Shown: one piece after another, positions 1-64,000 of the stretch | Numbering within the stretch: position 1 is the first letter of the stretch | Layout of the letters: each line of letters opens with the position of its first letter | Notes under the pieces: model-generated | The model's database searches: none | What the model was told of the DNA's origin: nothing | What the model saw: only the letters and a program-made list of their open reading frames with translations | Assembly (NCBI GenBank): GCA_030692515.1 | Contig: JAUXZS010000020.1 | Coordinates: forward strand, 434,001-498,000 | Direction: 5' to 3' | Length of the DNA stretch: 64,000 nucleotides | DNA from: Bacteroidota bacterium | Lineage (GTDB): Bacteria > Bacteroidota > Bacteroidia > B-17B0 > Aurantibacillaceae | Translations under genes and position numbers: made by a program

Positions 1-3000
1 TTTTTATCAAATACAAACTGCTTTTAATAATTATTGGGCGGCTAGGGATAATACAGAAAAAGGAAAAGGTTATAAAGCATTTAAACGTTGGGAAAACTTT
101 GTTGAAAAGAGAGTTTATCCTTCAGGCGATTTATCTTTATTATCATTAACAGCAAAAAATTACCAAGCATTTTTGGATACTTATGAGCCAGAAAATACTG
201 GTAGTAAATTTACAAGTAATAGCATGCTTGCATCTACCACTTGGACTGCTATTGGTCCAATGGGTCCAATTAGCGGTACGGCTGGTGGTCAATTATTAAA
301 GTCTGGAAGGATGAATTTTATTACAATTGATCCAACTAATTCAAATAATTTATGGGTGGGTGCTCCTGCAGGTGGCTTATGGAAATCTACAAATGGAGGA
401 ACTTCATGGACAACTAATACAGATAATTTAGCCGTTATAGGTTGCTCTGATTTAGCCATAGACCCTACTAATACAAACATTATGTATTTAGCCACGGGCG
501 ACGGTGATGCTGGTGACACCAGAAGTATTGGCGTTTTAAAATCAACAAATGGAGGAACAACATGGGCCGCAACAGGTTTAACAAATGCCGTAACAAACAA
601 TTTTACTATACGTAGATTAATTATTAATCCTTCTAATCCTTTAATTGTTTTAGCAGCAACTTCGGGTGGTATTTACAGAACTATAAACGGAGGCACTAAC
701 TGGTCGCAAGTTGCCACAGGGAGTACTTTTGATTTAGAATTTAAACCAGGAGACCCTACTATTGTTTATGCAGGTGGAACAACTTTCAGAATTTCTACTA
801 ATAGCGGTGCCGCATTTACTACAGTTAACGCGGGTATTCCTACTACTGGTGTAAATAGAATGGCTATAGCTGTAACACCAGCAAATGCTAATTACGTTTA
901 TGTTATAGCTTCTCAAAGCGCTGGAAGTGGCTTTCAAGGTTTTTATCGTTCAACAAATAGTGCAACAGGTTTTACACAAATGGCAACAACTCCAAATTTA
1001 TTAGGTTGGGCTACTGCAGGAAACGATACAGGAGGGCAAGGCTGGTACGACTTATGTATAGCGGCTTCTCCACTTGACGCAAATGAAGTTGTTACAGGAG
1101 GTGTTAACGTTTGGAGAACTACAAATGGAGGAACTAGCTGGGCAATATACGGTCACTGGACAGGTTCAGGAGCCCCATTTACACATGCCGATCATCATGA
1201 TTTGGAATATGATGCGACAGGAACTTTGTATAATACAAATGATGGCACAGTATACAGACGAACAGCTACTGCTTGGCAAGAAATATCGGGCACAACAAAT
1301 ATTTCGCAGATTTATAAAATAGGCCTTTCTTCATTAACTCCAAATTTATGGATTACCGGACATCAAGATAACGGAACAAGCTCATGGAATGGGACAACTT
1401 ATCAAGCTCGAATTGGTGGAGATGGAATGGATTGTTTTATTGATAGAACAAATGATCTTAACATGTTTGGGGAAACTCAAAATGGAGGGATGCGTAAATC
1501 AACTAACGGTGGCGCTTCTTGGGCAACATGTACATCTGGATTAACTGGTACTGCTCCTTGGGTAACTATTTGGAAACAAGACCCTCAAGTAGCTACAACA
1601 TTATATTGTGGCCGCGTTGACCTTTTTAGATCAACAAACTCAGCAGGTACATGGTCAATGGTAACTGCTATTCCTGGAACAGGTTCTATTAGAGAATTTG
1701 CAATTGCACCTTCCAACAATCAAGTAATTTATGTATTAAAAAGTTCGGGTATATATAAAACAACTAATGCAGGAACATCATGGACAAACGTTACAGGAAC
1801 TGTGCCTGTAGGCTCAGCAGCGCCTGAATTTGTTACTATTGACCCATTAGATCCTAATAATGCATGGGTTGTTTTAAGCGGTTATTCTAATGGTAATAAA
1901 GTTTTTATGACAACTAACGGTGGAACAACATGGACTAATTTCACGGCAAATTTACCTAACATTCCTGCTAACTGCAGTGTATATCAGCCAGGCTCTAGTG
2001 ATAGAGTATATGTTGGAATGGATGTTGGTATTTATTATAGAGATAATGTTTCTGCAACATGGACATTGTACAACGCAGGTTTACCAAATATGCCAATTTC
2101 AGACATGGAAATTTCACCAGCAGACCCTACAAAATTAGTTGCAGCATCTTATGGAAGAGGCGTTTGGAAGGTTGATGTTGTTGGGGCAGTTCCACCTCCA
2201 GCTCCAGTTACAAATTATAGTGTAACTGCAGCAACAAAATGCGTTGGTACTGCGGTATTATTTACAGACCAATCTTCTAATACACCAACGGGATGGGCGT
2301 GGAGTGTTCTTCCAAGTGCTGGAGTAATTATTGCATCAGCCTCATCACAAAATCCAAATATTACATTTCCATCAGCCGGTAATTACACGGTAACTTTAAT
2401 AGCTTCAAATGGCAGTGGGCCGGGAACAAATTATAACCAAGTAGTTGCTGTTACAGGTGTACCAAATGTTGTTGTTACTAATTCCGTGCAATCTGTTTGT
2501 CCTGGAAACGTTGTAAGTTTTGTTGCTTCAGGCGCCAGTTCTTACGCGTGGAGTAACGGTGGTGGTTCAGCATCAACAGCATCGTATGCGCCTGTAAGTA
2601 CAACGGTATACTCTGTTACAGGAACAACAAGTGGATGCTCAACTCTAAAATCGGCAACGGTAAATTTATTACCATTGCCAACAATTAACGCTACGCCAAA
2701 TAACAGTGTTATTTGCCAAGGACAGTCTGTGATACTTAGTGCTACCGGAGCAACAACTTATTCTTGGTTACCAGGAAATTTTAACGGAAGTTCTGTTACC
2801 TATACGCCATCAACATCTACAAATTATACTGTTACCGGTACAGGTGCAAATGGTTGTAAAAATTCAACAATAGTAAATGTAAACGTCTCTACATGCACAG
2901 GCATCAATGCTGTAACAAATAATTCAGGATTTTCATTGTTTCCAAATCCAACAAGTGGACTATTATTATTAAAATTAAATACAACGCAATCTAAAAGCTA

Positions 3001-3175
3001 TGTTATAGAAGTAATGGATGCTATTGGAAAATTAATTATGAGTAAAGAATTTAATTTTACTGAAAAAGAAAGTTCAACTGAAATTAATTTAGAGAAATAT
3101 TCAAACGGAACTTATTACATAAAGTTAATTGGTTCAGATAAAACAACTCAAACAATGAAAGTTATTAAAGAATAA
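1..3175 (+). CDS. T9SS-exported BNR/sortilin-like beta-propeller protein with PKD domain (5' end missing)
   Basis: The frame is open from the first bases of the window, so the start lies upstream; the TTG at 173 is not the real start. The protein has many repeats of the type LWKSTNGGTSW and IDPTNxNxxW (about nt 240-2190). These are BNR/Asp-box-like blades of a sortilin or photosystem-II-stability-factor type propeller. A PKD-like domain follows (about nt 2205-2460), then two Ig-like stretches (about nt 2460-2890) with the VCPGNVVSF and VICQGQSVIL signatures common in Bacteroidota surface proteins. The last 80 residues are a type A T9SS sorting domain (LFPNPTSGLLLLKL, ending TQTMKVIKE). It should therefore cross the outer membrane through the type IX system and be anchored or released at the surface. 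The ligand or enzymatic role, if any, is unknown; propellers of this class are often adhesins or parts of glycoside hydrolases. A strong hairpin terminator follows the stop. Confidence 0.9.
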   Translation, partial: FYQIQTAFNNYWAARDNTEKGKGYKAFKRWENFVEKRVYPSGDLSLLSLTAKNYQAFLDTYEPENTGSKFTSNSMLASTTWTAIGPMGPISGTAGGQLLKSGRMNFITIDPTNSNNLWVGAPAGGLWKSTNGGTSWTTNTDNLAVIGCSDLAIDPTNTNIMYLATGDGDAGDTRSIGVLKSTNGGTTWAATGLTNAVTNNFTIRRLIINPSNPLIVLAATSGGIYRTINGGTNWSQVATGSTFDLEFKPGDPTIVYAGGTTFRISTNSGAAFTTVNAGIPTTGVNRMAIAVTPANANYVYVIASQSAGSGFQGFYRSTNSATGFTQMATTPNLLGWATAGNDTGGQGWYDLCIAASPLDANEVVTGGVNVWRTTNGGTSWAIYGHWTGSGAPFTHADHHDLEYDATGTLYNTNDGTVYRRTATAWQEISGTTNISQIYKIGLSSLTPNLWITGHQDNGTSSWNGTTYQARIGGDGMDCFIDRTNDLNMFGETQNGGMRKSTNGGASWATCTSGLTGTAPWVTIWKQDPQVATTLYCGRVDLFRSTNSAGTWSMVTAIPGTGSIREFAIAPSNNQVIYVLKSSGIYKTTNAGTSWTNVTGTVPVGSAAPEFVTIDPLDPNNAWVVLSGYSNGNKVFMTTNGGTTWTNFTANLPNIPANCSVYQPGSSDRVYVGMDVGIYYRDNVSATWTLYNAGLPNMPISDMEISPADPTKLVAASYGRGVWKVDVVGAVPPPAPVTNYSVTAATKCVGTAVLFTDQSSNTPTGWAWSVLPSAGVIIASASSQNPNITFPSAGNYTVTLIASNGSGPGTNYNQVVAVTGVPNVVVTNSVQSVCPGNVVSFVASGASSYAWSNGGGSASTASYAPVSTTVYSVTGTTSGCSTLKSATVNLLPLPTINATPNNSVICQGQSVILSATGATTYSWLPGNFNGSSVTYTPSTSTNYTVTGTGANGCKNSTIVNVNVSTCTGINAVTNNSGFSLFPNPTSGLLLLKLNTTQSKSYVIEVMDAIGKLIMSKEFNFTEKESSTEINLEKYSNGTYYIKLIGSDKTTQTMKVIKE

Positions 3176-3201
3176 AAATTTCATTTTAAATCTCACTAAA
3201 T

Positions 3202-3233
3202 AAAAAACCCGATTCAATTGAATCGGGTTTTTT
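3202..3233. terminator. Bidirectional rho-independent terminator
   Basis: Perfect inverted repeat: AAAAAACCCGATTCA and TGAATCGGGTTTTTT are separated by only AT. It has A-runs on one side and T-runs on the other, so it can act in both directions. It sits between two convergent genes, the T9SS protein on + and the E2 gene on -. Confidence 0.9.
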
Positions 3234-3256
3234 ACTTTTATAATACTATATCAGAA

Positions 3257-4603
3257 TTAAACAGTTCTTGTAACGTCCCAATTTTCCATATAATCAGCAA
3301 CTTTTCTTAAAAAAGTTCCACCTAAAGAACCGTCTACAACTCTATGGTCATAACTTAAAGATAAGAACATAAACTGGCGGATACCAATCATATCACCTTG
3401 GGGAGTTTCAATAACCGCTGGTTTCTTTTTAATACTCCCAACAGCCAAAATTGCAACTTGCGGTTGTAAAATAATAGGTGTTCCCATTACGTTACCAAAA
3501 CCACCAACATTAGTTAAAGTAAATGTTCCGCCTTGAATTTCATCGGGTGTTAATTTATTTCCACGAGCACGATTAGCTAAATCGTTAACAGCTTTGGTAA
3601 TGCCCAATAAATTTTTCTCATCAGCATTTTTAATTACCGGTACAATTAAATTACCTGTAGGTAAAGCAGCTGCCATCCCAACATTAATATTTTTACGTTT
3701 TATAATTTTTGTTCCGGTTTGATCTACAGAAACATTTATCATTGGGAAATCTTTAATTGCTTTTGCAACACATTCAATAAATAACGGTGTAAAAGTTAAT
3801 TTTTCTCCTTCGCGCTTTTCAAAATCCTTTTTAACTTTATCTCTCCATTGAACAAGATTTGTTACATCAGCTTCAACATAAGAAGTAACGTGTGGCGCAA
3901 CGTGCTTACTCATTACCATATTATCGGCAATAATCTTACGCATACGATCCATTTCAATAATTTCGTCGCCTGCCCCAACTGACACCGCAGGGCGGTTAAC
4001 AATTACTGTATTATCACCAACAATAGCAGAACTTGTTTTCGCAGGTGTTGAAGTTGTATTAGTTTTAGTTTCTGTGTTTGGCGCAGATGTAGTTTGTTTA
4101 TTTCTGTTTGGTAAATAAGCTAAAATATCTGCTTTAGTAACTCGTCCTTCTTGCCCAGAACCCTTAATTGAATCCAATTCAGCAATAGAAATTCCCTCTT
4201 CTTTAGCAATACTTTTTACTAAAGGAGAATAAAATTTATTAGAATCACCATAATTATTGTCTAAAGTAGCTTTTGGAGCGCTAACTGCAACATTAGCTAC
4301 TGTTTCTTCTTTTTTTGTTTCAGGAGTGGTTGTTTTTGGGCTTTCAGAAGCTCCTGCGTTAGCATCGCTGCTAATAACACCAATTACTGCACCCACTTGC
4401 ACCACATCGCCTTCATTAAACAAACGCTTCAATAAAGTTCCTTCAAACGGAGAGGGTATTTCGCTATCCACTTTATCGGTAGCAATTTCTAAAACTGTTT
4501 CATCAATTTTAATTTTATCACCTTCGTTTTTAGTCCACTTAATAATTGTAGCTTCTGCTACACTTTCGCCCATTTTAGGCATAATTAAATCAAAGCTTGC
4601 CAT
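3257..4603 (-). CDS. 2-oxoacid dehydrogenase E2 (dihydrolipoamide acyltransferase), branched-chain type likely
   Basis: This is the E2 core of a 2-oxoacid dehydrogenase complex; it passes an acyl group from E1 to CoA through a lipoyl arm. The single lipoyl domain (residues about 1-78) has the motif EIATDKVDSEI with the lipoylated lysine at K44. The peripheral subunit-binding domain spans about 124-163 (YSPLVKSIAKEEGI to GRVTKADILAYL). The catalytic CoA-acyltransferase domain runs from about 215 to the end, with DHRVVDG near 419-425 giving the catalytic His420 and Asp424. A Pro/Ala/Thr-rich linker lies between the domains. The opening MPKMGESVAEATI resembles E2 proteins annotated as branched-chain type in Bacteroidota more than pyruvate-type E2, and a separate pyruvate-type E2 lies at 61765-63384. 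Substrate specificity is inferred. It appears to be a single-gene unit with the shared terminator at its 3' end. Confidence 0.9.
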   Translation of the reverse strand: MASFDLIMPKMGESVAEATIIKWTKNEGDKIKIDETVLEIATDKVDSEIPSPFEGTLLKRLFNEGDVVQVGAVIGVISSDANAGASESPKTTTPETKKEETVANVAVSAPKATLDNNYGDSNKFYSPLVKSIAKEEGISIAELDSIKGSGQEGRVTKADILAYLPNRNKQTTSAPNTETKTNTTSTPAKTSSAIVGDNTVIVNRPAVSVGAGDEIIEMDRMRKIIADNMVMSKHVAPHVTSYVEADVTNLVQWRDKVKKDFEKREGEKLTFTPLFIECVAKAIKDFPMINVSVDQTGTKIIKRKNINVGMAAALPTGNLIVPVIKNADEKNLLGITKAVNDLANRARGNKLTPDEIQGGTFTLTNVGGFGNVMGTPIILQPQVAILAVGSIKKKPAVIETPQGDMIGIRQFMFLSLSYDHRVVDGSLGGTFLRKVADYMENWDVTRTV

Positions 4604-4669
4604 GTTTTTATTTTATAGAGTTACAAAAATAGGTTTCTAAACAAGAAAACCCAAAAATATTACGCACAA

Positions 4670-5878
4670 CTAGTTAAAATCCTTGTATAAAAGGTATTTT
4701 ATTCGCGTTTGCTTGAATTTTTCAATGTCTTTTTGCCACGATTTCCTGATTTCTATCTCAGAAAGCTCATTTTTAATTTGAGATTGAAGTTCTGTATTAC
4801 CAGAATGGTTATTAAAATACTTATCGAAAAAATTATTGTTATGTAAATCTGTATATAAATTTTGCATCCAAGTAAGATTAATTTTATGTGGATGATTTTT
4901 TAAATAATTATCATTCCTCAAATCAAAACCAAAACATTTTTCATTTAAATATTTTGGTGTTTTTGATAGTTTAGATTCTTTTGGAATAAAATAAAAAGTA
5001 GTATCGCTATATTTAGGATGACCAATAGCCTGAAAAGGAAATTCAGTTCCTCTTCCAAGACTCATAATTGTGCCTTCGAATAAACCTAAACTAGGATACA
5101 ATAAAATTGCTTCTAAATTTGGAATATTTGGAGAGGGTTTAACAGGTAAAGGGTAAGTTGCATTTCTGTCATAATCTTTCATAGCAACAACTGTTAACTT
5201 ACATTTTACTTTGTTTTTTAACCAGGCTTCTTCATTCACCATATTTGCATATTCGCCGCAAGTCATACCATACACAATTGGAACAGGATGTAATCCTAAA
5301 AAACCTTTTAGTTCTTCTTTTAAAACCGGACCATCAATGTAAAAACCATTTGGATTTGGCCTATCCAAAACAATAAACTCCTTATTGCTTTCTGCACAAG
5401 CTTCCATAGCATAACACATTGTTGAAATGTAAGTATAAAAACGAACACCAACATCTTGAATATCATAAATCAAAACATCAATATCTTTTAGCTGTTCTTT
5501 AGTTGGTTTTTTATTCGTACCATAAAGAGAAATTATTGGTAGTCCGGTTTTGGCATCAACATTACTATTAACTTTTTCTCCGGCCTCTGTGTTTCCTCTA
5601 AAACCGTGTTCGGGCCCGTATATTTTTTTTACATTAACTTTTAATTTAATTAGAGTATCAACAATACTTGTACTATTTATTACACCGGTTATGTTGGTTA
5701 CAATACCTACTCTTTTTTTATTTAATAATGGAAGATACTTTTCAAATTGTTGCGCGCCAATACAAACCGATGTGTAATTTTTTACAGAAAGATTATTTTG
5801 CGAAACTATAAATTGAGATAATAAAATTAAAGCGCTAAATAAGCCAATCAATTTGTTATTTTTGTGACAGAAGTCCAT
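4670..5878 (-). CDS. namZ: NamZ-type exo-beta-N-acetylmuramidase (DUF1343 / YbbC family)
   Basis: The family removes terminal N-acetylmuramic acid from peptidoglycan fragments and so contributes to cell-wall recycling. The protein has an uncleaved-looking N-terminus with one hydrophobic signal segment (residues about 9-26, ending VSQ) that would send it to the periplasm. The DUF1343 hallmarks are clear: RVGIVTNITG (56-65), IYGPEHGFRG (86-95, with the conserved Glu-His), TGLPIISLYG (111-120), VLIYDIQDVGVRFYTYISTM (135-154) and LDRPNPNG (171-178). The length of 402 residues is normal. The start ATG at 5878 lies back to back with the start of the divergent permease gene, so the two promoters must overlap the opposing coding regions. 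The enzymatic assignment rests on family knowledge; a role in wall-sugar recycling fits the lytic transglycosylase and dipeptide epimerase elsewhere in the window. Confidence 0.88.
   Translation of the reverse strand: MDFCHKNNKLIGLFSALILLSQFIVSQNNLSVKNYTSVCIGAQQFEKYLPLLNKKRVGIVTNITGVINSTSIVDTLIKLKVNVKKIYGPEHGFRGNTEAGEKVNSNVDAKTGLPIISLYGTNKKPTKEQLKDIDVLIYDIQDVGVRFYTYISTMCYAMEACAESNKEFIVLDRPNPNGFYIDGPVLKEELKGFLGLHPVPIVYGMTCGEYANMVNEEAWLKNKVKCKLTVVAMKDYDRNATYPLPVKPSPNIPNLEAILLYPSLGLFEGTIMSLGRGTEFPFQAIGHPKYSDTTFYFIPKESKLSKTPKYLNEKCFGFDLRNDNYLKNHPHKINLTWMQNLYTDLHNNNFFDKYFNNHSGNTELQSQIKNELSEIEIRKSWQKDIEKFKQTRIKYLLYKDFN
5857..5864 (+). promoter_or_regulatory. Candidate Bacteroidota -7 element (TAnnTTTG)
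   Basis: TATTTTTG matches the TAnnTTTG -7 consensus described for Bacteroidota primary sigma factor promoters. If used, transcription would start a few bases downstream, which favours the TTG at 5882 over the GTG at 5864 as start of the permease. I see no convincing -33 TTTG at the right distance, and this motif is not rare in AT-rich DNA. Confidence 0.3.
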
Positions 5879-5881
5879 TTT

Positions 5882-7150
5882 TTGAGTATAGAAAAATTTA
5901 TAGCGGATAGGATATCAAATCCTAAACTAGACAAAGGTAACATCTCTAAGCCTATTGTAAAAATAGGCATTATTGGCATTGCTTTGGGCGTTTCAGTCAT
6001 GTTTTTAACCGTGAGCATTGTTCTGGGTTTTAAAAAAGAAATTGTAAATAGAATTACTGGTTTAACTACAGACCTTGTTATCAGTAACATTAACGTAAAT
6101 TCAAGTAACGAACCAGAGCCAATTTATTTAAATGAAGATTCGTTAAAAAAAATAAAAAATTTACCCTTTGTAAAACATCTGCAAACAACAGCTTTTAAAA
6201 ATGGCATCTTAAAAACGGAAACAGAAAATGAAGGCATAGTTTTAAAGGGAATTACTGAAAATTATAATTTTGATTTTATAAAAAAACATTTAATTGAAGG
6301 TCGTTTACCAATTTTTAAAAAAGACGAAGCAAGTAAAGACATTTTTATAAGTTCAAGTTTAGCAGAAAAATTAAACTTAAAGCTGGATGAAAAAATGTTG
6401 GTGTACTTTATTTCTCAACATGAAGTATACGATAGCACGATTAAAGATTTCATTACAAAATACGAGCAGCGTTCTCGTAAATTTACCATTTGCGGGGTGT
6501 TTAAAACGAGTTTTTCTGATTTTGATAAAAGTCTTGCATTTGTAGATTTAAAACAAATACAACGTTTAAATTTTTGGAATGAAAATCAGGTTGGTAATTA
6601 CGAAATAAGAATTAACGACTTTGAAAAATTGAATGAAAATTTAGAAACAATTCAAGAATTTTTAGGCTACAATTACAATGTGAACAGCGTAAAAGAACTC
6701 TATTCAAACATATTTATTTGGTTAGATAAACTAGATATAAATGGCATAATAGTTATTGTATTGATGATAATAGTAGCAACTATTAATATGATTACAGCTT
6801 TATTAATTTTGATTTTAGAACGCACCAACATGGTTGGTTTGGTAAAAGCCTTAGGCATGAATAATGCTCAAGTGCGGAAAATATTTTTATTTATAAGTTT
6901 AAAATTAGTTGGCAAAGGTTTGTTGTGGGGCAATATTATTGGCATTACGGCCTGTTTGCTACAACAATATTTTAAAATAATAAAGTTAGACAGTGAAATT
7001 TACTATGTAGAATACGTAGCAATTGATATTAATTGGTTGTATTTTATTGGCTTGAACATTGGCACATTTGTAGCCTGTTTCGTAATGTTATTTTTACCAA
7101 CCTTAATTCTCACAAAGCTAACGCCAATAAAGACTTTGAAGTTTGATTAG
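5882..7150 (+). CDS. FtsX/LolE-like ABC transporter permease
   Basis: A membrane protein of the MacB/FtsX/LolCE permease class with the standard topology. There is one N-terminal membrane segment (VKIGIIGIALGVSVMFLTVSI), a periplasmic domain of roughly 230 residues, and three C-terminal membrane segments (around GIIVIVLMIIVATINMITAL, LVGKGLLWGNIIGITACLL and FIGLNIGTFVACFVMLFLP). The final TLILTKLTPIKTLKFD is typical of the LolE-like ending in which the cytoplasmic tail sets the loops for an ATPase partner. Such permeases extract lipoproteins or couple ATP use to envelope events. No ATPase gene is adjacent, so its partner is encoded elsewhere. The start has to be non-ATG: GTG 5864 gives six extra residues and overlaps the divergent gene; TTG 5882 (beginning MSIEKFIADRI) avoids the overlap and fits the candidate -7 element. 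I chose the latter. Confidence 0.82.
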   Translation: MSIEKFIADRISNPKLDKGNISKPIVKIGIIGIALGVSVMFLTVSIVLGFKKEIVNRITGLTTDLVISNINVNSSNEPEPIYLNEDSLKKIKNLPFVKHLQTTAFKNGILKTETENEGIVLKGITENYNFDFIKKHLIEGRLPIFKKDEASKDIFISSSLAEKLNLKLDEKMLVYFISQHEVYDSTIKDFITKYEQRSRKFTICGVFKTSFSDFDKSLAFVDLKQIQRLNFWNENQVGNYEIRINDFEKLNENLETIQEFLGYNYNVNSVKELYSNIFIWLDKLDINGIIVIVLMIIVATINMITALLILILERTNMVGLVKALGMNNAQVRKIFLFISLKLVGKGLLWGNIIGITACLLQQYFKIIKLDSEIYYVEYVAIDINWLYFIGLNIGTFVACFVMLFLPTLILTKLTPIKTLKFD

Positions 7151-7201
7151 CTATTATGTTTTATGTTAAGCAACTTAAAACAGATTTAGTCGCGGAAATT
7201 A

Positions 7202-8083
7202 TTAATACCCAAAATTATTTAAGCGTTTATCATTACTTCTCCAATCCTTATCAACCTTCACAAACAATTCTAAGAATATTTGTTTTTTAAAAAATATTTC
7301 AAGGTCTTTACGCGCCTGCACCCCCACTCTCTTAAGAGCTGCACCTTTGTCGCCAATTATAATTCCTTTTTGACTATCACGTTCAACTAAAATATCTACT
7401 TGCGTTTTAATAATTTTCTCTTCTTCCTTAAATGTGTTTACAACAACTTCTACACTATAAGGAATTTCTTTTTTATAGTTTAATAAAATTTTTTCGCGAA
7501 TAATTTCACTCACAAAAAAACGTTCAGATTTGTCGGTAAATTCTTCTTTACTATAATAAGCATTACCATCAGGAAGCTTTTCGATAATGCGCGACATTAT
7601 TTTATCGATATTAAATTTCTCAAGTGCAGAAATGGCAATAATTTCAGCTTTCGGTAATTTTTCTTTCCACTTTAAAAGTTTTTCCTCCAATTGTTCTTGA
7701 GTGGAAATATCAATTTTATTAATTAGGAGTAAAATTGGTGTATCTGTTTGTTGAAGTTTTGTTAGATAAGACTCTTCTAATTGAATATCTTCAAAAACAT
7801 CAGTAATTAAGAGAAAAACGTCGGCATCTGTAAAAGCTGTAATTACAAATTGCATCATTTTCTCTTGCAATCTATACAAAGGCTTAATAATTCCGGGAGT
7901 ATCGCTAAATACTATTTGGTAATCCTCGCCGCTAACAATGCCCATTATTCGATGCCTTGTAGTTTGGGCCTTTGATGTAATAATGCTCAACCTCTCTCCT
8001 ACCAAGGCATTCATGAGTGTTGATTTACCTACGTTAGGACAACCAATAATATTTACGAACCCTGCCTTATGCACATTACTCAT
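7202..8083 (-). CDS. era: GTPase Era
   Basis: Era is a GTPase that binds the 3' end of 16S rRNA and assists maturation of the small ribosomal subunit; it acts at the cytoplasmic membrane face and on 30S precursors. All G motifs are visible: G1 GCPNVGKS (14-21), the switch-I TTRHR (41-45), G3 DTPG (61-64), G4 NKID (122-125) and G5 SAL near 156. A C-terminal KH domain carries the RNA-binding loop IIIGDKGAALKRVG (about 239-252). The length of 293 residues is normal for the family. It lies on the opposite strand to its neighbours on both sides and seems to be a single-gene unit reading away from the initiator tRNA. No oddities seen. Confidence 0.96.
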   Translation of the reverse strand: MSNVHKAGFVNIIGCPNVGKSTLMNALVGERLSIITSKAQTTRHRIMGIVSGEDYQIVFSDTPGIIKPLYRLQEKMMQFVITAFTDADVFLLITDVFEDIQLEESYLTKLQQTDTPILLLINKIDISTQEQLEEKLLKWKEKLPKAEIIAISALEKFNIDKIMSRIIEKLPDGNAYYSKEEFTDKSERFFVSEIIREKILLNYKKEIPYSVEVVVNTFKEEEKIIKTQVDILVERDSQKGIIIGDKGAALKRVGVQARKDLEIFFKKQIFLELFVKVDKDWRSNDKRLNNFGY

Positions 8084-8167
8084 GTTGATAAAATAAATTT
8101 GTTATACAAAGAAAGTAATTATATATTTGCGCTCCAATTTAAAGCATTATTTAATTAAAAGATATAG

Positions 8168-8242
<75 letters not shown>

Positions 8243-8246
8243 ACAA

Positions 8247-8276
8247 AACCCTTCAGCAAAGCTGAAGGGTTTTTTA
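8247..8276 (+). terminator. Terminator of the tRNA-fMet transcript
   Basis: AACCCTTCAGC (8247-8257), loop AAA, GCTGAAGGGTT (8261-8271), then a T-run. A perfect 11-bp stem starting five bases after the tRNA end. Confidence 0.92.
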
Positions 8277-8330
8277 TTTTACACTAAGCCGCAAGCTCGC
8301 TTGAAAGGCGCAAGTGGAAAATAAAAAACA

Positions 8331-8349
8331 CTAATCGCCGAGCGATTAG
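8331..8349. other. Perfect 8-bp hairpin between the two tRNA-end copies
   Basis: CTAATCGC, loop CGA, GCGATTAG, flanked by A-rich and T-rich sequence. It could be a third, weaker terminator. It lies in the 8277-8392 stretch, in which I recognise no gene. Confidence 0.5.
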
Positions 8350-8392
8350 GTTTTGTTGAGTTCCAGCCCTCCTCATTGGATCTGCTTTAGCT

Positions 8393-8412
8393 AATCCATC
8401 TCCCGCTACCAA
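8393..8412 (+). repeat. Second copy of the last 20 nt of the tRNA-fMet gene region (att-like)
   Basis: AATCCATCTCCCGCTACCAA occurs at 8224-8243 (T-arm, acceptor 3' strand, CCA and the next base) and again exactly at 8393-8412, 169 nt downstream. The bases before the second copy do not fold into a tRNA, so it is a 3' fragment only. Like the intact gene, the fragment is followed by a hairpin terminator. Duplicated tRNA 3' ends are the usual footprint of site-specific integration (attL/attR), or of a decayed tandem tRNA duplication. Confidence 0.85.
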
Positions 8413-8417
8413 GAGAG

Positions 8418-8448
8418 ACTCCCATGTGAAAAACACATGGGAGTTTTC
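8418..8448 (+). terminator. Hairpin terminator following the tRNA 3' fragment
   Basis: ACTCCCATGTG (8418-8428), loop of five A, CACATGGGAGT (8434-8444), then TTTTCATTT. A perfect 11-bp stem. It mirrors the tRNA-CCA-terminator arrangement of the intact upstream gene. Confidence 0.85.
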
Positions 8449-8933
8449 ATTTGCAGCCTCCCAACCTCCCTGTTTATCGGCCGTTAGACCAAATAGCATG
8501 TTCATTTTTTTGGTTCGAAGTGCCCTATTTTTCACATCAAGTGTAATTCCTTCTGAATATATCAATTTTTGTAAGCGCAATTTTATATCCATCCTGCCGG
8601 AAGCCCTTTCTTAAACAACGCTCTTAGCAGGCAGTTTTTCGTTTAGTGAACGGAAAACCTGTAGAGATATAAGCAACCAAAAATTCCGACATATAGGTTT
8701 AAATAAAAAGTAAGGACTATTACTTGCGTATAATCTTATTGATTTATAAGAGGTATAAAATAAACATTGCTGACTAGTTAACTTATTATTTGATAAATAT
8801 TTATCTAAGGCTAAAATCGTAAATGAGAAGTTTCAAAAAAACAATTGAGTATTTGGTTGAATAACTTATTATTTAGTAATTCAAAAAGAATATGATAACG
8901 TAATTTTGTAATCTAACTTATAAATTAATAAAC
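8449..8933. other. Gene-poor stretch after the tRNA repeat
   Basis: 8449-8690 is somewhat richer in G+C than its surroundings, and a 102-codon minus-strand frame crosses it, but that frame runs through the hairpin and the tRNA fragment and I do not accept it as a gene. 8690-8933 is plain AT-rich DNA and should hold the promoter of the lipoprotein gene at 8934. I see no convincing gene or structured RNA. Confidence 0.4.
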
Positions 8934-9416
8934 ATGAAAAAATGTATCAGCATTATCCTAACAGTCTTTCTTGTAGCATGTGGCGCGCCTGCCTTAAAGG
9001 AATATCAGTTAACTGAATTAGGCCTGAGTATTACAACTCCAGAATTAAAAAAAGAACCAAAATACAAAACACTGAGTTTTGATAAAATGCTTGGTAAAGT
9101 TGAAATAACAACTGATAAACGAAGATTTGAAATAGTAGAAATTGAAGAATCAATTTACCCAAAAAACCTAGAAGATTTAATTTCAGCAGTATCTGGAGGT
9201 GATAATTTTAAAGGAATGATTAAAGATGGGAAATATCCAGAGGGCAAAATTTCAATGGCTAACGGAGCATTCGGTCTTTTGTATACCAACAAAAAGGGCA
9301 ATGACTTTTTAATATATTATAGTAAAGGTTCAAGGTACTATAGATGTAGGCCAATTCTTAATTCTGAACTTAAAGAATTAGACACCCATCTTGCGATAAT
9401 TGAAAGTTTTAAGTAA
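8934..9416 (+). CDS. Small lipoprotein of unknown function
   Basis: A 160-residue protein with a lipoprotein signal peptide: MKKCISIILTVFLVACGAP, with lipobox LVAC and modified cysteine at C16. The mature part begins with LKEYQLTELGLSITTPELKKEPKYKTLSFDK. This resembles the short beta-rich proteins that present hydrophobic membrane-stress peptides, but I do not recognise a named family. Glu/Lys-rich, no further membrane segments. It should be anchored in an envelope membrane. It precedes the two-TM protein at 9532 by 115 bases on the same strand; the gap is large enough for a separate promoter, so co-transcription is uncertain. Confidence 0.75.
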   Translation: MKKCISIILTVFLVACGAPALKEYQLTELGLSITTPELKKEPKYKTLSFDKMLGKVEITTDKRRFEIVEIEESIYPKNLEDLISAVSGGDNFKGMIKDGKYPEGKISMANGAFGLLYTNKKGNDFLIYYSKGSRYYRCRPILNSELKELDTHLAIIESFK

Positions 9417-9531
9417 TTAACAAGAACAAATAATCAATTAAATACATAATGAAATAATTTAGTGAAAAGCATTACTATTATTAATCACTTAATTTATAAC
9501 ATCATTCAATTTAAAATTTAATAAAAAAATT

Positions 9532-10089
9532 ATGTCAAAATACAAATATCACATCGACGGCAGAAGTACTGCTAAAGGAGGCTTAATTACTCTAACGGTT
9601 TTTCTACTTATTTTCATAGGAGTGTTCATTTTTTTCTACATAAATTACGACTCTTATAGTGAGACTGTTTTTTCTGTTAGAAAACAACGTAATATTGAAC
9701 GAGGCTTAGCACCTAGTATTATAGGTTGGGGGATTTTTGTAATTCCGTTTACTTTGTTCGGAATATTTGCCTTATCAATGACTCGTAATTTTAAGCAAAT
9801 TTCTTGTGGAATAGCCGAAAAGGAAATACTTTTTAATACAAGTATGATTAAGGAAACAATTATACCTATTTCAAATATTAATGAAGTTAAAGAATCAGAA
9901 CATATTATTGAAATTACGTTAAAGGATTATTCTAAACTGATCCAAGATCAATTTTTTCTATTTCGAGGTATAGTAAAAAAGAAATATGTCAAAAAACAGA
10001 AAACACTTACTCTTATAAAATCCGAGTTTGAAGAAAACAAAGGTAGTGAAGTAGCGGCCTTTCTATTGGCTCAAATGAATAAAAGTTAA
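9532..10089 (+). CDS. Membrane protein with two TM segments and a PH-like cytoplasmic domain (STM3941-like?)
   Basis: 185 residues. Two membrane segments near 17-38 (GLITLTVFLLIFIGVFIFFY) and 63-83 (APSIIGWGIFVIPFTLFGIFA) enclose a short loop. The remainder (about 90-185) is a small soluble domain of beta-strand and a final helix: KEILFNTSMIKETIIPISNI, then EHIIEITLKDY, with FLLAQMNKS at the end. This plan resembles bacterial PH-like or STM3941-type proteins, but the match is by architecture only. The protein at 54625-55062 has the same general plan. Function unknown. Confidence 0.65.
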   Translation: MSKYKYHIDGRSTAKGGLITLTVFLLIFIGVFIFFYINYDSYSETVFSVRKQRNIERGLAPSIIGWGIFVIPFTLFGIFALSMTRNFKQISCGIAEKEILFNTSMIKETIIPISNINEVKESEHIIEITLKDYSKLIQDQFFLFRGIVKKKYVKKQKTLTLIKSEFEENKGSEVAAFLLAQMNKS

Positions 10090-10571
10090 TTCGAACTAAC
10101 AAAGATTATTAATAGCTAAGTTTTTTTATTAAATAAATAGTGTTCTTAAATTTCTTGTAACAAATAGTTTTTTCACTTGAATTACGGAATAAATACTATC
10201 GTAACAGATACATATTTCTTATATCGAGGTGCCTGACAAATTGATTTTCGCGGTTAGATATTTTTAATTTGAAAGAGAATTTGAATGTATGTTTTGTTTT
10301 AAATGTTGGTACAACCACAATAGTTGCTTCTTTTAAGGAATAATAAATAATTAAAAGCGCATTAATTTTAACACTGATAAGAAAAGGCTAAAGACATTTT
10401 TTCAATTTTTTTTAAAGTATCTGATTAAAATCAACCGACTTATTAATACTATAAAGAAATCTAATTAAACTGATTAATTCCCCTATAGTTTAAAAAAGAA
10501 ATTAGAGGACGGAAAAAATGGTTCGTTTGAAAAAATAATCCCATTCATTCCTAACTTTTCTTGAACAAAAA
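10090..10571. other. 482-bp intergenic stretch, nothing recognised
   Basis: AT-rich DNA between two genes that converge on it. No open frame of note, no clear hairpin terminator, no repeats that I could match elsewhere in the window. Confidence 0.5.
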
Positions 10572-13500
10572 TTACTCCTTAATAATTTTCTGTGTAATTG
10601 TATTTATTTGAATAAAGTAAATACCAGCAGGAAGTGTACTTAAGTTTAGCGCCATTTCTTCATCTACTATAACATCCTTGTAAATAAGTGCGCCTAATGA
10701 GTTATATATTTTAATTGGTTGATTTAAATAAGATGATTTGATTGTGATAATATCTCTGAATGGTATGGGGTAGATTTGTAAAATATCTGAACTACTTAAT
10801 ACGGCATTATTAATTCCAGTACAAATACTAACATTTAAATTCATAACTGCGCTATTTGAACAGCCGTTAGCATCTGAACCAGTAACTGTATACATTGTTG
10901 TTACAGATGGCGAAACAACAATAACTGAAGTGATAGCACTTGTATTCCATGAATATGAAACAGCACCATTTGCAGTAAGTGTGGCACTTTGTCCAATACA
11001 AATTAAAGTTGCTCCATTAATAACAACTGTTGGCAAAGCATTAACAGTAATATTTGAAACAGCAGATGCTATCGAAACACAACCTGCACTACTAGTACCA
11101 ACAACTGTATAACTCGAATTAACAGTTGGACTAACCACCGCATTACCACCTTGAAAAGTATAAGTGCTTGCGCCACTTGGTGTCATTGTAAAAGATTGGC
11201 CATTACAAATAGCAACACTGTTAACCGTTATAGTAGGAGTGGCATTTACCGTAATAGTAGCTGTTGCAAATGAATTAGACACACAACCAAGACTATTTGT
11301 TCCAACTACTGTAAAATTTGTATTTGAAGTTGGACTAACCACAGCATTACCTCCTTGAAAAGTATAGGTGCTTGCGCCACTTGGCGTCATTGTGAATGAT
11401 TGACCATTACAAATAGCACCACTGTTAACCGTTATAGTTGGACTTGGATTTACTGTTAATGTAATTGCAGTACGCGTTAAACTTTGGACACAACCAAACG
11501 CCTCTGCATAATAAGTGTAGGTGCCCGCACTTAATGTTGGTGTTATGTAGGCGGTGCCTGTACCTAATACAGTTGTTGATGAAGGCGTAGCAAACCAATT
11601 AATAGTGGAAGTGCCACTTGTTGCTGTGAGTGTACTTGTATTATTTGCACAACCACTCACATTAGCACCTGATGGATTGGAAGGAACACAATCTGAAAAC
11701 TTAACTAAAAAGGCGTCAAATGTCCCACCTCCATATGAATTTTGATGAGCTCCTGTTGTTGCTATAACGGTTCCGGATGTTGCACCTGCCATACCTGCTA
11801 AATAAACATTTCCATTAACGTCAGTTGCACAGTCAAGTCCGCGATCATCGTTCACTCCTCCATAATAAGTAGCCCATTGCCTTGCACCATTGGAATTAAA
11901 CGCAACCAAATAAGCATCAATGTTTCCACCACCATGCGTATCTTGATGAGAACCAGGGGTTGCAATAGTTGTACCTACAGTACTTGTTGTATAGCCAGCC
12001 ATAAAAACTTCTCCGTTTGAATCAGTTGAACAAGCATAACCATAATCACCGCCAGAACCTCCGTAATATGTACCCCATAGACGATTTCCATTTCCATCAA
12101 ATTTTACTAAAAATGCATCTAGTGTTGAACCTCCATAAACACTCTGATGAGATCCTGGTGTTGCAATAATAGTACCAGTAGTGCTATTTGTATAACCAGT
12201 CATAAAAATATTTCCTGCAGCATCTGATGTGCAACTAAATGCTCTATCCAAAGTGCCAGTACCACCGTAATAGGTACCCCACTGCCTCACACCAGCACTA
12301 TTAAATTTCACTAAAAAAGCATCAGTACCTGTCCCTCCCCCAAAAAGTGGTTGATGTGATGCTGGCGTAGCCACCCCCGTACCAGTTCCTGAACTTGTTT
12401 CTCCAACAATATAAACATTACCTAAGGCATCAGTTGTACACCTAGCACCTTCCTGACCGTTTGTGCCACCATAATAAGTGCCCCACTGCCTCACTCCAGC
12501 ACTATTAAACTTTACTAAGAAAGCATCAGGACCGCCACCAATAACATCAGAATGTGATCCAGGAGTAGCAATAGCTGTTCCACCCAGTGAACTAGTACCG
12601 CCAACTAGGTAAATATTCCCGCTTAAATCCGTAGCACAGCCAAATCCTTGATCTGTGCTGGTTCCTCCATAATATGTTCCCCATTGCCTTACGCCGTTTG
12701 CGTCAAATTTTACTAAGAATGCATCATAAGGGGCACCTCCATATGTATCTTGATGTGAGCCTGTAGTTGCGATACTCGTGCCTCCAGAACTGTTTGTGTA
12801 TCCTGTCATATAGATATTACCACTTGCATCAGTAGTGCAGCAACGGCCCTGATCATCATTACCCGAACCTCCATAGTAAGTCCCCCATTGCCTTACACCA
12901 TTCGAATTAAATTTTACTAAAATTGCATCTAATGATCCAGCTAAAATTGTTTGATGCGCACCAACCGTTGCTATAATATTCCCACCAGTACTATTTGAAT
13001 AACCTGTAATATAAACATTACTATTGGCGTCAGTTGTGCAACCCCAGCTTCTATCAGAATTACCCGAACCACCATAATAGGTTCCCCAAAGTCTTGTAAC
13101 AGGATCAATAATTAATTCAAAATTTGGGTTATAATCATCAACTTCAAAACTTAAAATATTTTCTTTTATTATCCATCTTGCTTTTAATTCTTTCCCATTT
13201 TGATATACAATTGGCTTTCCTTCTTCAATATTTCCTAATGGTGTTTTTAATAATAAACTTCCATCAGCATTTTTTATTATGCCGGCACCCTTAATTTCTA
13301 ATTGTATTTGTTTGTAGTTTGCATGCGGGGCAACAATATAATCGTATTTTAATTGTCCGTTTTTTTGGTAATAATGTAAATCAATATTTGTATATATATT
13401 TTCCAACGTCACCCCTTCATAGCTCTTAACGTTTAATGCGCCATTGGGGCATTGTGGTAAATAATAATTATTAAACCCTGTTAAGGCCTTATCGGTTTTT

Positions 13501-13886
13501 ATTTTATAATTGTTATTGGTATTTAACCAATTAATATCTATCCTGTAAATAGTTTGCTTTTCAATTTTATTATTTTTTGTTTCATTGTTAGGTAAGCCAA
13601 GTTCGTCTTTGTTAGCTTCAACTTCTTTCCATTTGTCAACTCTATTTAGTTGATATGAAATGCCATTGTTTTTAATATGAAAAGTTAAGTTACCAGAAGT
13701 ACCTCCAAACAATACATCGGTCCTTGGCTGCTTATTTTGATCAGCAATTTGACCTTTATTTTCGGTAAAACTAATTTCATTAAATGTTTTTGGTATTGAA
13801 CGTATTGGACTGATTTTATCTTTCGCATGTGCAATTGAACAAGCTGTAAGAAAAGTGATAATGGAAATTTCTCTAAATAAATTCAT
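10572..13886 (-). CDS. SBBP-repeat T9SS surface protein with Ig-like repeats
   Basis: 1104 residues with a signal peptide (residues 1-21, ending SIAHA). The N-terminal region begins SFTENKGQIADQN, the signature of the domain that usually precedes SBBP repeats (about 36-255). Next come eight blades of an SBBP beta-propeller (about 262-735), each with WGTYYGGSG, CxTDxxGNxYxxG and DAFLVKFNSNG. Ig-like repeats follow (about 740-1015); two of them carry the same 29-residue core starting with AICNGQSFTMTPSGAS and are spaced by exactly 68 codons, a recent tandem duplication. The last 80 residues are a T9SS type A sorting domain (LQIYPIPFRDIITIK to TQKIIKE). It is a predicted cell-surface or secreted protein, possibly an adhesin. 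It is transcribed divergently from a two-component system, and a 12-bp direct repeat lies in the shared upstream region. Confidence 0.9.
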   Translation of the reverse strand: MNLFREISIITFLTACSIAHAKDKISPIRSIPKTFNEISFTENKGQIADQNKQPRTDVLFGGTSGNLTFHIKNNGISYQLNRVDKWKEVEANKDELGLPNNETKNNKIEKQTIYRIDINWLNTNNNYKIKTDKALTGFNNYYLPQCPNGALNVKSYEGVTLENIYTNIDLHYYQKNGQLKYDYIVAPHANYKQIQLEIKGAGIIKNADGSLLLKTPLGNIEEGKPIVYQNGKELKARWIIKENILSFEVDDYNPNFELIIDPVTRLWGTYYGGSGNSDRSWGCTTDANSNVYITGYSNSTGGNIIATVGAHQTILAGSLDAILVKFNSNGVRQWGTYYGGSGNDDQGRCCTTDASGNIYMTGYTNSSGGTSIATTGSHQDTYGGAPYDAFLVKFDANGVRQWGTYYGGTSTDQGFGCATDLSGNIYLVGGTSSLGGTAIATPGSHSDVIGGGPDAFLVKFNSAGVRQWGTYYGGTNGQEGARCTTDALGNVYIVGETSSGTGTGVATPASHQPLFGGGTGTDAFLVKFNSAGVRQWGTYYGGTGTLDRAFSCTSDAAGNIFMTGYTNSTTGTIIATPGSHQSVYGGSTLDAFLVKFDGNGNRLWGTYYGGSGGDYGYACSTDSNGEVFMAGYTTSTVGTTIATPGSHQDTHGGGNIDAYLVAFNSNGARQWATYYGGVNDDRGLDCATDVNGNVYLAGMAGATSGTVIATTGAHQNSYGGGTFDAFLVKFSDCVPSNPSGANVSGCANNTSTLTATSGTSTINWFATPSSTTVLGTGTAYITPTLSAGTYTYYAEAFGCVQSLTRTAITLTVNPSPTITVNSGAICNGQSFTMTPSGASTYTFQGGNAVVSPTSNTNFTVVGTNSLGCVSNSFATATITVNATPTITVNSVAICNGQSFTMTPSGASTYTFQGGNAVVSPTVNSSYTVVGTSSAGCVSIASAVSNITVNALPTVVINGATLICIGQSATLTANGAVSYSWNTSAITSVIVVSPSVTTMYTVTGSDANGCSNSAVMNLNVSICTGINNAVLSSSDILQIYPIPFRDIITIKSSYLNQPIKIYNSLGALIYKDVIVDEEMALNLSTLPAGIYFIQINTITQKIIKE

Positions 13887-13972
13887 AATGTTTTTTTTAG
13901 TATTACAACAGCGTTTTAATTCGCAAATTAATCAACAAAAGAAATAAACTTGATTGAGTTTTATAGAATCAT

Positions 13973-14004
13973 TTAGTATTTGGTAGAGTTAGTTAGTATT
14001 TGGT
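13973..14004. promoter_or_regulatory. 12-bp direct repeat, two helical turns apart (possible LytTR operator)
   Basis: TTAGTATTTGGT occurs at 13973-13984 and 13993-14004, 20 bp start to start. LytTR regulators bind pairs of roughly 9-bp direct repeats spaced by about two helical turns. This pair lies in the region shared by the SBBP gene (start 13886) and the histidine kinase/LytTR operon (start 14065). A candidate -7 element follows at 14041. Assignment to the neighbouring regulator is inference. Confidence 0.45.
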
Positions 14005-14040
14005 TTTACTATAGATGTGTTTATATAGAATTGATTAAGT

Positions 14041-14048
14041 TATATTTG
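14041..14048 (+). promoter_or_regulatory. Candidate -7 promoter element of the kinase operon
   Basis: TATATTTG fits the Bacteroidota TAnnTTTG -7 consensus and lies 16 bases before the start codon at 14065, giving a short leader. The -33 element is not clear, which would suit activator dependence. Confidence 0.4.
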
Positions 14049-14064
14049 TAATAATTAAATACTA

Positions 14065-16908
14065 ATGCCCATAAAATTGCTTAAATATATTCTTGCAGCA
14101 CTTTTCCCTTTATTGACAAATTTTATTATTGGCCAAAATAGTGAAACGCAACTACAAAATGTCTATACCATTAGTGATGGTTTACCTAGTGATGAGATTT
14201 ATCATATCGTTCAAACAAAAGATAAATATTTATGGATAGCCACCGAAAATGGTCTCGCTAAATTCAACGGTACTAATTTCAAAATATTTAATACAAGAAA
14301 TGGTTTACCTGATAATACGGTGTATAGATTATATCCTCAAACCGATGGCAGTTTATTAGGAGAAGCACAAAATAATAAGCTTTTTTTTGTGAAAAATGAT
14401 AGTGTTATGCCCTATAAATTTAATGATACCATTTCAAAATACTTTAAAGGAGTTAAAAGAATTTATTCAGTGTATTATGATGATGAACAAACCATGCACT
14501 GTGGTACATTTTATGGGTATTTTTACATTACAAAAAATGGAAAGTACATTGGAGAAAAGATGTACAAGAATTATATACACACCTCAAACGGACTTGGATT
14601 TAAAAAGTTTAAAAATTATGTTCTTAATTTTAACACTGTGCTTGAAAAGGATAGCACTAACATTTATTTAACCAATTTTTCTCTACCAATCAGAAATGCC
14701 ATTACAACTTATACTATTCCAAAGAAAAAGGTAAGCCATGAGGCAAATTATTCAAGTCTCTTAAATGATTCAATTTCTGTAATCATGTATAATCATGGAG
14801 TACATGTAATAAGTAATACTAAAATTATTACATCCCTCGAATTAAATGAAATACCAATTGGAGTGCACTGTTTTGATTCTTTAATTTGGATTTGTACAAA
14901 AGGTAATGGCGTATACTCCTATGTCTTCAACAAACAACTCATACGAAAGAAACATTTATGCCGTGGTTTAACCGTGACTTCTGTTTTAAAGGATCATTCG
15001 GGGAATTATTGGTTCTCAACTCGAGAAAAAGGACTTATTAAACATTATAATTCAACTATTAACTACAAATATACTTCCACAAAAAATTCAAATCTGAATG
15101 CGTTTTATAAGTCGTTAAACTTAAGTATTGTTGGCTTTGATGATGGTTTGCTGCAGAATATTGCTGACTTAAAAGATAGTATAAGACTCAATAGTCATGT
15201 AATGGATGTGACTGGTGATAACAAAGGCAATATGTTTGTAATAGCAGGTTATGCCGTTTATTATCTTCAAAATAATTTAAGTATAAATAAAACTGTTTCA
15301 AGTTTTATTTATGATAATCAAGGAATAGCTCGCATTAAAAGAATTAACGATACTTTAGTTGTAATTAATGCGCTAAAACACATTGCTATTTATAATACTT
15401 TTAATAAAGAAATAATTTTTAAAAGTTCCGATTTGCCTTCTGAGGATGTGATTATCTGCATTGAAGTTATTAATGACACCCTATTTGTGGCTACAAAAAG
15501 GCAATTAGAATTATTTTCTAAAAACGGCGATTTACTTATAAAATTTGCGATGCCTTGCCTAATAACAAAAATAATTAACGCAAAGCAAAATGGGGTTTTG
15601 TTTGCTTGTAAAGACGGACAAATTTACTCAACTCAAAAAAGTAAATTAGCCCCTCTAATTTTATCTAATGATAATAAGCTTGATAGAATTTACGATGCTA
15701 TCTTTGATGGCAAATTAATTTGCATTTCGGATGGAAAAAGTATTCGAAAATATGAAATAGATAAAGAAGGCTTACAATTGGTTAGTGTCGAAAATTTAAG
15801 TGGCGTAACTAAAATTTATTTATTTCAAGATTCTTTGTATTATTTAACACATGAAAGAATTTATTCAGAATACGTTAGAAATATTAAAAAAGCTCAAATT
15901 CCCTTTTTAAAATTAAATGCAATTAAGGTGAATAATCAAAAAGTAAATGAGTCAAATAATTTAGAATTAAATTATAAAGAAAATAACTTAGAATTTGAAT
16001 TTGATATTATATCCTATAGTCATGGCGAAAAAATTATTAAGTATAAATTGTTAGGATTAGACTCAAACAATTACAATTCTAACAATTTTACTCTTCATTA
16101 TTCAAAATTACCACCTGGAAGTTACACGCTAATAGCACGGTGCTCAGTAAATAATTTTGATTATTCAGAAGCAATAATTTTTGAATTCAAAATCAAAAAT
16201 CCTTTTTGGAAAGAAGTTTGGTTTGTTATTGGATTCATTTGTGTTTTCTTGTTTATTGTGTTTATAATTGTAAAATCAGCTATTAGAAAGCAAAATGAAA
16301 AATCTAAACTTGCTGAAACTATTGCAACTCTAAAATCAAAAGCACTTGCCTCTCAATTAAATCCACATTTAGTATTTAATATATTAAACTCAATCCAAGG
16401 AATTATTTCTGAAGGAAACATTGAAAAGTCTAATATTTATTTGGCCAAATTTGCAAAATTTATGCGCAATACGCTTAATTTATCTAAGCAGTCTATAGTA
16501 ACGTTGGATAAAGAAATAGAAATTACGCGCCAATATGTTGAACTTGAACTACTGCGCTTCTCAAAAGATGTACAAATCAATATTCAAAAGCTTAGCCATC
16601 AAAATTCAAATTTAATACCCCCATTAACTATACAACCATTTATTGAAAATGCAATTAAACATGGCATCATGCCATTAATTAATAAAAAAGGAATAATTAA
16701 TGTGACATTTGAAGATCAAACCAACTACTTTAAAATAATTGTTGAGGATAACGGAATTGGCATTAATGGTGAATTAAATTTCACGAAAGGTGATGGCTTG
16801 AGAATTACTTTAGAAAGACTTAAGATATTAAATAATGAAAATACTATAATTCTGGATTCAAAAAAAGAGCCAACTAGAATAATTTTAAAAATTAATAAAA
16901 ATGTTTAA
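14065..16908 (+). CDS. Propeller-sensor LytS-type histidine kinase
   Basis: 947 residues. A signal segment (1-23, ending FIIGQ) is followed by a long periplasmic two-component-regulator propeller (about 30-620), with blades such as LWIATENGLAKFNGTNF and NGLPDNTVYRL. A Y_Y_Y-type domain lies at about 645-715 (ending KLPPGSYTLIARC), then one membrane segment (about 720-742). The cytoplasmic part is a His_kinase (LytS/YehU) domain with SQLNPHLVFNILNSIQG, the likely phosphorylated histidine being H768, and a GHKL ATPase domain with QPFIENAIKHGI (N box) and VEDNGIGI (G1 box). The canonical NPHFIFN is NPHLVFN here. The frame overlaps the downstream response regulator by 8 bases, so the two are co-translated. 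It should sense an external or envelope signal; the ligand is unknown. The neighbouring divergent SBBP gene is a plausible target. Confidence 0.9.
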   Translation: MPIKLLKYILAALFPLLTNFIIGQNSETQLQNVYTISDGLPSDEIYHIVQTKDKYLWIATENGLAKFNGTNFKIFNTRNGLPDNTVYRLYPQTDGSLLGEAQNNKLFFVKNDSVMPYKFNDTISKYFKGVKRIYSVYYDDEQTMHCGTFYGYFYITKNGKYIGEKMYKNYIHTSNGLGFKKFKNYVLNFNTVLEKDSTNIYLTNFSLPIRNAITTYTIPKKKVSHEANYSSLLNDSISVIMYNHGVHVISNTKIITSLELNEIPIGVHCFDSLIWICTKGNGVYSYVFNKQLIRKKHLCRGLTVTSVLKDHSGNYWFSTREKGLIKHYNSTINYKYTSTKNSNLNAFYKSLNLSIVGFDDGLLQNIADLKDSIRLNSHVMDVTGDNKGNMFVIAGYAVYYLQNNLSINKTVSSFIYDNQGIARIKRINDTLVVINALKHIAIYNTFNKEIIFKSSDLPSEDVIICIEVINDTLFVATKRQLELFSKNGDLLIKFAMPCLITKIINAKQNGVLFACKDGQIYSTQKSKLAPLILSNDNKLDRIYDAIFDGKLICISDGKSIRKYEIDKEGLQLVSVENLSGVTKIYLFQDSLYYLTHERIYSEYVRNIKKAQIPFLKLNAIKVNNQKVNESNNLELNYKENNLEFEFDIISYSHGEKIIKYKLLGLDSNNYNSNNFTLHYSKLPPGSYTLIARCSVNNFDYSEAIIFEFKIKNPFWKEVWFVIGFICVFLFIVFIIVKSAIRKQNEKSKLAETIATLKSKALASQLNPHLVFNILNSIQGIISEGNIEKSNIYLAKFAKFMRNTLNLSKQSIVTLDKEIEITRQYVELELLRFSKDVQINIQKLSHQNSNLIPPLTIQPFIENAIKHGIMPLINKKGIINVTFEDQTNYFKIIVEDNGIGINGELNFTKGDGLRITLERLKILNNENTIILDSKKEPTRIILKINKNV

Positions 16909-17605
16909 TGCAATAATTATTGAAGACGAATACCCAGCACGAATAACCCTGAAAAGTTATTTAGAAAGGTATTTTAGCAATATAGAAGTTGTAGCAGAAA
17001 TAGAAACAGTATTAGAAGCAATTCCATTTATTAAGAATAATAAAATTGACATTATTTTTTTGGATGTGCAATTAAAAGATGGAAAGGGAATAGAGGTTTT
17101 AGAAAATATAGATTCAGAAAAATATAAAATTATTTTTACCACTGCACATGAAGAATATACTCTGAATGCATTCAAACATAAAGCATTTGGTTACTTATTA
17201 AAACCACTCGACCCAACTGATTTTAAAGAAATTGTTGAAAGAGTACTAAATGATTTAAATGCGAATAACGCAATTGATTTAGAAAAGAAAATTAAAATAC
17301 CAGAAGGTTCAGGTTATATTTGGATTGAGTTGAAAGATATTATTAGATGTGAGGCTTATGGAAATTATACTAAAATAATTACGAAAGAGAATTTAAACGC
17401 CATAACGGTATCAAAAACGTTAAAGTATGTTGAACAAAATCTAATTAAATCTGATAAATTCATAAGAGTTCATCAATCACATCTTATCAATTTAAGTTTT
17501 ATCAAAGCCAAGGAAATAAAAAACAACACTATTGCATTGCTTAATGGCGAAAAAATTCCTGTTTCTAGAGCTAAAAGAAATAATTTATTTGATAATTTTC
17601 AATAG
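16901..17605 (+). CDS. LytTR-family response regulator
   Basis: 234 residues. The receiver domain (1-120) has the acidic pair E8/D9 (IIEDEYPAR), the phospho-acceptor D55 (IIFLDVQLKDG), the conserved Thr in FTTAHEEY and the Lys in GYLLKPLD. The C-terminal LytTR DNA-binding domain (about 130-232) has YIWIELKDIIRCEAYGNYT, FIRVHQSHLINL and PVSRAKRNN. It forms an operon with the kinase upstream: its ATG lies inside the last codons of the kinase gene (8-base overlap), so the two form a cognate pair. LytTR proteins bind direct repeats upstream of promoters, and such a repeat is present at 13973-14004. Confidence 0.94.
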   Translation: MFNAIIIEDEYPARITLKSYLERYFSNIEVVAEIETVLEAIPFIKNNKIDIIFLDVQLKDGKGIEVLENIDSEKYKIIFTTAHEEYTLNAFKHKAFGYLLKPLDPTDFKEIVERVLNDLNANNAIDLEKKIKIPEGSGYIWIELKDIIRCEAYGNYTKIITKENLNAITVSKTLKYVEQNLIKSDKFIRVHQSHLINLSFIKAKEIKNNTIALLNGEKIPVSRAKRNNLFDNFQ

Positions 17606-17760
17606 TTTTTTTTATTAAAATAACCTTTGTTTCGTTTAACTTCAAGTAGTGTTTTAGCATATACTAACGGCTAAAAAAGTATGATTAGAACCTTTACCAA
17701 ACTTTCTATTTTCAATTTCTTTTATGCACTTTACGTTTTTCTGAAAGTAAAACTTAGGTT

Positions 17761-17846
17761 TACCGCTGATTCGCTTTCAAAAAAACCTGAAAGAAGAAGT
17801 CAATCTTAAATATTAAAAATGATATTTGGGATTAATTCGCACATTT
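17761..17846 (+). repeat. Left copy of an about 85-bp imperfect direct repeat bracketing the imuA-imuB-dnaE2 cassette
   Basis: This 86-base stretch aligns with 23663-23747 in the same orientation at about 85 percent identity by hand. Shared blocks include ATTCGCTTTC and GTCAATCTTAAAT, and both copies end in CACATTT. It lies 58 bases beyond the dnaE2 stop. The remainder of 17606-17904 has no gene or obvious terminator. Confidence 0.75.
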
Positions 17847-17904
17847 CTTTCCAAACTAAAGAAGGGGTAATAAAACGAAAAAAATATTTTAAATCAATAA
17901 ATGA

Positions 17905-20900
17905 TTAATGAAAATTCCTCCCACCATAAAAAACATCTCCTTGTTCAGCTTTTAAAATCTTATCTGCTCCGGGGTATCTGCTCATGTCGTAATCCTTCGA
18001 TTGATCTTCGGAAGCCCTCGCTTCTACATCACCAAGCGGCATTAAAAGTCCTGTTAAATCATAGCAACGGCTTGCTATAACATGTATTACTTCCCCCTCT
18101 TTCTGCAATTTACCTTCAACCATTAAAAAACGGCTGTGCACTATCTCTTTGCGGTATTGTGTAAACAGCTTTTCAAAAACAACCAAGTTAGCTACCCCTG
18201 TTTCATCTTCAATGGTTATAAAACAAATGCCGCTCGCTGTTCCCGGCCGCTGTCTTACCAATACAAGTCCTGCGACTTTTATAAATGAGCCATCATTACG
18301 GATTGGTAATTCTTGGTTGGCAACAACGTGTAGATGCGAAAGTTTGTTTCTAATAAAACTAACAGGATGCGCTTTTAATGAGAGAGAAAAAGATTTATAA
18401 TCTTCAAAAACGTGTTGAAATAAATTCATTTCCGGAAGCTGAATATCTTTTTCTGCAGAGGTATCAATAGGTTGTCCTGCAAATAAACCTGTATTATGAT
18501 CCTTAAGTGCAGAAATTTCCCAAAGTGCTTTACGTCGCTCCAAACCAATAGAGCGAAATGCATCTGCATTAGCAAGTAATTCCAATGCTGATAAGGAAAC
18601 ACCTGCATCAAATAACACGCCTATCCGGTGGCTCCCTGTTTTCGATTTTGAACTTTGTGTCTTATCTTTTAAATTTTGTGCTTTCAACGTTTCTCGCATT
18701 GCCACAAGTAGCTGCATGTCTTCTTCCCGCAATCCTTTCACTTGCCTGAAACCCAAGCGCAAAGAATGGTACTTGCCTTGTTTTTCTTCCAATGTATTAT
18801 CCCAATTACTATAATTAACATCAATAGGCCTTACTCCTACCTCATGTTTGCTAGCGTCCGAAATAATTTGCGCAGGTTGGTAAAAACCCATTGGTTGACT
18901 ATTTAATAATCCTGCTGCAAACACATCGGGATAATGGCATTTAAGCCATGCAGAAACATAAGCAAGCAATGCAAAACTGGCAGAATGGCTTTCTGGAAAA
19001 CCATAACCGCTAAAACCTTTCAATTGCTTAAACGTACTTTTAGCGTATTCTTCTGTATAGCCTTTGGCCATCATGCCCTTTACAAGTTTCTCTTCAAACA
19101 TCCCAACACGACCATCTGCTTTAAAAGAAGCCATGCTTCTTCTTAATTGATCAGCCTCTGCATCTGTAAATCCCCCCGCAATAATGGCCACTTCCATTGC
19201 CTGTTCTTGGAATAAAACAACACCCATGGTTCTACCTAAAATTTCTTCCAGTTCTTTAGATGGATATACTATTGGCTCTTCGCCATTACGCCTGCGTAAA
19301 AGGGGATTAACGGCCCCCCCCTGTATCGGCCCAGGTCTTACCATAGCAACTTGCATCACAAGGTCATAAAAACATCTGGCTTTCATGCGTGGCGACATGC
19401 TCATTTGCGCACGGCTTTCGATTTGAAAAACACCAATTGTATCGGCTTTGCATATCATATCATAAACCACTGGATCATCTTGCGGTATATTCGCAAGCGT
19501 TAGGTCAAGGTTGTAATGCTGTTTCACCAAATCAAAACAAATGCGTATACAAGTTAACATACCAAGTGCCAACACATCTACTTTTAAAATTCCTAAACTC
19601 TCTATATCATCTTTGTTCCATTCTATATTGGTACGGTTTTCCATTCGCGCATTTAATATAGGACACAGATCAGATATTTTGTTCTCCGTAAGTACAAAGC
19701 CGCCTGTGTGCTGCCCTAATTGCCTTGGAAACCCTCTGTATTGATTTGTCAAATTTAATACCTTTATTAAATGCGGATCTTTAGCATTAAATCCGGAAGA
19801 TGTGGCCCCTTCACCTTCAAGCCATTCTTCTGTAAATTCCCAACCCGAAGATGCAAGGCTGTCGATTGCATCCAATGAAAGTCCCATCGCTTTTCCTACA
19901 TCACGCACAGCGCCTTTAAAATGTACCTGCGTAACGGTTGCAACAATTGCGGCATGTTCACGCCCATACTTTCCATAAATGTATTGGATAATCTCTTCAC
20001 GCCGGTCATGTTCAAAATCTACATCAATATCAGGCGGCTCGTCTCGTGCATCACTCATAAATCTGCTAAAAAGCAAACGATGTTTAGTAGGATTTACTGG
20101 GGTAATTCCAAGGCAATAACAAATTACAGAGTTAGCCGCTGAGCCACGCCCTTGGCACAATATGCCAAGCCGCCGCGCTTCCCAAACATAATCATGTACC
20201 GTTAAAAAATAATAAGCAAGATCTTTTCGTGCTATAAATGCCAATTCAAATTCAATACTCTTTTTTACTTTCTCCGGTATTTGCTCACCAAACATTTTGT
20301 GCGCACCTATCCATGTATGATGAGTTAATTCCTCCTGGTGCGTTCGTCCTTCTGTGGTAAGACCTTTAGGATAGGTGTATTTTAATTCGCTTAAACAGAA
20401 CTGGCAGGCATCAGCAATTTTTTTTGTGTTCGTAATTGCATCGGGGTATTGTGCAAACAAGCGTTTCATCTCTTTGGCTGTTTTTAAATAACGCTCCGCG
20501 TTTTGATACAATTTAAATCCGGCATTTGTGATGGTGCATTTTTCACGGATACAAGTAAGTACATCTTGTAATTCTCTTCTTTCAGGCGCATGGTAATGCA
20601 CATCGTTTAGAGCAACTAAGGGTACATTATAAATTTTAGAAAGTTCACCTAAACGGAATAGTTTTTTATTGTCACTGGCATGATACGAACGTGTTGCTCC
20701 CAAATAAAAATTACCACCTAGTTTCTGTTTGTATTCTTTCAGGCATTCGATAAAAGGTTCTTCTATTTCAAAAGCAGTATTTAAAGAGGCCGGAGGAACC
20801 ATAATAAATAACAGGTCTTTTGAAAATTCATACACATCTTTCTTATATAAAAAACATTTTCCTTTTTCGGCACGCAAATTTCCTTCTGATAATAATCCTG

Positions 20901-21165
20901 ATAAATTCGCATAAGCCTGTTTTGTTTTAGGATAAGCAAGCAAAGCATGTCCATCCAATAATTCTAAACGGCACGCAGGTATGATTCGTATATTTTTTCC
21001 TTTCGTAGCTGAGTACGCTCTTACAACTCCGGCAAGTGTGTTAAAATCAGTAATCGCAATTTCAGTATAACCTAAAAGCAAAGCTTGCTCAACCAGTTCT
21101 TCAGGATGAGAACCACCTCTTAAAAAAGTAAAATTGCTTGTTATTTGTAGTTCAGTATAATCCAT
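17905..21165 (-). CDS. dnaE2: Error-prone DNA polymerase DnaE2 (ImuC)
   Basis: The C-family polymerase of the ImuA-ImuB-DnaE2 mutasome, which carries out damage-induced translesion synthesis. The N-terminal PHP domain (YTELQITSNFTFLRGGSHPEEL) has lost the usual ELHC metal-binding His (ELQI here), so its phosphoesterase activity is doubtful. The polymerase centre is intact: PDIDVDFEHDRREEII places the first two catalytic aspartates at D379 and D381, and KVDVLALGML gives the third at D530. GVVLFQEQAM, the helix-hairpin-helix region (SFKADGRVGMF to GFSGYGFPESHSASFA) and a C-terminal OB-fold (VAGLVLVRQRPGTASGICFI) follow. I start the gene at the ATG at 21165, which shares one base with the imuB stop (TGATG), a translational-coupling overlap; the upstream in-frame ATG at 21192 would give nine spurious residues. 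Length 1086 residues, normal for the family. Richer in G+C than neighbouring genes. Confidence 0.95.
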   Translation of the reverse strand: MDYTELQITSNFTFLRGGSHPEELVEQALLLGYTEIAITDFNTLAGVVRAYSATKGKNIRIIPACRLELLDGHALLAYPKTKQAYANLSGLLSEGNLRAEKGKCFLYKKDVYEFSKDLLFIMVPPASLNTAFEIEEPFIECLKEYKQKLGGNFYLGATRSYHASDNKKLFRLGELSKIYNVPLVALNDVHYHAPERRELQDVLTCIREKCTITNAGFKLYQNAERYLKTAKEMKRLFAQYPDAITNTKKIADACQFCLSELKYTYPKGLTTEGRTHQEELTHHTWIGAHKMFGEQIPEKVKKSIEFELAFIARKDLAYYFLTVHDYVWEARRLGILCQGRGSAANSVICYCLGITPVNPTKHRLLFSRFMSDARDEPPDIDVDFEHDRREEIIQYIYGKYGREHAAIVATVTQVHFKGAVRDVGKAMGLSLDAIDSLASSGWEFTEEWLEGEGATSSGFNAKDPHLIKVLNLTNQYRGFPRQLGQHTGGFVLTENKISDLCPILNARMENRTNIEWNKDDIESLGILKVDVLALGMLTCIRICFDLVKQHYNLDLTLANIPQDDPVVYDMICKADTIGVFQIESRAQMSMSPRMKARCFYDLVMQVAMVRPGPIQGGAVNPLLRRRNGEEPIVYPSKELEEILGRTMGVVLFQEQAMEVAIIAGGFTDAEADQLRRSMASFKADGRVGMFEEKLVKGMMAKGYTEEYAKSTFKQLKGFSGYGFPESHSASFALLAYVSAWLKCHYPDVFAAGLLNSQPMGFYQPAQIISDASKHEVGVRPIDVNYSNWDNTLEEKQGKYHSLRLGFRQVKGLREEDMQLLVAMRETLKAQNLKDKTQSSKSKTGSHRIGVLFDAGVSLSALELLANADAFRSIGLERRKALWEISALKDHNTGLFAGQPIDTSAEKDIQLPEMNLFQHVFEDYKSFSLSLKAHPVSFIRNKLSHLHVVANQELPIRNDGSFIKVAGLVLVRQRPGTASGICFITIEDETGVANLVVFEKLFTQYRKEIVHSRFLMVEGKLQKEGEVIHVIASRCYDLTGLLMPLGDVEARASEDQSKDYDMSRYPGADKILKAEQGDVFYGGRNFH

Positions 21166-22661
21166 CACGTAAAAAATCCATGTATAAACCATTTTACATT
21201 ACCGCTATCATAATCGCCTGAACGAAAAAGCCAGTAGCGTGAGCCGTGTTCATCTTCCACGCAATAGTAATCCCTGTATAATCCTTGCTGTAGCCACCAT
21301 TCCTGTTCAATGCGTTCGGGTCCATCTGCTTTTTTTACATTATGTATAACACCTTTATATCGAAATAATAATGGCGGATAATCAGGAATAGGAACACTCA
21401 CTTCTATTAATTCTGGAACAGGTAAAATATGTAATGGCCTTGGCAAATCTGTTCGCCATTCGGTACTCGCTTTTTCGCTTAACGATGTTGCATTTTTAAA
21501 AGACCGTTCAGGCCAGTAATGTTCTGCGGGTAAATAACGATGTATAGCTTGCACACCTGTTTTACCTGATAGTCTGTCTAGTAATTCAGCAATAACGGAT
21601 TCGTCTTTGCCGCTTACTGTCCATAAAGCATCTTGCGAACTATGTAACTCTTCTACAACTAAAGCATCCATCACAAATAATTCAATTCCTAGATCAGGTT
21701 CTATTTGGGATATTTTATTTTCAAACAGTTTATATAAATGTAATGTATTCCTAGATGGCTTACTTGTGCCTATTTCTGTTTTTACAACAACACCATCTAA
21801 ACGATAACAGGTTAAGGTGCATTTACGCAATCCTTTCATTTCCTGTTGCAAACGTTCACATAACATCTGCAATAAAGTTTTAATAGCAATTTCAATACCC
21901 TCCGCGGTGCGTATTGGTTCTAAACTTGGTAAACGTTTCTGGAAAGGTATAAGAGGTTGCATAGGCTCTGTAATTTCCATTTCTTCACCAAGGGCTTGTG
22001 CTAATCGTTTTAATATACTTTGTCCAAAACGTCTTTTTAATGCGCTACTTGGCATGGTAATAAAGCTGCCTATGGTTTTTAATCCAAGCTTATCCAGTTT
22101 ATCTATGATCGAAGGTTCTAATCGCAAAGCAGTATTGGGTAAAGAAGTAAGGGCTTTTACTTCTTTACCTGTTTCAATAATACTTCCGCTATTTCCAAAA
22201 TGGCAAACCGCCCATGCTGTACCTATTGTATCTGCCATAGCACTTCTTATTGTATAACCAAAGGCATTAAATTTTTTATGAATATCATTTAGGTAATTTT
22301 GTTCACCTCCCCACAAATGTGTGCAACCGCTTACATCCAATATTAAAACATCTGGCAGGTCAATCGAAATAAAAGGCGAATACCGGATACACCATTCAGC
22401 TAATGCAGTTAATAATTTCTTAGGTTCAGCTTCATCGTAATCACATACGGTTAATTCGGGTAATAACGCTTTGCAGTCTGCCAGTACCATATCAACCCGA
22501 ATTCCTTTTTCTTGTGCTAATGCATTTATTGCTTTAACAACACGCCTACCTCTTTCATTCACTACTAAAACAAAAGGTATATCTTTTAACTCAGGCTGTT
22601 TACGTAAGAACCTATCAGTTACCAAATGAGGAAACCATATCACCGCAATCCTTCTACTCAT
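21165..22661 (-). CDS. imuB: ImuB, Y-family polymerase-like mutasome hub
   Basis: 498 residues, related to Y-family DNA polymerases but without their active site. The first acidic motif is replaced by AVIWFPHLVTDRF, and the SIDEA-type motif by LILDVSGCTHLWGGEQ, as expected for ImuB. ImuB acts as the non-catalytic adaptor that links the sliding clamp, ImuA and DnaE2. The finger/palm core lies at about 1-180, a helix-hairpin-helix/thumb region at about 190-250 (KLDKLGLKTIGSFITMPSSALKRRFG), and the little-finger equivalent up to about 360. The C-terminal part (VPIPDYPPLLFRYKG, GPERIEQEWW, RDYYCVEDEHGSRYWLFR) is the conserved ImuB tail. It starts 2 bases after the imuA stop and ends in a TGATG overlap with dnaE2, so all three are one operon. 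Confidence 0.93.
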   Translation of the reverse strand: MSRRIAVIWFPHLVTDRFLRKQPELKDIPFVLVVNERGRRVVKAINALAQEKGIRVDMVLADCKALLPELTVCDYDEAEPKKLLTALAEWCIRYSPFISIDLPDVLILDVSGCTHLWGGEQNYLNDIHKKFNAFGYTIRSAMADTIGTAWAVCHFGNSGSIIETGKEVKALTSLPNTALRLEPSIIDKLDKLGLKTIGSFITMPSSALKRRFGQSILKRLAQALGEEMEITEPMQPLIPFQKRLPSLEPIRTAEGIEIAIKTLLQMLCERLQQEMKGLRKCTLTCYRLDGVVVKTEIGTSKPSRNTLHLYKLFENKISQIEPDLGIELFVMDALVVEELHSSQDALWTVSGKDESVIAELLDRLSGKTGVQAIHRYLPAEHYWPERSFKNATSLSEKASTEWRTDLPRPLHILPVPELIEVSVPIPDYPPLLFRYKGVIHNVKKADGPERIEQEWWLQQGLYRDYYCVEDEHGSRYWLFRSGDYDSGNVKWFIHGFFT

Positions 22662-22663
22662 AT

Positions 22664-23404
22664 CTAACCAATTTGCCTTTCATCAATCTCATCTATAATA
22701 ATTTGTTCGGGCAATATGTATTCTAATCCCTTGGGCGACCATTGTACCTGCCAATTTCCTGTTTTACCGTTTCTTACTTTTAATAATTCTACATGCCATC
22801 TCGAAAACCCAACGCCAGGTGTTTCACCGGCTGCACTTACAATAGATTTTATTTTCCATCTGCTCACACAAGCAACCGCATTTTCTGTCTTTGGTCTAAA
22901 GCGATGAATGAATCCAGTAACATGGCTTTTCTCAACTGCTAATTGCAATCTTCTTGAATCATTAAAAGTCAGTTCTGTAATTTCTCCTACAACGGCCACA
23001 AGCGCATTGCATTTTAAAGCTTCTTCAACAGCCCACAATGTATCTTTGGTTCTGCCGGCATCTACAAATAAAATGCGTTCAGGATCTATTCCAAATCCTT
23101 TTAATGCGCTCGGAAAAACACTTCTCCTTGGCACAGTGCTTATCCATAAACAATATCCTGAGTTGGGCATTAGCTTTCCAAGCACAACCGAAATAAAACC
23201 ACTGGTGCAGGTGGCTTCTTCGGCAGTATTGCTTATCAGTTCATGAACCGCTCCTTTTGTAAATACTTTTCCCGGAAAAGCGGCTTCCATAATTCCTAAA
23301 CCAATGCTTAAAGGTTGATCGGCAGGAGGCACATGGTTCTGTTGCAACTTCTCAATTTGTTGTTGCAATTGTTCAATCATGACTCTGTCTGCTACCTTTC
23401 TCAT
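22664..23404 (-). CDS. imuA: ImuA, RecA/SulA-like mutasome component
   Basis: 246 residues, first gene of the mutasome operon. A basic, coiled N-terminus (MIEQLQQQIEKLQ) precedes a degenerate RecA-like core: LSIGLGIMEAAFPGKVFTKG, then AVHELIS and FISVVLGKL where RecA would have Walker A, then YCLWIS. The segments ERILFVDAGRTKDTLWAVEEAL and NALVAVVGEITEL are typical of ImuA. No functional Walker A (GxxxxGKT) is visible. The C-terminus (WHVELLKVRNGKTGNWQVQW) is the conserved ImuA ending. ImuA is needed with ImuB and DnaE2 for damage-induced mutagenesis. An in-frame ATG at codon 9 is an alternative start. Upstream lies an imperfect dyad that may be the damage-response operator. Confidence 0.9.
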   Translation of the reverse strand: MRKVADRVMIEQLQQQIEKLQQNHVPPADQPLSIGLGIMEAAFPGKVFTKGAVHELISNTAEEATCTSGFISVVLGKLMPNSGYCLWISTVPRRSVFPSALKGFGIDPERILFVDAGRTKDTLWAVEEALKCNALVAVVGEITELTFNDSRRLQLAVEKSHVTGFIHRFRPKTENAVACVSRWKIKSIVSAAGETPGVGFSRWHVELLKVRNGKTGNWQVQWSPKGLEYILPEQIIIDEIDERQIG

Positions 23405-23441
23405 TCCGCTTATTTGGAATAATAAAGGTAACTACATATAA

Positions 23442-23457
23442 TAGCAATTTTACGCTA
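23442..23457. promoter_or_regulatory. Imperfect dyad upstream of imuA (possible SOS operator)
   Basis: TAGCAATTTTACGCTA is a partial palindrome with outer half-sites TAGC/GCTA, 38 bases upstream of the imuA start. LexA boxes are poorly conserved across Bacteroidota, so this is only a positional candidate. Confidence 0.25.
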
Positions 23458-23662
23458 CAAATTATAGTAAGTTAATTTTTTAACACTTGAAGCCCAGTAT
23501 GTTATTTTTTCAATAATACATTTTCAAAAAAATTCCCACAGGCGGGTATCAGATAAATTATCAAATACATTACTTTTCTTCATCGTTGATAAAGTAAACT
23601 CTTCTTTTTACTTACTAAAATATTACACAATAAAAAATACCAGTTTGCAATACCCTTTTGTG

Positions 23663-23747
23663 TACCACAGATTCGCTTTCAGAAAAACCAGAAAGAATAA
23701 GTCAATCTTAAATACTAAAGATTATATTAGGATTCATTCACACATTT
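23663..23747 (+). repeat. Right copy of the direct repeat bracketing the mutasome cassette
   Basis: Partner of 17761-17846, same orientation. It lies 258 bases upstream of the imuA start. The two copies and everything between them span about 6.0 kb. Confidence 0.75.
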
Positions 23748-23947
23748 ATAGCCACCGTAGCTTTAATTCTACCTAAACGCCGAAAACTTAGTAAACACAA
23801 AGGGTTTGGTTTTTTTTGATACGGTTTTGAATTGTTGTTTTTATTTATAGTTGTTAAAGGGGTTTAACACACTAAAAAAAATAAAATCATGCAAGCCTAC
23901 AAAACACTTTCTTATTTCTTATCTTTAGTCCACTTTATGCAGGCTAT

Positions 23948-24373
23948 TTACAGGCAGTAATAATTTGAATGCGTAAATGGCTTTAACAGTTGTTTGTTTA
24001 TCTCTTCAATAATTCCATTTTCGAATAAAGGTTTGAGACAGTGTCCATCAAAACCTTGTTTCAAATACCATTCTCTGGAACCTGAGGCTGCTGTTACAGC
24101 TATTATTTTAATATGATTGTATTTTCTATTGTATCTGATAGTTCTCATGGTTTTTGGACCATCCATTGCTGGGTCATCTAGATTAATATCCATTAAAACA
24201 ATATCAAATTTTGTTTTTTCAATCATGATTAAAGCATCATATCCATTTGTTACTGAATGGACTTTAAAATGGGCTTTAAGATACGTCTCAGCTAAAAAGA
24301 TACTGGATGGATCGTCCTCTACAATTAATATTTTAAAGGGTTGAATTGGTTTTTCGTTTAGTTCAATATTCAT
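23948..24373 (-). CDS. Stand-alone receiver-domain response regulator
   Basis: 141 residues, a single CheY-like receiver domain. It has the acidic triad E19/D20/D21 (ILIVEDDPSS), phospho-acceptor D62 (IVLMDINLDDPAMDGPKTM), the conserved Thr/Ser in AVTAASGS and the Lys in CLKPLFENG. There is no output domain, so it would act through protein partners, for example as a phosphotransfer intermediate or a hybrid-kinase partner. No histidine kinase is next to it. The short gap to the hypothetical gene upstream (61 bases) allows co-transcription. Confidence 0.9.
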   Translation of the reverse strand: MNIELNEKPIQPFKILIVEDDPSSIFLAETYLKAHFKVHSVTNGYDALIMIEKTKFDIVLMDINLDDPAMDGPKTMRTIRYNRKYNHIKIIAVTAASGSREWYLKQGFDGHCLKPLFENGIIEEINKQLLKPFTHSNYYCL

Positions 24374-24434
24374 AGTTTCAATTGCTTAATAAACTAATAT
24401 TCAAAATATTTGTGACTTTTATATTAACCAGAAA

Positions 24435-24956
24435 TTAATTCTTAGTGCGGGCAAGAATTGGTTTATAAAGCTGTCTTTTCATATTCGCGGTGTATTCTTC
24501 GTTATAATAAAACCATTCAGCATCTTTGTCATAGTTAATTATGGCTATTGGAAAATCAAGAGCATCTTGATCTATTGCCTGAGCACCGGTTAGAGGAATA
24601 AGCTCTGTGTCAAAATGGAATTTGTACAACCCATTTTTGTTTTTTGGGAGGTCGGTACAAATACTTATGAGGCGCTGGTAATATCCCGATTTACTTATTC
24701 GAATAGTATACCAATGGTTTTTTAAGAGTGAAAACTTGAATGAACGCCTGCCTTTGATAGTTATTTGCTGTATTATTTTATTATCAAGAAGTAGCTCTGC
24801 TGTATACGAATCGTTTCCATCAACACTTTTAGCTTGTATATTTCCGCTAATGTCAAGGCAAATACTCTCTGGATTATTTGAGTTATAGAATAATTCACTT
24901 GAAAATGTCAGTGTCATCTTAAACACCAGCATAATAATCATAAATTTTGTTTTCAT
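24435..24956 (-). CDS. Exported protein of unknown function
   Basis: 173 residues with an N-terminal hydrophobic stretch (KFMIIMLVFKMTLTFSS) that looks like a signal peptide. The mature part begins with NNPESICLDISGNIQAKS and continues with strands such as YTAELLLDNKIIQQITIKG, RRSFKFSLLKNHWYTIRISKSGYYQRLISI. This is reminiscent of the carboxypeptidase-regulatory-like beta-sandwich found in many Bacteroidota envelope proteins. The C-terminal end (FYYNEEYTANMKRQLYK) is more helical. I do not recognise a named family. It lies upstream of the orphan response regulator on the same strand. Confidence 0.7.
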   Translation of the reverse strand: MKTKFMIIMLVFKMTLTFSSELFYNSNNPESICLDISGNIQAKSVDGNDSYTAELLLDNKIIQQITIKGRRSFKFSLLKNHWYTIRISKSGYYQRLISICTDLPKNKNGLYKFHFDTELIPLTGAQAIDQDALDFPIAIINYDKDAEWFYYNEEYTANMKRQLYKPILARTKN

Positions 24957-25827
24957 ATATTCCGGATTTAATAAATTAATTTTAAAAAAATTTCAAAACC
25001 ACTACAAATAAGGGATGTAAACACCTAGTCCAAAGACTTAGGCAGTAAAACTTCCCGGTCGATGCATACTTTCATTATAGCTGAAATAATGAAAAAAAAA
25101 CATAAAAATCTTCGCTTTTTCGAATAATATATTTTTCATAATAATTAGGTTTAGACATTTCAAATTTCCGGCTATTGAGTTGTAATAAAAAGGTAAGCTG
25201 TTGCTTTTTTCTACATATGTAAGAATATTATTTTTGTTGTAGTTTAAACATAATTTTACACCAGAAAAGCTTTTGTACATTTATGAATACTTATAAATCT
25301 GCCCGCCACACCTTTTTTGCAGGGTGGGAGGTTTGATGCTTCGGAAGGAAGAGCAAAAGTGCGTTGACTTGTGCGATTGTTGTCCTAATGGGCTTCGGCT
25401 AAAAGAGCGTCTGCAGGCAAAAAATAAACATCGGTAATTGTCCGCCCAAATGGTTGTTTGGAAACTTTCCAGAAAAGCCGCTGACGAAATTATTTTATTT
25501 ACGAGGAATTATCTTACGAAGACGAGTCCAACAAAAACAGAATAAAAAAGTAGACTTGCTCAAATGTTTATTTCAAAAAAATTGGGGTTCATAGGTATAT
25601 TAGATTTATATTTTAAGAAACACAAAGAATAACTTAAAAACCCAACAAATTTAAACTCTAATTTATTGAAAATCAAAATATTAACGGCCAATACCTATTT
25701 CTTATCGCCAATTTTCAACATTTCGTCGCAATTCCATTAAAGTCACATGCCGATTACTTACATTTATCTTTAAATAAAATACTTCGATTTTTCTTACATA
25801 TGTAAGATTTAATTTAATAAATGTAAT
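24957..25827. other. 871-bp gene-free region with a G+C-rich patch
   Basis: An 80-codon minus-strand frame (25038-25280) has no support. 25300-25560 is clearly richer in G+C than its flanks, begins with a near-palindromic segment (GCCCGCC at 25300 and GGTGGGAGG at 25323), and has no complete gene in any frame. It could be a dispersed non-coding repeat, a decayed gene or a structured RNA. 25560-25827 is AT-rich and carries the promoter region of the gene at 25828. Confidence 0.5.
25792..25807. promoter_or_regulatory. Perfect 16-bp palindrome upstream of the T9SS gene
   Basis: TCTTACATATGTAAGA is a perfect inverted repeat ending 20 bases before the ATG at 25828. Related sites are ACATATGTAAGA at 25213-25224 and ACACATGTAAGA read on the minus strand near 31531-31542, upstream of the convergent T9SS gene. 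This suggests a shared operator. Confidence 0.45.
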
Positions 25828-28800
25828 ATGAAAAAAGTAATTGCTTCTTTAGTAATTGTACTATTTGTTTCTTTCGGACTATTTTCTCAAACAAAGGTTT
25901 CCAAAAAAAGCGGAGGCTGGAGCAAAGCAGCAACTTGGATACCTAGTGGCGTTCCTACAGCCACTGATAATGTTTTAATTTCAAGTGGACACAAGGTTTC
26001 AATTGATGGCAATTTTGCTTGTAATTCTTTAACTGTAGGCACAACAGCCCTAACAATGTCAACATTAGAGTTTAAGGGCAATACTGCTCGCTCTTTTACA
26101 GTTTTTGCAGATATAATGATAAATAATGCCGATACTTTCGATATAAAAAACAACTCAAACACCACGCATACAGTTACTTTTTTTGGCAACATAGTAAATA
26201 ACGGAGGTATGCAATTTTTTCCAGATGCCAATAGTAAATGTATAGCCTTATTTAAGAAAAATGGAAATCAAACAATTACAGGAACGGGAAGTTTTTCAAA
26301 ATTTAGTGATATAGTTGTTGATATGGGAGCTTCTGCTGCAAATATTCTTGACGTTTCGGTTTCAAATTTCTCAGTACCAATTGATTTTCTAAAACTAAAT
26401 AATGGAACATTTAAAATTTCAACCACAAACTTGCAGAATATTACAACCTTCACTGCGCCAACCATTATACCTTCGAGTGCTGGCCTTTGGTTAAACTCAA
26501 GTAATGTGACTGTTAATACTCAAAACAGTATAATCAATTCTGGATTAGTTAGTATAACAAACGGAACGTTAAATATTGGCGATGCAATAAATGAAGATTT
26601 CCTTTACGCATCGGGTAGTTTTAGTATGACTAACGGAGAATTAAATGTTGCTGGCAAATATAGCGGTATAGGCAATACAAATTTCACTTTAAATAATGGG
26701 AATGTAAAAGTCGCAACTATTGGAAGCAGTGATTTAATCAATGCTCCTTTTCAAATTACAACTACAGGCTCAAATTTTAACATGACTGGAGGATCATTAA
26801 TTATTTTAAGAGAGGGAGGATTAGGTCCTCAAGATTTGGGTTATATTAATTTAGCTGGATCCGGTTCTGTTACCGGTGGTACATTGCAAATAGGAAATTT
26901 AACATCCCCAACAAATCAAAATTTTAATATAAATACAACTTTACCAATTGGTAATTTACTAATCAACAATTCTACTGCCACTGCAATTTTAAATACAAAT
27001 TCAATTACAGTATTAAATAATATTACGCTTAATTCTGGTGCACTAAACTCAAATAATCTATCAATTACTCTTGGAGGATCTTGGCAAAACAATAGTGGAC
27101 TTTTTACACCAGGTAATAATACCGTTAATTTTAATTCTTCATCTGCGCAAAGTATTTTCAAACCAGGTGGAGAAACGTTTAATCAAATTGCCTTTTCAGG
27201 AACTGGAGTTAAATCTTTGTTATCTCCAATAACTGCTAACAGTAATTTAATTATTAATACTGGCTCTAATCTAGATATTAGTGCCTCTAATTTTTCAATT
27301 ACATCAAAAGGAAATTTCGTTAATAACGGCTCATTTAATTGTCGTAGTGGATTAGTCTTTTTTAATGGCTCTGGGTCTCAAAACATTTCAGGTACCAGCA
27401 CCACAGATTTTTTTGATATCACTTTAACTAATCCAACCGGAGCAAGTTTAGCAAACCCCATGAAATTGTACGGAACAATGAAACTAACAAGTGGTGTTTT
27501 TAATACAAACTTTAATTCATTTACCATGGTTTCTACAGCCACTGCTACAGCACGAATTGACCAAATAACAGGCACAGGAGACATTAACGGGTTTATTACG
27601 GTACAACGGTTTGCACCTGGTGGCACAACAGGATGGGCTTTAATTGGCGCTCCTGTTTCAACTGGATTAAGCTATAGTGATTGGGATGACAATATTGCAA
27701 TATCTTGTCCAACTTGCCCAGATGGTTATGTTGCAAATTTTCCTTCAATCTATACATATGACGAAACTGCAGTAGGCTCTTATTCAAATCCAATTTCTTA
27801 TATTCCAATTAATACTATTAACGACCCCATAACACCTACTAAAGGCTACTGGGTATATCTAGGCGATGGCCAGTATACAACAAATGACATAATGATTGAT
27901 GTAATTGGACAAGTTGGGAAATTTAATATAACTATTCCTTTAAATTATTCTAACTACGGCTCGCCGATTGACGACGGCTGGAATTTAATCTCCAATCCTT
28001 ATCCTTCCCCAATAAGTTGGACAGCACTAAAAGGTGCCACACCAAATATTGATAATGCTATTTATGCTTACAATGCAGATTTAAATGGTGGAGCTGGAGC
28101 AAATGCAACTTTCATAAATGGCATTAGTAGTCCAGCAATAGGCTCTGGTGGTATTGGCGATGTTATTCCAATGTGCCAAGGCTTTTACGTTCATTCAACA
28201 GGTGCTACTGTTTTAAATGGAACTGAGGCTGTTAAAGTTGCAGGCAACCCAACATTTCTAAAAAGTTCTTCTACTCCAAATACTTCTGGCATTGTTCGTT
28301 TAAATATGAATGGACCTTATGGTTTTAATGATGAAAGCGTACTTTATATACAATCAGGTGCTACCAATAATTTTGATGGAAGTTATGATGCTGTTAAATT
28401 AGCTGGTCAAAATCCATATGCTCCAACAATTGCAATTCAAGAATCAACAATTGATTTTCAGGTAAATGGTATTCCTCCAATTTCAGGAAACTATACTACT
28501 TCTTTAAAAACTCTAACTGGATATACCGGAAGTTACACCATTAGCGCTTCAGACATAAATAGTTTTCCTGTTGGTACATGTTTTAATTTGTACGATAAGT
28601 ACACTTCTGTTTCTACAAATCTTATCAATTCTGATTATGTATTTAATTTAGAAGACACTACTACCGCAGCGCGTTTTATATTAAGTATTACGCTCAACCC
28701 TTTACAAATTACTTCAAATGTAAGTCAACCAACTTGTCAGAATATTAACGGTGGAGAAATTATTGCAAAAGGTTTAAGTGCTGGTCCTTGGAATTACTAT

Positions 28801-29484
28801 TGGAAAGATGCTAATAATACAACTATTCAAACATCCTTAAACAAAAGCACAGCAGATACTTTGAGTAGCTTATGGACTGGTAACTACACTTTAGATATAA
28901 CCACAGTTGGTATGTGTGATAATAACCAATCAACTTATTCAATCATTCAAAAAAATCCTGCTTACGCCAGTTTTTCATGTGTTGATACATGTTATTTAAA
29001 TCAGAATCCAATTGTACAATTTAATAATACATCTTCAAACGCGGCTTCACAAAGCTGGAATTTTGGCGATAATTTTGGAACCTCTTTTGTTGTTTCTCCA
29101 TCATACCAATATGCAGTTCCTGGATTGTATTCTGTAAGCTTAATAGCAAATAGCAGTAATGGTTGCATTGATACAGTGGTAAAAAACATTTTTGTCTTAG
29201 ATAATCCTGTAGGAATAAAATCTAATTCACTAGCTGATTTTGGTTTGATTGTGAAAACATTGACTGACAATAAATTTATAATCGAAAAGGAATTAAAAGA
29301 AACAAGTGTTTTAAACTATTATTTATATGACGCTTTAGGAAAAGAAATAATAAGAGAAAATGGTATTCGTACTACTAAATTAAATATTGCTTTAAATTTG
29401 AATTCATACAAAGCAGGCATTTACTTCCTAAATATTAATCTGAACGGAGAAAATATAACAGTTAAATTACCTGTTAAAAATTAA
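25828..29484 (+). CDS. Large T9SS-exported surface protein with beta-strand repeats and PKD domain
   Basis: 1218 residues with a signal peptide (1-20, ending FSQ). It opens with SGGWSKAATWIPSGVPTATD, where TW and VLISSGHKVSIDG are typical of Bacteroidota beta-helix or G8-like surface proteins. A long Asn/Thr/Gly-rich beta-strand repeat region follows (about 40-570), with many turns of the form LNNGNVKV or NLTLNSGALNSN. Then comes a jelly-roll-like part (about 580-900) with WxLIGAPVS, WNLISNPYPSPISW and GFYVHSTG, found in many T9SS proteins. A PKD domain lies near 1065-1135 (SWNFGDNFGTSFVVSPSYQY, PGLYSVSLI). The last 80 residues form the T9SS sorting domain (YYLYDALGKEII, YKAGIYFLNI). Function not known; a surface adhesin or matrix protein is likely. 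Confidence 0.88.
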   Translation: MKKVIASLVIVLFVSFGLFSQTKVSKKSGGWSKAATWIPSGVPTATDNVLISSGHKVSIDGNFACNSLTVGTTALTMSTLEFKGNTARSFTVFADIMINNADTFDIKNNSNTTHTVTFFGNIVNNGGMQFFPDANSKCIALFKKNGNQTITGTGSFSKFSDIVVDMGASAANILDVSVSNFSVPIDFLKLNNGTFKISTTNLQNITTFTAPTIIPSSAGLWLNSSNVTVNTQNSIINSGLVSITNGTLNIGDAINEDFLYASGSFSMTNGELNVAGKYSGIGNTNFTLNNGNVKVATIGSSDLINAPFQITTTGSNFNMTGGSLIILREGGLGPQDLGYINLAGSGSVTGGTLQIGNLTSPTNQNFNINTTLPIGNLLINNSTATAILNTNSITVLNNITLNSGALNSNNLSITLGGSWQNNSGLFTPGNNTVNFNSSSAQSIFKPGGETFNQIAFSGTGVKSLLSPITANSNLIINTGSNLDISASNFSITSKGNFVNNGSFNCRSGLVFFNGSGSQNISGTSTTDFFDITLTNPTGASLANPMKLYGTMKLTSGVFNTNFNSFTMVSTATATARIDQITGTGDINGFITVQRFAPGGTTGWALIGAPVSTGLSYSDWDDNIAISCPTCPDGYVANFPSIYTYDETAVGSYSNPISYIPINTINDPITPTKGYWVYLGDGQYTTNDIMIDVIGQVGKFNITIPLNYSNYGSPIDDGWNLISNPYPSPISWTALKGATPNIDNAIYAYNADLNGGAGANATFINGISSPAIGSGGIGDVIPMCQGFYVHSTGATVLNGTEAVKVAGNPTFLKSSSTPNTSGIVRLNMNGPYGFNDESVLYIQSGATNNFDGSYDAVKLAGQNPYAPTIAIQESTIDFQVNGIPPISGNYTTSLKTLTGYTGSYTISASDINSFPVGTCFNLYDKYTSVSTNLINSDYVFNLEDTTTAARFILSITLNPLQITSNVSQPTCQNINGGEIIAKGLSAGPWNYYWKDANNTTIQTSLNKSTADTLSSLWTGNYTLDITTVGMCDNNQSTYSIIQKNPAYASFSCVDTCYLNQNPIVQFNNTSSNAASQSWNFGDNFGTSFVVSPSYQYAVPGLYSVSLIANSSNGCIDTVVKNIFVLDNPVGIKSNSLADFGLIVKTLTDNKFIIEKELKETSVLNYYLYDALGKEIIRENGIRTTKLNIALNLNSYKAGIYFLNINLNGENITVKLPVKN

Positions 29485-29502
29485 ATATCACTTATTCATA
29501 TT

Positions 29503-29541
29503 AAACAAGATTAGAAATAACTATCTCTAATCTTGTTTTTA
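29503..29541. terminator. Bidirectional terminator between convergent T9SS genes
   Basis: AAACAAGATTAGA (29503-29515) pairs with TCTAATCTTGTTT (29526-29538), followed by a T-run. It can serve the + gene ending at 29484 and the - gene ending at 29581. Confidence 0.85.
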
Positions 29542-29580
29542 ATTTGATACACTTATAAGTATTCAAACAAGTAATTTGAA

Positions 29581-31455
29581 TTAATTTTTCACAACCTTAA
29601 TTGTTTTCATTCCACTCTCACTTTTTATAGAAAGATAGTAAATTCCTTTTGAGAAATTTGAAATATCAATAGTAATTTTTTCATCAACAAAATTTTCAGA
29701 AAGAATTATTCTACCAGCTACATCGACTAATTGAATCATTTTCATTTCGTTATTACTAGTCTCAATATGAAATATACCCTCTGTTGGGTTTGGATAAAGA
29801 TGTATTAGTGATGATTTGTTTTCTTGCTGATTAATTCCGGTACAAATTTCAACTAAAATTGCTGTGGTTGTAGTATTGCTGCAGCCTGTGTTTGGATCGG
29901 TATAATTGTATACTGGTGTAAATGTGCCGCTCATTATTGGCGTAAATAAATTGTTTTGTACATTCAAACCAGAAAAAGATCCACCAGAAGGTATTCCTGA
30001 TAAAACAATCTGATTACCATTCAAACACATTGTACCAGTAGAAGCTGAAAGAGAAATTACTGGAAGAGATTTTACTGTAATGTTTATTGCCGCTGTAGCA
30101 GAGCATCCCGTTAAAGTATTGGTGCCAGTTACTATATAAGAATTAGTTGTACTTGGTGCAAACGCAACTCCATTGGTAACTCCCCCACTCCATGAATAAC
30201 TATTTGCACCTCCGCCATTTAATAAAACAGTATTACCAAAACATACAGAAGTATTATTAGAAATTGCAGTTACATTTAAGGGAGCTGGTTGTGCAATAAC
30301 ATGTGTACTTGATGTAACAAAATCATTATTATCCTTTACTATTAAAGTATAAACACCTGCCGATAAACCATTAGCTATTGAAGAATTACCGCCAGTTGGC
30401 AACCAAGTGTATGTATATGGAGCCGAACCACCATTAACTGTCGAAGATAAAGCGGCTGTAGAAAAACTATTGCATTGAATAATTGCAGTTTGTGAAATAT
30501 GCACATCATATAATAAAGTAATTAAAACAAATCCATTTTCTGCATTTATTCCTGAAAGATTTAGTTGATTGCTTCCGCTATTATAAGATCCACCACCACC
30601 ACCTGGACATGCGGGAGAAGAATTTAAAGTGCCTCCTTGTCCACCAGAATAACCGCCACCACCACCACACCTGTTTATTGAATTATGCCATCCTGAACCT
30701 CCTCCTCCAAATCCACCAGCACCACCATAATATATTCCATTTGTTCCGCTATTGCCGCCATTAGCACCATTAAGAAAAGACTTTCCACCTTCGCATACAT
30801 TCTGCGCAAGGTTAGAAGAGTTTTGTCCATTAGTAATAAATCCTCCACCGCCTGCTGCATCACCATTAGTGATACCGCTGTATCCGCCATTGCCATTATT
30901 ACCACAACCTCCAAAATAAGATGAACCGCCAGAAAGAGTTGTTAATCCATTACCTCCAACTGCTCCGGTTAAACCACCACCTCCACCTCCGGCTATGGTT
31001 AAGATAGAATTTGTACCTGAAACAACAAAGGAACCACCACCACCACCACCGCCATTATTATTAGCATTTCCACCTGTTCCATTTATACCTTGCTGTCCAA
31101 CAACAATTTGTAATACTTGCCCAGCCGCCAGATTAAAATCACCCTCAATTTTCGCTCCTAAACCACCATTACACGCTCCTTGCGCACCATAAGATGTTAT
31201 TTTATATGGACCAGAAACTGGCACAGTCCAAGTTTGAATGCCGTTATTGGAAATCACTTTTCCATGTAAATTAGTGTTATTATATGATACATTTACTTGC
31301 GCTTGAGTTGGCCCCAAACTTCCACTTGCGCTAGCATTAGTAAAAATATAAGTTGTTTGGCTATAGAAAAAATTAATTAAGAAAAATGCCGTGCTAAAAA
31401 AAATTAATTTAGAAACACTATTGTTTGCTGATTGTGATGTAATTTTCATATGCAT
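29581..31455 (-). CDS. Glycine-rich T9SS surface protein with SprB-like repeat
   Basis: 624 residues (or 622 if the second Met, codon 3 at 31449, is used) with a signal peptide ending FFYSQ. Residues about 60-320 form a glycine-rich domain, with the invariant opening QTWTVPVSGPYKITSYGAQGA, LAAGQVLQIVVGQQG, then GGGGGGGSFVVSG and TIAGGGGGGL. This is the glycine-rich domain also seen in some receptor proteins. A SprB-like repeat (about 325-395) has APYTYTWLPTGG and GLSAGVYTLIVKDNN; SprB repeats occur in the gliding adhesin of Flavobacterium. Ig-like segments and the T9SS sorting domain (LYPNPTEGIFHIE to MKTIKVVKN) end the protein. The partial gene at 63400 has the same glycine-rich domain. A cell-surface location is predicted. 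Confidence 0.87.
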   Translation of the reverse strand: MHMKITSQSANNSVSKLIFFSTAFFLINFFYSQTTYIFTNASASGSLGPTQAQVNVSYNNTNLHGKVISNNGIQTWTVPVSGPYKITSYGAQGACNGGLGAKIEGDFNLAAGQVLQIVVGQQGINGTGGNANNNGGGGGGGSFVVSGTNSILTIAGGGGGGLTGAVGGNGLTTLSGGSSYFGGCGNNGNGGYSGITNGDAAGGGGFITNGQNSSNLAQNVCEGGKSFLNGANGGNSGTNGIYYGGAGGFGGGGSGWHNSINRCGGGGGYSGGQGGTLNSSPACPGGGGGSYNSGSNQLNLSGINAENGFVLITLLYDVHISQTAIIQCNSFSTAALSSTVNGGSAPYTYTWLPTGGNSSIANGLSAGVYTLIVKDNNDFVTSSTHVIAQPAPLNVTAISNNTSVCFGNTVLLNGGGANSYSWSGGVTNGVAFAPSTTNSYIVTGTNTLTGCSATAAINITVKSLPVISLSASTGTMCLNGNQIVLSGIPSGGSFSGLNVQNNLFTPIMSGTFTPVYNYTDPNTGCSNTTTTAILVEICTGINQQENKSSLIHLYPNPTEGIFHIETSNNEMKMIQLVDVAGRIILSENFVDEKITIDISNFSKGIYYLSIKSESGMKTIKVVKN

Positions 31456-31859
31456 TTTTTTTGTTAGACTTATTTACTGAGATAAAAGTAGTAAGTGATA
31501 AAATCTAATCCTTTAGAAGAAACTCAAAAATCTTACATGTGTAATAAGAGTCAAGAAATAAAAAGTGGACAAAATTTGTTTAGAATTATGTCTGAAAGCA
31601 TTGATATAAAAGGACCATATCAAAATCAAATTAAAAAAAAAGTTAAATCAAGGTGGTAATTTCTAATGTAAGATTTAAAGAAAATAGTCACCGAAAACCG
31701 AAATTTATTTATCGAATAATAATTCGCAAAACATCCAAACAAAAAAATACTAAAAAAAATTATGATTGTTATCACCTGTTCTGTTGAATAATATCATTTA
31801 AAAACAAACAATTTCTCTTTTACTTTGGGCGATACATTATTAAAAAAAATATTATTATC
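31456..31859. other. Upstream region of the glycine-rich gene and AT-rich spacer
   Basis: Contains a degenerate version (31531-31549) of the TCTTACATATGTAAGA site, 76 bases upstream of the start at 31455. Nothing else recognised. It continues into the BON remnant at 31860. Confidence 0.4.
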
Positions 31860-31994
31860 ATGAAAACCGATTTTGAAATTCAAAGAGATGTGATGGATGA
31901 ATTAAATTATGAGCCGTCATTAAAACCAAACGAAATTCTATTGCCAGATTTTAACAAAAGATTCAATAAACGATTAAATGGAAAGCTAAATTGA
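31860..31994 (+). pseudogene. Truncated BON-domain protein (N-terminal 44 codons only)
   Basis: The 44-codon frame begins MKTDFEIQRDVMDELNYEPS and then LKPNEI. This is the recognisable N-terminus of Bacteroidota BON-domain proteins (MKTDxxIQxDVMDELxxEPSLxxxEI), which are envelope or stress proteins of at least 150 residues with one or more BON domains. After NEI the expected domain is absent and a stop follows at 31992-31994. The next 260 bases contain no BON signature in any frame that I could follow, only several stop codons. I therefore read it as a decayed remnant. Alternatively it is a genuine very short protein. Confidence 0.6.
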
Positions 31995-32256
31995 ACATTT
32001 AAAATTAGTCTAGGAAAATCACCCGAAAATTAAATATCTGTAAATTCAAAAAATGAAAATTCCACTTGTTAAAACAACAGCCTAAATTAATGCTACGACT
32101 AAAGAAAATGGAGAAAAAGCAATAAGAAATAAAGCATATAGGACGTAGACAAATACAACTACCTTGAACTAGCAAAATTAGCTCCAAGACGAGAAACTAT
32201 AAAAAAAATGTGATGAACTAGCAAAATGACTTTAATGTGTCTGAAAAAATGCTGAT
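31995..32256. other. Decayed sequence after the BON fragment
   Basis: Stop-rich in all frames. May be the rest of the lost BON gene, but I cannot trace its domain. Confidence 0.35.
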
Positions 32257-32760
32257 CTATTTTGTTGAAGAACTCTCTGCCTTATAAAATTGCATCAACA
32301 TAAAAGTAAGAATAAAACCAGAGCTTAATCCTTCAATAGTTAAAATTCCAAAAACACTAATAATAATTTGTTGGGTGGAAAATAAATGTCCGCTAACTAT
32401 ATTTTCACTTAGAAAACTTAAAAAAGAAGGGTCAATTATTGTTTCATATAATATCATAAATAGATTAAACATAAAAATCGAAATCAAAGTCACTATAACT
32501 CCAGATTTTAATCCTTCAAAATATCTTATCTCGCCATTTTTAGAAATAATATGTTTAATAGCATACCTTAAACCAAAAAATAAAACAACAATATTAAAAT
32601 AATGAAGTTCAATAACTTGATGAAGATTTAAAAGCCTCATTACTATAAAATAAAAAACTAAACCTAAACCGCAATAAATACCAGTTTTGATACTAATCGA
32701 ATTGTTGCTTTTCCCAATATTTTCAGTAGTGGAAGAATATATATTTTCCGTGTTTTTCAT
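32257..32760 (-). CDS. DUF4199-like four-helix inner-membrane protein
   Basis: 167 residues with four predicted membrane segments: about 24-43 (IKTGIYCGLGLVFYFIVM), 51-66 (LHYFNIVVLFFGLRYAI), 84-105 (LKSGVIVTLISIFMFNLFMIL) and 137-158 (IIISVFGILTIEGLSSGFILTF). The pattern YAIKHIISKNGEIRYFEGLKSG, where a loop Gly/Phe motif precedes the third helix, matches the DUF4199 family of small Bacteroidota membrane proteins. The function of that family is not known. It is a single-gene unit on the minus strand, with long AT-rich gaps on both sides. Confidence 0.72.
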   Translation of the reverse strand: MKNTENIYSSTTENIGKSNNSISIKTGIYCGLGLVFYFIVMRLLNLHQVIELHYFNIVVLFFGLRYAIKHIISKNGEIRYFEGLKSGVIVTLISIFMFNLFMILYETIIDPSFLSFLSENIVSGHLFSTQQIIISVFGILTIEGLSSGFILTFMLMQFYKAESSSTK

Positions 32761-33019
32761 AATAGTTTATATTTTATTGTTTATATACTAAATATAATAA
32801 AAAACATTTATAAATATATTGACAAAAATCAACCTGAAATAAAATTAAATTTTTATCATGAATATTGGTATAATACACAACATAATTTAATTAAACGTAA
32901 CAAAAAAACTTCCTATAAGAATATTGAATAAAAGTTCGAATAGATATTAATTTAACTTAAATAAAAATAAGTCCAAAAAAAGCTTGGCAAGCATAAAAAA
33001 ACAAAAAATGCTCCTAAAA

Positions 33020-36000
33020 TTAGATACGAATGCCAATAACACAAACATCATCTACCTGCTCTAAATCATGCTTCCAAGAATCAAAAGTACTTTTTATATT
33101 TTTCTTTTGAACCGACATTGGAAAATCTATATTTTTCAATAGCAATTGTTGCATATTAGCAATCATGAATTTTTTACCTCTTGGTCCGCCAAATTGATCA
33201 GCAAAGCCATCACTAAATAAATAAATACAATCGTCCTCAAATACTTCAACACTGTGTTGAGTGTAGGCTCTATTAGTTTCAAACTCAATACCTCCAATTG
33301 GAAATTTATTTGGTTTTATTACTTCTAATTCAAAATTCTTATTTTTACGATATATCCATAAAGGACGATTCGCACCAGAATACTCAATAACATTTGTATT
33401 TAAATCTATAACACATAAAGCAATGTCCATTCCATCACGTCTTTCCGAATCTTGATTCGTTTGATTTAAAGCAATTTTAACCCCTTTGTGAAGTTCTAAT
33501 AAAATATCTCCAGGGTTATGAATTTTTTTCTGTTCAACAATTTGATTAAGCAAAGTATTACCTATAATACTCATAAAAGCGCCAGGTACTCCGTGTCCTG
33601 TACAATCTGCAGCAGCAATAAATTGTTTATTTTCAATTTGATAAAACCAAAAAAAGTCTCCACTCACAATATCCTTTGGCATATATAAAATAAAACAATT
33701 CCCAATTGCATTTTCAGTTTCAAATAAAGAAGGCAATAGCGCTTCTTGAATATTTTTAGCATATTTAATGCTATCAGTTATCTCAATATTTTTATGTTCA
33801 ATCTCCGCCTTTTTTTGAATTACATCTTTATTTATTACTTCTACCTTTTCTTTTTCATCTCGTAATTCTTTTGTACGTTCATTAACCTCATTCTCTAATT
33901 TAACTTTGTCGGCAATTAATTTTTTTGTTTTGGTATAATTATATAAAGTAATACTTCCTATTAATGTTGCAATACAAATTAAATAAAACCACCAAGTTTT
34001 ATACCATGGAGGTAAAATTTCAAAACTAAAAACGGTAGGTTCTTTATTCCAAAACCCATCATTGTTCATAGCCTTAACTTTAAAAGTATATTTACCAGGG
34101 GGTAAAGAGGGATAAGTAGCTTCAGTTAGACTAACTGCGGGTGTCCAATCTTCGCCTAATCCTTCTAACTGATATTGATATAAAACTTTTTCCGGAGCTA
34201 CTAAACTAATACCAATAAATTGAAAGGTTAGATTGTTTTTTGAAAACGGAAGTATTAAATTTTTTGGTAACAAGGTAATTGAATCTACAGATTCTGAATA
34301 TTTTAAAATATCTTCTTCACCAAAAAATAATTTAATGTCAGAAATTCTAGTTTTTGGTTCTGCTAAATTTACAGTGTTTAGTTTAGAGTCATAAATTTCA
34401 AGTCCGTTTATTGTGCCTATCAAAATTCTACCCTTTCTATCTTTACAACTTGCATTGAAATTAGATTCTAAACTAATTAAACCATCATCTTTTCCTAAGT
34501 GCTTGGCAAATGATTTTCGTTTATAAAAACTATTCAAATCTAAAATATCAATTCCATTATTAGTTCCAATTATTAATTGGTTGTTATTATCAATTTGTAA
34601 CAAATTGATGAACGCTGAATTAACCCCATAAGTTTTACCTATTTTTTTAAAAGCTATATAATCGTACAAATACAAACCCTCTTCGGTTCCAAACCAAATA
34701 TTTTTTTTTTCGTCAACCACACCACAAACCATTAAGCTGCTAATAAATTTATTCTCTTTATTAAAAATTTTTGACTTGTTCCCATCTAATTGAATTAGCC
34801 CTTTTTCAGTTCCAAACCATTTTCGTTTTTGCTTATCCTCAAGTGTAAAAAATATCGAAAATTGACCTACATCTTTCTTATATTTTTCTATAGATGTTTC
34901 TTTGGTGATTTCGTTACCTATAAGTTTATAAACACCTTCTGTTGTGCCAATCCAAATATGTTTTTCAGAATCTTCATATAATGAGAAAATATATTTATGG
35001 TTAAAATCAGATGTTTGAATTGTATTAATAGTTTCATTTTCAAAATAACATAAACCATCAGAAGTTCCAAATAGAATCCTTCCATTTGCGAGAGGAAGGA
35101 TGGCATTTACATCATTATCACAAAGAGCCTGAGGATGTTTAATGTCAAATAGATATTTTGTTAAACCTGTATTTGATATTCTTACCAAACCATTTTTTTT
35201 AAGGCCTACCCAAATATTATTGTTATTATCGGTTGCAACAGAATTAATATAATTTTCTGTAAACCCATTTGTTTTACTATAAGAAACTATTTTATCGTTA
35301 AAGTATTTAAAAACTCCTGAACCATTTGTACCTATCCACAAATTATTCTCTCTATCAATAAATAAGCATTGAATTGGATTATTTGTTAGACCGTTTGATT
35401 TATTATACTGAGCCGTTATTTTTTTTGAATTGAAGTTGAATTTTTTTATCCCTTCTGAGTGAGTTCCTAAATAAAATTCATTTGTACTTTTCGTGGGGAT
35501 TAAACAATTAATTGAGAAATTATCATTTCCAGGTATTTCATTTGCCTTTGTGATATTAAAATTTGAATTAATTATATTTAAACCAAATTCTGTTCCAATT
35601 AAAATATCATTATTTTCTTTTTGAGAAATAGAAAAAACATAATCGCCATTTAACCCATCTGTAGTTTTAAAATGTTTTATTTCTTTTGTATTTACATTAT
35701 AGAATATAACACCATTTTGAAGAGTGCCAAACCAAATGTTATTTTTTTTATCAATAAAAATTGTATAAACTGATGATTTGGATAATTCAGCATCAATTTC
35801 GAACGGAGTTATTTTATTATTTTCAAATAAATAAACGCCCTCTTGAGTTCCTATAAATGTTTTATGTCCATCATTAACTAACTTATATATTAAAGGGTTT
35901 TTTAACCCTTGCTTTTCATTAAAATTAGTTATTCGTATCCCATCATAACAACTTAAACCTTTGCTTGTTCCGAAAAGTAATTCTTTATCATTAACTTCAA

Positions 36001-36259
36001 GAATAGAAAAAATTATATTATCAACTAATCCCTCGTTAGTTGTAATATTATGGAATTGCTTACCATCAAACTTTGATACACCGCCGCCATTGGTTCCAAA
36101 CCACATATAACCTTTTCTATCTTGGCAAACTGAAAGAACTTGTGATTGTGCTAATCCATCTTCAACATTATAATTTTTAAAATTGTGCGTTTGAGAAAAT
36201 AGGTTCCAGCTAATTAACGCTAAAATAAAAACAAAAATATTTTTTGATATAAAATTCAT
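33020..36259 (-). CDS. Propeller sensor protein with SpoIIE (PP2C) phosphatase output
   Basis: 1079 residues from the ATG at 36259, which gives a clean signal peptide (MNFISKNIFVFILALISWNLFSQ); an in-frame ATG at 36286 adds nine residues and is less likely. The periplasmic part is a two-component-regulator propeller (about 25-650) with blades such as GYMWFGTNGGGVSKFDGKQF and NNIWFGTLQNGVIFY, followed by a Y_Y_Y domain (about 690-755, LPPGKYTFKVKAMNNDGFWN). One membrane segment (about 762-784) leads to a coiled coil (LENEVNERTKELRDEKEKVE) and a SpoIIE/PP2C serine phosphatase domain (about 850-1079). The metal-binding motifs are present: DIVSGDFFW, ADCTGHGVPGAFMS and CIYLFSDGFADQFGG. It should sense an envelope signal and dephosphorylate an anti-anti-sigma or similar regulator. 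It follows the two T9SS genes with 65 bases between, where a weak terminator-like hairpin lies. Confidence 0.9.
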   Translation of the reverse strand: MNFISKNIFVFILALISWNLFSQTHNFKNYNVEDGLAQSQVLSVCQDRKGYMWFGTNGGGVSKFDGKQFHNITTNEGLVDNIIFSILEVNDKELLFGTSKGLSCYDGIRITNFNEKQGLKNPLIYKLVNDGHKTFIGTQEGVYLFENNKITPFEIDAELSKSSVYTIFIDKKNNIWFGTLQNGVIFYNVNTKEIKHFKTTDGLNGDYVFSISQKENNDILIGTEFGLNIINSNFNITKANEIPGNDNFSINCLIPTKSTNEFYLGTHSEGIKKFNFNSKKITAQYNKSNGLTNNPIQCLFIDRENNLWIGTNGSGVFKYFNDKIVSYSKTNGFTENYINSVATDNNNNIWVGLKKNGLVRISNTGLTKYLFDIKHPQALCDNDVNAILPLANGRILFGTSDGLCYFENETINTIQTSDFNHKYIFSLYEDSEKHIWIGTTEGVYKLIGNEITKETSIEKYKKDVGQFSIFFTLEDKQKRKWFGTEKGLIQLDGNKSKIFNKENKFISSLMVCGVVDEKKNIWFGTEEGLYLYDYIAFKKIGKTYGVNSAFINLLQIDNNNQLIIGTNNGIDILDLNSFYKRKSFAKHLGKDDGLISLESNFNASCKDRKGRILIGTINGLEIYDSKLNTVNLAEPKTRISDIKLFFGEEDILKYSESVDSITLLPKNLILPFSKNNLTFQFIGISLVAPEKVLYQYQLEGLGEDWTPAVSLTEATYPSLPPGKYTFKVKAMNNDGFWNKEPTVFSFEILPPWYKTWWFYLICIATLIGSITLYNYTKTKKLIADKVKLENEVNERTKELRDEKEKVEVINKDVIQKKAEIEHKNIEITDSIKYAKNIQEALLPSLFETENAIGNCFILYMPKDIVSGDFFWFYQIENKQFIAAADCTGHGVPGAFMSIIGNTLLNQIVEQKKIHNPGDILLELHKGVKIALNQTNQDSERRDGMDIALCVIDLNTNVIEYSGANRPLWIYRKNKNFELEVIKPNKFPIGGIEFETNRAYTQHSVEVFEDDCIYLFSDGFADQFGGPRGKKFMIANMQQLLLKNIDFPMSVQKKNIKSTFDSWKHDLEQVDDVCVIGIRI

Positions 36260-36274
36260 TATAGTTTTAATAAT

Positions 36275-36305
36275 AAAAGCCAACACTTTTAATAGGCTGG
36301 CTTTT
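36275..36305 (-). terminator. Weak terminator or attenuator between the T9SS gene and the SpoIIE sensor
   Basis: AAAAGCCA (36275-36282) pairs with TGGCTTTT (36298-36305). Read on the minus strand, this is an 8-bp stem with a 15-base loop and a T-rich tail (TTTTATTATT). It would separate the upstream genes from the phosphatase gene or reduce its expression. Confidence 0.45.
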
Positions 36306-36324
36306 AAAACTTTTAAATATTATT

Positions 36325-38985
36325 TTATTTTGTAATAATCAATTTAGTGGTAATTTCAGAAGTGTTAATTCTAATTTTAATAAAGTAAACACCTGATTCT
36401 AATTCTCCTAAATCTGTTTTTATACTCACGTCAGTTTCCTGTTGATAAAATGATGGCAAAATAGTTTTAATTTTTTTCCCTAAAATATCGCAAATTTCAA
36501 CAGTAATATTTGCCGCTTGATTTAATTCAAATTCAAGATTAATTATTCCATTTGTTGGATTTGGATATAGACTAATTTTATTTTTATCAAGAAAAATTTT
36601 ATTTATACCAACAAAATTATAGATAGGATTAATTTTAGCAGAATCAACCACAAAATCAAGATTAGTAAATTCTGAATTGGTTAATGTAATTACTCTATGG
36701 TAAGTTGTATTTGTATCTAAGCCTGGAATATCAACTAAAATAAAATAATCTTCGTTTGCTTGATTTACTGGAAAACCAGATAAAGTAAATTGACCAGAAG
36801 CATTTGTTCTTGATTGAGCTGTAATATCGCCACCAGGATTGCGTCCGCCTTTTACACTCACTCCTTTTATTGGAGCACCTGGAACAAGAATGCCATTGCC
36901 TTTTTGACCATACCCTATCCCCTCGGTAATTTGACCAGACAAAACACCCGTGCCTGGCCCTAAATTTGTTAGAGGAATAACATTAATATTTTGAGTAGAA
37001 GTAATTACACAACCATGATTAATTACGCCTGCATTAAACCATGATATAGCATTTGGAGAATAAGTAGTTTGTAACGTACTATTAGTTGGCATGCATTGAA
37101 TAATATAACTATTAGAATTGATAGAAGAGAACGTAAATGTTCCTGTTGGAGATAAAGGTTGAGAAGTGATAGAATCGAACTTAGTTAGAAACGACTCAAA
37201 TTTATATAAAACTACATCTCCGGCAACAGGATTAATTGTATTTGTAGTTACTTGTCCGATTAAATTTTTTGATGGATTAACTGTAATGGAAGCTGTAACA
37301 CAACTAGTAGGTGTTATGCAACCTCCATTTGCTCTAACATAATATTGTGTATTAGTTGTTGGAGAAACGACAATAGAAGTTCCTAAACCTAATGTTGATG
37401 AACCACAAGCCACATCACTCCAATACCAATTTGTTGCTGAATTTAATGTTCCTGATAAACTTAAAGTATAAGATTTTCCTTCACAAATTGTTGCATTAGT
37501 GGTGCTAAGTGTTGGTGTAGTAGGACTAATACACTGGCTATATTTTGCAAAGAAAATATCATTCTGACCATAAACATTTACTGTATTTGTAGTGGCAGAA
37601 AAATCAAAATCAATTGGAGCGCGATAAGTTCCAGCTAAAATGATATCATTATTAACATCAACTTTAATTGAAAAGGCCACATTTCCGGAATTTGAGCCAC
37701 CGCCCAATTGGTTTGCAAAAATAAAATCGCCTGAAGGAGAGTATTTTGATAAAAATATATCTGAACTTGAAACTGTAACTGCAGTGTAATTTACAGTTCC
37801 AGTTAACGAATAATCTAAGTCTACCGTATCAGTAAACGCTCCGCATAAATATATGTTATCTTGCGAATCTAATGTAATATTATAAGCAATAAGATCACCA
37901 ACGCCACCAGTACATTTTGCCCATAAAAAATTTCCATTGCTGCCAGAATATTTGGCTATATAAGAATCGTTAGTTCCAGTGCCTACTTTACTTAAAGTAT
38001 ACGTACCTATAGGATCGAAATTGACAACTGGACTTTGAAGATTTCCTGTAATAAGAACATCTCCTGCGGAAGTTAGTTTAATTCTATAGCCTTGGTCTTT
38101 ATTAGCACCTCCAAAAGATTTGGCCCAAATATAATTTCCGGTTGATGAATATTTAGCAATATAGATATCTTCTTGCCCAACTGAAACTAAGGTTGCAGTT
38201 GCAGCGCTTGGGTCAAAATCGATGACATCCGTTATAGCCCCAGTAACAAATACATTTCCAGAAGCATCTTCTGAAACACCATAGGCTACATCATTATCTA
38301 GAGAATTACCAATATGATTTACCCATGAAAAATTTCCGGCATTATCGTACTTTAATAAATAACCGTCGTTATTACTAATGCCAGCTGCCAGCGTGTATGT
38401 TGCTGCAGACGCATCGAAATCAACTACTCCATCAAAATCTCCTGCAATAAAAATATCGCCAGCTGCATTTACATGCATATTGTTCGAATTAACTGCAATA
38501 GCAGACCCTCCCCCTATACCTTTAGCCCAAGTAAAAGTACCGGCAGATGTATATTTCGCAATAAAAATATCGGCCACAGATGTTAAGGAAGTTGTGCTAA
38601 CAGATGGGTCAAAATCTATATCTCCATTAAAATTTCCTGTTAAATAAACATTGTTTGATGCATCAATTCTGATATTACTTCCAACTGATGTTCCTGAACC
38701 TTCGTGTACATGAGCCCATACCAATGCTCCAGAAGAATTATATTTTGCGAAAAAAGCCTTCGAGGAAGCGGTAAGCGTATAAGTCCCCGGCCCTGGATCA
38801 AAATCAAGGGTTGAATTAATCTCGCCTGTTATATAGACATTACCGGCTGCATCAACCTCCGAGCTACTTATAGCTTCATTTACTGCAGAGCCAAAACCGT
38901 AAACCCAAGAAAGGTTTAATGTTGTTTGTGAAAAACAATTAGCAATAATAATTGTAGATAAAATGAGGAATAATCTTTTTTTCAT
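36325..38985 (-). CDS. T9SS surface protein with SBBP-like propeller and shared C-terminal module
   Basis: 886 residues, signal peptide 1-19 (ending NCFSQ). Residues about 20-490 are repeats of the form GNVYITGEINSTLDFDPGPGTYTLT and AFFAKYNSSGALVWA, an SBBP-like propeller. An Ig-like segment (about 490-570) precedes a C-terminal module of about 220 residues with ITEGIGYGQKGNG, PGAPIKGVSVKGGRNPGG and DIPGLDTNTTYHRVITL, then the T9SS sorting domain (LYPNPTNGIINLEFEL). The module is almost identical to that of the gene at 38991-41582 immediately upstream. It begins only 5 bases after that gene ends, so both are one transcription unit. The module may be a carboxypeptidase-regulatory-like beta-sandwich (ASGQFTLSGFPVNQANEDYF). 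Confidence 0.88.
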   Translation of the reverse strand: MKKRLFLILSTIIIANCFSQTTLNLSWVYGFGSAVNEAISSSEVDAAGNVYITGEINSTLDFDPGPGTYTLTASSKAFFAKYNSSGALVWAHVHEGSGTSVGSNIRIDASNNVYLTGNFNGDIDFDPSVSTTSLTSVADIFIAKYTSAGTFTWAKGIGGGSAIAVNSNNMHVNAAGDIFIAGDFDGVVDFDASAATYTLAAGISNNDGYLLKYDNAGNFSWVNHIGNSLDNDVAYGVSEDASGNVFVTGAITDVIDFDPSAATATLVSVGQEDIYIAKYSSTGNYIWAKSFGGANKDQGYRIKLTSAGDVLITGNLQSPVVNFDPIGTYTLSKVGTGTNDSYIAKYSGSNGNFLWAKCTGGVGDLIAYNITLDSQDNIYLCGAFTDTVDLDYSLTGTVNYTAVTVSSSDIFLSKYSPSGDFIFANQLGGGSNSGNVAFSIKVDVNNDIILAGTYRAPIDFDFSATTNTVNVYGQNDIFFAKYSQCISPTTPTLSTTNATICEGKSYTLSLSGTLNSATNWYWSDVACGSSTLGLGTSIVVSPTTNTQYYVRANGGCITPTSCVTASITVNPSKNLIGQVTTNTINPVAGDVVLYKFESFLTKFDSITSQPLSPTGTFTFSSINSNSYIIQCMPTNSTLQTTYSPNAISWFNAGVINHGCVITSTQNINVIPLTNLGPGTGVLSGQITEGIGYGQKGNGILVPGAPIKGVSVKGGRNPGGDITAQSRTNASGQFTLSGFPVNQANEDYFILVDIPGLDTNTTYHRVITLTNSEFTNLDFVVDSAKINPIYNFVGINKIFLDKNKISLYPNPTNGIINLEFELNQAANITVEICDILGKKIKTILPSFYQQETDVSIKTDLGELESGVYFIKIRINTSEITTKLIITK

Positions 38986-38990
38986 AGTTA

Positions 38991-41582
38991 CTACTTAGTT
39001 AAAATAATTTTTGATATTCTTTCGCTTTCACCAATAGAGATTTTTATAAAATACACACCAGATGTAATATCGTTTAAATTTGCATTTAATTTAATCTCGT
39101 TTTCGTTTTGATAAGTTGATGGTAATATTGTTTTAACTATTCGGCCAAAAACATCACAAACCTCAACCTTTACGCTAGTTGGTCGACCTAATTCAAACTC
39201 AATATTAATATAGCCATTTGTTGGATTTGGGAATAATTTAACTTTGTTTTTATCAAAGGTAATTTCTTTTACACCTACAAAATTATTTATAGGATTAACT
39301 TTAGCAGAATCAACTACAAAATCAAGATTAGTAAATTGAGAGTTACTTAACGTAATTACTCTATGATAAGTTGTGTTTGTATCTAACCCTGGAATATCAA
39401 CTAAAACAAAATAATCTTCGTTTGGTTGATTTACTGGAAAGCCAGATAACGTATATTGCCCTGCCGCATTAGTTCTCGACTGAGCAGTAATATCACCACC
39501 CGGATTTCTTCCTCCCTTCACACTTACACCCTTTATTGGAGCACCAGGAACAAGACTGCTAAATCCCTTCTGTCCATATCCGATCCCCTCTGTAATTACA
39601 CCAGAAAGAATCCCTGGACCTGTACCCAAATTTGTTAAAGGAATAACATTGATGTTTTGTGAACTACTATTTATACAACCATGTGTTAATACAAAAGCGT
39701 TTTGCCAACTTATTGCGTTATTACCATACGTTATTTGCAAACTTGAAGCGCTTGGAATACATTTAATAATATATGTTCCGGAATCAATTGTTGTAAAAGT
39801 ATAATCTCCACTTGCGTTTGTTGAAACATAAGTTACAGAATCAAACTTAGTTAAAACTGGTTCGTATTTGTATAAAACTACGTCTCCAATAACCGGCAAA
39901 GCTGTAGCCGTTGTTACGGCACCACTGATATTTTTAGAAGAAAAAACCGATAAACTAACAGTATTACTATTGGCTACACAATTATTTATATCCTTTATTT
40001 GAAGAAAGTAATTATAAACTCCTGGATTTGTAACACCAACTAAAATATTTTGAGTAGAATAAGTTCCTGAACTAAAAATTGGAGTTTGTGTCCACGAATA
40101 TGTAATCGTTCCAATTGCATTTACATTAGTTGATGTAATTTGGAACGGAGTATTTTGACATGCCGTTGGAGGTGCATTAATTGTTGATGAAACAGAATAA
40201 ACGTTAGGCAACATTTTTAAAGTGTCTTTTTGAGTGCCAGAAATAGCAATTAAACCAAGAGTATGAGTTCCTGCTGTTGTAAATTGAAACGTAAAACTGT
40301 TGGCGGTACTGGCGTAATAGTTATTATCTTTAATCCACCTAACAGAATCAGAATTTAAACTGGTACTTACAACAGTATAAGAAGTGTTTAAACAAAGTTG
40401 ATTGGCAAGTGTAAAACTTGCAACAGGAGGAATAAATTTATAGATAAAAGTTCCAAACTCATGGGGAGTCTGAAAATTACTGATATAATTGCCCGTATAA
40501 ATAAGTTCAGAATTAAGTTTATTTAAACGAAATGTATTTGGATCGCTATGTTCTTTACCAATGTCTGTAACCGAATTAATTTCAGTTGTAAATGATGTGC
40601 CAGCAAGGTAACGAACCGTTGGTCTATTTGTACTCGTAACGGAATACCAAATAGATTTACGGTGTTTTTTTAAGCTGGTAACTTTGCCAATAGTTAATGG
40701 GATTAACTGCGTAAACGTAGTGCCATTTGGTGTTTTATATATTGCATATGAACCATCACCATCTTCAATAGCAAAATATAATTCGTTATTTAAAGTATCT
40801 GCAGCAACCATTCTAAAAGAACCAACATTGGTTGTATAACTTGTTACTTCATTAAATGTTACACCGTTGGTGCTAGCAAATAATGCTCCATACGAAGTTG
40901 AAACATCAGTGCCTGAAACATACAATACATTATTAAAAACAAAGGATAACGAAATGTAATTTAATGGTATTGACAAGTTATTTGTATTTGAAAATCCAAC
41001 TTGATTATAATGCTTTTTAAAAATGCTCGTTTTCATATAGGCCGAATCAACAAACACTAATAACGAATCATGATTTGAAAGAGGGCTAAAGAAACACATA
41101 TTTTCAACGCCATCATGGAAATCAAGCGTTGGATAAGCCATTTGCTCATAACTTACGGCATTATTTGAGGTGTTTAATTTAAATACAGAAAAACTATTTG
41201 TAAGTACACTATTATTTAACTTCCCGCCTAAAAATGTATAAGAAACATTAGGTGTCGAAGTTGTAATGGTTGCTTCCCCTTTAAAACCATAATCATCAGC
41301 TGGACGAGTATAATTAATTGGGCTAAAGATTGATGTTGTTGGATTAAAAACAGCAAGATAGGAATTTCTTAAGCTTGAATTAAATGAATTTATTGTATCA
41401 CCACTTAAAAATAGTTTTGAATTGCGAACTACTAAATTACTTTGTTCAAAATAATTTGGCGGAGAAACTGCAGTTGTGTTATAAAGTGTGTCCCACCTAT
41501 CTGGCGGGGTTTGAGATTTACAAACGAAAAATAAATTAGTAAAAATTAAAACTAAACTAAATTGTAAAATTGTTTTTTTCAT
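38991..41582 (-). CDS. T9SS surface protein, paralogue sharing the C-terminal module
   Basis: 863 residues from the ATG at 41582, which gives the signal peptide MKKTILQFSLVLIFTNLFFV; an in-frame ATG 30 bases upstream adds an implausible tail. The N-terminal half (about 25-390) is a propeller-like region without a strong family signature; phrases such as LFASTNGVTFNEVTSY and YAIYKTPNGTTFTQL recall BNR-type blades. PKD-like or Ig-like parts follow (about 395-550: SFTLANQLCLNTSYTVVS, then INAPPTACQNTPFQIT). The module of about 220 residues (GAVTTATALPVIGDVVLYKYEP to NPINNFVG) and T9SS sorting domain (LFPNPTNGYINIEFELG) closely match those of the downstream gene. The different N-terminal halves on a common C-terminus suggest domain shuffling onto one export and anchoring module. 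Confidence 0.87.
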   Translation of the reverse strand: MKKTILQFSLVLIFTNLFFVCKSQTPPDRWDTLYNTTAVSPPNYFEQSNLVVRNSKLFLSGDTINSFNSSLRNSYLAVFNPTTSIFSPINYTRPADDYGFKGEATITTSTPNVSYTFLGGKLNNSVLTNSFSVFKLNTSNNAVSYEQMAYPTLDFHDGVENMCFFSPLSNHDSLLVFVDSAYMKTSIFKKHYNQVGFSNTNNLSIPLNYISLSFVFNNVLYVSGTDVSTSYGALFASTNGVTFNEVTSYTTNVGSFRMVAADTLNNELYFAIEDGDGSYAIYKTPNGTTFTQLIPLTIGKVTSLKKHRKSIWYSVTSTNRPTVRYLAGTSFTTEINSVTDIGKEHSDPNTFRLNKLNSELIYTGNYISNFQTPHEFGTFIYKFIPPVASFTLANQLCLNTSYTVVSTSLNSDSVRWIKDNNYYASTANSFTFQFTTAGTHTLGLIAISGTQKDTLKMLPNVYSVSSTINAPPTACQNTPFQITSTNVNAIGTITYSWTQTPIFSSGTYSTQNILVGVTNPGVYNYFLQIKDINNCVANSNTVSLSVFSSKNISGAVTTATALPVIGDVVLYKYEPVLTKFDSVTYVSTNASGDYTFTTIDSGTYIIKCIPSASSLQITYGNNAISWQNAFVLTHGCINSSSQNINVIPLTNLGTGPGILSGVITEGIGYGQKGFSSLVPGAPIKGVSVKGGRNPGGDITAQSRTNAAGQYTLSGFPVNQPNEDYFVLVDIPGLDTNTTYHRVITLSNSQFTNLDFVVDSAKVNPINNFVGVKEITFDKNKVKLFPNPTNGYINIEFELGRPTSVKVEVCDVFGRIVKTILPSTYQNENEIKLNANLNDITSGVYFIKISIGESERISKIILTK

Positions 41583-41715
41583 GCTTTTAAAATTGTAACA
41601 CGAAATTAACAAAATCTAGCTAAAAATGAAGACAAAATTACTATCAATTATAATTTATTTTAAAGCCATATAGTGCTAGAAATCATTAACTTAAACATTA
41701 ATTAATGTAAAAAGA

Positions 41716-44700
41716 CTAATTAAAAGTTTTCAGCAAAACAAAAGCAGCCCAATAATATGGTTGAGGATATCTACTTTTTACAATTTGTTGAGCTTGTTTA
41801 AATGATAGTTCAACATTTTGAGTTTCAGAATAATTCTTATAAAACTCTGTCATTAATAATTCAGTTGCAAAATCATCTACCGGCCACAAACTCATAATAA
41901 TATTTTTGGCACCAGCAATTGTAAATGAGCGCTGCAATCCGGCAACTCCTTCACTACCCATTTCATCGCCCAAACCAGTTTGGCAAGCAGATAAAACAAC
42001 TATATCTGTATTTGACAAATTTAGAAAGGATGCTTCCTGAGCGGTTAAAACACCATCGTTTTCGGAATTTATATTTAGAGAATCTGCTGTGGATGGACCT
42101 GCCCCCGCCAATATTAAACCCGATCGCAACAATGAATTTTGTTTTAGAGTTGAATTATTAAATCCCAAAAATAATTTGTCATCATTGTCGATATCTTTCA
42201 AATAAAAGCCATGGGTTGCTATATGTAAAATTTTTGGTGAATTAACCTTTCGCAAATTTTCTTCGCTGGCAAATTGCTCAGTGAAACTGACAGTTTTCCA
42301 ATTTTTAGAATTTAAGTTTTTTGCAATTTTCTCAACCTCGGTTTTTGTTCCCGGAAGTTTGGATAGATTAGTTAAACCATATCGTTTTGCTACTAATTGT
42401 TTTGACTCAACGACATTATTAGACTTCGCTTTCTTAAAATCATAATCATAGTCGGGATATCCGAATAAAGATGCTGTTAAATTTTTATTCAAATTATCGT
42501 TAGCGTTTTTGGAAATAGATCCAAGATTTGAAATCTGATATATTTCATAATCATCAATTAAATATTTTTTACTTTCTGGATTATACAAACTTAAAAAACT
42601 TAATTTATGGAACAACCCATCAGAGCTAATATAAATTCGTTTTATCCCTTTTAAAGATTTTTCCAAAGGTTTAATAAATGCGTTATAACTTAAACTATCT
42701 TTTACTTGTTCGTCGATACATCTTAAATAATTCTTAAATTGAACATCTTCTAATTCGTCGCCGTTTTTGTAAATAATAAAATCGGGCTGTGTTAATTTAT
42801 TTTTTATAACCAACATACCATATTTAATTACACCCTCAGAATCATTAACTATTTCATTTACTTTAAATATTTCAATTGCAGCTTCATCATCATTTAAGTT
42901 TTGTTTAACTAGATCAAATGTGGTATTAGTTGTTGATATCAAATTTTTTAATTTAGATTTTAATTTAGCCTCCAAGTCTGAAGCCTTTTTATACAGCTCA
43001 TTATTATCTATTGCTGCATCAGCAGACTTATAATTATTTAATAATTCTGTTTTTACACTTAGCCAATTTTGATAAATTGACTTCATATCGGCATCATTAC
43101 TGTTTTCAATTTCTTTTTTTAATTGAGCCGATCTGTTCGCCAGCATAGATTTTAATTGTAACTGATACCTCAAAGCACGCTTTAAATATTCTCCAAAATC
43201 TTTAGTTGGTTTACTTAATTTATAGTTGATTAAATACACGTTATAACTTTCAAAAGCCGGGCTGATAAATTGAAGATAATCCATTTGATTTTCTTCGCTC
43301 ATAGAATTGAAATAACTATTTATTTGTGCCGAATAATAGTCTAAACATTCAAAATATAAAGGAGTTGCTTCTTCAAAACGACTTTGAATCGAATACACCT
43401 CGGCCAAAGACAATTGGGCTTGCGCAAACAATTCATGCTTACGTCCTAAATTTCTTTCCACCAAAAACAAAGCTTCTTTTAAATTTTTCTCCGCTTTCTG
43501 AAGCTGTCTTGTTTTCAAGTATAGACCAACGGATGAAATTAAATAAGCAGAATAGCGGTAATGATTTTTTCCAACACTTAATTCAATAATATTGAGGGCT
43601 TGTATTTTATACTCCTCAGCTTTATCATAATTCTTATTGTGCAAATAACAAATTGAAAGGCTATTTAAAGAGTTCCCGTAACTTTGGTGATTTTCGCCTA
43701 CAACTATTTGATAAATTTCTTTTGCTTTTAAATTATATTCAAGAGCTTCTTTAAAATTACCCGAATCAAAATAAACATTTGCTAGGTTTGATAACGCATT
43801 CGCATAATTTTCAGTTTTATCGCCATAACGCTCTCTTCTAATCTCCAATGCAGTAATTAATAACTCCGAAGCTTCACCGTATCTTCCTAACATCCTTAAT
43901 AAATCTGCTTTATTACTTAATGTACTACAATAAGGTTCAGTTTTAGTTTCATTATTAGCTTTACGAATTTCTAAAGAATTATTATAACAATCTTCAGCCA
44001 ATTTAAACTGACTAGTATTTTTATAACAGAGCGCCGAATTATTTTCGATTGTTGCTAAAATATCCCTATCTCTCAACTTATATTTAAAATACAATGCCTT
44101 AGCGTTTTTTAAATTACTTATTCCAAGATTATATTCTCCAACTTCTCTATAAACATCGCCAAGGTTTGACAATTGAATGACATGACCGAGCGTATCACCT
44201 AAAAGAAGCAATTTATTTTCATTAATTAAATTATTATAAATATCTATAGCCTCTTTATAATTGCCGGTATTTTGATAAATAATAGCGTTACAATTTAACA
44301 AGCCAACGTAGCGTGTATTATTTTCGCCATCTAAAGTTTTATAATAAAACAACAAAGCATCTACATATGGTTTTGCTTCCTTATATTTTTCAATATCAAT
44401 TAATAAGCGTGTGTAGTCATAAAAAATGCCGGTATACTCCCTGCTTGACTGGCCATATATGGCAGCCATACCAGACATACATTTAGCATAATATTTTTCA
44501 GCCTCCAATAATTTATTTAAATTTTGATTTAAATACGCTAAGTTTAATTCTACTATATGTTTTAAGGTTGTATCGGCAGCTAGCAAAGAGTATTTATATG
44601 AATTTAAATAATTCTCCTCGGCCTTTTCGAATTTAGAATCATTATAATAATTATTTGCAAGCAAACTATATAGTTGCGTACTATTATCTGGAAACTGACT

Positions 44701-44865
44701 TAATTGGTTTTTATATTTTAAAAGAAAAAATTCAGCTTCATTAATTGAAATTGGAATATCACTTTCGATTTTGGCATTTAAGGCGCTCCAATCCTTTTGA
44801 TAAGTTTGGGCTCTTAAACAATTAATAAACAGAATAAAGATTATTATTTCTAATTTTGATTTCAC
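41716..44865 (-). CDS. Exported TPR-CHAT protein (caspase-like peptidase domain)
   Basis: 1049 residues. An N-terminal signal segment (KLEIIIFILFINCLRAQ) is followed by about a dozen tetratricopeptide repeats (residues about 60-500, e.g. ALSNLANVYFDSGNFKEALEYNLKAKEIY), a helical connector (about 500-680) and a C-terminal CHAT domain (about 690-1049). CHAT belongs to the caspase/separase clan; the His-Cys dyad is visible as H885 in ILHIATHGFYLKD and C961 in VVLSACQTGLGD. The conserved GVAGLQRSFTIAGAKNIIMSLWPVDD also fits. It is a likely active protease, perhaps regulated by partner binding to the TPRs. The export signal sets it apart from cytoplasmic CRISPR- or gasdermin-linked TPR-CHAT proteins. 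It lies 133 bases upstream of the two T9SS genes on the same strand and is divergent from the ArsC-like gene. Substrate unknown. Confidence 0.9.
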   Translation of the reverse strand: MKSKLEIIIFILFINCLRAQTYQKDWSALNAKIESDIPISINEAEFFLLKYKNQLSQFPDNSTQLYSLLANNYYNDSKFEKAEENYLNSYKYSLLAADTTLKHIVELNLAYLNQNLNKLLEAEKYYAKCMSGMAAIYGQSSREYTGIFYDYTRLLIDIEKYKEAKPYVDALLFYYKTLDGENNTRYVGLLNCNAIIYQNTGNYKEAIDIYNNLINENKLLLLGDTLGHVIQLSNLGDVYREVGEYNLGISNLKNAKALYFKYKLRDRDILATIENNSALCYKNTSQFKLAEDCYNNSLEIRKANNETKTEPYCSTLSNKADLLRMLGRYGEASELLITALEIRRERYGDKTENYANALSNLANVYFDSGNFKEALEYNLKAKEIYQIVVGENHQSYGNSLNSLSICYLHNKNYDKAEEYKIQALNIIELSVGKNHYRYSAYLISSVGLYLKTRQLQKAEKNLKEALFLVERNLGRKHELFAQAQLSLAEVYSIQSRFEEATPLYFECLDYYSAQINSYFNSMSEENQMDYLQFISPAFESYNVYLINYKLSKPTKDFGEYLKRALRYQLQLKSMLANRSAQLKKEIENSNDADMKSIYQNWLSVKTELLNNYKSADAAIDNNELYKKASDLEAKLKSKLKNLISTTNTTFDLVKQNLNDDEAAIEIFKVNEIVNDSEGVIKYGMLVIKNKLTQPDFIIYKNGDELEDVQFKNYLRCIDEQVKDSLSYNAFIKPLEKSLKGIKRIYISSDGLFHKLSFLSLYNPESKKYLIDDYEIYQISNLGSISKNANDNLNKNLTASLFGYPDYDYDFKKAKSNNVVESKQLVAKRYGLTNLSKLPGTKTEVEKIAKNLNSKNWKTVSFTEQFASEENLRKVNSPKILHIATHGFYLKDIDNDDKLFLGFNNSTLKQNSLLRSGLILAGAGPSTADSLNINSENDGVLTAQEASFLNLSNTDIVVLSACQTGLGDEMGSEGVAGLQRSFTIAGAKNIIMSLWPVDDFATELLMTEFYKNYSETQNVELSFKQAQQIVKSRYPQPYYWAAFVLLKTFN

Positions 44866-44889
44866 ATATCAAATTTAACCAAAGTTTTT

Positions 44890-45240
44890 ATGAATAAAAT
44901 ATTTTATCTTTCTAGTTGCGATACCTGCAAACGTATAATTAACGAATTAGAGTTAAAAGAAAAGGCTTTTAAATTTCAGGATATTAAAACAGAAAAAATA
45001 ACAATTTCGCAATTAGAGGAACTAAAAAACAAAACTGGCTCTTACGAAGCTCTTTTTAGCAAAATTGCCAGAAAATACAAGGAGTTAAAATTGAATGAGA
45101 AAAAATTAACGGAAGAAGAAATGAAAAACTTAATATTAAAAGAATACACTTTTTTAAAACGACCAGTAATTTTAATCAATGAAAAGATTTTTGTTGGAAA
45201 TTCTAAAAAAACGATTGAAGAAGCGAAAAAAGCTTTATAA
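44890..45240 (+). CDS. ArsC/Spx-family (arsenate reductase-like) protein
   Basis: 116 residues with a thioredoxin-fold ArsC/Spx signature: FYLSSCDTCKRIINELELK has the active-site CxxC (C10, C13), and FKFQDIKTEKITISQLEELK and FLKRPVILINEKIFVGNS are typical later elements (the cis-Pro in RPVI). Members reduce arsenate or act as redox-sensitive regulators. The presence of a second Cys at +3 is more like YffB/Spx than classical ArsC. Function in this organism is not settled by sequence. It is a single gene with its own terminator, starting 25 bases from the divergent TPR-CHAT gene. Confidence 0.85.
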   Translation: MNKIFYLSSCDTCKRIINELELKEKAFKFQDIKTEKITISQLEELKNKTGSYEALFSKIARKYKELKLNEKKLTEEEMKNLILKEYTFLKRPVILINEKIFVGNSKKTIEEAKKAL

Positions 45241-45243
45241 ACA

Positions 45244-45277
45244 AAAAAACCTGCTAAAATAACTTAAGCAGGTTTTT
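45244..45277. terminator. Bidirectional terminator
   Basis: AAAAAACCTGCT and AGCAGGTTTTTT pair across an AT-rich loop. It lies between the ArsC-like gene (+) and the LTxxQ-like gene (-). Confidence 0.88.
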
Positions 45278-45294
45278 TGTTTTAATATTAAAAA

Positions 45295-45765
45295 CTATCC
45301 TTCTATATCACTCTCTAAATCCCCTTCTTTAGCTTTTCCGGCTTTTACTTTTGCCTTGTGCTCGCTTTGTTTTTGCGCTTTAATTGCTTCGTATTTTGTT
45401 TTTTGCTCAGGAGTTAAAAAACCATTTATCGATGTATCAAAAGCATCTCTATTTGTTTTAATTTGAGTATGCAATTCTTTTCTCTCTTCAGGAGTTGTTG
45501 AACCTTTAAGTTTTTCGTGTATTGGCTGATTTACCATAATACGCTTTAATGTAGCCGTTTCCCAGTCAGATTTCTGAGTAGCTGTTAAGCCTAATTTTTT
45601 TTCAGCCCAATTGGCACCTTGTTTTGCTTTCTCTTCTGGTGTTTTATCTTTTCTTTCTTGTTTTCTTTCTTGTTTTTTAACAGGGGTAGCTGTTGCTGCA
45701 TCCTGAGCAATGCTCAAATTAGTTAAGCCAATAACTAAGGCAATTGATAAAATTACTTTTTTCAT
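45295..45765 (-). CDS. Exported helical protein with LTxxQ-like motifs (Spy/CpxP-like)
   Basis: 156 residues. A clear signal peptide (MKKVILSIALVIGLTNLSIA, cut before QD) leads to a highly charged Lys/Glu-rich linker and a helical domain with two LTxxQK motifs (LGLTATQKSDW at about 67-77 and FLTPEQKTKYE). This pattern resembles the periplasmic Spy/CpxP chaperone class, in which two LTxxQ motifs mark the helix turns, but the similarity is only at motif level. A periplasmic location is expected. Single gene on the minus strand; 61 bases separate it from the upstream peptidyl-prolyl isomerase gene. Confidence 0.75.
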   Translation of the reverse strand: MKKVILSIALVIGLTNLSIAQDAATATPVKKQERKQERKDKTPEEKAKQGANWAEKKLGLTATQKSDWETATLKRIMVNQPIHEKLKGSTTPEERKELHTQIKTNRDAFDTSINGFLTPEQKTKYEAIKAQKQSEHKAKVKAGKAKEGDLESDIEG

Positions 45766-45826
45766 AATTGTTTGTTTTTTGTTTTTGATGACTTAAAGTT
45801 ATGAAGGTTTAACAAGTATTACTAAT

Positions 45827-46654
45827 TTATTTTATCACAGACATTTTCATTCTTATATCTTTTATAGGTCTATCACGTTTGTCGGTATTAACTGCTATTA
45901 TTTTATCAAGTACGTCTAACCCCTCAATTACCTCACCAAACACAGTATATGTACCATCTAAATGAGGGGTTCCACCAACAGATGTATAAGCATCTATTTG
46001 CTCTTTATTAAATTTATATTCGGGTTTTTTAACATATTCGGTTTTAATAAAGGCTTCAATTTGAGCATTAACAAATATTGTGCTATCCTCTTTATTTTCG
46101 GCTTTTAGACGGGAATATTTTTGTTTCAATTTCATACCTTCCTCGGACTTCATAAACTTACGAGCACAATTTGTATAATACGTTTTATTAATCCTTTCTT
46201 CGTTCTTTTTAAGATCTTCAATACTTCTTATTTTTCCCTTTACGATATAAAATTGAGACGCGCTAGACTCAAATTTTGGATTTATATCGTCGCTCTCTCT
46301 TGCGGCAGCTAAACCACCTTTTTTGTGTATTAATTTTGAGTTAAATTCTGCGGGAATAGAATAACCCATATCGCCATGACCTAAAGAATCTCCAGCTTTT
46401 GCTCGCTTACTTAATAAATCACCACCCTGTACCATAAAATCATTTATAACTCTATGAAACAAAAGAGAGTCGTAAACTTTTTCTTGAACAAGCTTCAAAA
46501 AATTAGCTTTATGCAAAGGAGTTTCTTCATATAACTTAACTTTTATTTTACCATAATTTGTCTCGATTAAAACAGTTTCTTTACTCAACGTCTGACCCTC
46601 TGCGCTAAATAAAACGGTGCTAAAGGCTAAAATTAGACTAATAATATTTTTCAT
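45827..46654 (-). CDS. Exported cyclophilin-type peptidyl-prolyl cis-trans isomerase
   Basis: 275 residues with a signal peptide (1-20, ending FSAEG). The cyclophilin fold is evident from VLIETNYGKIKVKLYEETPLH, YDSLLFHRVINDFMVQGGD (with the catalytic His-Arg in FHR), LAAARESDDINPKFESSASQFYIV and TYTVFGEVIEGLDVLDKI. An insertion of about 75 residues rich in charged amino acids (IRSIEDLKKNEERINKTYYT to KKPEYKFNKEQIDAY) sits between the two halves of the core; this long insertion is common in Bacteroidota PPIases. It would assist folding of envelope proteins in the periplasm. Confidence 0.93.
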   Translation of the reverse strand: MKNIISLILAFSTVLFSAEGQTLSKETVLIETNYGKIKVKLYEETPLHKANFLKLVQEKVYDSLLFHRVINDFMVQGGDLLSKRAKAGDSLGHGDMGYSIPAEFNSKLIHKKGGLAAARESDDINPKFESSASQFYIVKGKIRSIEDLKKNEERINKTYYTNCARKFMKSEEGMKLKQKYSRLKAENKEDSTIFVNAQIEAFIKTEYVKKPEYKFNKEQIDAYTSVGGTPHLDGTYTVFGEVIEGLDVLDKIIAVNTDKRDRPIKDIRMKMSVIK

Positions 46655-46704
46655 TTAAAATAGTTTGCTTATATTTGTTAAGCTAATATCTATATAATTT
46701 AAAT

Positions 46705-47079
46705 ATGAAACCAATAGCATTGCTTTTTGCTGGATTTTTAATCGCAACACTTGCCCTTACAAGTACATCTTGTCAGAAAAATACAGACTGCAAGGCCTCT
46801 GTAAAAGTTATTGATTCCTTAGGTATTCCTGTAAATAACGCCTCCGTATTATTATTTGCTACCATTAAAACTTCTAACGGAGGAACAGTTACAGCTGATG
46901 TTAAAGCTAGTGCGGTTACAGACGCTGGAGGAGAGGTGAAATTTACTTTTAAATTACCCGCTATTTATGATATTAGAGCAACCTTAATTACTTCAGCTCC
47001 ATCAAGAACGCTAGTTGGTACTGGGATTATTAAGCTTGAAGAAGGTAAGGGTGCAGATAAAACAGTTACTTTAAGATAA
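46705..47079 (+). CDS. Small lipoprotein with carboxypeptidase-regulatory-like fold
   Basis: 124 residues. A lipoprotein signal peptide ends STSC (C23). The mature part SVKVIDSLGIPVNNASVLLFATIKT...VTDAGGEVKFTFKLPAIYDIRATLI is the classic prealbumin-like sandwich, in which a sentence of VxDxxGxPVxxASV is followed by T(D)xxGxxxFxF. It should be membrane-anchored in the periplasm or at the cell surface. No partners are obvious next to it. It is divergent from the PPIase gene, with 50 bases between the starts. Confidence 0.8.
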   Translation: MKPIALLFAGFLIATLALTSTSCQKNTDCKASVKVIDSLGIPVNNASVLLFATIKTSNGGTVTADVKASAVTDAGGEVKFTFKLPAIYDIRATLITSAPSRTLVGTGIIKLEEGKGADKTVTLR

Positions 47080-47421
47080 TTCAAATAATTCATATTATAT
47101 TTTAAAATCTATTCTTGAAGAATAGCTTTTTTTATTCTAAAAACTATCTATAATCAAAGAAAATTAGTTTAATCACAAGGATTATCGATCTTTTACAAAC
47201 TTTAATAGACACCCTATATACTTTAACTTATCCGATTCCGAAGGGTTAAATTATTAGTCAAGATTCGCCCTATTAATTGCTTTTAAATATGTAAGAAAAG
47301 GAATTTCTTAAGTATTAAATAAAAATCACCAACACCCTTGGGAAAGCCAAATTTTGACTAAAGCTTAAAATAGTTTTATTTTTAATCTTAATTTAATTTT
47401 ATACATTAGCCGACTATAATT
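47080..47421. other. 342-bp intergenic region, nothing firm
   Basis: AT-rich. Contains ATATGTAAGA at 47288-47297, the right half of the palindrome noted upstream of two T9SS genes, which may be chance. No gene or terminator recognised. Confidence 0.35.
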
Positions 47422-48102
47422 TTGACCAAATTTAACTTCATAGCCAAGTACCTGACCATTTTAATGGCTGTTTTTATCTGTATGTCCTGTGAGTCAAACA
47501 AGACTAGCGGTAAGGAAGAAGGTATTATTGAATTTGACACAAAAGCCATTGATGAGCAACACCCTCTTTATGGCTTAGCTCCGAGCTCAGCGACTTTAAA
47601 ATACAAAAATGAAAAATTTGCAATGGAAATGAGTACCATGGGTATGTTTAATACTTCTATCATTGGAGATAGTAAATTAAAAACCTTGGCTCAAACGGTT
47701 AAGTTTATGGATATTAAACAAGCTTGCATTGAAAACGAAAAAGACATTATCATTGATAATCTTGATTACGCTATAAAAATTGAAGAAACAAAAGAAACTA
47801 AAAAAATAATTGGCTTAAAAGCACACAAACTAAAAATTACTATGATAAACAACCCTACAATTACCTTTGATGCATGGTATACAAAAGACTTAGGGCTTGA
47901 GGATTGTAACGCATTAAATCCTTATTCACAAGTAAAAGGTATTTTATTAGATTATAGAGTAAAGAAAATGGGACTTGAAATGCATTTTGTTGCAAAATCT
48001 GTAAAACATGTCGAAATCCCCGAAAGTACCTTTGAAATTCCAGCATCCATGAAAATTGTTTCTAAAGAAGAAATGGCTAAGTTTTTTGCCAATCTTCAAT
48101 AA
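47422..48102 (+). CDS. Lipoprotein related to the downstream DUF4412-like protein
   Basis: 226 residues. The start has to be the TTG at 47422: it gives a full lipoprotein signal (MTKFNFIAKYLTILMAVFIC, lipobox ICMSC, C23), whereas the next ATG gives a stub lacking the basic N-region. The mature part resembles that of the next gene: an N-terminal strand pattern (ATLKYKNEKFAMEMSTMGM), a middle KKIIGLKAHKLKITM...FDAWYTKDL and the C-terminal FEIPASMKIVSKEEMAKFF. These correspond to KKTIAGYECTKAIVTTV...MTVWVTEKI and VFTVSTEGYKMMSYKEMQEK in the protein at 48200. I take them as distant paralogues of the DUF4412 or GLPGLI-like class. Function unknown; envelope location predicted. Confidence 0.75.
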   Translation: MTKFNFIAKYLTILMAVFICMSCESNKTSGKEEGIIEFDTKAIDEQHPLYGLAPSSATLKYKNEKFAMEMSTMGMFNTSIIGDSKLKTLAQTVKFMDIKQACIENEKDIIIDNLDYAIKIEETKETKKIIGLKAHKLKITMINNPTITFDAWYTKDLGLEDCNALNPYSQVKGILLDYRVKKMGLEMHFVAKSVKHVEIPESTFEIPASMKIVSKEEMAKFFANLQ

Positions 48103-48199
48103 TTACACCCACTCGTACTTTTAAAGAATTTTAACACCAACTATTTTATACCTTGGTATTATATTTGAATACTACAATAATAAATTTAAAACAAATAAA

Positions 48200-48898
48200 A
48201 TGAAAAAAATAATCACTTCGGCTGCATTCTTATTTATTACAGCCTTTGCAGTTGCGCAAGATAATTATACTGTTAAAATGAATATGAAAATTGAAGGTTT
48301 ACCACCTGAATATGCGGGTTTTGGTGAACAAGAAATTGTAAATTATGTGAAGGGCGATAAATATAAAAATGAAATAAGCAGTATGATGATGACATCAGTT
48401 AGCTCATTTGATGGCGCCAAACTTACATCTATTACCGAACAAATGGGAAATAAATCTGGGTTTACAGCAACTAAAGAAGAGTTAGATGCGGCAAGCAAAA
48501 ATGACAAGCCAGAAGCTAAACCAAAAATTGAATACTCAACAGATAAAAAAACAATTGCAGGATATGAATGCACTAAAGCAATCGTTACTACTGTTGGAAA
48601 AGATAAAAAAGAAAATAAAATGACTGTTTGGGTGACTGAAAAAATAAAATCTAATCAGGCTCAAGGAAAAAAAACAGGTGGTAGAGGAATGATGATGGAT
48701 TTAGGTGATTTAAAGGGTTATCCATTAGAAATGGAAATGAGCCAAAGTCAACAAGGAATGGATATGAAAATCTTAATTACTTCTACCGAGGTTTTAACTA
48801 CTCCTATCGACGATGCAGTTTTTACTGTTAGTACCGAAGGTTATAAAATGATGAGTTACAAAGAAATGCAGGAAAAAATGAAAGCTGCTAAAGAATAA
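48200..48898 (+). CDS. Exported DUF4412-like protein
   Basis: 232 residues with a signal peptide (MKKIITSAAFLFITAFAVA, cut before QD). Methionine-rich, mostly beta, with the middle motif KTIAGYECTKAIVTTVGKDK followed by MTVWVTEKI, typical of the DUF4412/GLPGLI-like class of Bacteroidota secreted proteins, and a C-terminal VFTVSTEGYKMMSYKEMQEKM. The lipoprotein encoded 97 bases upstream shares this layout. The two may be one transcription unit. A rho-independent terminator follows. The function of the class is not established. Confidence 0.78.
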   Translation: MKKIITSAAFLFITAFAVAQDNYTVKMNMKIEGLPPEYAGFGEQEIVNYVKGDKYKNEISSMMMTSVSSFDGAKLTSITEQMGNKSGFTATKEELDAASKNDKPEAKPKIEYSTDKKTIAGYECTKAIVTTVGKDKKENKMTVWVTEKIKSNQAQGKKTGGRGMMMDLGDLKGYPLEMEMSQSQQGMDMKILITSTEVLTTPIDDAVFTVSTEGYKMMSYKEMQEKMKAAKE

Positions 48899-48932
48899 AT
48901 TAATATTTAGGTTTTCACCAGAAAATAAAAAT

Positions 48933-48966
48933 AAAAAAGCCCTTCAGAGTATGAAGGGCTTTTTTA
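48933..48966. terminator. Bidirectional terminator
   Basis: AAAAAAGCCCTTCA and TGAAGGGCTTTTTT pair perfectly around GAGTA. It lies between the DUF4412-like gene (+) and the saccharopine dehydrogenase-family gene (-), whose stop codon abuts it. Confidence 0.92.
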
Positions 48967-50295
48967 TTAAATAATTTTTTCGCTAAAAATAATTTTATGT
49001 TCTTCGAGCTCTTTTAACAGGGGTATATAAATTTCTTTTTTTGTTGGTATCTGTATACCGTTTAAATTAAATTGTTTGGTTAAGAAATTCTTTACCGTTA
49101 TAGCCAAAGGTAAACCTACGGTTAGTGCCATTGCTGTATGATTTTGATCTTTTCCAATTACAACCAGCGATGAGTTTAATTTCTGTTTTGTTTTGTTAGC
49201 TAACGTATATTCAAACTGATGTTGCATCACAATCATATCTTTATCAGTTTCTTGCAATTTCCATTTCTCCTCCAGCAAAGCTTGCAAGAGTTGCGCCGGC
49301 GTTCCTTCTTGCAATTCAATTTTTTTATCTGAAAACAACTCCAAGTAATCCAATTGCTTTTCAACTTGTTCATCCCAAGCTGCGCCCATAAAACTTTTTA
49401 ATCTATCTCTTAGATTACCATTACTAGGAGGTAAAAATGAAGCTAATAATGATGTATACGTTAATTTATTTGCGTGACTAATAATAGATGAATCATCAGT
49501 TAAACCTAATTTTACAAAAACGTTCCAACCTTTACAATAACCATCTTGCCTGAGAGTACCCCTTACCATGGTTTTAATGTTTCTTAAGTCATAAGCATCA
49601 ATATAACTTATACTATCGCGATTTGCATACGCATCAAATTTACCATATCCATCCATTTCAATAACATCATGTTGAGTAAATAAACGATTGTAGGGAATAA
49701 ATTTTAATTCGCCTTCGTGTAAATATTGTGCTGTACCCTGCCCTGCTAAAATCACGTTTCTCGGATTCCAACTAAATTTATAACCCCACGGATTATCATT
49801 GCTCTCCGGCGCCACTAAACCACCTGTGTACGATTTAAATGAATTGATTTCGCCGCCTTGATGTTTTATTTCATCAATTAATTTCATGGCGCTTGCGTGA
49901 TCAATTCCTGGATCCAATCCACATTCATTTAATAAAATAATATTTTTTCTTTTTGCTTCATTGTCTAAGGCTTTCATATCTCCACTAACATAACTAGCAG
50001 TGGCCATGTTTTTCCCAAACTCAACACAGTCTCTTGCTACGTCGCCATGCATAAAGGCGGGTAGCATAGAAATAATAAAATCATGTTCGTGAATTATTAA
50101 TCTCCGCTTTTCATCATTTTTAATATCAAAACTAATTGCTGTTCCATTTGGGTGACTAGCAACTTTTTCTTGTGCTAATTTTATATCTACATCTGATACT
50201 GTTATTTTCCAACTATAAGTTGTTGAATTTTTCAATAAATAATCAATTAACGAAACAGTAGAGCGACCTGCTCCTAATATTAATATTTTTGTCAT
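48967..50295 (-). CDS. Saccharopine dehydrogenase family protein (glutamate-forming type)
   Basis: 442 residues. The N-terminal Rossmann fold has ILILGAGRSTVSLIDYLL (GxGxxx) and an acidic strand end (ITVSDVD). Conserved family stretches follow: ISMLPAFMHGDVARDCVEFGKNMATASYVS, then LLNECGLDPGIDHASAMKLID and FKSYTGGLVAPESNDNPWGYKFSWNPRNV, matching the LYS9-type saccharopine reductase/dehydrogenase. Saccharopine enzymes take part in lysine breakdown or in alpha-aminoadipate metabolism; the direction here is unknown. No other lysine genes lie nearby. Single-gene unit, 38 bases from the stop of the TonB-dependent receptor gene upstream. Confidence 0.9.
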   Translation of the reverse strand: MTKILILGAGRSTVSLIDYLLKNSTTYSWKITVSDVDIKLAQEKVASHPNGTAISFDIKNDEKRRLIIHEHDFIISMLPAFMHGDVARDCVEFGKNMATASYVSGDMKALDNEAKRKNIILLNECGLDPGIDHASAMKLIDEIKHQGGEINSFKSYTGGLVAPESNDNPWGYKFSWNPRNVILAGQGTAQYLHEGELKFIPYNRLFTQHDVIEMDGYGKFDAYANRDSISYIDAYDLRNIKTMVRGTLRQDGYCKGWNVFVKLGLTDDSSIISHANKLTYTSLLASFLPPSNGNLRDRLKSFMGAAWDEQVEKQLDYLELFSDKKIELQEGTPAQLLQALLEEKWKLQETDKDMIVMQHQFEYTLANKTKQKLNSSLVVIGKDQNHTAMALTVGLPLAITVKNFLTKQFNLNGIQIPTKKEIYIPLLKELEEHKIIFSEKII

Positions 50296-50333
50296 ACTGG
50301 GTAAAGTTACAATTTGAAATAGTTTTTTAAGAA

Positions 50334-52802
50334 TTAAAAGTCAACCTTCATATAAAATAAAGGTAAAAAACCTAATTGATAATTTTTAATTAAAGGGTCG
50401 GCATTAATATTTGCAGGGTCTGGCGCATAACTTAAAGCTAAAATATTTTTTGTGCTTAATACATTAACTAAATCTAAAGCTATTTCTGTTCCAACTTTTT
50501 TTCCATTTATCTTATAAGAAATTTTAAAATCTAAACGGTTATATGGGGCAAATTGCAAAGTATTTACTTTATCATCTTGGGCTACAACATCCATAATTGC
50601 ATTACTTGCGGCAATATTAACAGGCGAATATCTTTTACCTCCACCATAAGTAACTTTGCCTCCAAAACTAATAGTGTTTTTCTTTTCTCTTCCAACTCCA
50701 TATTCTACTCCACCCAATAAATTCATCATATAGTTTCCATTAAAGTCTGTATTCGCGGTTTCACCATTGCTCGCAGTATATTTACTATCATACAAACTTC
50801 CACTAAACATAAAAAAATAGTGTTTGTAAAATAATTTTTCTACAGTAAACTCTAAGCCATAATTATAACCCGTGCCATTATTAACCATTGTATATTGAGG
50901 AAAAAAACGGTTAAAAGTTGCCCCTCTATTTAACGTAGAAACACTAGAAGGCAAAACATATACAGGCACATTCCATAAATATTGATAATACAATTCGGTT
51001 TTAAATTTCAAGTATTTGGTTGCGAAAATATCATAACCTAAAACAAAATGTTGGCTCTTACTAAAATCAAGATCTTTATTACTCAAGACTTTATCAGTAT
51101 TTGGAACTAAAACGCCAGTGTTTGGTGTAGTTCCAGCATTAACAATACTATCAGGTACTGCAAAATATAAATAAGTAGATTGCATTTGACTATGTAATCC
51201 ATAAGCTAAACTTAAGACTTGATTTTGTTTAAATTGATAACGTAGGCTAGCCCGAGGCTCAATAGTATATTTATTATTTAAGGTTAGGTATTGCGAAAAC
51301 ACTCCTGTAATTAAACTAAGCTCTTCGTTAAATTTATGTACATAACTAACATAAGGTTGTAATAAATAAAAACTAGCTTTTGAATTAATTCGCGTTTTGT
51401 ATGGTTTATTTTCAATTGCTAAAGCAAGTGTATCATATAAAGAATTTATTTTTACTTTATCATAAAAATCAACGTCAATTCTATTAGCAAAAAACCCTGC
51501 CTTAACACTATTTTTAGAATTTAGTTTACTTTTTATGTACCATGCTAAAGTAGATTTTCCTTCATAAAAATCATAACCTAAAATTTGAGGTAAGGTGTCG
51601 TTTGGTTTAAAATTATCGTCTCTTAAAACTAAATAGTGATCTACATCCAAAGTTGATACGCCATAAGCAAGACTTGTTTTCATCACAGTTCTACTATTTA
51701 ACGCATAAACATTATTAATAATACTCACACCCATTTTCGAATTAAAATATTGATCTTTTGTTTGATCACCATACAATTCTTTTGGTCTTGTAGTTTGTTT
51801 ACTTAAAATAATTTTAATAGTACTTGCACCACCAATGCCACTAAAGGAAAATACGCCTGCTTTTTTTGTTGGAAAATTAAATCTGAATGCTGCATCTTGG
51901 TATTGCGGAATAGCACTTGTACCAAGTTTAATATTTAAGAACCCCAATAAGTTTAAGGTTGAGTATCTATAATTGATTAAATAACTACTTCCTTTTTCTT
52001 TATTAATTGGTCCCTCTAATGAAAGCTCTGTGCCCAAAATACCAAATTGAAAAGTGCGTTCGTGCTTTTCGTTATTTCCATTTCGCATTTTTAAATCGAA
52101 AACACCACCTAATGCATTTCCATAATTTGCAGGAAAAGCACCTGTATAAAACTCGCTATTGGATAAATATTTATTGTTAATTATGGCTGTTGGTCCACCC
52201 GCAGACCCTGCAACAGCAAAGTGATTGGGGTTAGGGATATCTATATCCTCTAATCGCCAAAGCAAACCAGCAGGACTATTGCCTCGTATAACTATATCAT
52301 TTCTAGAGTCGTTTGTGCCTTGAACGCCTGCAAAGTTTTGTGCCATTCGGGCGGGGTCCTGCCTACTTCCAGCATAACGCTCAGTTTCTTCAATACTAAA
52401 AGACTTCATGTTTATAGATTGCATCGTATTTACTATATCGGTATCATTAGAGGCCTTAACTTCTACCTCCGACATAGTAATTGTACTCTCCTCCAATTCA
52501 ATATTTAAAATAACTTCTTTGCCTGAACTTATTATTACATCATTTAATGGGACTGATTTATAACCTGTATAAGAATATAAAATTGTTTGTCTACCAATTG
52601 GCACTCCAATTAATTTATAATATCCATCTACATTTGTAGTAACTGCATTTACGTTTAAGTTTGATTTTATTTGAACAATTGCGCCCGGAAGTCCAATACC
52701 AGTAACCTTATCTACAACCTTACCCTTAACTGTTTGCGTAATTTGAGCATGAAATATATTTGCAAGAAAAATAAAGAATATTAATTGTAGTTTTATTTTC
52801 AT
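50334..52802 (-). CDS. TonB-dependent outer-membrane receptor
   Basis: 822 residues. After the signal peptide (1-19, ending IFHA) comes a carboxypeptidase-regulatory-like domain (TVKGKVVDKVTGIGLPGAIVQI to NVDGYYKLIGVPIGRQTIL). The plug domain follows (about 110-240: SIEETERYAGSRQDPARMAQ, NDIVIRGNSPAGLLWRLED), and then a 22-strand barrel to the C-terminal aromatic end (YMKVDF). No TonB box is obvious by eye. The plug sequence (GNSPAGLLWRLEDIDIPNPNHF) belongs to a conserved Bacteroidota receptor subclass of unknown substrate. No SusD partner is adjacent. An exbB-exbD-tonB-like operon that could energise it lies at 55181-57321. Confidence 0.93.
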   Translation of the reverse strand: MKIKLQLIFFIFLANIFHAQITQTVKGKVVDKVTGIGLPGAIVQIKSNLNVNAVTTNVDGYYKLIGVPIGRQTILYSYTGYKSVPLNDVIISSGKEVILNIELEESTITMSEVEVKASNDTDIVNTMQSINMKSFSIEETERYAGSRQDPARMAQNFAGVQGTNDSRNDIVIRGNSPAGLLWRLEDIDIPNPNHFAVAGSAGGPTAIINNKYLSNSEFYTGAFPANYGNALGGVFDLKMRNGNNEKHERTFQFGILGTELSLEGPINKEKGSSYLINYRYSTLNLLGFLNIKLGTSAIPQYQDAAFRFNFPTKKAGVFSFSGIGGASTIKIILSKQTTRPKELYGDQTKDQYFNSKMGVSIINNVYALNSRTVMKTSLAYGVSTLDVDHYLVLRDDNFKPNDTLPQILGYDFYEGKSTLAWYIKSKLNSKNSVKAGFFANRIDVDFYDKVKINSLYDTLALAIENKPYKTRINSKASFYLLQPYVSYVHKFNEELSLITGVFSQYLTLNNKYTIEPRASLRYQFKQNQVLSLAYGLHSQMQSTYLYFAVPDSIVNAGTTPNTGVLVPNTDKVLSNKDLDFSKSQHFVLGYDIFATKYLKFKTELYYQYLWNVPVYVLPSSVSTLNRGATFNRFFPQYTMVNNGTGYNYGLEFTVEKLFYKHYFFMFSGSLYDSKYTASNGETANTDFNGNYMMNLLGGVEYGVGREKKNTISFGGKVTYGGGKRYSPVNIAASNAIMDVVAQDDKVNTLQFAPYNRLDFKISYKINGKKVGTEIALDLVNVLSTKNILALSYAPDPANINADPLIKNYQLGFLPLFYMKVDF

Positions 52803-52938
52803 TGTTTTTTTTATCCTTTTTAATAGCGCACTGTTAAGTCTGGTATTTTAAAGTGTAAATAAAATATATTTTTTTGTTTTATCGGGGAAAATAAAATAAA
52901 AATTTACACAGAGAGTGTATTAAGGTTGTTATAAATAA

Positions 52939-52967
52939 AAAATGCCCATAAAATGGGCATTTTAACA
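52939..52967. terminator. Hairpin terminator
   Basis: AAAATGCCCAT, loop AAA, ATGGGCATTTT. It lies 20 bases from the 3' end of the lytic transglycosylase gene, in the gap between that gene's stop (52986) and the receptor gene's start (52802), so it ends the transglycosylase transcript on the minus strand. Confidence 0.85.
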
Positions 52968-52985
52968 GTGACTGCTATTATTACT

Positions 52986-54467
52986 TTATTTATTTTTTAT
53001 TTTCAATAATTGTCCAACATTTAAATTGTTTGATTTCAAATTATTCAAGCTTTTAACGTCCGCAGCCGTTACTCCAAAGTTTTTCGCAATGATATACAAT
53101 GACTCACCTTTTTTTACTTTATGCCAAACAACTTCACTTTTCGTAGAAGAATTATTTTCAGCCAATGTCTTTACATCTTTTTCTTTTTTTACTGCAACAT
53201 TTTTTTCGCTCTTAACATCAATTTCTTTAGGTTTTGAATTTTGTTGCTCTCTAACATAAACGGTTAATGTTTTTCCTGGTTTTATTCCATTTTTCCCAAC
53301 ATAATTCCAGTTTTTAAGGTCTGCAACCGTAACTCCATATTTTCTCGCAATGGAACTAAGCTTTTCTCCAGATTTTACTTTATGTGTTTTCTTTATTTCG
53401 GCTAATGATTCAACAACTAAACCTTCTTTTTGTTGGGCTTTAATTGCGGCATATATATCCTGCTCGTTAGTTAAAAATATTCCGATTTTATTTTTGGGTA
53501 AACACATAGTGTTACCACCTGCCGGAATAATATTTTTACGGTACTGAGGATTAAAATAAAGTATCTCCTCTTGAGAAATATCTAAAGCTTGAGATAATTG
53601 CTCAAAATTCATTTGCTCTTTTACAACAACAGTATCTACTTCAAAATAAGTTTTACGAGGAACTGCAGCGTATATATTATGTTCCGCTCCATAGCACATT
53701 ACGTAATTAGCAGCAATAAATGCCGGTACATAACCTTGTGTTTCTGTTGGTAAATAGGGTCTAATTTCCCAATATGTTTTTTTACCCCCACTTCTTCTAA
53801 TAGCTTTACTAATTGTTCCTGGCCCTGCATTATAAGCCGCTAACACCATTTGCCAATCACCAAACATTCCGTAAAGAGATTTTAAATATTCTGCTGCTGC
53901 AACCGTAGCTTTATAAGGATCGCAACGCTGATCAACATAAGATGTAACATTTAAACCAAACATTTTACCAGTTGGATACATAAACTGCCATAAGCCGGTG
54001 GCCCCCGCTTTAGATTTTGCGTAAGGAATTAGGGCGCTTTCAATAACTGCTAAATGTTTTAATTCCAAAGGAATATTATATCTATCAAATACTTCTTCAA
54101 ACATAGGATAGTATAATTGCGCAACTCCCATCATCCTGCTTACACTCTCTCGCTTACGCATAGCATACATATTAATAAATCCTTTCACATGTTCATTATA
54201 CACTAAATCAAATGGAGAAACGGCATCTAATTTCGCTAAACGCGATTGATAAGTATAATCATCATACTTTGGAATACTATCTACCGCAAATTTGTATTTA
54301 TTGTTTTTAGGGAAGATTGGTTTTGAAAAGGCTGTTTCAAACATCTTTTGCGACAACAAGCTATCCAACATCGCTGCAATAGGATCATCTTGACCAATTG
54401 TTTGCGCATTAACAAAAACACTAACTGAAAGACTAAGTAAAACAAAATATTTTTTTAGTGAACCCAT
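52986..54467 (-). CDS. Lytic transglycosylase with two LysM domains (MltD-like)
   Basis: 493 residues, signal peptide ending VFVNAQ. The SLT domain lies at about 115-270: LKHLAVIESALIPYAKSKAGATGLWQF contains the catalytic Glu in ESAL, and MVLAAYNAGPGTISKAIRR the AYNAGPG motif. This class cleaves the MurNAc-GlcNAc bond with formation of 1,6-anhydro-muropeptides. Two LysM repeats follow (about 358-403, KVKSGEKLSSIARKYGVTVADLKNWN, and about 447-491, KVKKGESLYIIAKNFGVTAADVKSLN), which bind peptidoglycan. A charged linker (KPKEIDVKSEKNVAVKKEK) lies between them. The layout matches MltD of Gram-negative bacteria. Single gene. Confidence 0.93.
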   Translation of the reverse strand: MGSLKKYFVLLSLSVSVFVNAQTIGQDDPIAAMLDSLLSQKMFETAFSKPIFPKNNKYKFAVDSIPKYDDYTYQSRLAKLDAVSPFDLVYNEHVKGFINMYAMRKRESVSRMMGVAQLYYPMFEEVFDRYNIPLELKHLAVIESALIPYAKSKAGATGLWQFMYPTGKMFGLNVTSYVDQRCDPYKATVAAAEYLKSLYGMFGDWQMVLAAYNAGPGTISKAIRRSGGKKTYWEIRPYLPTETQGYVPAFIAANYVMCYGAEHNIYAAVPRKTYFEVDTVVVKEQMNFEQLSQALDISQEEILYFNPQYRKNIIPAGGNTMCLPKNKIGIFLTNEQDIYAAIKAQQKEGLVVESLAEIKKTHKVKSGEKLSSIARKYGVTVADLKNWNYVGKNGIKPGKTLTVYVREQQNSKPKEIDVKSEKNVAVKKEKDVKTLAENNSSTKSEVVWHKVKKGESLYIIAKNFGVTAADVKSLNNLKSNNLNVGQLLKIKNK

Positions 54468-54624
54468 GCTTATACTGATTGAATGTGTATTTATAATTAT
54501 TAAACGTTAAATATTAAAAAACGTTACAATTTAAAATTTTTATTTTAATTAAGCAATATCCGCAAGTTTAAATATAATTTGATAGACATATACACTAAAG
54601 AGTTTTTATTTTTAACTTTACACT

Positions 54625-55062
54625 GTGAGAAACAAAGAAAAAGACGAAGTTGCATTAGTTAATTACGATCGTAATCCATTGATTTTACTAGCATCTATCG
54701 GAATAAGCGCTATTTTATCCTACATTTCTGTAACTTTTATTTTAGACCTAAATCCTTGGGGATTTATTATTATGATACCCGCTGCATTTTTATCTTTTCA
54801 AACAATTTGGCTACTTTTAACACCCTACGCTATGGTTTTTGAGAACAAACTCGAATTAAAGCGCTCACTTTTTAGTAATAAAATGTTGTTTTTTGTTGAT
54901 GTTAAAAATGTAGGCTCGATAAAAAAAAGTAATTTGTTTATTTCTTATAATGATAATGAGGTGGCTAAAATAAAACTTTTCGGCATAAAATCCTCTCAAA
55001 TAGCACCTTTAAGACTAGAGTTAGAAAAGCAAGTATTGCTTGTTCTCAAAAACAGACTTTAA
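54625..55062 (+). CDS. Small membrane protein with two TM segments and a PH-like domain
   Basis: 145 residues from a GTG start. Two membrane segments (about 18-40, PLILLASIGISAILSYISVTFIL, and 45-69, WGFIIMIPAAFLSFQTIWLLL) precede a cytoplasmic part with short strands (AMVFENKLELKRSLFSNKMLFFVDVKNV to SNLFISYNDNEVAKIKLFGI) and an end helix (LRLELEKQVLLVL). This plan, two helices followed by a PH-like barrel, resembles that of 9532-10089. No named family recognised. It lies 118 bases upstream of exbB and may be a separate unit. Confidence 0.65.
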   Translation: MRNKEKDEVALVNYDRNPLILLASIGISAILSYISVTFILDLNPWGFIIMIPAAFLSFQTIWLLLTPYAMVFENKLELKRSLFSNKMLFFVDVKNVGSIKKSNLFISYNDNEVAKIKLFGIKSSQIAPLRLELEKQVLLVLKNRL

Positions 55063-55180
55063 TTTCTGTACCTTTTTTACTTTTTCCCATTATAATAAAC
55101 ATAACACTGTTTAAAATCATTTATTTGGGCACATTTACCTGTTTTTATTAAACCTAATTTCGTACCTAAACTACTTAACA

Positions 55181-55927
55181 ATGTTAAATTTTATTTTACA
55201 AGCAGGCGCTGCTGTTTCATCATTAGCAACCTCAACAGACTCAAACAGCAATTCTTCGGTTGTAACCGGAATTCAGACTGCGGCAACATCTCCGGAAATT
55301 ACTGAAACTAAAATTTCTTTATTCGAGATGATATTGAAAGGCGGTCCAATCATGTATCCTATAGGACTACTATTATTAATAAGTATTTATCTTTTAATCG
55401 AGCGTCTTTTGGTGATTTCAAAAGCTTCCAAGAAAAACGAGACTCTTGTGCTTAATTTAAAAGAAATGATTCATAGCGGCAATATTGATAATGCTAGAAG
55501 TATGTGTAAAAACATGAATACACCAGAAAGTACCATGCTTGAACAAGGGATTTCTAGAATTGGTCAGCCGATAATAGAAATAAGAGAGGCTATGAATAAA
55601 AGTGGTGTAAATGAAATTGGTAAACTCGAAAAGAATTTAAATGTATTAAGTATTATTGGTCGTATTGCTCCGATGTTTGGTTTTGTTGGAACTATTATAG
55701 GAGTTATTACAATTTTTAGAAAAATTAGTCAAAGTGGTACTGTTGAAATTGTTCAGATTTCAGATGGATTATATCAAAAGATGGTATCCTCTGCTGGCGG
55801 ATTAGTAGTGGGTGTTATTGCATTTATTTTTTATTATTGGTTAAACTCACGCTTAGATAGACTTGCGCACAGAATGGAAGATACGCAAATCAAGTTTTTA
55901 GATATGCTTAACGAACCTACTAAGTAA
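55181..55927 (+). CDS. exbB: MotA/TolQ/ExbB proton channel family protein
   Basis: 248 residues with three membrane segments, at about 54-74 (GGPIMYPIGLLLLISIYLLIERLL), 150-175 (LNVLSIIGRIAPMFGFVGTIIGVITIF) and 205-228 (GLVVGVIAFIFYYWLN). The conserved proton-channel part is present: IGRIAPMFGFVGTIIGVI and YQKMVSSAGGLVVGVIAFIF (TolQ/ExbB/MotA signature). The N-terminus has about 45 residues of Ser/Thr-rich sequence before the first helix. Together with the ExbD-like and TonB-like proteins encoded downstream it forms an inner-membrane motor that energises outer-membrane receptors. TolQ is an alternative name; the exb/tol distinction is not safe here. Confidence 0.9.
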   Translation: MLNFILQAGAAVSSLATSTDSNSNSSVVTGIQTAATSPEITETKISLFEMILKGGPIMYPIGLLLLISIYLLIERLLVISKASKKNETLVLNLKEMIHSGNIDNARSMCKNMNTPESTMLEQGISRIGQPIIEIREAMNKSGVNEIGKLEKNLNVLSIIGRIAPMFGFVGTIIGVITIFRKISQSGTVEIVQISDGLYQKMVSSAGGLVVGVIAFIFYYWLNSRLDRLAHRMEDTQIKFLDMLNEPTK

Positions 55928-56022
55928 TGTTAAATGCTAAATTTTAAATGCTAACCAGCTTGCAGATAAAATTTAAACAAAATTTTTAATTTATCATCTA
56001 ACATTTATAATTTTAAAAAAAA

Positions 56023-56424
56023 ATGGCTTTACGCAAAAAACATAGAGAAGCAGAAGTTAGTACAGATTCATTAAGTGACATCATGTTCTTCCTTATGCTG
56101 TTTTTCTTAATATTATCAACTATGGTTACGCCAAATGCGATTAAAGTTAGTTTACCCAACTCACAAGCAAAACCAACTATTGATAATACAAAACCAATTC
56201 ACTTAGCTGTAACAAAAGATAAAAGATATTATATAAATAATACAGAAATTGCCCCAGCAAATTTAGAAGCAGAAATCTCAAAACTATCAAGTTTACAAAC
56301 AGAACCAGTTGTGTTGATGCATTTAGATAAAGAACTTTCTATTCAAGATGAGATTGATATTATGACAATTTGTTATAACTTAAAATGTAAAACTGTTTTA
56401 GCAACTGCTGCAACAAATAAATAA
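56023..56424 (+). CDS. exbD: ExbD/TolR family biopolymer transport protein
   Basis: 133 residues. A short cytoplasmic N-terminus (ALRKKHREAEVSTDSLSDIMFFLM) includes the conserved Asp at the start of the single membrane helix (LSDIMFFLMLFFLILSTM). A periplasmic domain follows (INNTEIAPANLEAEISKL, VVLMHLDKELSIQDEIDIMTICY) with the ExbD/TolR fold. It sits 95 bases after exbB and 42 bases before the TonB-like gene. The gap carries short AT-rich repeats (TTAAATGCTAAATTTTAAAT) like those around 61340-61760. Confidence 0.92.
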   Translation: MALRKKHREAEVSTDSLSDIMFFLMLFFLILSTMVTPNAIKVSLPNSQAKPTIDNTKPIHLAVTKDKRYYINNTEIAPANLEAEISKLSSLQTEPVVLMHLDKELSIQDEIDIMTICYNLKCKTVLATAATNK

Positions 56425-56466
56425 ATGCCACGAATTACACCAATAAATTTGTAGGTTAAGAAAAAA

Positions 56467-57321
56467 ATGGAACTCACAAGAACAGAAGAAAATAAAAACC
56501 GAATTATTTCGGGACTAATAACCTCAGTAATTTTTGGGTTATTACTTTTGTTTTTAATCTTATATCAATTAATTACTCCCAATCCTCCCTTTCCAGAAAC
56601 CGGTGGTGGTGGTGGACAAGAGCTATCATTAGGCATGATGAGTGTGGGCAATGATGTTATTGATTATGGCTCTATGGGAAGCGTAACAGATGTTGTTACA
56701 GAAAAAGAAACGCCAAAAGAAAATATTGTAACGAATGAGAACGGTGATCCTGTACAATTAACTGAAACAAAACCTGAAGTGAAAAATAACACTACCGTTA
56801 TTACACCAGTGAAGCCAAAAGTTATTGTAAAAGAAAAAACGGAAGCTGAAAAATTAGCTGAAAAATTTAAAAAGAATAAAGGGAAAGATGGTGGTGGAAT
56901 TGGAAACAATGATACTCCAGGTCAAAATGGTGCACCAGATGGAGACCCAAATAAAAATGGAACAGGTGGGCACGGAAATGGAAATGGGACAGGGGATGGC
57001 GATGGTGATGGCCCAGGAACTGGACCCGGTAAAGGACCCGGCATGGGTGGCAAATATGGAATTGACTTGAAAGGAAGAGCCGTAGTTAAACCACCAGTCC
57101 TGCCAAAAGACACAAAAGAAGAAGGTAAAGTTGTTGTAGAAATTACTGTTGATAGCGAAGGAAATGTAATTGAAGCTAATCCAAATGGAAGAGGTACAAC
57201 TACAAGCTCGGCATTATTAAAAGCTAAAGCAAAACAAGCTGCTATGGCCACAAAATTTAATATTGAAGGTAAATTTGAAGAACAAAAAGGTACCATTACT
57301 ATTATATTTTCATTCAACTAA
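56467..57321 (+). CDS. TonB-like energy transducer with Gly/Pro-rich spacer
   Basis: 284 residues. One N-terminal membrane segment (IISGLITSVIFGLLLLFLILYQL), a charged and Thr/Glu-rich region, then a glycine-rich low-complexity spacer (about 138-196, GKGDGGG to GMGGKYG) that would bridge the periplasm. The C-terminal domain (about 215-284) has GKVVVEITVDSEGNVIEANPNGRGTT and SALLKAKAKQAAMATKFNIEG with end ITIIFSFN, the pattern of TonB C-terminal domains. It would contact TonB boxes of outer-membrane receptors such as that at 50334-52802. The folC gene starts 2 bases after its stop. Confidence 0.88.
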   Translation: MELTRTEENKNRIISGLITSVIFGLLLLFLILYQLITPNPPFPETGGGGGQELSLGMMSVGNDVIDYGSMGSVTDVVTEKETPKENIVTNENGDPVQLTETKPEVKNNTTVITPVKPKVIVKEKTEAEKLAEKFKKNKGKDGGGIGNNDTPGQNGAPDGDPNKNGTGGHGNGNGTGDGDGDGPGTGPGKGPGMGGKYGIDLKGRAVVKPPVLPKDTKEEGKVVVEITVDSEGNVIEANPNGRGTTTSSALLKAKAKQAAMATKFNIEGKFEEQKGTITIIFSFN

Positions 57322-57323
57322 AA

Positions 57324-58631
57324 ATGACTTATACTCAAACGCTAGATTATTTATTCGCGCGTTTACCAATGTTTCAAAGAGTTGGTGCTGCTGCTTACAA
57401 GGCCAATTTAGACAATACTCATAAAATTGTTGAATTGCTTGGCAAACCTCATGAAAAAATAAAATGCATTCATGTTGCGGGTACTAATGGTAAAGGCTCT
57501 TCTAGCCACATGCTAGCCGCAATTTTACAACAAGCTGGATATAAAACAGGGTTATACACTTCGCCACATTTAATTGATTTTAGAGAACGTATAAAAATTA
57601 ATGGGAAGATGATTCCTAAAAATTACATAACAGAATTTGTAGAAAAATATAAAGAATCCTTCGAAGAAATTGAACCAAGTTTTTTTGAATGGACCGTTGG
57701 TTTGGCATTTGATTATTTTGCAAATGAGGAAGTTGATGTAGCTATTATTGAGGTAGGTTTAGGCGGTAGATTAGATTCTACAAACGTGATTAAGCCAGAA
57801 GTTTGTTTAATAACCAATATAAGTTTTGACCACATGAATTTGTTAGGTGATACTCTAGAAAAAATTGCGGCAGAAAAAGCAGGCATAATTAAATCTAGAG
57901 TTCCTGTAATCATAAGCCAATATCAAAGCGAAAGTGGTCCGTTATTTAATGCAGTTGCAAAGGATTTAAAATCGACTATTGAGTTTGCAGATAAAGTTTT
58001 TAAAATAATTGATTACAAAATTGCAGATGGATTTTTAAATACTACTATCCTAAATAGAAAAGCAAACACTTCTTTAAATATTGATTTAGATTTAACAGGA
58101 TTATATCAATTAAAAAATTTGTTAGGAGTTTTAAATACAATTGAATTTATTAAAAATGTAGGGTTTATAGTTGAGCCCGAAAATATTAAGCAAGGTTTAA
58201 AACATGTGGTTAAACTAACAGGATTAAACGGCCGCTGGCAAATTATTAGTGAAAATCCTTTAATGATAACAGATACTGGGCATAATGAAGATGGTATCAA
58301 AAATGTAATCGCAAATTTAAAAACCATTACATTTAATAATCTGCATTTTGTTTTTGGGGCTGTAAATGATAAAGATGTTTCAAAAATATTAGAATTATTA
58401 CCAAAAGAAGCTACTTATTATTTCACAAAAGCAAACATTCCAAGAGCCTTAAACGAAAACGAATTACAAGAACAAGCTCAAAAAATAAAATTAAAAGGTA
58501 AAGCATTTGAAACTGTAAAATCTGCAATAGAAGCAGCAAAAAAAGCTTACAAAAAAAGCGATTTAATTTTAATTGGCGGCAGCACCTTTATTGTTGGTGA
58601 TGCTTTAGCGGAAAATTGTTCTAATAAATAA
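57324..58631 (+). CDS. folC: FolC, folylpolyglutamate / dihydrofolate synthase
   Basis: 435 residues. The Mur-ligase-type ATP-binding P-loop is HVAGTNGKGSSSHMLAAIL (about 51-69). Other family landmarks are GLYTSPHLIDFRERI, FEWTVGLAFDYFANEEVDVAIIEVGLGGRLDSTNV, ITNISFDHMNLLGDTLEKIAAEKAGI and LMITDTGHNEDGIKN. The enzyme adds glutamates to folates and may also make dihydrofolate from dihydropteroate. It is the last gene of the exb-tonB operon, starting 2 bases after the tonB-like stop. A second, divergent copy of its 3' end lies in the repeat region just downstream (58911-58955). Confidence 0.95.
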   Translation: MTYTQTLDYLFARLPMFQRVGAAAYKANLDNTHKIVELLGKPHEKIKCIHVAGTNGKGSSSHMLAAILQQAGYKTGLYTSPHLIDFRERIKINGKMIPKNYITEFVEKYKESFEEIEPSFFEWTVGLAFDYFANEEVDVAIIEVGLGGRLDSTNVIKPEVCLITNISFDHMNLLGDTLEKIAAEKAGIIKSRVPVIISQYQSESGPLFNAVAKDLKSTIEFADKVFKIIDYKIADGFLNTTILNRKANTSLNIDLDLTGLYQLKNLLGVLNTIEFIKNVGFIVEPENIKQGLKHVVKLTGLNGRWQIISENPLMITDTGHNEDGIKNVIANLKTITFNNLHFVFGAVNDKDVSKILELLPKEATYYFTKANIPRALNENELQEQAQKIKLKGKAFETVKSAIEAAKKAYKKSDLILIGGSTFIVGDALAENCSNK

Positions 58632-59121
58632 GCTACTAATTGCACGAATTAACACTAAACTATTTTTTAATACCCAAAATTTACTTGGTGGTTTTCCTGG
58701 TAATTATTAATCTTATAACAAAAGCGAAAGCAATTACAATATAAGCCACTAATTGCACGAATTAACACTAAACTATTTTTACTTAACCAAAATTTCATTG
58801 GTGAAATAATTGTTCTAGCTATACATCGCTCTGAACAAATAAATTACACAAATAATAATTAGCGATAAGAATAATCAAATAACACTTTGTGGAATTAGTC
58901 TTTTTCCGTTGATGCTTTAGCAGATAATATAGCTGAAAACAACTCAAATAAATAAGCCACGAATTACATGAATTAACACTAAACTATTTTTTAATAACCA
59001 AAATTTACTTGGTGAAATAATTGTTCTAGCGATATATCGCTTTGAACAAATAAATTACTCAAATACAATTAGCCTTATGAATTTGCAAACAATAATTTGT
59101 GAAATTAGTGTAATTAGTGGC
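58628..59121. repeat. Non-coding repeat array with a second folC 3' end and inverted ends
   Basis: Three direct units begin ATAAGC(T/C)AC(T/G)AATT and continue CACTAAACTATTTTT: R1 58628-58690 (short), R2 58741-58853 and R3 58952-59064 (both 113 nt and about 90 percent alike). R1 starts inside the folC stop region. R3 is preceded (58911-58955) by a sequence that reads VDALADNIAENNSNK then stop, the counterpart of the folC end VGDALAENCSNK then stop. The right end (59094-59121) is an inverted version of the left end: GCCACTAATTACACTAATTT on the minus strand against R2 GCCACTAATTGCACGAATTA. A related motif lies at 56427-56446. No gene is seen in 58632-59129. Confidence 0.8.
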
Positions 59122-59129
59122 TCTGTTAT

Positions 59130-60170
59130 TTAGAAGGATAAAAGTGATTCTATCGGCTCCACTCCTATTCCCGGCAAATCATTTAAGTACACATTTCCAT
59201 TTTTATAAGTAATCCCTGTAAAAGGGTCGTTCTTTAACAAATTTGGCGCGTCTAAATCTATATAATCTGCAAACTGCATTAATTGTGCCATAGCAGACGT
59301 ACCACAAGAACTCTCCGCCATACAACCTAATAATACTTTTAAATTATTTTGTTTTGCATAACGCGCCATTTCAACAGCTTCGGTTAAACCTGTGCTTTTC
59401 ATGAGCTTAATGTTTATTCCAGAAAAAGAACCTTTTAAATTTTGTAAATCCTTAAGTCGTTTTATACTCTCATCAGCAATAGTTGGGATTGGACTTTGCT
59501 CTGTAACCCAAGCCATTTCATCAATCATAGATGCTGGCATAGGTTGTTCAATTAAAATTACATTTTTATCATGCAACCAAAATATCATATCTAAAACAAA
59601 TTGTTTGTCTTTCCATCCCTGATTTACATCTATATATAAAGGTTTATCGGTGTATCTTCTAATTAAATTTATTAAGGCTTTATCATCTTTTGTTCCTGCT
59701 TTAATTTTTAAAACAGAAAACTCCTCCGCCTCTTTTATTTTTTGTTCAATCTTTTGTTCTTCATCAATGCCAATAGTAAATGAAGTTGGCATACTCTTAC
59801 TTTTTCCAAAACCCATTACATCATAAAAAGGTTTATTTACAATTTTACCTACAATATCATTTAATGCAATATCAATTGCAGCTTTTGCAGCGTTATTTCC
59901 AATTGATAATACATCAATCTCAATTAAAATATTTTTTACTAAAAATGGACCTGAAATTTTAGCTAAAACTGGTTTAGCTCTTTCAAAAAACGCTATTGTT
60001 CCTTCAACTGTTTCCCCGAGATAAAGCGGTAAACAGGCTTCGCCATAACCAATTTTTCCCTCAAACTCAATTTTTATAAATACCGATGTGGTTGAAGTTC
60101 TTGTGTTTGAAGAAACTCCAAATGGATGTTTATATTCTAAAATAAAAGGTTTATAGCTTAAAATCATCAT
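59130..60170 (-). CDS. Dipeptide epimerase (L-Ala-D/L-Glu epimerase type)
   Basis: 346 residues of the enolase superfamily, muconate lactonising/epimerase branch. The capping domain is N-terminal (KPFILEYKHPFGVSSNTRTST). The barrel has the catalytic KxK motif (VLKIKAG, about 154-160), metal ligands in YIDVNQGW, IEQPMP and TIADES, and the second general base in INIKLMKSTGL. A TVF-type specificity loop GCMAESSCG follows. Such enzymes epimerise L-Ala-D-Glu from recycled murein or other dipeptides. This fits the lytic transglycosylase and NamZ in the window, but substrate specificity cannot be read from sequence. The first two codons are both ATG; either may be used. Single-gene unit, divergent from the pdh operon. 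Confidence 0.9.
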   Translation of the reverse strand: MMILSYKPFILEYKHPFGVSSNTRTSTTSVFIKIEFEGKIGYGEACLPLYLGETVEGTIAFFERAKPVLAKISGPFLVKNILIEIDVLSIGNNAAKAAIDIALNDIVGKIVNKPFYDVMGFGKSKSMPTSFTIGIDEEQKIEQKIKEAEEFSVLKIKAGTKDDKALINLIRRYTDKPLYIDVNQGWKDKQFVLDMIFWLHDKNVILIEQPMPASMIDEMAWVTEQSPIPTIADESIKRLKDLQNLKGSFSGINIKLMKSTGLTEAVEMARYAKQNNLKVLLGCMAESSCGTSAMAQLMQFADYIDLDAPNLLKNDPFTGITYKNGNVYLNDLPGIGVEPIESLLSF

Positions 60171-60293
60171 TTTACATTGTCAAATCACGTAAAAAAATAT
60201 CCAAAAATAAAATATTGCTTTATCTATTTTTTGCTTAACAAAAAGAAAAGTGCTTGAATATGAATTTTAGCTTCATTTTTCGCAATTTTCTGT

Positions 60294-60301
60294 TATTTTT
60301 G
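60294..60301 (+). promoter_or_regulatory. Candidate -7 promoter element of the pdh operon
   Basis: TATTTTTG fits the TAnnTTTG -7 consensus and lies 23 bases before the pdhA start at 60325. No clear -33 element. Confidence 0.4.
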
Positions 60302-60324
60302 TGTCATTCTAAATACATAGCATT

Positions 60325-61338
60325 ATGGCTAAAACATTGACTGAAAAAAAATTAAAGTTTAAAAAAGAAGATTATTTAAAGTGGTACGAATCCATGTTGT
60401 TGATGCGTAAGTTCGAAGAAAAAACCGGACAAGTTTACGTACAACAAAAAATCAAAGGTTTTTGTCATCTTTACATTGGTCAGGAAGCAATCGTAGCGGG
60501 TACTGTAAGCGCAACCAAATTAGGTGATAAACATATTACAGCTTACCGAGATCACGCACATCCAATTGGCTTAGGTCTTCATCCAAAATATGTAATGGCA
60601 GAAATGTATGCTAAAATTACGGGATGCAGCAAAGGCAAAGGCGGTAGTATGCACATTTTTAGTAAAGAATATGGTTTTGTTGGTGGGCATGGTATTGTTG
60701 GCGGTCAGGTACCATTAGGAGCTGGAATTGCATTTGCAGAAAAATATAATGGAACAGATAATGTTTGTGTTTGCTCTATGGGTGATGGCGCCGTTAGGCA
60801 AGGTGCTTTACATGAAGCCTTTAATATGGCAATGCTGTGGAAGCTACCGGTTGTTTTTATAGTAGAAAATAATGGATATGCTATGGGAACTTCTGTTGAA
60901 AGAACTAGTAACGTTCATGATTTATGGAAATTAGGATTAGCTTATGATATGCCTAGTAAACCTGTTGACGGTTTAACCGTTGAAGCTGTACACGAAGCTA
61001 TGGAAGAGGCAGTTGCGCGCGCTCGTAGAGGCGACGGACCAACGTTTTTAGAAATGAAAACTTATCGTTACAAAGGGCATAGCATGAGTGATGCGCAATC
61101 TTACCGTACTAAAGATGAAGTGAAAGAATATCAATTACAAGATCCTATTGATAAAGTTTTGGTAACCTTAAAAGAAAATAAATGGATTGATGAAGTAGGT
61201 ATTGAGGCTGTAGAAGCAAGAGTTAAAGCTTTAGTTGAGGAATCTGTTCAATTTGCAGAAGAAAGTCCGTATCCAGAAGCGGATGAACTTTATAAGGATG
61301 TTTATGCAGAACCGAATTATCCTTTCATTATTGAATAG
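60325..61338 (+). CDS. pdhA: Pyruvate dehydrogenase E1 component, alpha subunit
   Basis: 337 residues. The thiamine-diphosphate motif is MGDGAVRQGALHEAFNMAML (M152 onward) ending in VENN. FCHLYIGQEAIVAG, DHAHPIGLGLHPKYVMAEM, SKGKGGSMHIFSKEYGFVGGHGIVGGQVPLGAG and YRYKGHSMSDAQSYRTKDEV are typical of the family, and the last contains the phosphorylation-loop equivalent. The alpha subunit needs a separate E1 beta, which is not in the window; in Bacteroidota pdhA next to the E2 gene with beta elsewhere is common. The operon continues with the four-helix-bundle gene and pdhC. Confidence 0.95.
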   Translation: MAKTLTEKKLKFKKEDYLKWYESMLLMRKFEEKTGQVYVQQKIKGFCHLYIGQEAIVAGTVSATKLGDKHITAYRDHAHPIGLGLHPKYVMAEMYAKITGCSKGKGGSMHIFSKEYGFVGGHGIVGGQVPLGAGIAFAEKYNGTDNVCVCSMGDGAVRQGALHEAFNMAMLWKLPVVFIVENNGYAMGTSVERTSNVHDLWKLGLAYDMPSKPVDGLTVEAVHEAMEEAVARARRGDGPTFLEMKTYRYKGHSMSDAQSYRTKDEVKEYQLQDPIDKVLVTLKENKWIDEVGIEAVEARVKALVEESVQFAEESPYPEADELYKDVYAEPNYPFIIE

Positions 61339-61376
61339 TTAAAGAGTAATTTTAAATGTTGAATTTTAAATTATAA

Positions 61377-61727
61377 ATGGAGCAAAAACAAAATTTAATA
61401 GTTACAAAAACATTTAACTTCTCTAAAGAAATAATTAAATTATATATACACTTAAAAAAAGATAAAGTATTTGAATTAGCTAGCCAATTATTTAGAAGTG
61501 CCACAAGTATTGGTGCAAATGTTGAAGAAGCTCAAGCCGCTCAATCTAAAAAGGATTTTATTTCTAAGATGAGCATTGCCGCAAAAGAAGCCAGAGAGAC
61601 TAGGTATTGGTTAAGATTGCTAGATGAAAGTGAACTTACAACAAAAGAAGTAAAACACTTATTAAAAGATGTTGAGGAAATAATAAACATCCTGACAAAA
61701 ATTATTAAAACATCGGCAGGCAGTTAA
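61377..61727 (+). CDS. Four-helix-bundle protein of the 23S rRNA intervening-sequence type, inside the pdh operon
   Basis: 116 residues, all helix. The recognisable family pattern is FNFSKEIIKLYIHLKK, then LASQLFRSATSIGANVEEAQAAQSKKDFISKMSIAAKEARETRYWLRLL and LLKDVEEIINILTKII. The family was first found encoded in 23S rRNA intervening sequences and also occurs as stand-alone genes. Its function is not firmly known. Here it lies between pdhA (38 bases) and pdhC (37 bases) on the same strand. AT-rich repeats of the AATTTAACATT / TTTTAAATGTTGAATTTTAAA type flank both sides, which suggests insertion as a unit into the operon. Confidence 0.88.
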   Translation: MEQKQNLIVTKTFNFSKEIIKLYIHLKKDKVFELASQLFRSATSIGANVEEAQAAQSKKDFISKMSIAAKEARETRYWLRLLDESELTTKEVKHLLKDVEEIINILTKIIKTSAGS

Positions 61728-61739
61728 TTTAAAATTTAT

Positions 61740-61759
61740 CATTCAAAATTTAACATTAC
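61740..61759 (+). repeat. pdhC leader, copy 1 of a 20-nt repeat
   Basis: CATTCAAAATTTAACATTAC lies 5 bases upstream of the pdhC ATG and occurs again, exactly, inside the gene at 62115-62134. The spacing of 375 nt is a whole number of codons. Confidence 0.95.
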
Positions 61760-61764
61760 GTAAT

Positions 61765-63384
61765 ATGGCTGAAATAGTAAGAATGCCCAAATTAAGTGAT
61801 ACCATGACAGATGGTGTAGTTGCAAAATGGCATAAAAAAGTTGGCGATAAAGTTAAAAGCGGTGATTTACTTGCCGATATTGAAACTGATAAAGCAACAA
61901 TGGAATTTGAATCTTTTCAAGACGGTGTTTTGTTACACATTGGGGTTCCAGAAAAATCTGCTGTTCCTGTTGATTCTATTATCGCAATTTTAGGTAAAGA
62001 GGGCGAAGATATATCCGAAATTTTAAATTCTAAATTAGAAATTAAAAATGATAACACTTCAATTAAAAATGAAAGTATGTCTTCTAAAAACGAAGGCACG
62101 CATTTAACATCTAACATTCAAAATTTAACATTACCCAAAAGTATTGAAGTGGTGCGTATGCCAAAGTTAAGTGATACGATGACGGATGGTGTTGTTGCAA
62201 AATGGCATAAAAAAGTTGGCGATAAAGTTAAAAGTGGAGATTTATTGGCAGATATTGAAACCGATAAAGCAACTATGGAATTTGAATCTTTTCAAGATGG
62301 TGTGTTAATGCACATTGGTGTTGAAGAAGGAAAAAGTGTTCCGGTTGATAGCGTTTTAGCAATACTAGGTAAGGGTGATGAGAATATGAAGGATGTTTTA
62401 TCTTCCGTAAACTCTACTCCTAATAAAGGAGCTAAACTGGAAGAGACTAAAACTGCTACAAGTTCAACAGCGACTCCAACAAAAGCTGCTGTCAGTTCGA
62501 GCGTAGTCGATAACAATTCGTCTAACGATGGTGGAAGAATAAAAGCTTCTCCTCTTGCAAAAGCTTTAGCAAAAGAAAAAGGAATTGATTTAAGCAAAGT
62601 AAAAGGCACCGCTGATAACGGAAGAATTACAAAAGCAGATATCGAAAATTATAAACCTTCAGCTGCTTCTTCAAAAGGTGGTTCTTCATTTGTTACGGGC
62701 GCAGAAAGTTTTGTGGATGAACCAGTTTCTCAAATGAGAAAAGTAATTGCAAAACGTTTGTTAGAAAGTACAAATGGTGCTCCTGCATTTTATTTAAATA
62801 TAGAGTGTGATATGGATAATGCTATTGCTTCTCGCAATTCTATTAATGCAATTCCTGATACAAAAATTTCATTCAACGATTTAGTTATCAAAGCCTGTGC
62901 TGCTGCCTTACGCAAACATCCTCGTGTAAACACTTCTTGGATGGGCGATAAAATTCGTTCATACGGTCACATTCACATTGGTGTTGCTGTTGCAGTTGAA
63001 GATGGTTTATTAGTTCCTGTAATTCGTTTTGCAGATCAAAAATCTTTATCACAAATTTCTTCTGAAGTAAAAGATTTAGGTAAACGCGCAAAAGAAAAAA
63101 AATTACAACCTTCTGATTGGGAAGGAAATACTTTTACAGTTTCTAATTTAGGAATGTTTGGTATCGAATCTTTCACATCTATTATCAATACTCCTGAATC
63201 ATGTATTTTATCTGTTGGTGCAATTAGACAAGTGCCTGTTGTAAAAAATAACATGGTTGTGCCAGGTAATGTTATGATGTTGACTTTAGCATGCGATCAT
63301 AGAACTGTTGATGGCGCTACTGGAGCAGCATTTTTGCAAACGCTTAAAGGCTTTATAGAAAACCCTGTAACAATTTTAGTTTAA
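61765..63384 (+). CDS. pdhC: Pyruvate dehydrogenase E2 with two lipoyl domains (dihydrolipoamide acetyltransferase)
   Basis: 539 residues. Two lipoyl domains (about 1-78 and 126-203) are almost identical, with lipoylated lysines K43 and K168 in ETDKATMEF, exactly 125 residues apart. A linker (82-125) joins them. The PSBD lies at about 258-297 (IKASPLAKALAKEKGIDLSKV to GRITKADIENY). The catalytic domain (about 310-539) contains VSQMRKVIAKRLLES and DHRTVDGATGAAF, with the active-site His and Asp. It transfers acetyl groups from E1 to CoA and forms the core of the pyruvate dehydrogenase complex. The linker at 116-122 is encoded by a copy of the gene's own 5' leader, see the findings. It follows the four-helix-bundle gene by 37 bases. 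A terminator is not seen; the next gene starts 15 bases after the stop. Confidence 0.95.
   Translation: MAEIVRMPKLSDTMTDGVVAKWHKKVGDKVKSGDLLADIETDKATMEFESFQDGVLLHIGVPEKSAVPVDSIIAILGKEGEDISEILNSKLEIKNDNTSIKNESMSSKNEGTHLTSNIQNLTLPKSIEVVRMPKLSDTMTDGVVAKWHKKVGDKVKSGDLLADIETDKATMEFESFQDGVLMHIGVEEGKSVPVDSVLAILGKGDENMKDVLSSVNSTPNKGAKLEETKTATSSTATPTKAAVSSSVVDNNSSNDGGRIKASPLAKALAKEKGIDLSKVKGTADNGRITKADIENYKPSAASSKGGSSFVTGAESFVDEPVSQMRKVIAKRLLESTNGAPAFYLNIECDMDNAIASRNSINAIPDTKISFNDLVIKACAAALRKHPRVNTSWMGDKIRSYGHIHIGVAVAVEDGLLVPVIRFADQKSLSQISSEVKDLGKRAKEKKLQPSDWEGNTFTVSNLGMFGIESFTSIINTPESCILSVGAIRQVPVVKNNMVVPGNVMMLTLACDHRTVDGATGAAFLQTLKGFIENPVTILV
62115..62134 (+). repeat. pdhC leader-like sequence translated as linker, copy 2
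   Basis: Exact copy of 61740-61759, now in frame within pdhC and read as part of SNIQNLTLPKS. The codon at 62140 (AGT) corresponds to the original ATG start. Confidence 0.95.
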
Positions 63385-63399
63385 TCTTAATAAAAAAAA

Positions 63400-64000
63400 A
63401 TGAAAAAAAATTTATTAATTCTAGCGACGATATTCCTGTTTTTACAAAACTCGGTTGTTGCACAATGTATATCAATTACGTGTCCATCAAACATTTCAAT
63501 GTCAAGTGCTTTAAACTCTTGCTCTTCAACAGTAAATTATTCTGCTCCAGTAGTAATAAATAATTGCTCTTCAAATTCATTTACTTTTTCTTACACAGGA
63601 GGTACGCAAACTTTTATTGTACCAAATGGTGTAACCAATTTAACAATGGAAGCTTGGGGTGCTCAAGGAGGTGCTAATTGGGTTAATAATACAAACTTTG
63701 GCGGCTACTCAAAAGGAGATTTTTCTGTAACACCTGGTCAAACTTTAACTATATATGTTGGAGGTCAAGCTACATCAACAATTGGCGGTTATAATGGTGG
63801 CGGAATAGGCGAAGGACTGGGCAAAGGTGGAGGTGGTGCTTCTGATGTTAGGATAGCAAGTTTTACTTTAAATGACAGAGTAATTGTTGCTGGCGGTGGC
63901 GGTGGTGCTGGTTACTGGAGCTCTCTTCATGTTGTTGGTGGTATTGGTGGAGGTTTAATTGGTGGTGATGGTTATAGAGACACTCCTGCAAATCCGGGTG
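63400..64000 (+). CDS. Glycine-rich secreted protein (3' end beyond window)
   Basis: Frame open to the window end, 200 codons so far. A signal peptide (KKNLLILATIFLFLQNSVVA, cut before QC) is followed by a short HYR-like segment (SITCPSNISMSSALNSCSST, then VNYSAPVVINNCSSN). The glycine-rich domain also present in 29581-31455 comes next: FTFSYTGGTQTFIVPNGVTN, EAWGAQGGANW, VTPGQTLTIYVGGQ and VAGGGGGAG. A large T9SS-type surface protein is likely, but its C-terminal sorting domain would be outside the window. Its ATG lies 15 bases after the pdhC stop, which is close enough for co-transcription, although a link between pyruvate dehydrogenase and a surface protein makes no obvious sense. Confidence 0.85.
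   Translation, partial: MKKNLLILATIFLFLQNSVVAQCISITCPSNISMSSALNSCSSTVNYSAPVVINNCSSNSFTFSYTGGTQTFIVPNGVTNLTMEAWGAQGGANWVNNTNFGGYSKGDFSVTPGQTLTIYVGGQATSTIGGYNGGGIGEGLGKGGGGASDVRIASFTLNDRVIVAGGGGGAGYWSSLHVVGGIGGGLIGGDGYRDTPANPG

Follow-up and report, generated by a model that had tools for sequence, protein, structure and literature searches.

The operon and its setting

Within the window (the whole 64,000-nucleotide stretch of DNA that was analysed), three adjacent genes, imuA-imuB-dnaE2, form an operon at 17905-23404 on the minus strand. The imuA gene (22664..23404, minus strand) encodes a RecA/SulA-like protein of 246 aa whose best match is the ImuA family NF033429 (E 5.6e-16), at 59 bits, under the family cut-off of 150; the ImuA proteins of three relatives tested against this family likewise gave 59-68 bits, and no Walker A motif was seen by eye in the window protein. 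Between imuA and dnaE2 lies imuB (21165..22661, minus strand), encoding a Y-family-like protein of 498 aa (Pfam IMS, E 1.4e-12), in which what we take to be the Y-family SIDE motif, of possible bearing on whether the protein is catalytically dead, reads SIDL. The dnaE2 gene (imuC; 17905..21192, minus strand) encodes an error-prone C-family DNA polymerase of up to 1095 aa, which scores 1279 bits against the NF004225 error-prone DNA polymerase family (cut-off 939) and carries the Pfam domains PHP, DNA_pol3_alpha, finger, HHH_6 and OB; an ATG at 21165, overlapping the imuB stop by one base, is a likelier start than that of the longer reading. The gene order is common to most relatives. With a DnaE2-type polymerase, an adjacent Y-family-like ImuB and an adjacent ImuA, the operon is, by its gene content, an ordinary ImuA-ImuB-DnaE2 mutasome cassette of the known DNA-damage-induced, error-prone polymerase kind. 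As the preliminary description had noted, there is no transposase or integrase inside it (zero Pfam matches among the three genes), and none was matched by Pfam in the 12 flanking window proteins scanned.

The imuA promoter contains two CTA-N7-TAG boxes on the minus strand, 23 bp apart: box 1, CTATAATTTGTAG (23455..23467), lies 63 bp before imuA and box 2, CTATTATATGTAG (23432..23444), 40 bp before it. Two such boxes were reached in 6 of 2000 simple shuffles, and the same box pair, equally spaced, precedes the gene for a LexA-like S24 protein (HTH_3+S24) that the genome itself encodes. A Bacteroidetes LexA-like SOS regulon with an S24-family repressor and an operator of the CTAA-N5-TTAG type, of which imuA-imuB-dnaE2 is named as a member, is described in PMC8565304. 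This genome shares with it the S24-family repressor and the CTA-N7-TAG frame; the boxes here, however, are in tandem and read CTAT-N5-(A/G)TAG, so that the outer bases differ from the motif given there. These features suggest that the operon is probably under the SOS control of the genome's own LexA-like S24 repressor.

To the left of the operon is a LytTR response regulator (16901..17605, plus strand), paired with a kinase (14065-16908) in a lineage-specific context, and to the right a stand-alone response regulator (23948..24373, minus strand), whose best identity among the 24 genus relatives searched is 47%. No close orthologue of the flanking kinase and regulator was found in 40 relatives searched (24 from the genus). 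The DNA for about 9 kb around the cassette is free of tRNA and tmRNA genes, and an Rfam search of the window gave tRNA-Met as its sole match and no other structured RNA.

The preliminary description had also contrasted the G+C content of the cassette with that of the kinase gene. The cassette is indeed richer (39.0%, against 32.4% for the window), but the contrast overstates its foreignness, because the adjacent kinase gene has an exceptionally low value (27.8%) and the excess lies mostly at codon positions 1 and 2 (43.6-45.3%; 43.3 and 44.2% in two dehydrogenase-complex genes, named by reading). At third positions the cassette genes (GC3 24.6-30.8%) resemble the genome's own dnaE1 (26.1%).

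Direct repeats bracket the operon

Copy 1 of a direct repeat (17758..17846, plus strand) lies downstream of dnaE2 and copy 2 (23660..23747, plus strand) upstream of imuA. With one gap they align over 89 columns at 85.4% identity (bit score 99.6), in the same orientation; an ungapped alignment (17753-17829 with 23655-23731) gives 84%. Differences are scattered across all 89 columns, leaving stretches of 16 and 12 bases unchanged between the copies. Part of copy 1 could fold as a 14-pair hairpin (fold z -2.86), which is degenerate in copy 2 (fold z -0.50). Both halves of the original observation, an SOS mutasome operon of three genes and imperfect direct repeats of about 85% identity on either side of it, are thus upheld, the genes by profile match and the repeats by alignment.

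The 4.33-Mb assembly (68 contigs) holds two copies only, one at each cassette end, the third-best of 28 matches being 18 bases long (E 0.03), so that the repeat is not scattered through the genome without relation to the operon. In 103 kb of contiguous DNA the window pair is the only non-coding repeat pair kilobases apart; the three remaining non-coding matches there form one local array (58606-59109). On these grounds a chance repeat was ruled out, as was a dispersed repeat family, since none of the 26 weaker assembly matches is a full copy. When these 26 were realigned, seven scored 20.5-24, where 200 random stretches reached no more than 20, an excess to be expected of matches picked for a shared seed.

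The window repeat was absent from the 59 relatives and 394 other class members searched, with at most 14 and 2 first-look candidates, respectively, scored per genome. Neither a third copy nor a cassette-free site was found in the assembly, relatives, class members, plasmids, phages or IMG/VR searched. The flanking DNA had no match in phages or, as an exact core pattern, in IMG/VR, and its two plasmid matches were 36 bases long (E 0.006); carriage of this DNA by phages or plasmids was therefore dropped. A DnaE2 profile gave one distant match (27%) in viral contigs, and of 72,556 plasmid records 744 carry a homologue of ImuB.

Flanking repeats were scored at 64 cassettes, the window's included, with a threshold of 40 bits. 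Of 87 rows, 4 were excluded as duplicate loci, and a further 19 because their flanks were short or imuA was missing or lay apart. Three of the 64 are bracketed above threshold and 61 are not; among control pairs the figure is 5 of 368 (Fisher p 0.10). For the genus alone it is 2 of 6 (p 0.004), a count that includes the window, which had prompted the test; with the window left out, enrichment is not significant (2/63, p 0.27; within the genus 1/5, p 0.08). The window repeat has no match in the other two bracketing pairs. The G019 and L074 repeats have 17-20 bases in common (E 0.002 in a two-sequence comparison), a weak likeness. The earlier proposal of the repeats as element ends gains no support from this survey: because 61 cassettes have no such repeats above 40 bits and the window pair matches neither of the other two, the repeats are a property of the site or of one recombination event. 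The other option in that proposal, a footprint of recombination, may apply.

Sideways transfer within the genus

Between the window genome (G000) and its relative G019, DnaE2 is 88.8% identical and the replicative DnaE1 75.2%; between G019 and another relative, G006, the pattern is the opposite (DnaE2 71.5%, DnaE1 97.8%). All three cassette proteins are 85-89% identical between the window and G019, against 75% for host DnaE1. In 8-row trees the DnaE2 and DnaE1 pairings conflict, each with 100/100 support, and by AU tests DnaE2 trees with the host pairings are rejected, as are DnaE1 trees with the cassette pairings (p 2.4e-7 or less, four tests). The cassette is present in 8 of 37 genus genomes (some of the rest are incomplete) and, on a 35-row DnaE1 tree, requires 7 gains or losses, without clustering. 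Beside the seven other genus cassettes no close orthologue of the window neighbours was found, only paralogue-level matches (24-48%), and where 2 kb of flank was compared, similarity among the genus loci was confined to the vicinity of the promoter. Fixation at one site in all relatives, which would have spoken against mobility, was thus not seen; the comparison of DnaE2 with DnaE1 agrees with the view in the preliminary description that the cassette was acquired and moved as a unit. From these sequence comparisons it is well supported that the window lineage acquired the operon sideways from a genus relative, and that its genomic sites change.

Pyruvate dehydrogenase E1 (G019-G006 96.3%, G000-G019 92.3%) was dropped as a second host marker, being too conserved, truncated in G030 and of little added value. 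As a possible counter-indication, the G023 cassette adjoins a sensor and a LytTR regulator whose large families also have members in the window (28-34% identity); this is probably chance, because such kinases give 20-30 matches in many of these genomes.

In G019 the cassette lies inside a repeat array beside ssrA, in which a single unit precedes imuA and two follow dnaE2 (units of about 50 bp, 78%). The ssrA gene is a common attachment gene, and the 3' sides of ssrA and tRNA genes are hot spots for accessory genes. The ssrA side of this site can be aligned with that of G006 at 83-87%, and G006 has the array too, with no cassette there and with other genes in place, one having hydrolase and rhodanese matches; because the left sides of the site differ, the two genomes do not make a strict before/after pair. 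A similar array with different neighbours and no cassette occurs in G021, and a comparison of the G019 flanks showed no second ssrA end across the cassette. Kinship between the G019 and window repeats was rejected: a model of the G019, G021 and G006 units finds neither window copy at E up to 10, and in direct comparison the longest identical stretch is 10 bases. A pattern, AGATT-N-GCT-N19-ATAAGTCAA, which in 40 genomes has one exact match in copy 2 of G000 and two in G019, was dropped as a link, having been drawn after seeing both sequences.

Origin of the bracketing repeats

We propose, with a probability of roughly 0.48, that a sideways-acquired, damage-induced operon, probably S24-controlled, came into the chromosome through recombination at some short repeat. 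We infer that the window repeats look like the scar of an insertion at, or between, short repeats, and word this as a likeness because no empty site was found and enrichment is not significant without the window. Two routes are proposed: a circle with one repeat copy would have recombined with a chromosomal copy (Campbell type), or the DNA would have gone in between neighbouring units of a local array, the route that the G019 cassette seems to have taken beside ssrA. Both would leave one copy on each side, then drifting to 85% identity, and neither would need a dedicated recombinase. Third codon positions of the G000 and G019 cassettes are 60-67% identical, and since the repeat copies are less diverged than this, they may have been duplicated after the two cassettes had separated.

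A less probable, though serious, alternative is coincidence or later duplication, whereby local duplication of a short hairpin-bearing intergenic unit left copies that by accident lie on both sides of an operon brought in by a longer-homology or island event. Local non-coding duplications do occur in the genome (the 58606-59109 array), copy 1 is able to fold as a hairpin, the flanks look lineage-specific, and bracketing at 3 of 64 cassettes differs little from controls by the p values above; against this, the 103 kb hold no other distant non-coding pair, the assembly no further copy, and the nearest cassette, that of G019, is likewise repeat-bracketed.

It is improbable that the repeats are the attL and attR of a mobile element with the operon as cargo, its recombinase lost or acting in trans. 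Direct orientation, length, the absence of an integrase inside, identical runs long enough for a crossover core, the plasmid-borne ImuB homologues and the ssrA neighbour in G019 would all suit such an element. However, identical ends on different copies were not found, most cassettes having no repeats above 40 bits and the two other bracketing pairs being unlike the window's; differences are spread over the whole alignment, no linked recombinase was found among the three genes and 12 flanking proteins, and no tRNA or tmRNA lies within 9 kb.

Also improbable is a more ambitious form of the scar reading, in which the operon would be a cassette roaming the genus, without its own recombinase, by homologous capture at genome-specific short hairpin repeats; as its products would be made in response to DNA damage, at a time of frequent recombination, the operon would perhaps promote the conditions of its own transfer. 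That the operon is ancestral to the genus, relocated by rearrangement and lost many times without transfer, is very unlikely: its unclustered spread across the genus tree would fit, but losses alone, without deep paralogues, are insufficient for the reversed DnaE2 and DnaE1 identities, and the AU rejections stand against it.

Relation to known systems

The insertion reading preferred here matters as a possible scar of operon entry into chromosomes without an integrase; if it holds, repeat-bracketed accessory operons could be sought generally, and if it fails, what is left is a well-supported but ordinary transfer. The locus documents, cleanly and in numbers, the exchange of a stress-mutagenesis operon between hosts of a single Bacteroidota genus that is represented here by draft assemblies.

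Compared with the accessory hot spots at ssrA and tRNA genes, the G019 cassette sits beside ssrA, where G006 has other genes, whereas the window site has neither tRNA nor tmRNA nearby and no integrase among the proteins scanned. The imuABC SOS mutasome cassette, on which a survey by Erill and others (2006) reportedly bears, shares with the window operon its gene order, domain content, SOS-type operator and sideways spread. Plasmid-borne ImuA-ImuB-DnaE2 cassettes are described in PMC4151985, and among the papers listed, titles and abstracts gave no mutasome cassette bracketed by genome-unique direct repeats. The window cassette differs from the known kind in being bracketed by direct repeats that are unique in its genome.

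The operon and its flanking repeats

The cassette consists of three co-directional genes on the minus strand of the window: imuA (22664-23404), imuB (21165-22661) and dnaE2 (17905-21192 for the longest frame, in which an ATG at 21165 shares one base with the stop codon of imuB). The predicted dnaE2 product is firmly assigned to its family (NF004225, 1279 bits against a cut-off of 939), and that of imuB carries the Pfam IMS domain; ImuA matches NF033429 at 59 bits, under the family cut-off of 150, and ImuA of three relatives scores similarly (59-68 bits). The ImuA open frame of relative G003 (locus L035, 7110-8243) has about 140 additional N-terminal residues, its match beginning at residue 168 as against 29 in the window. 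In relative G031 the operon is split by some 670 bp between imuB and dnaE2 (locus L034, about 7030-7690), with low-complexity repeats by eye, and in five Dyadobacter genomes (loci L085, L098, L100, L126 and L129) a distance of 3.5-6.3 kb separates imuB from the imuA match upstream of it, as though DNA had been inserted within the operon. Many genomes of the genus also hold, besides the replicative polymerase DnaE1, an extra DnaE-like frame of about 1000 residues, near 30% identical to DnaE2 (for example G019:C2:370422-372302, with similar places in others). The plasmid-borne ImuB nearest to the window's (55.9%) is on a 94.6-kb Dyadobacter plasmid (NZ_CP099631.1, 34419-35909).

The preliminary description rightly saw the operon as bracketed by direct repeats of about 85 bp: the copies (17758-17846 and 23660-23747) are 88-89 bases long and 85% identical, with one gap. 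Searching the whole assembly returned these two copies and otherwise short fragments, and in 103 kb of contiguous DNA they are the sole non-coding repeat pair kilobases apart, the remaining non-coding duplications forming one local array (58606-59109). This array is intergenic and lies behind a gene that reads as folC-like; it contains duplicates, 83-89% identical, of the 3′ end of that gene and of the stretch after it.

Transfer of the cassette within the genus

DnaE2 at 70% identity or more was found in 8 of 37 genomes (the window's own and 36 same-genus relatives), several of those lacking the cassette being incomplete, down to 60%; in 23 genomes of other families the DnaE2 matches listed were all at or below 36%. 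On a DnaE1 tree of 35 genomes, presence of the cassette requires seven changes and does not cluster. The eight-row DnaE1 tree, from which alone host relationships were drawn (a second marker being uninformative), pairs the window's genome (G000) with G030 and G019 with G006, whereas the DnaE2 pairs are G000-G019, G023-G006 and G003-G030; support is 100/100 throughout. Forcing DnaE2 to G019-G006 or G000-G030, or DnaE1 to G000-G019 or G023-G006, was rejected (AU p at most 2.4e-7), the pairs for each test having been picked from the other gene's tree. This conflict bears out the earlier suggestion that the cassette has moved sideways. All three proteins are 85-89% identical between G000 and G019, and the operon therefore moved whole; the uneven identities between G003 and G030 (DnaE2 86%, ImuB 74%, ImuA 57%) show that its parts are also exchanged singly.

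The surroundings of the cassettes are little alike. Reading frames adjoining the seven other genus cassettes match the window at 24-48% only, as members of large families; that of G023 adjoins a sensor and a LytTR regulator, 28-34% identical to window proteins. The 2-kb flanks match one another near the promoter only; of these loci, G011 is on a short contig and G030 has one short side.

The G+C excess that had been noted is present (39.0% in the cassette, 32.4% in the window), yet it is weak evidence of foreign origin, as much of it is coding constraint: codon positions 1 and 2 have the G+C of other conserved enzymes, and third-position G+C is only slightly higher than in dnaE1.

A repeat array beside ssrA

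The G019 cassette adjoins ssrA and is flanked by three repeat units, one ahead of imuA and two behind dnaE2. Apart from weak matches, these units occur in that genome at the cassette only; G021 and G006 have them in small arrays. Between G006 and G019 the ssrA side of the site is 83-87% identical, with the array present and the cassette absent in G006, whose own cassette sits elsewhere in the genome. On the opposite side G006 has different genes, one of which has matches to hydrolase and rhodanese. A DUF2490 gene lies on the far side of the cassette in G019; G006 and G035 match it at 28-29% only, G021 not at all, and the more distant G022 has a relative at 61%. This makes the array a busy spot, and DNA that inserted between its units would come to be flanked by direct repeats.

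A composite hairpin unit recurs in small arrays (L143, 8598-8927; L144, 8137-8450; L033, 11283-11490), which adjoin ssrA in G006 and G019 amid neighbour genes that differ per genome; part of the unit resembles, by eye, the T-arm end of ssrA.

Origin of the repeats

Our best reading, with a probability of roughly 0.48, is that the cassette was acquired sideways and that the repeats are the scar of recombination at a short repeated sequence; such a footprint is plausible, at about even odds. An insertion of the G019 type might, with caution, be carried over to the window, near whose cassette we found no ssrA. No third copy of the repeat was found in the assembly or the relatives searched: it is absent from all 59 relatives and, save for fragments of 26-35 bases in four, from 394 other genomes of the class. 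The flanking kinase and regulator have no close orthologue in 40 relatives (24 of the genus), and none of these carries the window's flanks. Among the matches listed from the open-access literature, no title or abstract describes a repeat-bracketed imuABC.

That the repeats bracket the operon by coincidence is rather unlikely, and it draws strength from the comparison with other cassettes. We compared the 600-bp flanks of 64 cassettes (87 candidates less 4 duplicates and 19 unusable). Direct repeats scoring over 40 bits flank three of these, in the window (99.6), UBA1947 (L074; 59.0) and G019 (41.9). Five of 368 control pairs, which were taken without a filter for coding DNA, exceed 60 bits. 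Enrichment over controls gave p 0.10 for all cassettes and p 0.004 inside the genus (2/6), both counting the window, whose repeats prompted the test; minus the window, it fell to p 0.27 (2/63) and p 0.08 (1/5). Because the enrichment loses significance once the window is left out, we set the odds of a recombination scar slightly lower, and those of coincidence slightly higher.

Were the repeats the ends of the cassette, as had also been proposed, they should recur at other cassettes; the window pair shares chance-level matches of at most 13 bases with the G019 and L074 pairs (themselves weakly alike, with 17-20 bases in common, E 0.002), and this, with the count of three in 64, argues that it belongs to the site or event and not to the cassette, leaving that proposal wrong or unproven.

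Promoter and probable SOS control

Two boxes lie 5′ of imuA in the window, CTATAATTTGTAG at -63 and CTATTATATGTAG at -40; two such boxes per 250-bp upstream region arose in 6 of 2000 simple shuffles. The window's genome has two S24-peptidase matches above the Pfam cut-off, one of them a 257-residue HTH_3+S24 protein with CTATAATTAATAG and CTATAAATTATAG upstream, spaced 23 bp apart as before imuA. A CTA-N7-TAG box precedes the imuA start taken in all seven of the genus cassettes examined upstream (250 bp, or 189 bp for G030; G011 is without that region), at -36 to -64 in six and at -143 in G003, where the imuA start is uncertain. Across the wider set the box is far from universal: 19 of 70 loci have it, against 6 of 70 after shuffling, some loci being one cassette fetched twice. 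From the boxes shared in the genus, the box pair of the S24 gene and the published Bacteroidetes regulon, we can soundly infer that the cassette is under SOS control: PMC8565304 describes CTAA-N5-TTAG as a motif of one LexA-like family in Bacteroidetes, with imuA-imuB-dnaE2 in the regulon.
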